Source: Synechococcaceae cyanobacterium (GTDB lineage: Bacteria > Cyanobacteriota > Cyanobacteriia > PCC-6307 > Cyanobiaceae). Taken from it: DNA of 47,697 nt. The DNA is taken from positions 1 to 47,697 of the forward strand of contig CANHMF010000003.1 in the NCBI GenBank assembly GCA_947461705.1, written 5' to 3'. Shown piece by piece: positions 1 through 47,697 of the stretch; the first letter of the stretch is position 1, and every line of letters begins with the position of its first letter. Under the pieces are notes generated by a model. That model was not told the origin of the DNA and did not search any database. It saw only the letters and a list, made by a program, of their open reading frames with translations. Position numbers and translations under genes: made by a program.

Positions 1-611
1 CGGAGCAGCACGTGGAGATCGTGGCCAGCCTGCCCAACCCCGAGGCCGCCGCCACCGACGCCCAGCGGGGTGAGGGCACCTGGGAGGCCTCCATTCAGGC
101 GCTGCATCGGCTGCACGCCCTGGGCTATGGCCAGGGCCATCCCAACCTGCCGCTCACGTTGATGAGCAACCCCAGCGGCACCCACTTGCAACACCTCACG
201 GCCTGCGATGAACGGGCCTGGAAACAACGCCTCCAGGCTGAAGCGGGTGTGAGCTTCGACCGCCTGATCGGCCTGAACAACATGCCGATTGCCCGCTTCC
301 TGCAACAACTGGACAACGAAGGGCAGGTGAACGACTACCTAAACCGGCTGCGGGAAGCCTTCAACCCCTCGGCGCTCTGCGGGCTGATGTGCCGCGACAC
401 CCTCTCCGTGGCCCCCGATGGTGGTCTGTACGACTGTGATTTCAACCAGATGCTGAATCTGCCGATCAGCCCGATCAGCAACACCACGAATCCAACGATT
501 GCCACCATCACCATCGATCACCTGCGCGACCGCGCCATTCAGTGGGGTAACCATTGCTTTGGCTGCACAGCTGGTCAGGGGAGCTCCTGCGCGGGATCCA
601 CAACGGGCTGA
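1..611 (+). CDS. arsS: Arsenosugar biosynthesis radical SAM protein ArsS-like, C-terminal part (5' truncated by window edge)
   Basis: Reading frame open to window start; Cys-rich C-terminus (ALCGLMCRDTLSVAPDGGLYDCDFNQML...NHCFGCTAGQGSSCAG) and LTLMSNPSGTHLQ...FDRLIGLNNMPIARF typical of the radical SAM/Cys-rich (DUF3641) family. Confidence 0.85.
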   Translation, partial: EQHVEIVASLPNPEAAATDAQRGEGTWEASIQALHRLHALGYGQGHPNLPLTLMSNPSGTHLQHLTACDERAWKQRLQAEAGVSFDRLIGLNNMPIARFLQQLDNEGQVNDYLNRLREAFNPSALCGLMCRDTLSVAPDGGLYDCDFNQMLNLPISPISNTTNPTIATITIDHLRDRAIQWGNHCFGCTAGQGSSCAGSTTG

Positions 612-743
612 AACCTCCGGCCACAGCCCCTGGCGCCATTGTGGATGCCAACAGATGACCAGTCGGTCGCCTCATGGCAAGATCAATCATGTAGCCAAAA
701 ACAAACACAACCGCTACAGTCGAAGTCAAAACCGGCACTCAAC

Positions 744-2603
744 ATGCCCCAGATTTCGCCAACCAGCAATACCCCGGAAACTCTGGCCGCCAATATCTAT
801 TTCAAGCAAGAGATCGACTTCCGACAAGAAATCATCTACTTTCTGATCGTGGACCGCTTCTGCGACGGCTCCAGTGAAGAAGAAGAACGCGCCGGCGTGT
901 GGGATCGCGGGCAGCGGCAAGGCTTGTACGACAAGACCTGGACGGACTGGGGACGCTACTGGGGAGGAAATCTCCAAGGCATTATCGATAAAGTTGATTA
1001 TCTCAAGGGCCTTGGCACAACAGCCGTATGGCTGTCGCCACTGTTTGAGCAGGTTGACGACATGCAGTTCAACCGCGCTCCGATGCACGGCTACTGGACA
1101 CAGGACTTCAAAAGAATCAATCCACGCTTCTTGCCACTGAATGATTCACCCAGCATCCATCAATCACAAACTCTCAAAAAACTCGTAGACACCCTCCACA
1201 ACGCTGGCATCAAGATCATCCTGGACGTCGTCTGCAATCACAGCTCGCCGGACATCAATGGTGCCAAGGGCCGCCTCTACGACGACGGCAAGCTGATCGC
1301 AGACTACTACGACGACAAAAACAATTTCTACTACCACAACGGCGAAATTACAGACTGGGAAGACGAATACCAGCTGATCAACCTCGAAATGTGTGGCCTC
1401 GCCACCTTCAACGAAAGAAATATTGAATACAGGCAATACATCAAATCTGCGATCAAGCAGTGGCTCGATATCGGCGTAGACGCCTTACGCGTCGACACCA
1501 TCAAGCACATGCCAATCTGGTTCTGGCAAGAATTCTCAACCGAGATGAAGAAACACCGGCCCGGCCTCTTCCTCTTTGGTGAATATGGATTCAGCAAACC
1601 CTGGGAGCAGCGCTCAGTTGAGTACGCCAACCACGCCGGCATGTCCATTCTCGATTTTGGACTCTGCGACGCCATTCGCTTCGCTTTTTCGGGAAGAGAA
1701 CCCGGCGGCTTTCATCAAATCGACAAGATTCTTGGCTTCGACCATGTCTATCATCGTGCCAATGAACTTGTCACCTTCATCGACAATCATGACATGCCTC
1801 GCTTCCTGTCGATCGTTCCAGACAACAGGAAGCTCAGCTTGGCCACCATTCTGTTGATGACACTACGTGGCGTGCCGTGCATCTTTTATGGCACTGAGCA
1901 ACATCTCAACAACGACACCAACGGCGGCGAAGATCCATACAATCGGCCCATGATGGAATGCTGGGACCAGGAAAGCCCCCTGTACATCCAGATCCAGAAA
2001 CTAGCCGCCCTGCGCAACAGCAATCCCGCCCTAACCCTAGGATCCCACCAAACGCTCTACGTCAACGAGGACATCTACGCCTTTGAGCGCACCTATCGCG
2101 ACTCCACAGCACTCACCATCATCAACAATGGGCCCGCTAGAACCATCACAATCAACAACCTTTCCCTGGCGAATGGTCACTATGTTTGTGCGCTCACATC
2201 CAGGCCCTTCACGGTGACAGACGGCAGCCTGGCGAACCTTCAACTCGACGCCTACTCCGGGCACCTGCTGCACCAGATTGGAGCGCCTCTAACTGGCGAT
2301 GTGATCTGCACATTCCAGCTCAACGGTTTTTCAACGAAACCCGGGCAGTCCCTCGCCATCATTGGCTCAAGCACTGAGCTAGGCAGCTGGGATCACGCCA
2401 AAGCCTATGGAATGGAATACGTGAACAGCAACACCTGGATCGCAGAAGTAGCCTTCAATCGCAGCCAAGAGAATCAACTCATCGACTACAAATACATCGT
2501 GCAACAGGATGGCAACCCCATCATTGAATACGTCATAAATCGCCGCGCCTACCTACCGGAACAGGGGCGTGTGAAGCTCGACAACCAGTGGAATCGCAGT
2601 TAA
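744..2603 (+). CDS. GH13 alpha-amylase / CGTase-like glycoside hydrolase with C-terminal CBM20 starch-binding domain
   Basis: GH13 motifs: DVVCNHSS, DALRVDTIKH (nucleophile Asp), LFGEYGF (acid Glu), FIDNHD; C-terminal FQLNGFSTKPGQSLAIIGSSTELGSWDHAKA resembles CBM20. ATG at 744 preferred over the 639 alternative start. Confidence 0.9.
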   Translation: MPQISPTSNTPETLAANIYFKQEIDFRQEIIYFLIVDRFCDGSSEEEERAGVWDRGQRQGLYDKTWTDWGRYWGGNLQGIIDKVDYLKGLGTTAVWLSPLFEQVDDMQFNRAPMHGYWTQDFKRINPRFLPLNDSPSIHQSQTLKKLVDTLHNAGIKIILDVVCNHSSPDINGAKGRLYDDGKLIADYYDDKNNFYYHNGEITDWEDEYQLINLEMCGLATFNERNIEYRQYIKSAIKQWLDIGVDALRVDTIKHMPIWFWQEFSTEMKKHRPGLFLFGEYGFSKPWEQRSVEYANHAGMSILDFGLCDAIRFAFSGREPGGFHQIDKILGFDHVYHRANELVTFIDNHDMPRFLSIVPDNRKLSLATILLMTLRGVPCIFYGTEQHLNNDTNGGEDPYNRPMMECWDQESPLYIQIQKLAALRNSNPALTLGSHQTLYVNEDIYAFERTYRDSTALTIINNGPARTITINNLSLANGHYVCALTSRPFTVTDGSLANLQLDAYSGHLLHQIGAPLTGDVICTFQLNGFSTKPGQSLAIIGSSTELGSWDHAKAYGMEYVNSNTWIAEVAFNRSQENQLIDYKYIVQQDGNPIIEYVINRRAYLPEQGRVKLDNQWNRS

Positions 2604-2681
2604 AGCCCTACAGGCCGCAATCCATGTCGAACAACCAGTTCACAAGAACACTGCACCCCCATCACGCAGCCCATGGAGACC

Positions 2682-3944
2682 TTATGGCCTGATCAAACGC
2701 GCCAGTAACGCCAACTCGCGCCCCTGCTGTTGCATCAGCCCCCAGCGCACACGCCAGGGTGCCACGATAAACAGTCGCAGCATGGCGGCAATCAGCTGGG
2801 GGAGGCTGAGGGTGTTGGAGAGGAAACCAAACCACTGCTCCGCCGGCAGGCGGAAGAAGGTAGAAAAAAAGGCCCGCAGCTGATCCTCCGGGTAGCGCAT
2901 CAGCTTTTCCAGGCCAAAGCGATACAACGCATGCTTGCGTTGCAGCTCCAGGGGCCAGAGGGCCTGCCAGGCCTGGTGCGACAACTGCTCAACCGCGAGC
3001 TCGGGCTGCCGCAATCCAGCGGCGATCACCTCTGCCAGGGCTGGAGCCCGACGCAGCAGTGAACCCACCATGTAGCCCGATGCGGGATGCACCATCGAGG
3101 CGGCACCGCCAAAGGCCAACACCCGCTGCCGGATGTCCGGCAGCGGCAGGTTCATCGGAAACAGACAGTGCTCCTCGTGCTGCACCTCCAGAACATCGAC
3201 ACCGCGGTGAGCCAATCGCCGCAGCAGTCGGTCCTTGAGCACGGCATAAGGGACGGCTGGCGCCAACGCCAGAGACGTTTCCTCCACGAAGAACATCCCC
3301 TCACCAACATCCATCGCATAGAGAAAGGTGGGCGGGCCGCAGCGGCACTCCGCCTCACTGAGGTGGTCGCAGCGATAGTCCATCAGCACGAACTGGCCGG
3401 GATCCACCGGCGGCACCGAAAAGCGACCCACGATGCCGTAGGCAGCCTGGCCTGCCACCGGCCCCTCATCGGGACGCTGCACAAAAGCAGCCCTGTGGCC
3501 ACTGGCATCGATCACCAACCGGGCCGCGATCAAGGCGCCATCCGCGGTGACCACCCGGGAGCCACGGGCATCGTGCTCAATCGATGCCGCCACACCACGC
3601 TGCCAATGCACACCACCGCCTTGGCACTGCTCAAGCCAGTGCTGCTGCAGGGCGGTTTTGTCGAACAGCCCGTAGTCGATGCCGTGCTGCACGGCGGAGC
3701 TGGCGAGACCATCGCCGAAGTAACTGCGGGTGTCGCTCCAGCGATGGGCCAGCAGGTGCTGCAGGCCCATCGCATCCACCTCAGGCCCCCAGACCCCATA
3801 GGTGTTGGGCCAGGGAGCGCCGGGGTCCTCCGGGGCCAGACCTTGCACCGCAACACCGCGCTCGGCCAGAGCGCCGGCGATGCACAGGGCAGCGGGCCCT
3901 GCGCCGATCACCAGCACCTCCACAGGCGCCGCAGGCTGGCTCAC
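2682..3944 (-). CDS. crtL: Lycopene beta/epsilon-cyclase (CrtL type)
   Basis: FAD-binding N-terminus VLVIGAGPAALCIAGALAERG and NTYGVWGPEVDAMGL cyclase motif; GTG start overlaps upstream gene stop (GTGA). Confidence 0.9.
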   Translation of the reverse strand: MSQPAAPVEVLVIGAGPAALCIAGALAERGVAVQGLAPEDPGAPWPNTYGVWGPEVDAMGLQHLLAHRWSDTRSYFGDGLASSAVQHGIDYGLFDKTALQQHWLEQCQGGGVHWQRGVAASIEHDARGSRVVTADGALIAARLVIDASGHRAAFVQRPDEGPVAGQAAYGIVGRFSVPPVDPGQFVLMDYRCDHLSEAECRCGPPTFLYAMDVGEGMFFVEETSLALAPAVPYAVLKDRLLRRLAHRGVDVLEVQHEEHCLFPMNLPLPDIRQRVLAFGGAASMVHPASGYMVGSLLRRAPALAEVIAAGLRQPELAVEQLSHQAWQALWPLELQRKHALYRFGLEKLMRYPEDQLRAFFSTFFRLPAEQWFGFLSNTLSLPQLIAAMLRLFIVAPWRVRWGLMQQQGRELALLARLIRP

Positions 3945-5065
3945 AGGGACAGCTCCAGCACAGCTCTGTTGTTGGCCTGCAGACCAGCCGCCTCCAGGAT
4001 CTGCTGCTCCGGATCGGCCAACACCTCGAGGCGGTGCTGGCCCGGCCCGAGCTCCAGCGGCACAGCGAAGTGTTCTTCACCTCCGGCCGCCAGCCAGGGC
4101 AGACGCAGATAGCGATGGCCGCTGTAGCGGTCGTTCACCACCACAGCCACCCCCACATCGCTCACATCCAACGCCCCACGGTTGCTGATGCGGAAATGGG
4201 CAGCTCCCTCGCCGTAGCGCAACTGGTCGACCGCCAGGTCGCTGGCGAGGGTGTGGATGCGCTGCAAGGGGTAGAGCACCAGGCGCTCCAGCTGCTCGAG
4301 GGTGGTGTCGGGGTGCTCGTGGTGCAGGTGGCCGCCGTAGCGGAGGTCGGTGCTGCAGCCATGCAGGTGCAGGTGAGCGCCGCTCTGGGGCACGGTGACG
4401 CGTCCCCGTTCAGGCTCGGTGTCGTAGAAGCCGCAACACTCCCACTGCAGGGAGCGTCCCAGAAAGCGGATCGGATCGGCCGGATCACCAGGATCCTCAA
4501 CGGCCAGCCGGTAGTGCTGCAACGATTGATAAATGCTCTGTCCAGCCGCGGCCTCACTGACCTCGCTGCGGGCAATAGCGGTGTTGCGTCGCTGCTGGCC
4601 CATGCACAGCTTGGAGGCCACGGTGATCACCAGCCCCTGCCAGCGGCTCAGCAGCCGCAGGCCATAGATCGGCGCCTCGGGCAAGCGCCCCTGCCCCTGG
4701 AGCAGGGCAATCGCCTCCGCCACCAGCTCCTGCAAGGGCCGCCCCTGGCTCGTGCCGAGGGCTGCCAGATCCACCGGCGTGCGCAGGGCTGTGGCGTCAC
4801 CGCTGAAGCACACATAGGGGAAGTGACCACTGCCCTCGCCAGGGCGAAGGGCCCGGATGCCTCCATCACTGGCCTGGCATTTCCAGATCGTGGTGTCGCC
4901 CCCGGGCTGCTGCAGAAAGGTGAGCTCGCCGTTGTCGATGCTGGTGGTGGTGCCCAGGCCCAGCACATCCCCCTGTAGCGGGATGCGCTCGAGGGGAAGG
5001 TGCTCGCGCACGTCCCCCTGAATCAGGTCGATCACCGTGTTAGCGATCCAGAACTCGACCGCCAT
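3941..5065 (-). CDS. Acetolactate-decarboxylase-like domain protein with C-terminal CARDB-like domain
   Basis: GLGTTTSIDNGELTF, WKCQASDGGIRALRPGEGSGHFPYVCF and AHLHLHGCSTDLRYGGH (HxH-x10-H) resemble ALDC/BudA; C-terminus FRISNRGALDVSDVGVAVVVND...LGPGQHRLEVLADPEQQILEAAGLQANNRAVLEL resembles CARDB. Confidence 0.6.
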   Translation of the reverse strand: MAVEFWIANTVIDLIQGDVREHLPLERIPLQGDVLGLGTTTSIDNGELTFLQQPGGDTTIWKCQASDGGIRALRPGEGSGHFPYVCFSGDATALRTPVDLAALGTSQGRPLQELVAEAIALLQGQGRLPEAPIYGLRLLSRWQGLVITVASKLCMGQQRRNTAIARSEVSEAAAGQSIYQSLQHYRLAVEDPGDPADPIRFLGRSLQWECCGFYDTEPERGRVTVPQSGAHLHLHGCSTDLRYGGHLHHEHPDTTLEQLERLVLYPLQRIHTLASDLAVDQLRYGEGAAHFRISNRGALDVSDVGVAVVVNDRYSGHRYLRLPWLAAGGEEHFAVPLELGPGQHRLEVLADPEQQILEAAGLQANNRAVLELSL

Positions 5066-5071
5066 CGGCGT

Positions 5072-7681
<2,610 letters not shown>

Positions 7682-7726
7682 TCAAGACCGCCTTCGTTAA
7701 AACGCATTTTATCGACTGTTCCGCCA

Positions 7727-8857
7727 ATGACCTCGTCACCGCGGACTGAAGTGGACCTGCAGGAGCGCCAGCGGCAGGGAACGCTGCGGGTCTGCACGGT
7801 GGCGGCCTTCCAGCAGCAGGTGGCCGCAGCGGGCATCACGGCGGCCTTCGAGGCCACCGATGTGGTGGTGGCCGCCAATGCGGAGTTCCATGACCAGGCC
7901 AGCCTGGTGCTGCAGCTGGGGCCCAGCGATCCCCCCATCCGCATCCGCCGTTTTCGTCTGGGCGGTGCCGAGGGCATCGGCGGGCATGGCAGCACGGACC
8001 TGGTGCTGCCCCTGGGGCGAGGGGGCGCCCAGGTGCTGACCTCACTGCTGGCGGGGCACGACCTCCCCCTCAGCGCCAGCGGCGAACCCACAGCCCTGCA
8101 GCCGCGCCAGGAGCTGGAAACCCGGCTCAGCCTCCATCGCATTGGTGCCGGCCGACTGCTGCTCCACCGCGGCATCAGTGAAAACGGCGTGGTGGCGGTG
8201 AGCAGCGCCGAAGGCCTCACCCGCACCCCCTGGGGGCCGCTGCTGGGGCCCTTCGCCACGGCCCTCTACAGCTGCGGCGGCAGTGGCAGCATCGGACTGG
8301 CCATGCCGGGCCTCTCGCTGCTGGGCCCAGGTTCGCCGGTGCTGGTGGGGGGAGCGATCGGCTGGGTCACCGGCAGCGGCAGCGGCCACAATCCGGCGGT
8401 CCGGCGCCTGGCCAGCGGTCATGCCGCCAGCCCCGGCATGAGCTGCAGCCTGGAGGTCGACCTGCACGCCCTGCGGCCAGACTGGGTACGCGCCACCGCC
8501 ATGGAGGGCCACGGCAACGGCCTGCTGGTGGCCATCGCCGCGCCGATTCCCCTGGTCAACCCGAGCGTGGCCCGGCAGATGGCCAGCACGGATGCAGACC
8601 TGGAAGCCCCGGTGCTGGACTTCGCCATCCCGCGCCGGATCAAACCGAGCTTTGGCTCCATCAGCTACGCCCAGCTCAAGCAGGGAAGCCTGCCGCTGAA
8701 TGGGCGCCAGCTGCGCTGCGCTCCGGCCCACAGTCCGCGCCTGGCCGCCGCCATCGCGGCGGAACTCTGCCAGCAGCTGCAATCTGGACAGTTCCCCCTG
8801 CGCCTCCCCCTGGTGCCCCTGAGCCAGCGGCCCGCCCTGATGCCCCTGGAGGGATGA
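7727..8857 (+). CDS. Homocysteine-biosynthesis (HcyBio/DUF39, COG1900-like) family protein, divergent
   Basis: LQLGPSDPPIRIRRFRLGGAEGIGGHGSTD, VLVGGAIGWVTGSGSGHNP, IAAPIPLVNPSVARQMASTDADLEAPVLDFAIPRR resemble DUF39; ATG at 7727. Confidence 0.75.
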   Translation: MTSSPRTEVDLQERQRQGTLRVCTVAAFQQQVAAAGITAAFEATDVVVAANAEFHDQASLVLQLGPSDPPIRIRRFRLGGAEGIGGHGSTDLVLPLGRGGAQVLTSLLAGHDLPLSASGEPTALQPRQELETRLSLHRIGAGRLLLHRGISENGVVAVSSAEGLTRTPWGPLLGPFATALYSCGGSGSIGLAMPGLSLLGPGSPVLVGGAIGWVTGSGSGHNPAVRRLASGHAASPGMSCSLEVDLHALRPDWVRATAMEGHGNGLLVAIAAPIPLVNPSVARQMASTDADLEAPVLDFAIPRRIKPSFGSISYAQLKQGSLPLNGRQLRCAPAHSPRLAAAIAAELCQQLQSGQFPLRLPLVPLSQRPALMPLEG

Positions 8858-8941
8858 ACGGGCTGGTGCATCGGCTCTCCGCACCGCCCAGACCAGGGAA
8901 ACGGCCGTAAGCTCCCCCATCGTTGAACGCACTGCGGACCC

Positions 8942-9595
8942 ATGGCTGACGCTTCCTCCCCGTTGCCGCAGCCGGAGCAAGAGCCCGAGCAACTGGTGGA
9001 GCAGCCGGCAAACCCGCAGCCTGAACCGACCCTCCAGCAGCCCGTCACCACCGAGACAGCTCCAGCCATGGAGGTGGTGCAACTGGGTGACCCTGCGGCC
9101 GAGGCCGAGCCCACCTCGGAACCCACTCCGGAACCCACCCCTGAACCGGTGATTGCGGCAGCTCCTGAACCGGCAGCCCCGGAACCCACTCCGGAACCCA
9201 TGGCCGTGCCCGAGGTGCCCACGGTGGTGAGCACCCTGGAGGTGCCAGCCCTGGAACGGCCCAGCGGCGGCGATGCGGAAGGCGGCGAGTGGGACCTGCT
9301 GCTGGACAAGCTGCGCCAGTGGATCGCAAGTGGCCAGCTGCAGCAGCTCTGGCAGACATCCCGCACACCGCTCACAGCCGCCGCTGCCCTGATCGGCCTG
9401 CTGGTGGTGCTCCGCATCTACGGCGCTTTGCTGGGCGTGCTGGACAGCCTGCCGCTGGTGCCAGGCCTGCTGGAACTCGCCGGCCTGGTGGCCGTGGTGC
9501 GCTTCGGCCTCAGCAATTTGGTGCGCAGCAGCGACCGCGAGAAGGTGATCGCCAACGTCAAAGGCCGCTGGGCGGCGTTTCGCGGCAATCGCTGA
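8942..9595 (+). CDS. CAAD-domain (CURT1-like) membrane protein with Pro/Glu-rich N-terminal linker
   Basis: C-terminal two-helix hydrophobic region ALIGLLVVLRIYGALLGVLDSLPLVPGLLELAGLVAVVRFGLSNLVRSSDREKV plus low-complexity EPTPEPTPEP N-terminus. Confidence 0.8.
   Translation: MADASSPLPQPEQEPEQLVEQPANPQPEPTLQQPVTTETAPAMEVVQLGDPAAEAEPTSEPTPEPTPEPVIAAAPEPAAPEPTPEPMAVPEVPTVVSTLEVPALERPSGGDAEGGEWDLLLDKLRQWIASGQLQQLWQTSRTPLTAAAALIGLLVVLRIYGALLGVLDSLPLVPGLLELAGLVAVVRFGLSNLVRSSDREKVIANVKGRWAAFRGNR
9118..9200 (+). repeat. Direct repeat (20 bp perfect, GGAACCCACTCCGGAACCCA, 9118-9137 and 9181-9200) encoding EPTPEP
   Basis: Two exact copies offset by 63 bp (21 codons) inside the CAAD protein gene. Confidence 0.9.
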
Positions 9596-9667
9596 GAACA
9601 GCGCCCCTGGCAGGGAGTGGCTGGTCGGGCCGGTTGATAGCTTGGCCCGATTGCGTCAAGGTCTCCG

Positions 9668-10831
9668 GTGGACATTCAGCTCGGCCGCTCCCGTACCGTT
9701 CGCCGCGCCTACGGCATCGATGAAATTGCCCTGGTGCCGGGTGGCCGGACCGTGGATCCCGCGGTGACGGACAGCAGCTGGACCCTGGGCGGCATCACCC
9801 GCGAGATCCCGATCATCGCCAGTGCCATGGATGGCGTGGTGGACGTGGGCATGTGCGTGGAACTCACCAAGCAGGGGGCCCTGGGAGTCCTGAACCTGGA
9901 GGGTGTCCAGTGCCGCTACGACGACCCCAACCCGGCGCTGGACCGCATTGCCGCGGTGGGCAAAGACGAGTTCGTGCCCCTGATGCAGGAGCTCTACAGC
10001 CAACCGGTGCGGGAAGACCTGATCCGCCAGCGCATTGCCGAGATCAAGGAGAAGGGCGGCATCGCCGCCGTGAGTGCCACCCCGGTGGCGGCCCTCAAAT
10101 TCGGCAAGGCCATCGCCGAGGCCGGCGCTGACCTCTTCTTCGTGCAGGCCACGGTGGTGAGCACCGAGCACGTCGGTCCCGAGGGCCAGGAAACGCTGGA
10201 TCTTGAAGCCCTCTGCCGCGACTTTGGCGTGCCCGTGGTGATCGGGAACTGCGTGACCTACGACGTGGCCCTCAAGCTGATGCGCGCCGGCGCCGCCGGC
10301 GTGATGGTGGGCATCGGCCCCGGTGCCGCCTGCACCAGCCGCGGGGTGCTGGGCATCGGCATTCCCCAGGCCACCTCGGTGGCGGACTGTGCCGCCGCCC
10401 GCGACGACTACCAGCGCGAGAGCGGCCGCTATGTGCCGATCGTGGCCGACGGCGGCATCGTGACCGGCGGTGACATCTGCAAGTGCCTGGCCTGCGGCGC
10501 CGATGCCGTGATGATCGGCTCGCCGATCGCCCGGGCCGCCGAGGCCCCCGGCCGTGGCTTCCACTGGGGCATGGCCACCCCCAGCCCGGTGCTGCCCCGT
10601 GGCACCCGCATCAAGGTGGGCACCACCGGCAGCCTGGAGAAGATCCTGCGGGGCCCCGCCGGCCTCGACGACGGCACTCAGAACCTGCTGGGCTGCATCA
10701 AGACCTCCATGGGCACCCTCGGCGCCCGCACCCTCAAGGAGATGCAACAGGTGGAGGTGGTGGTGGCCCCCTCGCTGCTCACCGAGGGCAAGGTTTACCA
10801 AAAGGCCCAGCAACTGGGCATGGGCAAGTAA
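9668..10831 (+). CDS. GuaB3 family IMP dehydrogenase-related protein
   Basis: IQLGRSRTVRRAYGIDEIALVPGGRTVDP..., GPGAACTSRGVLGIGIPQATSVADCAAARDDY, RGFHWGMATPSPVLPRGTRIKVGTTGSLEKIL; GTG start. Confidence 0.95.
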   Translation: MDIQLGRSRTVRRAYGIDEIALVPGGRTVDPAVTDSSWTLGGITREIPIIASAMDGVVDVGMCVELTKQGALGVLNLEGVQCRYDDPNPALDRIAAVGKDEFVPLMQELYSQPVREDLIRQRIAEIKEKGGIAAVSATPVAALKFGKAIAEAGADLFFVQATVVSTEHVGPEGQETLDLEALCRDFGVPVVIGNCVTYDVALKLMRAGAAGVMVGIGPGAACTSRGVLGIGIPQATSVADCAAARDDYQRESGRYVPIVADGGIVTGGDICKCLACGADAVMIGSPIARAAEAPGRGFHWGMATPSPVLPRGTRIKVGTTGSLEKILRGPAGLDDGTQNLLGCIKTSMGTLGARTLKEMQQVEVVVAPSLLTEGKVYQKAQQLGMGK

Positions 10832-10849
10832 AGGCCGGCGTTAGCCTCG

Positions 10850-10917
10850 AGGCGTGCGGGCTTCGGCCCACACACTCCTCACACCCCCTGGCCCGGCGCG
10901 TCCGGGCTTTCTGTCTT
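10850..10917 (+). ncRNA. yfr1: Yfr1-type cyanobacterial small RNA
   Basis: Exact ACTCCTCACAC motif (10874-10884) in a CA-rich unpaired stretch, flanked by GGGC-TTCG-GCCC hairpin (10858-10869) and terminator hairpin GCCCGG-CGCGT-CCGGGC-TTTCT; located between guaB3 and trxA. Ends approximate. Confidence 0.9.
10891..10912 (+). terminator. Intrinsic terminator of Yfr1
   Basis: GCCCGG (10891-10896) / CCGGGC (10102+... at 10902-10907) stem followed by TTTCT. Confidence 0.8.
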
Positions 10918-10950
10918 CCGCTACTGCTGCACCCAGCAGCCACCATCCAC

Positions 10951-10974
10951 GGTTACGACGTCGACGGTTACGAC
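10951..10974. repeat. Tandem direct repeat GGTTACGAC x2 with 15-bp period in trxA upstream region
   Basis: GGTTACGAC at 10951-10959 and 10966-10974. Confidence 0.8.
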
Positions 10975-10984
10975 TTCAAGGGTG

Positions 10985-11011
10985 GTTGCATGCAACGCCG
11001 AACAGCGTTGC
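10985..11011. promoter_or_regulatory. Overlapping alternative dyads GTTGCATGCAAC / GCAACGC-CGAACA-GCGTTGC upstream of trxA
   Basis: Perfect 12-bp palindrome 10985-10996; 7-bp stem 10992-10998 with 11005-11011; -10-like TAGATT at 11012-11017. Confidence 0.5.
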
Positions 11012-11041
11012 TAGATTCCCAAAACCCTGATCCCTCCTCGG

Positions 11042-11365
11042 ATGTCCAGCGCCGCTGCCGTCACCGACGCCTCCTTTGAGCAAGACGTGCTCAAGAGTGA
11101 TGTGCCCGTGCTGGTGGACTTCTGGGCCCCCTGGTGCGGCCCCTGCCGCATGGTGGCTCCCATCGTTGATGAGATCGCCAAGGAATTCGAGGGCAAGATC
11201 AAAGTGTTCAAACTGAACACTGACGAGAATCCCAACGTGGCTAGCCAGTACGGGATCCGCAGCATCCCCACCCTGATGGTGTTCAAGGGCGGCCAAAAGG
11301 TCGACACGGTGGTGGGGGCCGTTCCCAAGACCACCCTGGCGGGCACCATCTCCAAATACCTCTGA
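11042..11365 (+). CDS. trxA: Thioredoxin
   Basis: [25 protein letters not shown] active site. Confidence 0.98.
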
Positions 11366-11482
11366 TCACCTCCTCTGAGTTCCACCAGTTCTCCCGTCGC
11401 TCCCTCGGGACAAAGTCCCCTGGAGGCCCTGGCTGCTCTGCTCCAGGGCCATCCCCAGCGCCGCGCCATTGAGCGCAGCATC

Positions 11483-12457
11483 GTGACCCTGCTGGAAATC
11501 TCGCGCACCAGCAGCGATCTAGACGAGTGGCGGCTGATCAGCGGCGCCCTGGCCGACATTCGCGACGGCTTCCATGTGTTTCAGCCCCACCGCCACACCC
11601 GCAAGGTGGCGGTGTTCGGTTCGGCACGAACCCAGCCCTCCGACCCCTCCTACCAACTGGCCGAAGAGCTGGCCGCAGAGGCCGTGCGGCGAGGCTTTGA
11701 GGTGATGACCGGCGCGGGCGGCGGCATCATGGAGGCGGCAAACCGCGGAGCCGGCTGTGACAACAGCATCGGCCTGAATGTGGAGCTGCCCTTTGAGCAG
11801 CACGCCAATCGCTTCGTGAGCGGCTGCGAAGGCCGCCTGCTGCACTTCCGCTATTTCTTCACTCGCAAGCTGTTCTTCCTGCGCGAGAGCGATGCCCTAG
11901 TGGTGTTGCCCGGCGGTTTCGGCACCTTTGATGAGCTGTTTGAGTCGCTGACCTTGATCCAGACGGGGCGCACCCCGCCAATCCCCCTGGTGATGCTCGC
12001 TCCGGCCGGCGATGACTTCTGGCCAAGCTGGCTGGAGGAGATGCAGGAGGTGCTGGTGAACCGCGGCCTGATCTCCGCCGAGGACACCGCCCTGCTCAAG
12101 CAAGCCCGCAGCGCTGCCGAAGCCATGGATCACGTGTCCCAGTTCTACCGGGTGTTTCACACCGCCCAGTTCGCTGAAGACGTGATGGAGCTGTTGCTCC
12201 ATACCGCCATTTCCGCCGAGGCCCTCGACAGCCTCAACCACGACTTCAACGCGCTGGTGGACGAAGGCGCCATCAGCCAGGGCGAGAGTTGTGACGCCCA
12301 CGGCATCCTGCGGCCCTGCCTGCGCTTCCATCTCGATAAGCGCCGCATCGGCCTGCTCTATCGCCTGATCGACCGCCTCAATGGCCTGGAGCTGCCCGCC
12401 GCGACCGCAATCGAGCAACCTGGCCAACGTCTCTGCGCCACACCTCCACGCCCATGA
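11483..12457 (+). CDS. LOG / TIGR00730 Rossmann-fold family protein
   Basis: VAVFGSARTQPSDPSYQLAEELAAEAVRRGFEVMTGAGGGIMEAANRGA and LPGGFGTFDELFE (PGGxGTxxE). GTG start; true start uncertain. Confidence 0.9.
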   Translation: MTLLEISRTSSDLDEWRLISGALADIRDGFHVFQPHRHTRKVAVFGSARTQPSDPSYQLAEELAAEAVRRGFEVMTGAGGGIMEAANRGAGCDNSIGLNVELPFEQHANRFVSGCEGRLLHFRYFFTRKLFFLRESDALVVLPGGFGTFDELFESLTLIQTGRTPPIPLVMLAPAGDDFWPSWLEEMQEVLVNRGLISAEDTALLKQARSAAEAMDHVSQFYRVFHTAQFAEDVMELLLHTAISAEALDSLNHDFNALVDEGAISQGESCDAHGILRPCLRFHLDKRRIGLLYRLIDRLNGLELPAATAIEQPGQRLCATPPRP

Positions 12458-13080
12458 CCCGCATCGGCCTGATCGACTACGGCATGGGCAACCTGCACTC
12501 GGTGCAGCGGGCCTTCGAGCGGCTGGGTGCCGAGGTGACAACCGTGCACTCCCCGGACGCCATGGCCTCCTGCGCAGCCCTGGTGCTGCCGGGCGTGGGG
12601 GCCTTCGATCCAGCGATGGAACGGCTGCAGGCCTCGGGGCTCGTACCGGCCATCCAGGAATGGTGTGCCGCTGGGCGACCCCTGCTGGGCATCTGCCTGG
12701 GCTTGCAGCTGCTGTTCGAGGCCAGCGATGAGGGCAGCGCCAGGGGCCTGGGCCTGATCCGGGGACGCGTGACCGCGCTGCCCCGCAGTCCGGGCCATCC
12801 CATTCCCCACATGGGCTGGGCGCCCCTGCTGCCCGCCAGCCCCAGCCCACTGCTGCCCGCAGGAACCCCTACCGCCTGGGTGTATTTCGTGCATTCCTAC
12901 GCCGCCGTGCCCAGCGATCCGGCCTGCATCACCGCCCAGGTGGCCTTCGGCGACGTCGCCGTGACGGCCGCTCTCTGGCAGGGCGCCGTAGCCGCCTGCC
13001 AGTTCCACCCTGAGAAATCGAGCCTGGCGGGCCAGCAGATGCTGCAGCGCTGGCTCAACTGGGTGGCCAAGCCGTCATGA
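12454..13080 (+). CDS. hisH: Imidazole glycerol phosphate synthase, glutamine amidotransferase subunit
   Basis: MTRIGLIDYGMGNLHSVQRAFERLG; GICLGLQLLFE; CQFHPEKS. Confidence 0.97.
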   Translation: MTRIGLIDYGMGNLHSVQRAFERLGAEVTTVHSPDAMASCAALVLPGVGAFDPAMERLQASGLVPAIQEWCAAGRPLLGICLGLQLLFEASDEGSARGLGLIRGRVTALPRSPGHPIPHMGWAPLLPASPSPLLPAGTPTAWVYFVHSYAAVPSDPACITAQVAFGDVAVTAALWQGAVAACQFHPEKSSLAGQQMLQRWLNWVAKPS

Positions 13081-13652
13081 GCCTGCGCCTGAGCGGTGGC
13101 CGCAAACTGCAGAGCCCCCCCGGCAGCGTGGCCCGGCCCACACCCTCCCGCGTACGACTGGCTGTGATGAACATGCTGGCCGCAGAACTGCCCGGCGCCC
13201 TCTGGCTGGATCTGTTTTGTGGCAGTGGTGTGATGGGCTGCGAGGCCCTGCAGAAAGGGGCGGCAGCCGTTGTAGCGGTTGACCAGGACCGGCGCATGCA
13301 GGCCACAACCCGCAGCAATCTCCAGGCCGTGGCCAGGGGGTTGCCCCAGCCCGTGCCGGTGGAGGTGGTGGCCCAGGACGTGCTGCGCTGGCTCGGGGCG
13401 GGGGCGCAGCAGCGCTGTAGCGGCTCCCCGATGGCCCAAGGCTTTGATCTGATCTATGCCGATCCGCCCTACAGCGCCGGGCTCTACGGCACCGTGGCCG
13501 CAGCGGTGGCGGACGGCAGCTGGCTCAAGCCGGGCGGCCTGATGCTCTGGGAACACGCCAGCGCCATCCAACCTGAGATTCCTTCAGGCTGGATGGCGGT
13601 GAAGCACAAGCGCTACGGCACCAGCTCTGTGCTGATGCTGCAACAGAGCTGA
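13077..13652 (+). CDS. rsmD: 16S rRNA (guanine-N2-966) methyltransferase RsmD
   Basis: RPTPSRVRLAVMNML, WLDLFCGSGVMGCEAL, DLIYADPPY. Confidence 0.93.
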   Translation: MSLRLSGGRKLQSPPGSVARPTPSRVRLAVMNMLAAELPGALWLDLFCGSGVMGCEALQKGAAAVVAVDQDRRMQATTRSNLQAVARGLPQPVPVEVVAQDVLRWLGAGAQQRCSGSPMAQGFDLIYADPPYSAGLYGTVAAAVADGSWLKPGGLMLWEHASAIQPEIPSGWMAVKHKRYGTSSVLMLQQS

Positions 13653-13670
13653 GAGCAAGGCCCCGATGGA

Positions 13671-13784
13671 TCAGCCCCCCAGGGCGCTGCCACGGCGGTA
13701 CTGATTCCAGGCAGCCACAAACAGACCGGTGAGGGTCACGGGAATCAGACCGAGCACGATGCCGCAGAGCAGGGGTTCGATCAT
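13671..13784 (-). CDS. petG: Cytochrome b6-f complex subunit 5 (PetG)
   Basis: 37-aa [37 protein letters not shown]. Confidence 0.96.
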
Positions 13785-13791
13785 GGGTCTG

Positions 13792-13813
13792 GTGCAACCG
13801 GTAGGCGTTGCAC
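13792..13813. promoter_or_regulatory. Dyad GTGCAAC-N8-GTTGCAC in petG/cytM divergent intergenic region
   Basis: 7-bp perfect inverted arms 13792-13798 and 13807-13813. Confidence 0.5.
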
Positions 13814-13860
13814 AATTCTCCCACGGCCCGGGTGGGCAGTGTGACCACCGCGCAACAACT

Positions 13861-14247
13861 GTGACCGCAGAGCCAACGCCAACCCCCGTCGACGGCCCCA
13901 AGCGGGGCCTGATCTCCGCCCTGGTGCTGCTGGCCACGGCCTGTGTAGTGCTGGTGCTGGCCTTTGCGTTGCCGGCAGCCCGCAGCGATCCCTACACCCG
14001 CAGCACGCTGCAGCTGGGGGGCTCGATGGAGCGCGGGGAGCAGCTGTTTCTGATCAACTGCGCCGGCTGCCACGGCATTGCCGCCCAGGGGCTAGTGGGC
14101 CCCAACCTGCATGGCGTGGCCGAGCGCAAGAACAACCGTCAACTGATCCAGCAGGTGGTGAGTGGCCGCACGCCGCCAATGCCCCGCTTCCAGCCGGAGC
14201 CCCAGGCCATGGCCGACCTGCTCGCCTACCTGCATCAGCTCTCGTGA
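13861..14247 (+). CDS. cytM: Cytochrome c (CytM-like), membrane-anchored
   Basis: N-terminal [25 protein letters not shown]; heme motif [31 protein letters not shown] start at 13861. Confidence 0.85.
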
Positions 14248-15002
14248 CGCTGGCGGTGGTGCTAGTGGAGCCGGCGGGCCCCCTCAATGTGGGCAGCGTG
14301 GCCAGGCTCTGCGCCAACTTCGCCATCGATCAGCTGCGCCTGGTGGCGCCCCGCTGCGATCACCTCGGCGAGGAAGCGCGGCGCATGGCTGTGCATGGTG
14401 GCTGGCTGCTGGAGCAGGCCTGCCTGTTCACCGACCTGGCCTCGGCCGTGGCGGATTGCCGCCGGGTGGTGGCCACCAGTGGCCGCATCGAGCAGGAGGG
14501 CCTGCCCCTGAGCGCCCCCCAGGAGGGGCTTCGCTGGCTGCTAGGCGGCAAGGATTCTGATGGCGGCACCGCGGCCGCTCCCACGGCGGCGGCTCTGGTG
14601 TTCGGCCGGGAGGACCGGGGCCTGAGCAACGATGAACTGCTGCAGGCCGGACGGGTGCTGCGCATCGCCACCGGCCCGGCCTACGCCTCGCTAAACCTCT
14701 CCCACGCCGTGGCGATCTGCCTGCACGAGCTGCAGCAGCAGCGCCAGGCCCCGGCGCCGGCCATGCCCCCAGGGCCCGAGCTGACCGGGGAACCCTCGGC
14801 CAGGGGCAACCTCGAGGCGGCGCTGGCCGACGCCGAAGCGCTACTGCTGGATGTGGGCTTCCTCTATCCCCATACCGCCCACGCCCGCATGGCCAAAGTG
14901 CGCGCCCTGCTGCAACGGGCCCAAGTCAGCGACGAGGACGTGGCCCTGGTGCGCGGCATGGTTCGCCAACTGCGCTGGGCAGCCACCAGAGAGACCCCTT
15001 AA
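14244..15002 (+). CDS. SpoU/TrmJ-type RNA methyltransferase
   Basis: VLVEPAGPLNVGSVARLCANFAIDQLRLVAPR; ALVFGREDRGLSNDEL; ASLNLSHAVAICLHEL. Confidence 0.93.
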   Translation: MTLAVVLVEPAGPLNVGSVARLCANFAIDQLRLVAPRCDHLGEEARRMAVHGGWLLEQACLFTDLASAVADCRRVVATSGRIEQEGLPLSAPQEGLRWLLGGKDSDGGTAAAPTAAALVFGREDRGLSNDELLQAGRVLRIATGPAYASLNLSHAVAICLHELQQQRQAPAPAMPPGPELTGEPSARGNLEAALADAEALLLDVGFLYPHTAHARMAKVRALLQRAQVSDEDVALVRGMVRQLRWAATRETP

Positions 15003-15030
15003 GGTCTGGCCCGATCCCGTTCCGATCAGC

Positions 15031-16137
15031 GTGAGCTCCAGTCGCCCCCCTCGCCCTGGCAACGGCAGCGCCTGGGGCCCACCCCTGCGGCTGGTGTTGC
15101 GCCTGCTGGTGATGGGCGTGGGGCTTGGGCTGATCAGCGGCACGGTGTTGAAGCTGCTGGCGCCACGGCTGGCCCAGGGCGCCGTGGACATGCCCAGAGC
15201 CAATCCCGGCGCCACCTCCCCCCTGCAACCCCTGCAGCGGGGCCTCAGCCTCGGGCGCTTTGAGCCCCGCAGCGAACTCACAGCCCTGAGCCAGAAATGG
15301 GCGCAGCTGGCCGCCGTTCACAAGGACCTCAAGGCCAGTGGCTACCTGCTCGTGCTGGACGACGGCCGCTTCGCCCAGCTCCAGGCCGAACTTCCCCTGC
15401 CGGCCGCCAGCGCAATCAAGACGCCGATCCTGCTGGCGGGCCTTGAGGATCTCGACGCCGGCAAGCTGCGCTGGAACGAACCCCTGCCGCTCACGAAGGA
15501 GGTCATGGGAGGTGGGGCAGGCTGGATGGCCAGCAAACCCCTCGGCACCCGCTTCCCCTTCTACGAGGCGGCCATGGAAATGATCCGGGTGAGCGATAAC
15601 AGCGCCACCAACCTGTTGATCAAACGGCTCGGGGGCAAGACGGCCCTCAACGCGCGCTTCCAGGCCATGGGGCTGAGCGGAACTGTGATCAACAACTGGC
15701 TGCCGGATCTGGACGGCACCAACACCACCAGTTCCCACGACCTGGCCCGGGCCATCGCTCTGGTGGACACCGGCGAAAAACTCAGCCCGCGGGCCCGGGA
15801 TCTCTTCCGCGAAGTGATGGGCAAATCCCGCACCAACACCCTCCTGCCCCTGGGCCTGCTGATGGGCCTGGGGGGCGACTCCCCCGATCCCGACAGCGAC
15901 CTGCTGGCCCATGGCATCACCGTGCTCAACAAGACCGGTGACATCGGCATTGCCTACGCCGATGGTGGCCTGATCGAACTGCCCAATGGGCAACGGGCCG
16001 TGGCGGCCTTCATGGTGAAGGGCCCCTTCAACGATCAGCGCTCCACCGACCTGATCCGGGCCATGGCCGCAGAAGTAGCGAAAACGTTGATCGGCCGCAG
16101 CAGCAGCGGTTCCCAGCCCCGAGCCAACACCCCATGA
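15031..16137 (+). CDS. Serine hydrolase, class A beta-lactamase-like fold
   Basis: SAIK (SxxK), VSDNSATNLLIKRLGG (SDN), KTGDIG (KTG) motifs; N-terminal TM; GTG start at 15031. Confidence 0.85.
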   Translation: MSSSRPPRPGNGSAWGPPLRLVLRLLVMGVGLGLISGTVLKLLAPRLAQGAVDMPRANPGATSPLQPLQRGLSLGRFEPRSELTALSQKWAQLAAVHKDLKASGYLLVLDDGRFAQLQAELPLPAASAIKTPILLAGLEDLDAGKLRWNEPLPLTKEVMGGGAGWMASKPLGTRFPFYEAAMEMIRVSDNSATNLLIKRLGGKTALNARFQAMGLSGTVINNWLPDLDGTNTTSSHDLARAIALVDTGEKLSPRARDLFREVMGKSRTNTLLPLGLLMGLGGDSPDPDSDLLAHGITVLNKTGDIGIAYADGGLIELPNGQRAVAAFMVKGPFNDQRSTDLIRAMAAEVAKTLIGRSSSGSQPRANTP

Positions 16138-17498
16138 TTCCTCCCCTGCTGCTGGCGGCCCTACCGCCCTCTGCCGCCCCCACCACGCTGGTGCGCCCCC
16201 AGACCGTGGCCCCATTGCCTGGCTCCCTGGACGGGGTGCTCGTGGTGAATGACAACAACCCGGAGCTGATCACCGCGCCGGGCATCCTGCTGTCCACCTT
16301 CCCTACAGCCGGTCGGCCTGAACCGACAGCCCACCTCGATGTGGCCCTCAACGGTCGCTTCGACCTGTTCAGCCACCACGTGTACGCGGGCAAGCCCGAG
16401 AGCCTCGATTCCACCCTGTGGCTGGCGGTGCTGGCCCAACCCCGGGGCACCGAGTCCGTGACGCTCAGGTTGCTGGCTGGATCCACCGCCTTGTCCCAGG
16501 CCACGGACCGGGTTCAGCCATCGGCGCCATTCCTGCCCCTGCCGGCCCTCCTACCCCAGGACGGCAGCACCTTCTCCGGCCCCGGCAGCCGGGTGGCCAC
16601 GGAACTGCTGAACCGCCAGCGCAGCCCGCTACTGCCGGATCAGTGGCAACTACCGCCAAACCGGGCCAGCACCCTCGTGGTGCTGCCCCTGCCGGTGAAG
16701 GGCCTGGACCCCCTGCTGAATGGCCGCAACCTGCAGCTGCGGTTGCAGAGCAGCGGACCGGTGAGTATGGCCACGCTGGCGGCCTTCGGCACGGGCGACC
16801 AGCCACCACCGCCGGAGAGCTGGGCACCGTTGCTGAACGGGCCTCTGAGCCCCAAGGAACACACACCAACGCCACGAGGCAGCAAGGGCCAACTCATCTA
16901 CTCACGCGTCAGCGGCGTGCAGGTGGGCAGCATCTGGCGCGCCAGCCTCACCGACCCCGGCAAGCGCTGGCTGAGCGCCTCCCGCGCACCCATGTCCTGG
17001 CCGATCAGCTCGCTGGAGCGGGGCAGCCTGGGGAGCGGCCAGGTGCAAACCGCCGAACTGCAGGCCCTGTATCCCGGCACCGCCTGGGCGGCCCATGGCA
17101 ACTACGGCGTGGAGTACGACCTCTCCATCCCCCTGCGCAACGACAGCAAGGCCCCGCTGCAGCTGCAATTGGCCCTTGAATCGCCGCTCAAATCCGACCA
17201 GGCCCTGGGCGGGTTGCGCTTCAACACCACCCCGGGCAAGGCCGTGATGTTCCGCGGCACGGTGGAGGTGAGTGGCTTGGACGACGGAACGGGCAAGCCC
17301 ATGGGCCGGCGCGGCTTCCACCTGATCCAGCGGGCCGGCCAGCAGGGGCCGCCCCTGGGCACGGTGAGCCTGGCCCCCGGTGCCCAGCGGCAGCTGCAGG
17401 TGCGGCTGATCTATCCCGCCGACGCCACCCCGCCCCAGGTGCTGAGCCTGTTGCCTGTGAAACAATCGCCAGCTAACCCAGCCAGCAGCCAACCGTGA
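16134..17498 (+). CDS. DUF3370 family exported protein
   Basis: VRPQTVAPLPGSLDGVLVVNDNNPELITAPGILLSTFP; MSWPISSLERGSLGSGQVQTAELQALYPGTAWAAHGNYGVEYDLSIPL. Confidence 0.75.
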   Translation: MIPPLLLAALPPSAAPTTLVRPQTVAPLPGSLDGVLVVNDNNPELITAPGILLSTFPTAGRPEPTAHLDVALNGRFDLFSHHVYAGKPESLDSTLWLAVLAQPRGTESVTLRLLAGSTALSQATDRVQPSAPFLPLPALLPQDGSTFSGPGSRVATELLNRQRSPLLPDQWQLPPNRASTLVVLPLPVKGLDPLLNGRNLQLRLQSSGPVSMATLAAFGTGDQPPPPESWAPLLNGPLSPKEHTPTPRGSKGQLIYSRVSGVQVGSIWRASLTDPGKRWLSASRAPMSWPISSLERGSLGSGQVQTAELQALYPGTAWAAHGNYGVEYDLSIPLRNDSKAPLQLQLALESPLKSDQALGGLRFNTTPGKAVMFRGTVEVSGLDDGTGKPMGRRGFHLIQRAGQQGPPLGTVSLAPGAQRQLQVRLIYPADATPPQVLSLLPVKQSPANPASSQP

Positions 17499-18583
17499 CG
17501 CAAGCCCGCAAGCGCCGGGTCTTCCCCTTCACCGCGATCGTGGGCCAGGAGGAGATGAAGCTGGCCCTGCTGCTCAACGTGATCGACCCGCGCATCGGCG
17601 GCGTGATGATCATGGGCGACCGGGGCACCGGCAAATCCACCACGATCCGCGCCCTGGCCGACCTGCTGCCAGAGATCGACGTGGTGGCCGGCGATCCTTA
17701 CAACAGCTCGCCCCAGGATCCGGATCTCCAGAGCGCCGAGGTGCGCCAGCGGGCCGAGCATGGCGAGGCACTGCCCACCGAGAAGCGCCAGGTGCCGATG
17801 GTGGACCTGCCTCTGGGAGCCACCGAAGACCGCCTCTGCGGCACCATCGACATTGAGAAAGCCCTTAGCGAGGGCGTGCGGGCCTTTGAGCCGGGCCTGC
17901 TGGCGAAGGCCAACCGCGGCCTGCTCTACGTGGACGAGGTGAACCTGCTGGACGACCACCTGGTGGACGTGCTGCTGGATTCGGCCGCTTCCGGCTGGAA
18001 CACCGTGGAGCGTGAGGGCGTGAGCGTGCGTCACCCGGCCCGCTTCGTGCTGATCGGCTCCGGCAACCCCGAGGAAGGTGAACTGCGGCCCCAGCTGCTC
18101 GATCGCTTCGGCATGAGCGTGGAGGTGCGCACCGTGCGCGACCCCGAACTGCGGGTGCAGGTGGTGGATCAGCGCACCAGCTTCGACAACGACCCCGACA
18201 GCTTCAATAACGGGGTGCAGCCCACCCAGGATGCGCTGCAGGAGCGCGTGATCGCGGCGCAAAATCTGTTGCCGCAGGTCCAGATCGACGACGACCTGCG
18301 CATCCGCATCTCCGCCATCTGTGGCGAGCTGGATGTGGATGGCCTGCGCGGCGACATCGTGACCAACCGCGCCGCCCGGGCCCTGGCCGCCTTCGAGAGC
18401 CGCACGGAAGTCACCGAGGACGACGTGGCCCGGGTGGCCGCCTGCTGTCTGCGCCACCGCCTGCGCAAGGATCCCCTCGAGCAGATCGACTCGGGCGACC
18501 GGGTAGTGAAGGTGTTCTGCAAGGTGTTCGAGCGGGCTGAAGCCAGCGATCGCCGCCAATTCGAGCTGGCCCTCGCCGCCTGA
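17495..18583 (+). CDS. chlI: Magnesium chelatase ATPase subunit I
   Basis: [52 protein letters not shown]. Confidence 0.98.
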
Positions 18584-18597
18584 GGCGAGGCGACGCC

Positions 18598-19062
18598 ATG
18601 CGCATCCTCGGTATCGATCCCGGCCTGGCCCGCGTGGGCTATGGGGTGATCGAGACCAGCGGGGGTGCGCAGCAGATGCTCGATTGCGGCATCATCCGCA
18701 CCGATCCCGGCACAAGCGAAGGCGATCGCATGGTGGAAATCGCCCGGGATCTTCGGGTGCTAATCCGCACCTGGCAGCCCCAGCTGGCAGCAGTGGAGAA
18801 ATTCTTCTTCTATCGCTCCAGCACCACCATCTCCGTGGTGCAGGCCCGCGGGGTGGTGATGATGACCCTGGCCCGCTTCCGGGTGCCGGTGGTGGAGTTC
18901 CCCCCCATGCAGATCAAGCTGGCCCTGGCCGGCCATGGCCACGCCGACAAGCACGACGTGCTGGCCGCCGTGATGCGTGAGCTCAACCTCAGCGATCCCC
19001 CCCGACCCGACGACGCGGCCGATGCCCTGGCCGTGGCGCTCACGGGCTGGTTCCAGCGCTGA
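18598..19062 (+). CDS. ruvC: Holliday junction endodeoxyribonuclease RuvC
   Basis: [57 protein letters not shown]. Confidence 0.97.
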
Positions 19063-19066
19063 GGCC

Positions 19067-19651
19067 GTGGACCCACAGCCACCGCGCCCCAGCAAGCCCC
19101 TCCTCCGCCGGCACTACCGCTCCCGCCGTGGGGCGCTGCTGGCGGGCACCGAGGCAAGGCTGCTGGCCCTAGCGGCCCAGCGCCTCCCGGACTGGATCCC
19201 GGCAGGCCGCAGGCTTGGGCTCTACTGGCCCCTGCCGGGAGAGGCTGATCTGCGGGGCCTCAGCCAGCATCCCCCCCTGCAGGGGGCGCTGGCCCTGCCC
19301 CGAATCGAGGCCGGGCAGCTGCGCTACCGCCCGTGGCAACCAGGCGATCCCCTGACCCCCGACGACACCCGCATTCCGGCCCCGAGCACAGGACCACTGC
19401 TGGAGCCCGAGCACCTGGGCCTGGTGCTGGCCCCGGCCCTGGCCTTCGACCGCGCGGGCATCCGCCTGGGCTACGGCGGTGGCTGGTTCGATCGCCTGCG
19501 GGCTGATCCGGCGTGGGGGGCGATTCCGGCCCTGGCGGTGCTGCCCAGCGGCTGCCTGGTGGAGCGGTTACCCCGGGACGCCTGGGACATTCCCTTCCAC
19601 GGCTGGCTGGATGAAACCGGGCTTCACTGGCTGAAGCTGGCCTCAGCTTGA
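19067..19651 (+). CDS. 5-formyltetrahydrofolate cyclo-ligase
   Basis: LVLAPALAFDRAGIRLGYGGGWFDRLRA signature; GTG start at 19067. Confidence 0.9.
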   Translation: MDPQPPRPSKPLLRRHYRSRRGALLAGTEARLLALAAQRLPDWIPAGRRLGLYWPLPGEADLRGLSQHPPLQGALALPRIEAGQLRYRPWQPGDPLTPDDTRIPAPSTGPLLEPEHLGLVLAPALAFDRAGIRLGYGGGWFDRLRADPAWGAIPALAVLPSGCLVERLPRDAWDIPFHGWLDETGLHWLKLASA

Positions 19652-19738
19652 GGTGGCTAGCTGTGTAACGGCCGCCCACAATCCGCGCGCGAATCCCGGC
19701 CATTTGCCAGGATCACGGCATCGAACAGCTCAGCCGCA

Positions 19739-19981
19739 GTGGATCTTCAGGCCAACGACGCGTTCCTGTCTGCCACTGCCGCGAGTCGCGCCGGAAGCAC
19801 CACCAAGCGCGGACCCAGCATCAGACTCTCCGCAGGCACGGCCGCGGAGCAGGTGCTGGCCTCGGAGCTGAAGAACCGCAACGAACCCTCGGACGCCCTG
19901 TCGATGATGGTGAGTTCAATGGTGCGCATGGTGCAGGCCGGAAAAACCAAGAGCACCGGCAGCCGCTGGTCCGCCTCCTGA
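19739..19981 (+). CDS. Hypothetical small protein (80 aa)
   Basis: ORF with GTG start in a gap otherwise without genes; no recognised family. Confidence 0.45.
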   Translation: MDLQANDAFLSATAASRAGSTTKRGPSIRLSAGTAAEQVLASELKNRNEPSDALSMMVSSMVRMVQAGKTKSTGSRWSAS

Positions 19982-19991
19982 GATTCACGCC

Positions 19992-20453
19992 ATGTCCCGC
20001 CAGCTGATCGCCCCCCTGCTCGGCCTCGGCCTGCTGCTCGCGCCGGCCACAGCGCGGGCCCACGGCATCGAGAGCAGTCTCACCAGGCTGCAGGCCCTGA
20101 GTGATGGGCTGATGCTGCAGAGCCAGTTCTCGAGCGGCGAACCCACCCGCGACGCCTTGGTGCGCCTCGTGCCTCCGGGTGGTGCCCCCATCGAGCTGGG
20201 GCGCACCGACGCGCAGGGGCAACTGAGCTTTGCCCTGCCCAAAGGCGCCAGTGGTGATTGGGAGGTGCAGGTGGATGGCGGCGCAGGCCATCGCGACTAC
20301 CTGGAGATGCCTGTGGAGGGCGGTCAGGCCCAACTCGATCGGGTGAGCCAGCACCATGGCCGCCCTTTGGGCCTGGCTTCGCTTGCGGGTCTCGGTGGCC
20401 TCGGAGCAGCTGCCATGCTGCTCGGACTGCAGCGCATCCGACGCCCCCGTTAA
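19992..20453 (+). CDS. Exported/membrane-anchored carboxypeptidase-regulatory-like domain protein
   Basis: Signal peptide MSRQLIAPLLGLGLLLAPATARA, beta-rich middle, C-terminal TM SLAGLGGLGAAAMLLGLQRIRRPR. Confidence 0.65.
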   Translation: MSRQLIAPLLGLGLLLAPATARAHGIESSLTRLQALSDGLMLQSQFSSGEPTRDALVRLVPPGGAPIELGRTDAQGQLSFALPKGASGDWEVQVDGGAGHRDYLEMPVEGGQAQLDRVSQHHGRPLGLASLAGLGGLGAAAMLLGLQRIRRPR

Positions 20454-20872
20454 TGGCCACCGGCAGCGAGAAGCTCGATCAGATTGTTGAGCGGCTGAAG
20501 ACCACCAGCGATCCCAAACGCCGCTACGAGTACGTGCTCTGGCTGGCCAAGAAACTGCAACCCCTGCCGGACGACTACCGCAACGACGCCTTCAAGGTGA
20601 AGGGCTGCGTGTCCCAGGTGTATGTGGTGGGGCAACTGGTGGACGGCAAGCTCCACTGGCAGGGTGATTCCGATGCCGCCATCACCAAGGGGCTGCTGGC
20701 CCTGTTGATCGAGGGGCTGGAGGGGCTCGAGCCCAGTGCCGCCGCCAAGCTCGATCCCAGCTTCCTAGCGGACACCGGTCTGCAGGGCAGCCTCACGCCA
20801 TCGCGGGCCAACGGCTTCCTGAACATCCTCAAGATGATGCAGGCCCAGGCCCAGGCTCTTGCTGACGGCTGA
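20453..20872 (+). CDS. sufE: SufE family Fe-S assembly / sulfur acceptor protein
   Basis: RYEYVLWLAKKLQPLPDDYRNDAFKVKGCVSQVYVVGQLVDGKLHWQGDSDAAITKGLLALLIE. Confidence 0.93.
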   Translation: MATGSEKLDQIVERLKTTSDPKRRYEYVLWLAKKLQPLPDDYRNDAFKVKGCVSQVYVVGQLVDGKLHWQGDSDAAITKGLLALLIEGLEGLEPSAAAKLDPSFLADTGLQGSLTPSRANGFLNILKMMQAQAQALADG

Positions 20873-20914
20873 CGCTCAGATTTCTAGGATCGCCGCTTTC
20901 ACGGACACGCAGGC

Positions 20915-22222
20915 ATGACCATCGGCATCGGCTTGCTCGGGCTCGGCACTGTGGGCGCCGGCGTGGCCGGCATTGTGGCGAGCCCGGAGGGGCGCCATCC
21001 CCTAGTGGGCGGCCTGGCTCTGCGCCGGGTGGCGGTGCGGGATCTCAGCCGCCCGCGGCCGGTGGAGCTGCCGGCCGCGATCCTCACCACCGACCCCGAG
21101 GCGGTGGTGGACGACCCTGCCGTGGACATCGTGGTGGAGGTGATGGGTGGCCTCGAGCCCGCCCGCAGCCTGATTCTGCGGGCGATTGCCGCCGGCAAAC
21201 CGGTGGTGACGGCCAACAAGGCCGTGATTGCCCGCTACGGCGAGGAGATCGCCGCCGCGGCCGCCGCCAAGGGCGTGTACGTGCTGATCGAAGCTGCCGT
21301 GGGCGGTGGCATTCCGATCATCGAGCCCCTCAAGCAATCCCTGGGTGGCAACCGCATCCAGCGGGTGAGCGGCATCATCAACGGCACCACCAACTACATC
21401 CTCAGCCGCATGGCCGATGAGGGTGCCGCCTACGAGGCGGTGTTGGCCGATGCCCAGCAGTTGGGGTATGCCGAAGCCGATCCCGCCGCCGACGTGGAGG
21501 GCGGCGATGCCGCCGACAAGATCGCCATCCTCTCGGGCCTGGCCTACGGCGGCTCGATCGAACGGGCCGCCATCCCCACCGAGGGCATCAACAAGCTCCA
21601 TTCCCGCGACGTGAACTACGCAGCCCAGCTGGGCTACGTGGTGAAGCTCGTGGCCACGGCCCAGTTCCTTGGCACTGATCCCGACGGCACGGTGCAGCTG
21701 GATGTGCGGGTGAACCCCACGCTGCTGCCCAAGGAACACCCCCTGGCGGGCGTGCATGGCGTCAACAACGCGATCCTGGTGGAGGGCGACCCGGTGGGCC
21801 GGGTGATGTTCTACGGCCCTGGCGCCGGAGCAGGTCCCACCGCCTCCGCCGTGGTGGCCGACATCCTCAACATCGCCGGTATCCGCGAGGTGGGCGGGCC
21901 CAATGCCGGATTGGATCCACTGCTGGCGGCCAACCGCTGGCGCCAGTGCCGGCTCGTGGATGCCGGCCTGACCCAGCACCGCAATTACGTGCGCCTGCAG
22001 ACCGGCGACCAGGCCGGCGTGATCGGCAAGATCGGCAGCTGCTTCGGGGAGGAACAGGTGTCGATCCAATCGATCGTGCAATTCGAAACCAGCGGCAGTG
22101 GCACCGCCGAGATCGTGGTGATCACCCACGAGGCACCGGAGGCCCGTTTCCGCGCCGCCCTGCGCGCCATTGAGGCCCTCACGGACGTGGAGAGCGTGGC
22201 GGCTTGCCTGCGCACGTTGTAG
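20915..22222 (+). CDS. hom: Homoserine dehydrogenase
   Basis: IGIGLLGLGTVGAGVAGI; GIINGTTNYILSRM; C-terminal ACT domain. Confidence 0.97.
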   Translation: MTIGIGLLGLGTVGAGVAGIVASPEGRHPLVGGLALRRVAVRDLSRPRPVELPAAILTTDPEAVVDDPAVDIVVEVMGGLEPARSLILRAIAAGKPVVTANKAVIARYGEEIAAAAAAKGVYVLIEAAVGGGIPIIEPLKQSLGGNRIQRVSGIINGTTNYILSRMADEGAAYEAVLADAQQLGYAEADPAADVEGGDAADKIAILSGLAYGGSIERAAIPTEGINKLHSRDVNYAAQLGYVVKLVATAQFLGTDPDGTVQLDVRVNPTLLPKEHPLAGVHGVNNAILVEGDPVGRVMFYGPGAGAGPTASAVVADILNIAGIREVGGPNAGLDPLLAANRWRQCRLVDAGLTQHRNYVRLQTGDQAGVIGKIGSCFGEEQVSIQSIVQFETSGSGTAEIVVITHEAPEARFRAALRAIEALTDVESVAACLRTL

Positions 22223-22478
22223 GGAACACCGTCCCTAGCAACAGCACTGCACTCTGATGCAAAGTGGAAGCAAATCCGTAGACGGTTCGTCCCCATCCCC
22301 GCGTCACACCTCCATCCCCCGCCGCGTTCGAAGCGCCGCGCTCGATGGGAATCCCCTGACGCGTCCCCACTTTTGTAACGAGCCGAACACTTCACTGCAG
22401 AGCGACGCGGAACTGTGGCATCAGCCCCCTCCCCCCACGTCTTCCCGCTTCCCCTTCGATTCACTAACCCGCCACGCC

Positions 22479-22682
22479 ATGACGCTGCATCAGGGTGACT
22501 GCATCCAGCTCACAAGCGACGACCACACGTATCAAGTGATCGGCGTCGACGACCGCCACGACCGCTGCTGGGTGCGCCGTTGGCCCCTCGCCCGCCACGG
22601 ATCTCCAGTTTTTGAAATTTCACTGCAACAGGTGGCCGCCACCGGCCACTCCCGTCCTCCCCGCAAGCTCCAAGGGGCTTGA
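22479..22682 (+). CDS. Small conserved hypothetical protein (67 aa)
   Basis: MTLHQGDCIQLTSDDHTYQVIGVDDRHDRCWVRRWPLARHGSPVFEISLQQVAA; ATG at 22479, compact SH3/KOW-like beta pattern. Confidence 0.6.
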   Translation: MTLHQGDCIQLTSDDHTYQVIGVDDRHDRCWVRRWPLARHGSPVFEISLQQVAATGHSRPPRKLQGA

Positions 22683-22772
22683 ATACAACGGCTTCAACTG
22701 CGTGGCCTGCCCAGGCCTGACCCCATCCGCCCCGCTCCTCGCCACGCCATCGGTCTTGGGTTTGCAGCCCTG

Positions 22773-24305
22773 ATGCTGCCGCTGGTCGGATGCCTGCCGC
22801 CCAAGCCAGAGGGTGAGCTGGTGGTGGCGAACAAGAGCAGCCTGGACTCAGTGGATCCGGTGGACGTGACCACCTTCGCCGGCACCCAGCTGCTGAGCGC
22901 CGTTGGGGATCCCCTCTACGCCAGTGATCCCGGCGGCCGCACCCTGCCACGCCTGGCCACGGCCCTGCCCCAGCTCTCCGCCGGTGGCCGCATCGCCCGC
23001 ATCCCCCTGCGCCGGGATGTGCGCTTCCACGACGGCACCCGCTTTGATGCCGCCGCCATGGTGTTCAACCTGGAGCGCTTCCGCGCCCTGGGCAAGCTCG
23101 GCTACCTGCTGGACGACCGCATCGAGACCGTGCGAGCCAGCGGCCCCTACGAGCTCGAGCTCCAGCTGAAGCGTCCTTACAGCGCCCTGGCGGCGCTGCT
23201 GAGCTCCATCAACCTCACGCCGGTGTCACCGGCCGCCTACCGCAACCACGCCAAGCGCTCACTGGCCAACCGCTTCGTGGGCACGGGCCCGTACCGGCTC
23301 ACGGGCTACACGCCCCAGCACCAGAAACTGGCTCCGTTTGCGGGCTACTGGGGCGCACCGCCCCGCAACCGCGGCATCCACCTAGTCACGCTGAGCAATT
23401 CCACGGCCCTGTTCGGAGCCCTGAGCAGCGGCGAAGTGGATGTGTTGCTGTCCCAGGGGCTGGAAAGCGATCAGCAGCGCTCCCTGGCGGAACGCGCCCG
23501 CCGCGGCCGTCTGGTGGAGGGCATGGGCCCGGCCGTGGAGATCGGCTATCTCACCCTGCTGAGCGATCGGCCACCGCTGAACGATCCGCGGCTGCGCGAG
23601 GCGGTGGCCCACAGCCTCAACCGCGAGCTGATCAGCCAGCGGGTGAGCTTCAACATGCGCTCACCCCTGCGCTCGCTGGTGCCCCCACCCCTACCCGGTG
23701 CCGTCCCGCCGCCATGGCCCGCTTACCAGCCCCAACGCGCCAGGGCGCTGTTCCGCCAGGCCGGCTACTGCAAGGGCCGGCGGCTCAACCTGCCGCTCAC
23801 GTTCCGCTCCAACGTTCCCGCCGATCGCCTGTTCGCCCTCACCTGGCAAGCCCAGCTGCAGCGCGACCTGGGCGACTGCGTGCAGCTGGAGATCAGTGGG
23901 GTGGAATCCACCACCGCCTACCGGCAACTGGAGAAGGGCGCCTTTCCGATGATCCTGCTCGACTGGGTGGGGGACTATCCCGATGCCGACGTGTACCTGG
24001 CTCCGCTGCTGGCCTGTGAGACAGCCCAGGGCCACAGCTGCGTCAAGGGCAGCAGTGTGAGCTTCGGCAGTTTCTGGAGCGCCCCTGGCCTGCAAGGGCA
24101 GCTGCAGGCCAGCGAGGGGCTCAGCGGGCGTGCACGCCTGGAGCTGCTGCAGGCCATCCAGCGACGTGCCGCCCAGGGCAACGCCTACATCCCGGTGTGG
24201 CAGGTGGCCCCACGGGCCTGGGCCCAGCCGTGGCTGGCCCCCCCGCTGTTTGATGGCTCCGGCCGGCTGGTGCTGCAGGCCCTGCAGCGGAGGCCGAACC
24301 CATGA
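22773..24305 (+). CDS. ABC transporter substrate-binding protein, peptide/nickel (DppA/OppA) family
   Basis: SBP_bac_5 pattern: ISAGGRIARIPLRRDVRFHDGTRFDAAAMVFNLERF..., LNDPRLREAVAHSLNRELI; lipobox-like LVGC. Confidence 0.9.
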   Translation: MLPLVGCLPPKPEGELVVANKSSLDSVDPVDVTTFAGTQLLSAVGDPLYASDPGGRTLPRLATALPQLSAGGRIARIPLRRDVRFHDGTRFDAAAMVFNLERFRALGKLGYLLDDRIETVRASGPYELELQLKRPYSALAALLSSINLTPVSPAAYRNHAKRSLANRFVGTGPYRLTGYTPQHQKLAPFAGYWGAPPRNRGIHLVTLSNSTALFGALSSGEVDVLLSQGLESDQQRSLAERARRGRLVEGMGPAVEIGYLTLLSDRPPLNDPRLREAVAHSLNRELISQRVSFNMRSPLRSLVPPPLPGAVPPPWPAYQPQRARALFRQAGYCKGRRLNLPLTFRSNVPADRLFALTWQAQLQRDLGDCVQLEISGVESTTAYRQLEKGAFPMILLDWVGDYPDADVYLAPLLACETAQGHSCVKGSSVSFGSFWSAPGLQGQLQASEGLSGRARLELLQAIQRRAAQGNAYIPVWQVAPRAWAQPWLAPPLFDGSGRLVLQALQRRPNP

Positions 24306-25321
24306 GCCGACGCAAGGATCTGCTGGCCTATCTCGTCAGCCGCCTGGCCCTGGTGCCGGTGATGTTATGGCTGATCGCCAGCCTGGTGTTCCTGCTGCTG
24401 CGGGTGGCACCTGGCGATCCGATCGATGCCCTGTTGGGCACCCGTGCGCCCCAGGAAGCCCGCGACGCCCTGCGCCAGCAGCTGGGCCTGGACCAGCCGC
24501 TGCTGGTGCAATACGGCCACTACCTCGCCGATCTGCTGCGGGGGCAGTTGGGGGAGTCGCTCACCAACCAGGAACCCGTCACCGCCGTGATCAGCCGCAG
24601 CCTGCCCGCCAGCCTGGAGCTGGGGCTGGTGGCTCTGCTGATTGCCGCGGTGGTAGGCCTGGCGGTGGGCTTCAGCGGCATCGCCCGGCCGGAGGGCAGG
24701 CTCGATCTCGGTGGCCGCCTTTACGGCATCGGCACCTATGCCCTGCCGCCGTTCTGGGCGGCGATGGTGGTGCAACTGATCTTCGCGGTGTGGCTGGGCT
24801 GGCTGCCGGTGGGGGGCCGCTTCCCCCCCACCCTGGAGCCCCCGAGTGGCAGCGGCTTCTACCTGCTCGACAGCCTGCTGGCCGGTGGCGGTCCCCCCTT
24901 CTGGGGAGCCCTGCGCCACCTGGTGCTGCCGGCCAGCACCCTCGGCCTGCTGCTGAGTGGGGTGTTTGCCAATGCCCTGCGCCTCAACCTGCGCCGAGCC
25001 CTGGACTCCGATTACGTGGAGGCGGCCCGCAGCCGCGGGTTGAGCGAACGGCGCGTGGTGCTGCGCCATGCCCTGCCCAATGCGCTGCTACCAGTCCTCA
25101 CGATCACGGGCATCACCGTGGCGTCCCTGATCGGCGGCGCCTTGCTGATCGAAGTCACCTACTCCTGGCCAGGGATCGCCTTCCGGTTGCAGGAAGCCAT
25201 CAGCCAGCGCGACTATCCCGTGGTGCAGGGGATCGTGGTGGTGGTGGCCGCCCTGGTGGTGGCCGTGAGTGTGCTGGTGGACCTGGTGGTGGCTCTGCTG
25301 GATCCGCGGCTCTCGTTTTAA
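24302..25321 (+). CDS. ABC transporter permease, DppB/OppB family
   Basis: LLRVAPGDPIDALLGTRAPQEARDALRQQLGLDQPLLVQYGHYLADLLRGQLGESLTNQEPV; EAARSRGLSERRVVLRHALPNALLP. Confidence 0.95.
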   Translation: MSRRKDLLAYLVSRLALVPVMLWLIASLVFLLLRVAPGDPIDALLGTRAPQEARDALRQQLGLDQPLLVQYGHYLADLLRGQLGESLTNQEPVTAVISRSLPASLELGLVALLIAAVVGLAVGFSGIARPEGRLDLGGRLYGIGTYALPPFWAAMVVQLIFAVWLGWLPVGGRFPPTLEPPSGSGFYLLDSLLAGGGPPFWGALRHLVLPASTLGLLLSGVFANALRLNLRRALDSDYVEAARSRGLSERRVVLRHALPNALLPVLTITGITVASLIGGALLIEVTYSWPGIAFRLQEAISQRDYPVVQGIVVVVAALVVAVSVLVDLVVALLDPRLSF

Positions 25322-25331
25322 GCCCTGGGCC

Positions 25332-26939
25332 TCAGTGCGCTGCGCGCAGGGAGGCCCGCCACTCCCGCGCCGCCCGGGCATCCAGCACATAGGCCTTCAC
25401 CCCCCCCATCTGGCGCTGCTGGGGGGGGATGCTGCGGGGCTGCTGCTGTAGGCCCTGGAGGAATTCGCTGCTGAAGCTGAGCATCAAGGCCTGCACCCGC
25501 TCGGGATCCACCCCCACCAGCTCCTCACCCAACTGGAACAGGGCCTGGTCGCCCCGGCGCAGGCGCACCGGCGAAAAGTGGCTGCCACCCTCCACCAGCA
25601 CCAGGCGGCTGCTGGCCGTAGCCGCAGGCAGAAACAGCTGCAGCTGTTCACTCAGGGGCGGCGTGATCAGATCGAGGCTGCCCCCCAACATCAGCACCGG
25701 GGCCCCAAGCCCCTGCAGACCGCGATGGGGCCACAACAGGCTGCCAAAGCCGTTGAACGTCACCACCCCGGCGATGGGCTGGGCAAGGGGCACCGGGGGC
25801 GGCAGGGGCACTTGGCTCACCTGGCATTGCAGCAGCTGGGAGAGATTGATCAGCGGCAGGCCCGCAAGGGCCCGCTGGCAGCGGCGCACCAGGCCGGGCT
25901 CGGGCCGCAGCCCGGCTGCCAACAACGAGGTGAGGCCCCCGAGCGAGTGGCCCATCAACACCACCGAACCCCCCAACCTGGGGAGCTGCCCCCGCTGCTG
26001 GGCCGCCACCACCGCCTGAAGATCCAGGAGGCGATCGGGCAGGGTTTCGGCCCCTGGCGGCAGCCGCCGGCCATCCAGCAGGTCCCGCACCGCCGCCTCA
26101 TCGCTGCCCGGATGTTCCAGCAGCACCACCGACCAGCCGCGTTCCCGCAGGGCCAAGGCCAGCCAGGCCAGCTGACCCGTGCTGCCCCCCAGGCCCGGGG
26201 TGAGCAGCACCCAGGGCTGCTGGGGATGGGCCTCGCGGGCCTGCCAGAGCTCCAGCGCCAGGGGCTGCGGGCGATGGGCCACCGGCAGGTTCAGCCGTTG
26301 AGGGGCCTGGGCGGTGGCAGCGGCATCGGTGATGGGCGGCAAAGCCCCCTGCTGCGGCAGGGGCAAGGCCCGCAGAGCCTGCAGGGCCTGCTGTTGCTGC
26401 TGGAGTTGACGTCGCCACTGGGCTGCCAACTCCAGCAAGGCATCCACATGAAGAATGAGCCGGTGGCTGGGCACGGCCCGCAACAGCTCGATGGTGGTGA
26501 CCTGCGGCTGCGTGGCAAGCAACTGCTGGAGGGAGGCCAGCAGCAGCGGTGCAGCGTTGCCCTGATCGGTGCTGATCAGATCGCCCACCTCCTCCAGCAC
26601 CCGTTGGCCCGCCCAGCTGTTGAGCAACTGCTGCCCCAGGGAGCGATCGCGCACCAGGGGGGCCCGCAACAGCCGCAGCAGGTCGTCGCGACTGTTGGGC
26701 TCGATCAGGGCGAGCCATACGCCCAGATCACCCTGAGGGCGACGAGGATCGCGACTCCAGGCCTCCAGCTCCTGCAGGTCCACCGGCACCCGCAGGCCAT
26801 CGAGCTGCACCTCCAGCTGATCTGCGGCACGGGCCGGCAGCGGCAGGGCAGCCCAAAGCCACGAACTGACAAGCAGACTGCGCACCACTACGGCGATGCG
26901 GCGACAGCGCGTTGGGACAGCCACAGAGGGAGTCAGCAA
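25332..26939 (-). CDS. DUF1400 / alpha-beta hydrolase family protein
   Basis: N-terminal ADQLEVQLDGLRVPVDLQELEAW (DUF1400-like); hydrolase core VVLMGHSLGGLTSLLAAG. TTG/GTG start uncertain. Confidence 0.85.
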   Translation of the reverse strand: MLTPSVAVPTRCRRIAVVVRSLLVSSWLWAALPLPARAADQLEVQLDGLRVPVDLQELEAWSRDPRRPQGDLGVWLALIEPNSRDDLLRLLRAPLVRDRSLGQQLLNSWAGQRVLEEVGDLISTDQGNAAPLLLASLQQLLATQPQVTTIELLRAVPSHRLILHVDALLELAAQWRRQLQQQQQALQALRALPLPQQGALPPITDAAATAQAPQRLNLPVAHRPQPLALELWQAREAHPQQPWVLLTPGLGGSTGQLAWLALALRERGWSVVLLEHPGSDEAAVRDLLDGRRLPPGAETLPDRLLDLQAVVAAQQRGQLPRLGGSVVLMGHSLGGLTSLLAAGLRPEPGLVRRCQRALAGLPLINLSQLLQCQVSQVPLPPPVPLAQPIAGVVTFNGFGSLLWPHRGLQGLGAPVLMLGGSLDLITPPLSEQLQLFLPAATASSRLVLVEGGSHFSPVRLRRGDQALFQLGEELVGVDPERVQALMLSFSSEFLQGLQQQPRSIPPQQRQMGGVKAYVLDARAAREWRASLRAAH

Positions 26940-28132
26940 GCCGAAGCTGGTGGTTCCAGTTTCCCGCGCCGCTACGAGAACTGGCCATGGTTCGCCTGAT
27001 AGCGAGCATCGGCGCCGGTGGGGTGCTCTATCTCACGCCGATGGTGTTCCACCGGGAACACTTCTCCGCCGCGTCGGTGGGGCTGGGCCTGGCCCTGGCT
27101 GCCCTCACCGGCACGGCAGGCCGCTTCGCCAGCGGAGTCCTGCTGGATCGGGGCCTGAACTGCTCGCTGCCGGTGCTGCTGGCAGCGGCCACGGCCCTGC
27201 TGGGGGACGGCCTGCTCCTGCAGGCCGACACCTTCACGGCCTACGTGATGGGCCAACTGCTGCTGGGCACAGCCATGGGGCTGTACTGGCCCGCCATTGA
27301 ACTGGCGGTTCCCCTGAGCTCAGCGCCGCTGAGCTCCGCCCGGGGTTACGCCCTGGCACGCAGCGCCGATGCCCTCGGTATCGCCAGCGGCGCCCTGGGC
27401 GGCGCCGTGCTGGCGGCGATGGGGCGGCTACGGGGAATTTATGTGGTGGACATGCTCTGCCTCGTGGTGCTGGCCACCCTGCTGCTGCGCCGGCCGTTGC
27501 CGAGCCCCGCAGCCAGCGCAACCGCTGGCGTGAGGCTCCCATGGGGCCAGTGGCTACCACCTCTGCTGCCGCTGCTGGCTCTCTCGGTGGTGGCCACCGC
27601 CATTCCAGCCCTGATGCAAAGCGCCCTGCCCCTGGATCTGGTGCGGGGCGGGCTGGAGCGGGCGGCCCAACCCGAGAGCATCAGCGCACTGCTGATCGGC
27701 CTGCAACTGGGCTTGCTGCTGCTGCTGCAATGGCCCGTTGGCCGCACCCTGGCGGAGAAACCTGTGGTGGTGGGGCTGAAACTGAGCCTGCTGTGCATGG
27801 CCATCGGCACCGCCCTGCTGGCCCTTTCGGCCCTGAGCCGCCACGGCATCGGCCTAGTGGTGCTGGCCCAACTGCCCCTCGCCCTGGGGGAAGCAGCCTT
27901 TCTACCGATCGCCACCGAAGCGGTGGTGGAACTCAGCCCCCCAGACCATCAGGGCCTGGCCATGGCCCTGTTCTCCCAGTGCTTTGCCATCAGCGCCTTC
28001 GGCGCCCCCCTGATGGCAGGCGTGCTGCTGGACAGTCACCGGCATGGAGCGGTGCTGTGGCTGCTGGTGGCCTCCATCTGCCTCCTGGGGCTGGGGCTGC
28101 TGGGGCCCATCAGCCGCCATGCGAGGCGCTGA
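26912..28132 (+). CDS. MFS transporter
   Basis: About 12 hydrophobic segments; LVRLIASIGAGGVLYLTPMVFHREHFSAASVGLGLALAALTGTAGRFASGVLLDR. Start TTG 26912 or ATG 26987. Confidence 0.88.
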   Translation: MGQPQRESASRSWWFQFPAPLRELAMVRLIASIGAGGVLYLTPMVFHREHFSAASVGLGLALAALTGTAGRFASGVLLDRGLNCSLPVLLAAATALLGDGLLLQADTFTAYVMGQLLLGTAMGLYWPAIELAVPLSSAPLSSARGYALARSADALGIASGALGGAVLAAMGRLRGIYVVDMLCLVVLATLLLRRPLPSPAASATAGVRLPWGQWLPPLLPLLALSVVATAIPALMQSALPLDLVRGGLERAAQPESISALLIGLQLGLLLLLQWPVGRTLAEKPVVVGLKLSLLCMAIGTALLALSALSRHGIGLVVLAQLPLALGEAAFLPIATEAVVELSPPDHQGLAMALFSQCFAISAFGAPLMAGVLLDSHRHGAVLWLLVASICLLGLGLLGPISRHARR

Positions 28133-28135
28133 GGC

Positions 28136-28375
28136 TCAGGCGCTCTTTTCGGCGTTGCGCGGCGCCACCCAGGCCTCGTGGGGCAGGGGCTCGGTGCCGT
28201 ATTCCCAGTCGTCGTAGTCGGGATCGTTGCGGATCTGCTGGTGCAGCTCCTTCTGAACGTCGAAATCGTGGGGATGGAGAGGCTCGCCAGCGGGGGCACC
28301 CGCGGGGGTGGAAGGCTGCTCGGCGGTCATCGGGTCCACAGGATCTCTGACCATTCTGGGGCCTGCGGCCGCCAC
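28136..28375 (-). CDS. Small acidic conserved hypothetical protein
   Basis: HPHDFDVQKELHQQIRNDPDYDDWEYGTEPLPHEAWVAP; convergent to the MFS gene. Confidence 0.55.
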   Translation of the reverse strand: MAAAGPRMVRDPVDPMTAEQPSTPAGAPAGEPLHPHDFDVQKELHQQIRNDPDYDDWEYGTEPLPHEAWVAPRNAEKSA

Positions 28376-28397
28376 CGGACAGTTGCCCCAGGGCGGC

Positions 28398-29489
28398 TCA
28401 GACGTTGAACAGGAACTCCATCACGTCGCCCTCGGCCACCACATACTCCTTACCCTCGGCCCGCAGCCACCCCTTGGTGCGCGCCTCCACCAGAGAGCCC
28501 GCCTCCAGCAACTGCTTGTAGCCGATGGTCTGGGCGCGGATGAAGCCCCGCTCGAAATCGGTGTGGATCACACCGGCCGCCTGGGGGGCGGTCATGCCGG
28601 CCTGGATGGTCCAGGCGCGGGTTTCCTTCTCGCCGGTGGTGAAGTATGTGCGCAGGCCCAGCAGGGTGTAAGTAGCACGGATCAAGCTCTGCAGGCCGCC
28701 CTCCTCCACCCCCAGGCCGGCCAGGAATTCGGCGCGATCCTCCTCGGGCAACTCAATCAGCTCGGCCTCCACCTGGGCCGAGATGCGCACCGTGCCGGCA
28801 CCTTCCTTCTCAGCCAGGGCCGCCACCTCGTCGCAGTAAGCATTGCCGCTGGCCAGATCGTCTTCGCTCACATTGGTGGCGTAGATGATCGGCTTGGCGG
28901 TGAGCAACCCCAGGGGCTTCACCATCGCCGCTTCCTCATCGCTGAGCTCCACGCTGCGGGCGGCGCCGCCCTGCTCCAGCACCGCCTGGATGCGCTCGAG
29001 GGCGGCATCTTCGGTTTGGGCCTCCTTGCTGGTGCGCACCTGCTTCTTGAGGCGCTCGCGCCGCTTCTCCACCTGGGAGAGATCGGCCAGGCCCAGTTCC
29101 AGGTTGATCACTTCAGCGTCGCGGGCTGGGCCCACCGAGCCGCTCACGTGGATCACGTCGTCGTTCTCGAAGCAGCGCACCACGTGCACGATCGCGTCCA
29201 CTTCGCGGATGTTGGCCAGGAACTTGTTGCCCAGGCCCTCGCCCTGACTGGCCCCCTTCACCAGGCCGGCGATATCCACGAACTCCACCTTGGTGGGAAT
29301 GATCTCCTTGCTGCCGCTCACATCGGAAAGAAGCTGCAGGCGGGGGTCCGGCACCGACACGATGCCCGAATTGGGCTCGATCGTGCAGAAGGGATAGTTG
29401 GCGGCTTCGGCCTGGGCGTTGGCCACCAGGGCGTTGAACAGGGTCGACTTGCCAACGTTGGGCAGACCGACGATTCCGGCTTTGAGCAT
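28398..29489 (-). CDS. ychF: Redox-regulated ATPase YchF / Obg-like GTPase
   Basis: [52 protein letters not shown]-terminal TGS. Confidence 0.98.
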
Positions 29490-29596
29490 GGCTGGAATCT
29501 ACGGGCCGCCGGTGATCCACCCCCGTTGACCGCCACAGTGGACGCCGCGACCAGGAAGACTGGAGCGAGCGCCGGCGACCTCCCATTCCTTCCGTC

Positions 29597-30787
29597 ATGC
29601 TCCAACCCGCTCCCCAGCGCGAGGGATCCGAGCCGGCCGCTGGCAGCAAGGGGGCGCTGGCCTCGTCCAGAACGGGTTGGCTGAAGCGCCGCCGGATCTG
29701 GGCTGGCGCCCTGGCCGCAGCCGTTGTGGTGGTGGGGGGCACCAGCCTGGTGGGGCAGCGCCGCTCAGCCCAGCAGCAAACCTCCCTGGCGGATTACACC
29801 GTGGTGGCCCGGCAAGGGGCCCTGCCGGGGGTGATCACCGCCAGCGGCGAGCTGGGCGCCTACCGCAGCGTGAACGTGAGCCCCAAACGCCAGGGAGTGC
29901 TGCAGGAGCTCTACGTGGAGGAGGGCGACGCCGTAGTGGCCGGCCAACCTATTGCCTTGATGGACAGCGGCGACCTACGCGATCGCCTGCAGGAACTGCA
30001 GGCCCTGGAGAATTCCACCAAGGCGCAGCTGGAGCGCAGCCGCAGCGAACTCGAACGCAACAAGGGCCTCTATAGCCAGAAGGCCATCAGCCAGAACGAC
30101 TACAGCCGGATTCGCAGCACCTATCTGGTGGACCTGGCAGCCATGCAAGCCGCCCAGCAACGGCTGGAACAGCGGGAGATCGAACGCAGCGAACTCACCG
30201 TTCGAGCGCCTTTCTCCGGGGTGATCACCTCCCGTTTCGCCGATCCCGGCGCCTTCGTGACTCCCACCACCTCGGCCAGCGCCAGCGCCGGGGCCAGCAG
30301 CTCCTCGATCGTGGAGCTGGCCCAGGGCCTCGAGGCCATTGCCAAGGTGCCCGAGAGCGACATTGGCCGCCTCAGGCTGGGGCAGCAAGCCAGCGTGCGG
30401 GTGGATGCCTTCCCAGACCGCCGCTTCGCCGCCCGAGTGCGCCAGATCGCTCCCCGGGCGGAAAAGCTGAACAACGTCACCTCCTTCGAGGTGAAGCTGC
30501 AACTGCTCAATCCGCCACCGGAACTGCGCATCGGCATGACCGCCGACATTGACTTCAACACCGGCCAACTGGCAGCCCGCACCCTGGTGCCCACGGTGGC
30601 GGTGGTCACCGAAGAAGGGCGGCCGGGGGTGTTGCTGGTGGGCCCCAAGAATCAACCCACCTTCCAGCCCGTCACCCTCGGCGCCAGCAGCGGCCGTGAC
30701 ACCCAAATCCTCGAAGGCCTCAAGCCTGGCGCTCGGGTGTTCATCGATCTCCCCCCCTGGGCCAAGAACAAGCGGGCCAAATCCTGA
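29597..30787 (+). CDS. Efflux RND/ABC periplasmic adaptor (HlyD/MFP family)
   Basis: VITASGELGAYRSVNVSPKRQGVLQELYVEEGDAVVAGQPIALMDSGDLRDRLQEL; N-terminal TM. Confidence 0.9.
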   Translation: MLQPAPQREGSEPAAGSKGALASSRTGWLKRRRIWAGALAAAVVVVGGTSLVGQRRSAQQQTSLADYTVVARQGALPGVITASGELGAYRSVNVSPKRQGVLQELYVEEGDAVVAGQPIALMDSGDLRDRLQELQALENSTKAQLERSRSELERNKGLYSQKAISQNDYSRIRSTYLVDLAAMQAAQQRLEQREIERSELTVRAPFSGVITSRFADPGAFVTPTTSASASAGASSSSIVELAQGLEAIAKVPESDIGRLRLGQQASVRVDAFPDRRFAARVRQIAPRAEKLNNVTSFEVKLQLLNPPPELRIGMTADIDFNTGQLAARTLVPTVAVVTEEGRPGVLLVGPKNQPTFQPVTLGASSGRDTQILEGLKPGARVFIDLPPWAKNKRAKS

Positions 30788-30806
30788 AGGAGCTCGGCCC
30801 CATGCC

Positions 30807-31934
30807 TTAAGGCTGGGAGCTGGGCTGCTGGAGGAAACGGCGACAGGATTCGAGAATGCGCGCGCTGGCCTGGCCATCGCCAAAGGGATTGTGGGCCCGG
30901 GCCATGGCCTCATAGGCCTCGCTGTTCTCCAACAACAGCGCTGTTTCACGCAGGATGTCGGCCGCATCGGTGCCAATCAGCTTGGCGGTGCCGGCATCGA
31001 CAGCCTCCGGGCGCTCCGTGGTGCGGCGCAGCACCAGCACCGGTTTGCCGAGGGCCGGCGCCTCCTCCTGCAATCCGCCGGAATCGGTGAGCAAAAGAGT
31101 GGCTCCGCGCATGGCCGCCACCAGACGGTCGTAATCGAGCGGCTCAGTGAGGAAGGCGCGCGGATGGTTGCCCAGCAGGGCCTGCAGCGGTTCTCGCACG
31201 GTGGGATTGCGGTGCAGAGGCAGCAGCAGCGCCGTGTCGGGGAAGCGATCAAGCACCTGCAGGAAGCCGCGGCCGATCTCCTGCAGGCGCTCCCCCCAGT
31301 TCTCGCGCCGGTGCACCGTGGCCAGGATCACGCGCTGCTTGTCGACATCGAGGCCGGGCAGTTCGAACGGCGGCGCCTTCTCAGCCATCAGCAGCAGCGC
31401 GTCGATCACGGTGTTGCCGGTGATGCACACCTCCCCCACCACGCCAGAGGCACGGCAGTTCGCCGCTGAGACCTCAGTGGGCGCAAAGTGCAGCTGCGCC
31501 AGCTGGGAGATCAGCCGCCGATTGGCCTCCTCCGGGTAGGGATCCAAGATGTTGTCGGTGCGAAGGCCCGCTTCCACGTGGCCCACCGGAATCTGCTCGT
31601 AGAAAGCCGCCAAAGCAGAGGCAAAGGCCGTGGTGGTGTCGCCCTGCACCAGCACCAGCTCCGGACGGAACTGCTCAAATTCCTCCTTCAGACCCTGCAG
31701 AGCGGAGCAGGTCACGTGGGTGAGGGTCTGCTTGGGGGCCATCAGGGCCAGGTCACGATCGGCCTTGAGGCCGAACAGCTCCATCACCTGGGCCACCATC
31801 TCCCGGTGCTGACCAGTGAGCACCACCCGGGTGTTGAAGTCGTCGGCCTGCTGGAAGGCCTGAATCACCGGCGCCAACTTGATCGCCTCGGGCCGGGTGC
31901 CCAGCACGATGCAGACGTTATGGGGCGTGGTCAA
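30807..31934 (-). CDS. wecB: UDP-N-acetylglucosamine 2-epimerase (non-hydrolysing)
   Basis: VCIVLGTRPEAIKLAPVIQAF; VLTGQHREMV; GHVEAGLRT; TDSGGLQEEAP. Confidence 0.96.
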   Translation of the reverse strand: MTTPHNVCIVLGTRPEAIKLAPVIQAFQQADDFNTRVVLTGQHREMVAQVMELFGLKADRDLALMAPKQTLTHVTCSALQGLKEEFEQFRPELVLVQGDTTTAFASALAAFYEQIPVGHVEAGLRTDNILDPYPEEANRRLISQLAQLHFAPTEVSAANCRASGVVGEVCITGNTVIDALLLMAEKAPPFELPGLDVDKQRVILATVHRRENWGERLQEIGRGFLQVLDRFPDTALLLPLHRNPTVREPLQALLGNHPRAFLTEPLDYDRLVAAMRGATLLLTDSGGLQEEAPALGKPVLVLRRTTERPEAVDAGTAKLIGTDAADILRETALLLENSEAYEAMARAHNPFGDGQASARILESCRRFLQQPSSQP

Positions 31935-32037
31935 AACAGTGCTGCATCCAGGCGGATCCTAAAGATGCCGCCCGCGTTGTAGGCACAGGTGGGCTTTTCG
32001 CCGCAATGCTGAGGGACGTAGTCCCCCGGCGGCGTCC

Positions 32038-33189
<1,152 letters not shown>

Positions 33190-33207
33190 GGGCCCGTTCG
33201 CCGGACC

Positions 33208-33390
33208 TCAATGGGCAGCGCTGAGGTCGCCGAACAGGCGCACCACCAACAGCACTCCGAGTCCGACGGACAGGCCGAGCATGGCCATCCGGCCGTTCCA
33301 GATCTCAGCCTGGGGGGTGAAGCCGCGCTTCCATTGGTTGATCTCTTCGGGCCCGGCCTCGACCGTGTCCCGGGATTGGGCGGTGGCCAT
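33208..33390 (-). CDS. hli: High-light-inducible (Hli/Scp) protein
   Basis: 60 aa; GFTPQAEIWNGRMAMLGLSVGLGVLLVVRL chlorophyll-binding helix. Confidence 0.92.
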   Translation of the reverse strand: MATAQSRDTVEAGPEEINQWKRGFTPQAEIWNGRMAMLGLSVGLGVLLVVRLFGDLSAAH

Positions 33391-33425
33391 TGCAACTGCC
33401 TTTGAGTCTCAGGAGCCTAGGGGGC

Positions 33426-34508
33426 TCAGAAGGGGGCCTGAGGCTCATAGAGCAGAACTGCCTCCTCGAGAGCCAAGCGCGGTGCCACCGCCAGCCGGCC
33501 ATCGCTGCGGCCGCCGGCCTGCAGCCGCTGTTCCGCCGCCACGCCAATCATGGCGGCGTTGTCGGTGCAGTAGGCCAGCGGGGCCACCCGCCACTCCAGA
33601 CCCAACGCAGCACAGCGCTGCGCCATGCACTCCCGCAGCCGCCGATTGGCCGCCACACCCCCCACCATCACCAGGGTGCCGAGGCCCTGATCACGGGCAC
33701 AGCGGGTGGTGCGCTCCACCAGCACATCCGCCACCACCTGCTCAAAGCTCGCGGCCACATCCGCCAGGGGGAAAGGTGCCGTGCCGCCAGGGCCACCGGC
33801 GGCCTGCTCCTCGGCCCTGAGCTGCGTCACCAGGCGCAGCACGGCCGTTTTCAGACCACTGAAGCTGAAGTCATAGGGATGAAAGCCCCCTTCGGGCCGC
33901 GACACACGCCCCTTGGGCAGGGCGAACCGCCGCGGATCGCCCCCCGCTGCCGCCTCCTGAATGGCGGGCCCGCCGGGATAGCCCAGCTGCAGCAGCCGGG
34001 CCACCTTGTCGAAGGCCTCGCCGGCGGCATCATCCCGGCTGCGGGCCAGGCGCCGGTAAGCCCCAGGACCATCCACCCGGATCATCTCCGTGTGGCCGCC
34101 GCTGACCAACAACACCAGATAGGGCCCCTCCGGCAGGGGGTCGCCCAGGTGCACCGAGCAGAGATGGCCTTCCAGATGGTGCACCCCCAAAAAGGGCTTG
34201 CCATGCAGCCGAGCCAGGCTCCGCCCCGTGATGGACCCCACCAACAGGGCTCCCACCAGGCCAGGAGCCGCAGTGGCGGCAATCGCATCGAGCTCGGCGT
34301 AGGCCACGCCGCTCTCGGCCATCACCTGCTCGATCAGGGCGGGAAGCGCTTCCACGTGCCGCCGCGAGGCGATCTCCGGCACCACGCCGCCAAAGCGGGC
34401 GTGCTCCTCCACCTGGGAGGCCACAGCGCTCGCCAGCACCCGCTGATCCCGCACCACCGCAGCCGCGGACTCGTCACAACTTGTTTCGAGGGCCAGCAGT
34501 GTGGGCAT
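33426..34508 (-). CDS. tsaD: tRNA N6-adenosine threonylcarbamoyltransferase
   Basis: [47 protein letters not shown]. Confidence 0.97.
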
Positions 34509-34596
34509 CAGTTCTGGAGGGCTCCCTTACTGTCCGCAAGTGACATCCTGCCGTGCTGCAGGTGTCTACCCAGCACGCCATCCAGCACTGGACCCG

Positions 34597-35076
34597 ATGC
34601 GCCGCCTCTTTGCCGTTCTGATTTCTGCCCTGCTGATCTTCGGTTTTGCCCCTGTGGCCAAAGCCGATGTGGCAGGTCTCACTCCCTGCGCTGAGAGCGC
34701 CCGCTTCCAGCAGCGCGCCAGCGGAGCCACCACCGAGCAGGCCAAGGCCCGCTTCGAGATGTACAGCCAGGCCCTCTGTGGCGCCGACGGCCTGCCCCAC
34801 CTGATCGTGGACGGCCGGTGGAGCCACGCCGGCGAGTTCATGATCCCTGGCATCGCCTTCCTGTACATCGCAGGCTGCATCGGCTGGGCTGGTCGTAACT
34901 ATCTGAAGGCCATCCGCGGCCAGAAGGATGCTGCGATGAAGGAGATCCAGATCGATCTGCCTCTCGCCATCAAGAGCACCATTGCTGCTGCCACCTGGCC
35001 CCTCGCCGCCTTTGGTGAGCTCACCAGCGGCAAGTTGCTGGAGTCTGACGACAAGGTGACCGTGTCTCCCCGCTGA
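34597..35076 (+). CDS. psaF: Photosystem I reaction center subunit III (PsaF)
   Basis: [20 protein letters not shown]...[48 protein letters not shown]. Confidence 0.97.
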
Positions 35077-35129
35077 ACGCGGCCCCTAAATCGCTCCTCA
35101 ATCAGGCCCTTCAACACAGCCTTTCCCCG

Positions 35130-35246
35130 ATGAAGAAGTTCCTCACCACAGCTCCGGTCTTCGCAGCCATCTGGTTCACCGTTACCGCTGGCATCCTGAT
35201 CGAATTCAACCGGTTCTTCCCTGATCTGCTGTTCCACCCGATGTGA
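35130..35246 (+). CDS. psaJ: Photosystem I reaction center subunit IX (PsaJ)
   Basis: 38-aa [38 protein letters not shown]. Confidence 0.97.
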
Positions 35247-35265
35247 GCGGCATCCACGATCATTG

Positions 35266-35291
35266 AGCGGCCCCCAATGGGCCGCTTTTTT
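35266..35291 (+). terminator. Intrinsic terminator of psaF-psaJ
   Basis: AGCGGCCC-CCAAT-GGGCCGCT followed by a T-run. Confidence 0.9.
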
Positions 35292-35319
35292 ATGGTCAGC
35301 CCGATCGAGCAACAACAGC

Positions 35320-35880
35320 TCAGCCGAGCTGCATCAGCTGCTCCAGCTCGGCCAGGGCCGTTTCGACATCGCCGTTCACCAGCACGGCGTCAAATTCCCG
35401 CTCGGCAGCCAGCTCCACGCGAGCCCGCTCCAAGCGCTTGGCAATGGCCTCCTCGCTGTCCGTACCGCGGCCGCGGATACGGCGCTCCAACTCCTCAAAG
35501 CTGGGGGGCTTGATGAAGATCTGAAAGCCGGCCGGGAAGCTCTGGCGCACCTGGCGAGCCCCCTCGAGTTCGATCTCGAGCAACACTGGGCGGCCAGAGG
35601 CCAACTGGGCCTCCACCGGTTGGCGCGGGGTGCCGTAGCAGTTGCCGGCGAACTCGGCCCACTCCAGCAAACCGCCCTGGGCCACGGTGGCCTCAAAGCC
35701 ATCGCGAGCCATGAAAAAGTAGTGCTCACCCTCCACTTCACCCGTGCGGGGCGCGCGGGTGGTGGCAGAGATGGAGAGCCAGATCTGGGGATGCCGCTGC
35801 AGCAGCGCCGTGACCAGGGTGCCCTTGCCCACCCCGCTGGGGCCGGTGATCAGAAAGAGCCTGCCGGCGGGGGCACCCAT
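35320..35880 (-). CDS. gmk: Guanylate kinase
   Basis: [27 protein letters not shown] start chosen; [24 protein letters not shown]. Confidence 0.95.
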
Positions 35881-35941
35881 CACTGCGTCAACCACGGGCC
35901 TGCAGAGTAGGAGCGCCCCTGGAGCCCATCCCATCACCGCC

Positions 35942-37642
35942 ATGGCCCCCCTGCCCCTCCAGGCCATGGATCTCACCACCCTGCGGGCGGTGCTGGCGGA
36001 ACTGGCGCCGCAGCTGGTGCCCAGCCGCTTCGAGAAAGCCCAGCAGGCCGATGCCCACACCCTGCAGCTCGGCTTTCGCAGCCTGGAGGGGCGCACATGG
36101 CTGGAACTCAGCTGGCAGGCCGAAGCCCCCAGGCTGTTCGCCATCCCTCCACCGCCCCGCGGTGGCGACGGCAGCACCCTGGCCCAGCAGTTGCAGCACG
36201 GCCTGGGGGGGCTGGCCCTGGTGGCACTGGAGCAACCGAGCTGGGAGCGGGTGGTGCAGCTGCAGTTCGCCCCACGGCCTGGCGAGGCCATCAGCCGCAC
36301 CCTGGTGGTGGAACTGATGGGCCGCCGCAGCAATCTCTTCCTGCTGGATCAGGATCGACGCGTCGTGGCGGCGGCCCGTCAGGTGCGGGAGCAGCAATCC
36401 AGGCTGCGGCCCATCGCCACCGGCGATGCCTACAGCCCACCGCCACCCCTGGCGGGCAAGCCTCCCAGCCGCGATGAATCCTTCGAGCACTGGCGGCAGG
36501 AGCTCCAGCTGCTGCCCCTACCCTTGAAACAGGCCCTGCAGGGGGCCTATCAAGGCATCAGCCCAGCCCTGGCGGTGCAACTGGCGGGCGACCGGCAGCC
36601 CGAGGCCACCGCCCTCCTGAACCAGCCGGTGGACGCCCTCACCCCGGAGCAGTGGCAGCAGCTTTGGCAGCGCTGGCAAACCTGGCTCGCAGCGCTGGAC
36701 CAGGGTCGTTTTCAGTTCAGCGCGGGCGAGGCCACGGCCTACAGCTGCTGGCAAGCGCGTGAGAGCCCTGGCGATCCCCTGGCCATCAACCAGGCTCTGG
36801 CGGACTACCACCGCCAGCAACTGGGACAACGGCGGCAGGGGCAACGGCGCCGGCAGCTGGATCAAAGGCTGCAGCAGGCCCTCAGCCGCGAGCAGCAGCA
36901 ACGGCAGCACCAACAGGCACTGCTGGATCAGGTGGAGAACAGTGAGGCCCTGCAGCGCCAGGCCGATGCCCTGCTGTGCCTGCAACAACCCAGCCGCGAG
37001 CAGGTGGCCGAGGCCCAGGCCCTCTACAAAAAAGCCCGCAAACTGCGGCGTTCCGTGGCCGCGATCACTCCGCGGCTCGAGCAGCACCAGCAGCGCATCG
37101 CCGAGCTGGAAGCGAGCCTGACTTACCTGGAGCAGCTGCCGCCCACCGCCAGCCTCGACGAGCTCACTGCCCTGGAACAGGACAGCGACCTGGTGCTCAA
37201 ACAGCGCTCCAAAGGTGCGGGGTCCCGCCAAGAGGTTCCGCGCCCGCTGGAAGCCCGCAGCCCCAGTGGGGTGCGCCTGCAAGTGGGTCGCAACCATCGC
37301 CAGAACGAGTGGATCAGCCTGCGCCAGGCCCGGCGCGGCGATCTCTGGTTCCATGCCCAGGAATGTCCCGGCAGCCACGTGGTGCTCAAGGGGTCCGAAG
37401 CACCCCTCAGCGAGGCCGACCTGCAGGCCGCCGCAGACCTGGCTGCCCACTTCAGTCGGGCCCGCGGCAACAGCCGGGTGGCCGTGGTGATGGTGCCGAC
37501 CGAGGATCTGCAACGCATTGCCGGGGCAGCGGCGGGCACCGTGCGCCACCGCGGTGGCACCGTGCTCTGGGCCGAACCGGCACGGGCGGCAGCCCTTCTG
37601 GAGCAGGCAGTCCCTAGCCTCGAGGGGGAGCCCGAGCCATGA
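35942..37642 (+). CDS. rqcH: NFACT / RqcH (Rqc2 homolog, fibronectin-binding A-like) protein
   Basis: [75 protein letters not shown]. Confidence 0.93.
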
Positions 37643-38415
37643 GCGAGAACGACACCCTGCCCGCGTCAGCACCACCACTGAGCGATCTCGGCAACGAGTT
37701 CCCGGGGGAGGTGGAGATGACCCTGGTGGATCACCTGGAGGAACTGCGCAGCCGCATCCTGCGCAGCCTGCTGGCGGTGGTGATCGGCGCGGCCGGTTGC
37801 CTCCTGCTGGTGCGCCCCCTGGTGCGGCTGCTGGAGGTGCCGGCCCATGGCATCCGATTTCTGCAGCTGGCCCCGGGTGAATTTCTGTTCGTGTCGCTCA
37901 AGGTGGCGGGCTACGCCGGCCTCACCCTGGCCCTCCCCTATGTGCTCTACGAAGGGCTGGCCTTTGTTCTGCCCGGCCTCACCCGCCGCGAACAACGCCT
38001 GGTGGCTCCAGCAGTAGCGGGCTCAGCGGTGCTGTTTGTGGCGGGCCTGGCCTTCGCCTGGTGGGCCCTGGTGCCCGCGGCCCTCAATTTCCTGGTGAGC
38101 TACGGCGCCGATGTGGTGGAGCCGATCTGGTCCATCGAGCGCTACCTGGATTTCGTGCTGCTGCTGATGGTGGCCACGGCCCTGGCTTTCCAGCTGCCGG
38201 TGCTGCAACTGCTGCTGGCAGCCCTGGGTGTGGTGCGCGCCCAGGCCATGCTCGGCGCCTGGCGCTGGGTGGTGGTGGCCTCGGCCCTGGCTGGAGCCGT
38301 GCTCACCCCGTCCACCGATCCGATCACCATGCTGCTGCTCACCGGGGCGATCACAGCCCTGTATTTGATTGGCGTGGGCCTGGCCACTCTGGTGCAGCGG
38401 CCCCAGGCGGCCTAG
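37639..38415 (+). CDS. tatC: Sec-independent protein translocase TatC
   Basis: EMTLVDHLEELRSRILRSLLAVVIGAAGC; six hydrophobic segments. Confidence 0.96.
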   Translation: MSENDTLPASAPPLSDLGNEFPGEVEMTLVDHLEELRSRILRSLLAVVIGAAGCLLLVRPLVRLLEVPAHGIRFLQLAPGEFLFVSLKVAGYAGLTLALPYVLYEGLAFVLPGLTRREQRLVAPAVAGSAVLFVAGLAFAWWALVPAALNFLVSYGADVVEPIWSIERYLDFVLLLMVATALAFQLPVLQLLLAALGVVRAQAMLGAWRWVVVASALAGAVLTPSTDPITMLLLTGAITALYLIGVGLATLVQRPQAA

Positions 38416-38753
38416 AGCAGAAACTCGCTGGCCCGGCCTTGCGGCAGCTCCAGCGGCAGGGTCATGGCCTTGCCAAGCCTGGGTTTATCGGTGGTGCTAT
38501 GGAGCCAGTGGCGCACCTGGGCGGCCACCCCCAGGCCATTGAGCGTGCCCACCAGCTCTTCCAACTTGGCCGTGTACTGCTCGGCATCCAGCGGGAACGA
38601 CTGCTGCTCCAGGTAGCCCCACATCACCTGCAGGTACAGACGCCCCCGCCTGGAAATGAGCTGCAGGTCGTAGGAGGCCTGCCAGCGACGCCGCAACAGC
38701 TCCAGCACTTCTGAGGCCGCCAGGGGGGCAGCGGGGAGGTCGGCGGGATCCAA
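38412..38753 (-). CDS. DUF3067 family protein
   Basis: [70 protein letters not shown]; start codon uncertain (TTG at 38753 proposed; ORF open to 38834). Confidence 0.75.
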
Positions 38754-38838
38754 GGGTGTGGCAACGGGCGCGCAACAGCATGTTGCAGGGTCTCGGCAGA
38801 GCCCTGTTGGGCCAAGCCGTTCGGGGTTGGGCAAGGTT

Positions 38839-38844
38839 CATAAT
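38839..38844 (+). promoter_or_regulatory. Candidate -10 element CATAAT for petC-petA
   Basis: TATAAT-like hexamer about 40 bp upstream of petC ATG. Confidence 0.45.
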
Positions 38845-38881
38845 GGGCGCCACGTTGCAGTGGGCTCCCCAGCCGCCCCGT

Positions 38882-39430
38882 ATGACCCAGATCCCAGCGC
38901 CCTCGTCCAGCGGTGATGTTCCCGGAATGGGTCGTCGGCAGTTCATGAATCTGCTGACCTTCGGCACGGTCACCGGCGTGGCCCTGGGTGCCCTCTACCC
39001 GGTGGTGAACTACTTCATCCCCCCCAAAGCCGCCGGTGGTGGTGGTGGTGTGACCGCCAAGGATGAGCTGGGCAACAACGTCACCGCCAGCGGCTGGCTC
39101 AGCAGCCACAAGGAAGGCGACCGCAGCCTGGTTCAGGGCCTCAAGGGCGATCCCACCTATCTGATCGTCGAAGGCAGCGATGCCATCGGCAGTTATGGCA
39201 TCAACGCCATCTGCACCCACCTGGGCTGCGTGGTGCCCTGGAACGATGGGGCCAACAAGTTCATGTGCCCCTGCCACGGCTCCCAGTACGACGCCACCGG
39301 CAAGGTGGTGCGCGGTCCCGCCCCCCTCTCCCTGGCCCTGGCCCACGTCTCGGTGGAGAACGACAACGTGTTCCTGAGCCAGTGGACCGAAACCGATTTC
39401 CGCACCGGCGAGAAGCCCTGGTGGGCCTGA
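38882..39430 (+). CDS. petC: Cytochrome b6-f complex Rieske iron-sulfur subunit
   Basis: [17 protein letters not shown] (RR Tat-like anchor); CTHLGCVV and CPCHGSQYD. Confidence 0.98.
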
Positions 39431-39480
39431 TCTCCCCCGCGCTCGTCTCCCCCTTGCCCGCCCGCCTGCCCCAACGCCCC

Positions 39481-40413
39481 ATGCGTCGCTCCTTCTCCCT
39501 GCTGCTGAGTTCGCTCCTCGCCCTCGGCGCCCTGTTCGTGGCTCCCCAGGCCAGCTGGGCCTACCCCTTCTGGGCGCAGCAGAACTACGCCACCCCCCGG
39601 GAAGCCACCGGCAAGCTGGCCTGCGCCAACTGCCACCTGGCCAAGAAGCCCACCCAGGTGGAAGTGCCCCAGGCCGTCTTCCCCGACGAGGTGTTCAAGG
39701 TGGAGGTGAAGATCCCCTACGACACCGCTGTGCAGCAGGTAGCTGGTGATGGCAGTGCCACTGGGCTGAATGTGGGCGCCGTGGTGATGCTGCCCGATGG
39801 CTTCAAACTCGCACCGGCCGATCGGCTGAGCGACGAGCTCAAGGAGGAAACCGCCGGTGTCTACGTGACCCAGTGGAGCGACGACGACCCCAACATCCTG
39901 CTGGTGGGTCCCCTCCCCGGTGACCAGCACCAGACGATCACGTTCCCCATCCTCTCGCCCGATCCCGCCACCGACAGCAACATCCACTTCGGCAAGTACC
40001 AGCTGCACGTGGGCGGCAACCGTGGCCGCGGCCAGGTGTACCCCACTGGCGAGAAGAGCAACAACGGCGTGTTCAACGCCTCCGTGGCCGGCAGTGTGGA
40101 AGCGATCAACGCCGGTGAGAACGGCGGATCTGTGGTGGTGATCAAAACCGCCGACGGTACCAGCGTGAACGAGGCCATCCCCGCTGGCCCCACCGTGACT
40201 GCCAGTGTGGGACAAGCTGTGGTGGCTGGTGAAGCCCTCACCAACGATCCCAACGTGGGTGGATTCGGCCAGCTCGATGCCGAAGTGGTGCTCCAGAACC
40301 CTGTGCGGATCTACGGGATGCTGGCCTTCTTCGCCGCCGTTGCCCTGGCCCAGATCATGCTGGTGCTCAAGAAGAGGCAGGTGGAAAAGGTGCAGGCCGC
40401 CGAAGGCATCTGA
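39481..40413 (+). CDS. petA: Apocytochrome f
   Basis: [42 protein letters not shown]. Confidence 0.98.
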
Positions 40414-41288
40414 TGCATCTCGCTCTGTTCACCTCACCGGGGCCCTTGCTGTTTCAGCTGGGCCCTTTTTCTCTGCGCTGGTACGGCTTGCTGATCGCCG
40501 TTGCCGTGCTGCTGGGCCTGATGCTGGCTACGCGCCTGGGCAGGCAACGGGGCCTTGATCCGGCGATGATCGCCGACCTGTTGCCAATCCTGGTGCTGGC
40601 GGCCGTGATCGGTGCCCGCCTCTACTACGTGCTGTTCGAGTGGCGGCAATACCAGCTGAACTGGCTCGATGCCCTGGCGATCTGGAGGGGAGGCATTGCC
40701 ATCCACGGCGCCCTGCTTGGTGGCAGCCTGGCTGTGACCCTCTATTGCCGCTGGCGCAAGCTCGCCTTCTGGAACCTGCTCGATGTGCTGGTGCCATCCG
40801 TAGCCCTTGGCCAGGCCATCGGGCGCTGGGGCAACTTCTTCAACTCCGAAGCCTTCGGTCTTCCCACTGATCTGCCCTGGAAACTCAGCATCCCATTCGC
40901 CAATCGGCCCGTTCAGTTCCTGGATCAGACCACCTTCCACCCCACATTTCTCTATGAGTCGTTGTGGAATCTCGGGGTGGTGATCCTGCTGTTGGTGCTG
41001 TTCCAGCGGGGCCTGAAGGGCCAGATGAAGCTGCCGGCCGGAGCCCTGAGTTGCGTGTACCTGCTCGCTTACAGCAGCGGGCGCCTCTGGATTGAGGGGT
41101 TACGCATCGATCCCCTCTGTCTCGCCGGCGCACCTCCCTTCTGTGACGGTGGGTTGCGCATGGCACAGCTGGTGAGCCTGGTGCTGATGGCCGCCGCAGG
41201 ATTCGGCCTTTACTGGCTATATGTCCGTCAGCGGGCCCTACCCGATCCGAGCGGCATCAGCCTGCCTTCCTCCGGCTCCCCCACTTGA
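40413..41288 (+). CDS. lgt: Prolipoprotein diacylglyceryl transferase
   Basis: [28 protein letters not shown]; GAxx[17 protein letters not shown]. Confidence 0.97.
40440..40470 (+). terminator. Terminator-like hairpin inside lgt codons ~10-20, just after petA
   Basis: GGGCCC-TT-GCTG-TTT-CAGC-T-GGGCCC followed by TTTTT. Confidence 0.75.
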
Positions 41289-42091
41289 ACAACGCCCTCA
41301 CCGCAGCAACCACCGCCAAGGTCTGGATCGTGGGGGCTGGCCCTGGGGCCCCCGATCTGCTCACCATCCGGGCCCTACGGGCGATCGAACAGGCCGAGGT
41401 GCTGATCTGGACCGACTCCCTGGTGAGCCCCCAACTGGCCGCCCTGGCTCCGCCAGCCTGTGAGCGCATTCGCACCAGCACCCTCACCCTGGAGGAGGTG
41501 ATGGAGCTGATGCTGGATCGCGCCAGGGCCGGCAAGCAGGTGGTGCGTCTCCACGATGGCGACACCTGTCTCTACAGCGCCCTCAATGAACAGCTCTGCC
41601 GGCTGCTGGATGCCGACATCACGGTGGAGGTGGTGCCTGGTCTCAGCGCCTACCAGGCCACCGCGGCTGCTCTGAGCAGTGAACTCACCATTCCCGGCCT
41701 GGTGCAGACCATCGTGCTCAGCCGTGCTGGCGGTCGGACGGGAGTACCGGAGAACGAATCCCTCGAGCGGTTGGCGGCCCTGCAGGCCTCCCTGTGCCTC
41801 TATCTCAGTGCGCGCCACGTGGAGCAGGTGCAGGCCGAGCTGCTGCGGCACTACCCAGCCGACACCCCCGTGGCAATCGGCTATCGCGTCAGCTGGCCCG
41901 ACCAGTGGCTCACGGTGGTACCCCTGAGCGAAATGGCCCGGGTGAGCCAGGAGAGGGAACTGATCCGCACCACCCTGTACGTGGTGAGCCCAGCGCTGGC
42001 CGCTCCCGGGGAGGCCCGATCCAAGCTGTATTCAGCCAGCCATCACCACCTGTTCCGCGGCGGGGCGGAGGTGGGGCCCATGATGTTTTAG
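41285..42091 (+). CDS. cobM: Precorrin-4 C11-methyltransferase
   Basis: [51 protein letters not shown] start overlapping lgt stop. Confidence 0.94.
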
Positions 42092-42104
42092 GCTCTAGGG
42101 GTGC

Positions 42105-42176
<72 letters not shown>

Positions 42177-42180
42177 TAAT

Positions 42181-42278
42181 CCATTGAAAACCCTTGCCAC
42201 GCAAGCGGTTTCAATGGTTGCAGGTTTCCTGGTTCGTGCCGTTTATGGCACCTGGTTCTGGCTGTGATGCAAAGCCAG
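42181..42278 (+). other. Structured intergenic element of three consecutive hairpins downstream of tRNA-Val
   Basis: (i) CCATTGAAAACC-CTTGC-CAC-GCAAG-C-GGTTTCAATGG 42181-42217; (ii) GTGCC-N6-GGCAC 42236-42251; (iii) CTGGCT-N9-AGCCAG 42258-42278. Confidence 0.6.
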
Positions 42279-42343
42279 CGTATCCGGGTCACAATGCCTC
42301 AACGAGTTCGTCGGCCCCGCGCGTGAGCGCCAGCACCCCCACC

Positions 42344-43120
42344 ATGGACCTCGACGCTGGAACGCCCTCTGCCGAGTCGGCCCTAGAGCGCCTTGGCCTC
42401 ACCCTGAGGGAGGCCCGCCTGGCCCGCGGCATGGAGTGCCGTGCCCTGGCGGCTCAGCTGCGCATGGGCCCCGAACAACTGGAGGCCCTCGAAGCGGGTG
42501 ATTTCAGCCGGTTGCCCGAAATGGTGTTCGTGATCGCCCAGGCCCGGCGCGTGGCCGACGCCCTCGGCGTGGACGTGAACCTCTTGATCACGCCCCTGAA
42601 ACAGAGCGCCGGTGCCCTCAAGCCGGCCCCGGCCCCTCTCACCGCAGACACCTACTCCTCCAAGAGCAGCCACAACCGTGGCAGCCAAGCGTCGCTGCTG
42701 CCGGTTGTGGGCTGGGTGGCCGTGCTGGCTGGCCTGGCCGCAGCGGGGGGCTGGGGCTGGCAACAGCTCAACCAGGCCGGCGGCAAGCCCATGGCCCCCG
42801 CCCCGTTGGTTCCGGTCCAGCCGGCCCCACAGCCCGGCCCCTCCAAGCCAGTGGCCACGCCAGCCGGCCTCCGCCTCACCAGTGCGGAGGCCAGCTGGCT
42901 CGAGGTGCGCACCAGCTCCGGCAAGCAGCTGTTTGAGGGCAACCTCAAGGGCACGCGCATCTTCCCCCTGGGCACGGGGCTCAAGGTGTTGGCTGGCCGA
43001 CCCGATCTCGTTCGCGCCAGCCTGGGCGACGCCCCCGGCAAGACCCTGGGGCGGATTGATCAGCTGACCTGGGTGGAGTTCAAGCCCTCCGCTCCGGCAG
43101 CAGCGGCTCCAACACCCTGA
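42344..43120 (+). CDS. RodZ-like helix-turn-helix / DUF4115 membrane protein
   Basis: N-terminal HTH (LGLTLREARLARGMECRALAAQLRMGPEQLEALEAGDFSRLPEMVFVIAQARRVADALGVD), single TM, C-terminal DUF4115-like WLEVRTSSGKQLFEGNLKGTRIFPLGTGLKVLAGRPDLV. Confidence 0.85.
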   Translation: MDLDAGTPSAESALERLGLTLREARLARGMECRALAAQLRMGPEQLEALEAGDFSRLPEMVFVIAQARRVADALGVDVNLLITPLKQSAGALKPAPAPLTADTYSSKSSHNRGSQASLLPVVGWVAVLAGLAAAGGWGWQQLNQAGGKPMAPAPLVPVQPAPQPGPSKPVATPAGLRLTSAEASWLEVRTSSGKQLFEGNLKGTRIFPLGTGLKVLAGRPDLVRASLGDAPGKTLGRIDQLTWVEFKPSAPAAAAPTP

Positions 43121-44744
43121 GGCTCACACCAGCGGCTTCCTGCACAGCCGGGGCACAGGCCTGCAGGCTCCAGCGTTCCAGGCTGAGGTCGAGCTCAGCA
43201 GCCATGGGCTCCAGCCGGATGTTGAGGCCACTGGTTTCATCCGACCGCACCTGAATCCCCGCCACCGACGCCTGGGGGCGACGATCCAGGGCAACGGCGA
43301 GCCGCAGCAGCAGGGCCATGGCCGCCACCGTGCGGCGCTGCTCGCGGCCATCGATCAACTGCCAGGCCTCGTGCCGCTTCTTGGGCAGGCTGCGGCGGTG
43401 ATAGCGGGCCATGGCCGCCACCATCAGCTGCTCACTGTCGGAGTAGCCCAGCAGGTCGCCGTGGCGAATGAGATACCAGCTGTGCTTGTGATAGGCCCCC
43501 ACATTGATGTGTTGGCCACAGCTGTGCAGCATCGCCGCGGCCCAGAGCAGTTGGCGGCCGCTGCCGTCATCGTTATGCAACACCCCCTGGGTCTGGCTGT
43601 AAAGGCTGAGGGCATAGCCCGCCACCCGCTCCGCCCGGGCCTGATCCACGCCGTAGCGCTGCACTTGGTGCAGCACGGTGCGCTGGCGAATGCTGCTCTG
43701 GAACGCAAAGCGATCCACGATCAGATCGTTGCGCAACATCCAATCCACGATCAGGCCTTCCCGCAGGGCCCGCTCACTGATCACCAGCTCCTGGGCACCG
43801 AGCATCTGCATGGCGGTCTGCAGGATCAGGGCACCGGGAACGATGATCTCGGCGCGGCGCTCATTGAGGCAGGGCAGGGCCCGGCGCTGCTCCGGGGTCA
43901 TGGTCAGCAGGCGGGCCACCAGCTGATTGAGCCGCTCCCGCGGCACGCGATAACCCTGCATGCGCAACGGGGGGCGCGGATCCTCTGCCGCCGCCATGGC
44001 CGCGATCGCCATGGCGGTGCCGCTGGTGCCCACCATCACCGGCAATTCCCCCGGGTTGAGCCGTTGCTTCACCTTCAGCACCGCCGGCTCGAGGCTCCCC
44101 TGGATGTAGGCCCGCAGGAACTCCACCCGCTTGGCGGGCAGCGGATCGTCGTGGACAAAATCCCGCTGCAGCCGCACGGCCCCCACCCGGGTGCTGGTGA
44201 GGGCGCGGGCATCCCGACCATCCGCCAGGATCAACTCGGTGGAGCCGCCACCGATATCGAGAATGAGATGGGGCTGCTCCCCGAAGGCCATGCCGGAGAG
44301 CACACCGAGATAGATGAGGCGGGCCTCCTCCGGCCCACTCACCAGATCCACCTCCAGGCCCAGCTGCTCCTGGATGGCCTGCAGGAATTCGCGACCATTG
44401 GGGGCCTCGCGCACGGCACTGGTAGCGGCTGTCACCACATCGCCGGGCTGGACGCCGTGGCTGGCGGCCAGCTCCCGGCAGTGGCGCAGGGTGATGAAGG
44501 CCCGCTCAATCGCCTCGGCGCTGAGATCGCCGGTTTCAGGATCGCGCTCCCCCAACCGGGTGGTGGATTTCTCAGTGAGCACCACCGAGAAGCTGCGCAG
44601 GGCCGGATCCACCGCTGCGATCAGCAGGTGAATGGAATTGGTGCCGATGTCGATGCCGGCCACCGGCCGGCTCCCAGCTGTGCCATTACCGGCGGAGGTC
44701 TCGGTCACGCGGGACAGCAGGCGGGGCTGCTGGCACTTTCGCAT
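43080..44744 (-). CDS. ppx: Ppx/GppA exopolyphosphatase
   Basis: VAGIDIGTNSIHLLIAAVD; LDIGGGSTELILADG; C-terminal HD-type region. ATG 44744 or GTG 44708. Confidence 0.95.
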   Translation of the reverse strand: MRKCQQPRLLSRVTETSAGNGTAGSRPVAGIDIGTNSIHLLIAAVDPALRSFSVVLTEKSTTRLGERDPETGDLSAEAIERAFITLRHCRELAASHGVQPGDVVTAATSAVREAPNGREFLQAIQEQLGLEVDLVSGPEEARLIYLGVLSGMAFGEQPHLILDIGGGSTELILADGRDARALTSTRVGAVRLQRDFVHDDPLPAKRVEFLRAYIQGSLEPAVLKVKQRLNPGELPVMVGTSGTAMAIAAMAAAEDPRPPLRMQGYRVPRERLNQLVARLLTMTPEQRRALPCLNERRAEIIVPGALILQTAMQMLGAQELVISERALREGLIVDWMLRNDLIVDRFAFQSSIRQRTVLHQVQRYGVDQARAERVAGYALSLYSQTQGVLHNDDGSGRQLLWAAAMLHSCGQHINVGAYHKHSWYLIRHGDLLGYSDSEQLMVAAMARYHRRSLPKKRHEAWQLIDGREQRRTVAAMALLLRLAVALDRRPQASVAGIQVRSDETSGLNIRLEPMAAELDLSLERWSLQACAPAVQEAAGVSLRVLEPLLPERRA

Positions 44745-44748
44745 CGCC

Positions 44749-44769
44749 GGGCCGCCTAACGTGCGGCCC
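44749..44769. promoter_or_regulatory. Perfect dyad GGGCCGC-N7-GCGGCCC between ppx and ubiA
   Basis: Arms 44749-44755 and 44763-44769 around CTAACGT. Confidence 0.5.
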
Positions 44770-44791
44770 AACACTGGAGAAAGGCCAGCCT

Positions 44792-45697
44792 GTGGCCGCA
44801 GCCCTTGAACTGGTTCAGGCCTGGCTGGCCCTGCTGCGCTGGGACAAGCCCAGTGGCCGGCTGATCCTGCTGATCCCGGCCGGCTGGAGCCTGTGGCTGC
44901 TGCCGGCCACCCCGCCACCAGCGGTGCTGGTGGGCTGGATTGTGCTGGGGGGCCTGGCGGTGAGCGGGGCGGGCTGCGTGGCCAACGACCTGTGGGATCG
45001 ACGGATCGACCCCCAGGTGGAACGCACCCGCCAGCGCCCGCTGGCCAGCGGCCGTCTCGGCGTCTCGTCAGCCCTGGTGCTGCTGGGGCTGTGCCTGCTG
45101 GCGGCCCTGGCGGTAGTGCTCTGGGGTCTACCTGCCAGCAGCCGCGGCCTGTGCCTGGCCCTGGCCCTGGCCACCCTGCCGCCAGTGCTGCTCTACCCCT
45201 CCGCCAAGCGCTGGTTTGCCTTTCCCCAAGCGGTGCTGGCCCTGTGCTGGGGCTTCGCCGTACTGATCCCCTGGGGCGCCGCCACGGGCAAGCTCGATGG
45301 CGGCTGGCCGCTGTTCACCACTTGGGCGGCCACGCTGTTGTGGACCTTCGGGTTCGACACGGTGTACGCCATGGCCGACCGCCCCGATGACGCAGCCCTT
45401 GGCATCCGCAGCAGCGCCCTCAGCCTCGGGGCCCAGGCCCCTACGGCCGTGGGGCTTTGCTACGGCGCCACCGCCGTGCTGCTGGCCATCGCCGCAGGGC
45501 TGCAGGGGGTCGGACTGCTCTTCTGGCTGATCTGGGCGGTGGCCACGGCCGGACTGCTGCGGGAGGCCTGGCTGCTGCGCCGGCCCGAACTGCCGCGCTC
45601 GGCCTACGGACTGCATTTTCGTCACCAGGTGCTGCTGGGATCCCTGCTGCTGCTGGGCCTGGTGCTGGGACGCACGGGCGGGGGACTGCCGGCATGA
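44792..45697 (+). CDS. ubiA: UbiA family 4-hydroxybenzoate polyprenyltransferase (plastoquinone biosynthesis)
   Basis: LRWDKPSGRLILLIPAGWSLWLL; CVANDLWDRRIDPQVERTRQRPLASG; DTVYAMADRPDD. Confidence 0.95.
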   Translation: MAAALELVQAWLALLRWDKPSGRLILLIPAGWSLWLLPATPPPAVLVGWIVLGGLAVSGAGCVANDLWDRRIDPQVERTRQRPLASGRLGVSSALVLLGLCLLAALAVVLWGLPASSRGLCLALALATLPPVLLYPSAKRWFAFPQAVLALCWGFAVLIPWGAATGKLDGGWPLFTTWAATLLWTFGFDTVYAMADRPDDAALGIRSSALSLGAQAPTAVGLCYGATAVLLAIAAGLQGVGLLFWLIWAVATAGLLREAWLLRRPELPRSAYGLHFRHQVLLGSLLLLGLVLGRTGGGLPA

Positions 45698-46578
45698 CAG
45701 GCCAGCTGCCGCGCCCCCTGCGGGCGGGGGACCGGGTGCAGCTGGCTGCTGCCAGCTCAGCCCTGGACAACCTGGAGCGGCTCGAGGCCGGCAGCGCCGT
45801 GCTGCAGAGCTGGGGTCTGCAGGTGGAGCGCCACCCCGAGCCTCTGCGTCGCTGGGGCTACCTGGCCGGGGCCGACCCGCAGCGCCACGGCGACCTGCTG
45901 CCCCCAGCCCCGCTCACGGCCTTCATCCGCGGTGGCTGGGGTGCCGCCCGGCTCCTTGAAGCCCATCAGTCCCTGTCTCTGCCAGACGGCTGGCTGCTGG
46001 GTTTCTCGGATGTCACCTCACTGCTATGGGCCCAACGGGCCCAAGGGGGTTGCGGCGGCATCCACGGCCCCCTGGTGACCACCCTGGCCACCGAGCCCGC
46101 CTGGAGCCAGGAACGACTGCGGCAGTTGCTGTTCGGCGAGCCGCTGGCAGAGCTCACGGGGGCGGCCTGGAGCGCAGGCGTGGCGATAGGTCCGCTGCTG
46201 GTGGGCAACCTCACCGTGGCCACCCACCTGTTGGGAACCCCCCACCTCCCGGATCTGCGCGGCGCGGTGCTGGTGCTGGAGGACGTGGGCGAGGCCCCCT
46301 ACCGCATCGACCGCATGCTCACCCACTGGCGCCTCAGCGGTGCCCTGCAGCAACTGGCTGGCATCGGCTTCGGCAGCTTCAGCCAATGCCATGACGACGA
46401 CGCGCGCGATCCGGACACCTGCTTCAGCCTCGAGCAGGTGCTGCGGGAGCGCACCGCCGACCTGGGCATCCCCGTACTCGCCCAGCTGCCGGTGGGCCAT
46501 GAGCCCGGCAATGCCGCGCTCCCCCTGGGCGTTCAGGCCCGGCTGGATGCCCACCGGGGTGTGCTGCAGGTGCTCTAG
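45694..46578 (+). CDS. LD-carboxypeptidase (S66 family)
   Basis: [82 protein letters not shown]. Confidence 0.92.
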
Positions 46579-47285
46579 CGGCCGGCCAACACCGCCGCGG
46601 CAATGGTGAGGTCGAAGGGGGTGGTGATCTTGATGTTGGAGGGGGAGGCCTCAATCACCTGCACCGCCCAACCCAAGCGCTCGAACAGGGAGGCGTCATC
46701 GGTGACACTCCAGCCCTCGGCAACGGCACGGGCGTGGGCAGCCCTGAGCTGTTGCACCGGAAAACCCTGGGGGGTCTGGGCACCCCAGAGCTGGGAGCGA
46801 TCCGGCGTGTCCTGAATCACGCCATCGCCATCCACTCGCTTGATCGTGTCGGTGACGGGCGCAGCCGCGATCACCGCCGCACCAGCGGCCACGGCCTGGG
46901 CACAGCGACTGATCAGGTCGGGATCCACCAGGCAGCGAGCCCCGTCGTGGATCAGCACAGAGCTGGCCGCCGGCGGCAGGGCAGCGAGGCCGTTGCTCAC
47001 GGATTCCTGGCGGGTGTCGCCTCCCTGGATCCACACCACGGGACGGTCGGGGTTGACCGCGGCCACCACGTCCTCAATGGCAGCCTGATCGATGGGCTGG
47101 CCCACGATGCCAATCCAGCGGATGTCAGCGCAGGCCAGGGCCGCCTCCAGGGTCCAGGCGAGGACTGGCCGCCCCGCCACCTCCAGCAGCAGCTTGTTGC
47201 GCTCCGCTCCCATGCGGCGGCCGCTGCCGGCGCAGGCGATCAGCAAATGCACAAGCGGGCGGCCTCCTGAGCCTGGTTGATCCAA
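46575..47285 (-). CDS. ispD: 2-C-methyl-D-erythritol 4-phosphate cytidylyltransferase
   Basis: [73 protein letters not shown]. Confidence 0.96.
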
Positions 47286-47329
47286 CCTCCATACAATCAG
47301 CCCGCGACCCGCCCTAGCTGCCCGCCGCC

Positions 47330-47697
47330 ATGCGCGTTCTGTTTCTGCTTCCGGGCGGCATCACCAGCCAGCTGGAGGCCCTGCCGGCCGTGGCGACGGT
47401 GGCCAGCCAGCTCCAGGCCCAGGTGCAGGTGGCCTGTGCCCCTGCCGCCGCGGCCGCCTGGACGCTGGTGCCGGCGGTGGAGAAGGTGATTCCGTTCGAC
47501 TTCGACACCCGAGGCAGCCTGGCGGACTGGGCCAACTTGCTGGGCAACGTGCGCGAGCCCGATTTCCAAGCCTGCATCAGCCTGGCGCAGGGGCGTCAGC
47601 TCGACCTGATGCTCTCGATGAGCCACATTCCCAACCGCGTGGCCCTGGGCGGCTTCTCCGCCACGAGCAGCGTGAGTCCCACGGGCGGCTGGCAGCC
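47330..47697 (+). CDS. Glycosyltransferase family 9-like protein, N-terminal part (truncated by window edge)
   Basis: [44 protein letters not shown]...[30 protein letters not shown]; open to window end. Confidence 0.7.

Follow-up and report, generated by a model that had tools for sequence, protein, structure and literature searches.

A divergent acetolactate-decarboxylase-like protein with a CARDB-like domain in picocyanobacteria

The gene between gyrA and crtL and its predicted fold

The window analysed here, a stretch of 47,697 nucleotides from a Synechococcaceae cyanobacterium (assembly GCA_947461705.1, contig CANHMF010000003.1), carries between gyrA and crtL a gene, single-copy in this genome, for a protein that resembles alpha-acetolactate decarboxylase (ALDC) in its N-terminal part and a CARDB domain in its C-terminal part (Table 1). 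The reading frame, its spacing from gyrA, its overlap with crtL and the peptides quoted from it, all described in a first-pass annotation made from the DNA letters, were confirmed on the minus strand; the overlap comprises four base pairs, GTGA, shared by the stop of the ALDC-like/CARDB gene and the GTG start of crtL. Elsewhere in the window, as judged by eye, positions 12-611 appear to code for the last part of a Cys-rich (SPASM-like) protein, and positions 639-2603 for an alpha-amylase-family protein whose C-terminus would bind carbohydrate.

Table 1. Positions in the window of the ALDC-like/CARDB gene, its direct neighbours and the features of its product
Feature	Position	Strand	Remarks
ALDC-like/CARDB protein, CDS	3941..5065	minus	374 aa, ATG start, stop included; ORF
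gyrA	5072-7681	minus	ends 6 bp upstream of the ALDC-like/CARDB gene; ORF and synteny
crtL, lycopene beta-cyclase	2682..3944	minus	downstream neighbour; NF045687 643 bits, cut-off 500
ALDC-like domain, ~residues 4-275	4241..5056	minus	boundary inferred from model and alignment
CARDB-like domain, ~residues 276-374	3944..4240	minus	Pfam PF07705 and Foldseek to the PF1109 CARDB domains
H233-x-H235-x10-H246, proposed zinc ligands	4328..4369	minus	invariant; spacing as in ALDC
N45-G46-E47-L48, counterpart of the ALDC DGE(L) Glu (E65, B. brevis)	4922..4933	minus	invariant; aligns with LDGE of 4bt2
T148-V-A-S-K152-L-C154, T148 at the position of the ALDC catalytic Arg	4604..4624	minus	hhalign vs 4bt2; invariance
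H249-x-H251, second invariant His pair	4313..4321	minus	without counterpart in ALDC sequences compared

A Pfam search found both of the domains proposed at the outset, each below its cut-off: Alpha-acet_dec (PF03306) matched residues 9-75 of the window protein with E 0.0018 and 18.1 bits (cut-off 25), and CARDB (PF07705) matched residues 290-366 with E 2.3e-4 and 21.8 bits (cut-off 22.7). The NCBIfam model TIGR01252 gave 14.8 bits, its equivalog cut-off being 180.65. CARDB scores in relatives were 32.6 and 22.8 bits, the former (E 9.7e-8, above cut-off) belonging to a distant relative whose ALDC match lies just below its own cut-off, at 24.1 of 25 bits. When a profile of 42 family members was compared by hhalign with an ALDC profile that included the 4bt2 sequence, the score was 41.0, whereas reversing the profile gave 23.3 and 100 column shuffles gave a mean of 15.6, with an SD of 2.7 and a maximum of 24.9. 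Searches of the PDB by sequence, with the single sequence or a profile, returned no ALDC match, ALDC being found there by structure comparison only, and PHROGs contained no match for the protein.

AlphaFold models were obtained for the window protein (pLDDT 84.4) and for its 40% identical relative from genome G407 (pLDDT 84.9). In Foldseek comparisons with the PDB, the top 14 matches of the former (E 3.0e-9 to 1.3e-7) and the top 12 of the latter (best E 1.5e-10) were all ALDC, with probability 1.00 and TM 0.65-0.76 on the ALDC chains, and for both models the next matches were the CARDB domains 2kl6 and 3idu (PF1109 of Pyrococcus furiosus). Since the alignments behind the two models share sequences, the predictions are separate but the evidence is not fully independent. 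Profile comparison and both models support the predicted combination of a divergent ALDC fold and a CARDB domain that the first-pass annotation had supposed. With ALDC itself (AlsD/BudA, EC 4.1.1.5; PF03306, TIGR01252; PDB 4bt2, 6j3d, 6inb) the protein has the predicted fold in common over about 270 residues, although identity in the structural alignments is 13-21%, and scores stay below the Pfam and far below the NCBIfam cut-off. With CARDB domains it shares the predicted beta-sandwich (Foldseek E ~1e-4 to 1e-5, ~20% identity, and the Pfam match, which for the window protein falls just short of the cut-off), but here the domain sits on an apparently cytosolic enzyme. No signal peptide is evident, so an adhesion-type role for the CARDB domain, as envisaged earlier, is not suggested. 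A literature search on ALDC plus CARDB found nothing relevant.

The segment that holds the proposed zinc ligands contains two overlapping H-L-H motifs, and the x10 spacing, identical to that of ALDC, applies from the second one only. HxH-x10-H is no chance motif, for none of its three histidines (H233, H235, H246) varies among 31 picocyanobacterial homologues or among relatives that are 38-47% identical. The triad and E47, as well as many polar residues around the site, stay invariant down to about 40% identity, and a GxGT-type N-terminal motif is, like E47 as the Glu of DGE/NGE, common to this family and ALDC. The description of the ALDC signature as intact thus holds for the triad and the N-terminal Glu, but not for the rest of the active site. 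An Arg that is invariant across the ALDC set (R173 of L060, which we take to be R145 in B. brevis ALDC numbering) is replaced by the invariant T148 in an ungapped local alignment. The ALDC C-terminal stretch with Glu253, where E280 is invariant in the ALDC set, has no counterpart in sequence alignments, the CARDB region following there, though a residue that substitutes for this Glu in space may exist. The new family also differs from ALDC by about 25-30 residues inserted ahead of the triad, and K152, L153, C154, H249 and H251 are invariant within it. We regard the protein as probably cytosolic and as a CARDB-bearing subfamily of its own within the ALDC fold, distinct from standard ALDC; it lacks two sequence features of true ALDC and should not be filed as alsD or budA without an assay.

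Distribution, neighbourhood and relation to true ALDC

A scan of GTDB genomes found 29 ALDC-like/CARDB loci, in records of Synechococcus, Cyanobium, Vulcanococcus, Prochlorococcus and unclassified cyanobacteria. Synechococcus WH7803 is a carrier (L017). Matches occur in 65 of 300 genomes of the picocyanobacterial family, and the gene is intact or nearly so in 56 of the 300, a count that includes G216, whose copy (L124:4658-5815) was later found to be broken by a stop. Outside that family, a profile search covering 339 cyanobacterial genomes turned up only three carriers, G335, G407 and G416, the copy in G416 being interrupted. No relatives were found on plasmids by tblastn with a distant relative as the query, nor in a scan of viral contigs, and neither Pfam nor NCBIfam has a model for this protein family. 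The dN/dS values of 0.08-0.23 in six pairs indicate that intact copies are under purifying selection. A match in G273 (E 1.4e-4; L125:4978-5514) was rejected as ribosomal protein L6, a weak false positive on the CARDB region.

Only freshwater-type loci have gyrA-gene-crtL or an order close to it, and in most of them the gene adjoins crtL; an extra gene lies between the two in L011, L012 and L014, and crtL comes first in L013 and L093. In marine Synechococcus, the gene comes after one for an LD-carboxypeptidase and faces genes for fructose-bisphosphate aldolases (named from sequence alone), and in one marine case a gamma-glutamyltransferase gene intervenes on the LD-carboxypeptidase side. Remnants of 127, 37, 22 and 16 recognisable codons persist between gyrA and crtL in G218, G236, G227 and G200, respectively, and the gene is cleanly missing from this position in G009, G134, G115 and G072; crtL is kept where its neighbour has decayed. 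Because the crtL neighbourhood is confined to freshwater-type lineages and marine loci lie elsewhere, no role in carotenoid metabolism follows from this adjacency.

Nor does a new substrate follow from the argument that cyanobacteria lack an acetoin pathway, since several picocyanobacteria possess an alsS-alsD operon. A putative acetolactate-to-acetoin route was reported for Black Sea Synechococcus (PMC6776005), and genome papers deduce acetoin fermentation there from the annotation of an acetolactate decarboxylase (PMC6776005, PMC8955281); the enzyme reported for BS55D/BS56D may be either a true AlsD or a member of the ALDC-like/CARDB family. PF03306 scores above cut-off in 41 of the 300 family genomes, with 37 scored intact, and the true picocyanobacterial ALDC reaches about 250 bits. 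Its gene lies directly 3' of catabolic alsS (NF006378 691 bits, cut-off 510) in G064, G134 and G253, and the same adjacency is evident by coordinates in G009, G023, G115 and G193. This AlsD, a possible functional counterpart of the ALDC-like/CARDB protein in the same clade, belongs to a separate family and is encoded mostly in other genomes. Picocyanobacterial AlsD has about 50 extra N-terminal residues of ribbon-helix-helix appearance, to which Pfam gave no name (L102:5339-6190, L103:4734-5588, L109:4691-5542, L060:1345-2196).

Three genomes have intact copies of both genes, where 8.8 would be expected within genera (P 0.003), and a second within-genus test, without G216 and five genera, gave three co-occurrences against 8.1 (P 0.007); both tests ignore phylogeny, and they are to be read with the genera having been picked after the data were seen, several tests having been made and the signal coming from few genera. 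The tendency of the gene to be found where alsD is missing points to a substitute for the ordinary enzyme, or a sister of it, with a reaction that is predicted. Gene remnants fit repeated loss of one gene or the other, and replacement: the ALDC-like/CARDB gene is accompanied by two broken alsD pieces in G181 and by an alsS stub in G265, and a true ALDC by a broken ALDC-like/CARDB copy in G218. The alsS-alsD remnants of G181 lie at L127:5386-5878 and L126:5464-5767, one of them being an alsS start fused to an alsD end by deletion. In about half of the related genomes both genes are missing, so that the function is a dispensable one.

In the window genome, an intact catabolic alsS lies on contig C101 (L118:2823-4463), with no alsD in the 3.7 kb after it and no PF03306 match above cut-off anywhere; as the genome is 89% complete, absence of alsD elsewhere is probable, not certain. 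On the whole, alsS is rare among genomes that have the ALDC-like/CARDB gene and lack alsD. A lone alsS is also present in G186, G216 and G273, and since G186 and G273 have neither decarboxylase, it is no proof that the new gene serves alsS.

Another possible partner is a ThDP-dependent enzyme of the 2-keto-acid decarboxylase type. In G407 the ALDC-like/CARDB gene begins 110 bp 3' of the gene for such a protein, which has the His-His motif of PDC/IPDC-type enzymes and matches TIGR03393 with E 1e-123, under the equivalog cut-off. The same adjacency, with the broken copy, is seen in G416, and in G064 and G134 it is the true ALDC that shares a gene cluster with a homologue of this ThDP enzyme. Within genera, the PDC-type enzyme and the ALDC-like/CARDB gene co-occur 16 times against 10.5 expected (P 0.003, mostly from one genus); with alsD no association was found (P 0.48). 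The reservations made above on phylogeny, choice of genera and number of tests apply here as well. A strict link, by which a PDC-type enzyme would always be accompanied by the ALDC-like/CARDB gene or alsD, intact or broken, held in the first 80 genomes, but was broken in the completed set by G156, G132, G257, G281 and G125; these exceptions reduce it to a within-genus tendency. The clusters adjoining alsSD at L102:6206-12166 and L103:5604-11566 encode a PPOX-type flavoprotein, a PDC/IPDC-type ThDP enzyme and two amidohydrolase-like proteins, and the first three of these kinds recur without alsD in L105 and L106.

Possible functions of the ALDC-like/CARDB protein

The function that we tentatively prefer, while rating it somewhat short of probable, is that of a zinc decarboxylase of the ALDC fold, which would replace AlsD or act on a similar acid. 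H233, H235 and H246 would bind Zn2+, which would chelate the keto and hydroxyl oxygens of an alpha-hydroxy-beta-keto acid. K152, H249, H251 and their neighbours, all invariant, may assume the role of Arg145 and Glu253, and CO2 would leave. The likeliest substrate would be alpha-acetolactate, made by AlsS or the anabolic IlvB, or else a closely homologous acid, 2-aceto-2-hydroxybutyrate for example; in many picocyanobacteria the gene would thereby do the work of alsD. As for the CARDB domain, it may serve to close the active site or to bring about oligomerisation. This proposal draws on the fold evidence, the invariant triad and Glu47, purifying selection, the alternation with alsD, the gene remnants, the alsS without alsD in the window genome and the ThDP enzyme that adjoins the gene in two outgroup genomes and shares a cluster with true ALDC in G064 and G134. 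Counted against it are the missing carboxylate-handling residues of ALDC (Arg145, Glu253), the rarity of alsS in carriers of the new gene that lack alsD, the large share of genomes with neither gene, and the phylogeny-blind nature of the tests.

The main rival, which we regard as possible, retains the fold and the metal site but assumes a different reaction, on another acyloin or beta-keto acid, for instance the product of a PDC/IPDC-type enzyme; alternation with alsD would then be coincidental or lineage-driven. The invariant Thr in place of Arg145, the lost C-terminal Glu, and the extra His pair and K152 point in this direction, as do the adjoining ThDP enzyme in G407 and G416 and its within-genus association with the new gene and not with alsD. 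On the other hand, that association is largely the contribution of a single genus, the ThDP enzyme occurs in several genomes that contain neither decarboxylase gene, and in picocyanobacteria the ThDP and ALDC-like/CARDB genes are not neighbours. A bolder form, which appears to us rather doubtful, would make the family a new class of enzymes built on the ALDC fold, in which T148, K152, H249 and H251 take the place of the Arg/Glu pair, CARDB that of the C-terminal end, and the substrate is not acetolactate but possibly an acyloin that a PDC-type ThDP enzyme produces.

CARDB domains occur commonly in proteins that serve binding and assembly. Together with the missing catalytic Arg and C-terminal Glu, this would agree with a metal-binding protein of ALDC fold devoid of decarboxylase activity, such as a sensor, carrier or scaffold, in which CARDB would mediate interactions; however, we find this improbable, as invariance of Glu47 and of polar site residues at about 40% identity exceeds the needs of a scaffold, and the neighbours encode enzymes. 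A partnership with crtL in carotenoid metabolism, for which the shared gene order, the short overlap in the window and the adjacency in most freshwater-type loci might speak, is very unlikely and largely refuted by synteny, given that marine and outgroup members lie elsewhere, that the two genes are separated or reversed at five loci (L011, L012, L014; L013, L093), and that crtL outlasts the decayed gene.

Picocyanobacteria of the sea and of fresh water, whose overflow and fermentation chemistry is poorly known, count as major primary producers, and two quite different proteins could underlie a reading of their genomes in terms of acetolactate decarboxylase and acetoin. The ALDC-like/CARDB family, unnamed in Pfam and NCBIfam, lends itself to a simple enzyme test, and it would show to what extent the ALDC active site can change with its metal site kept.
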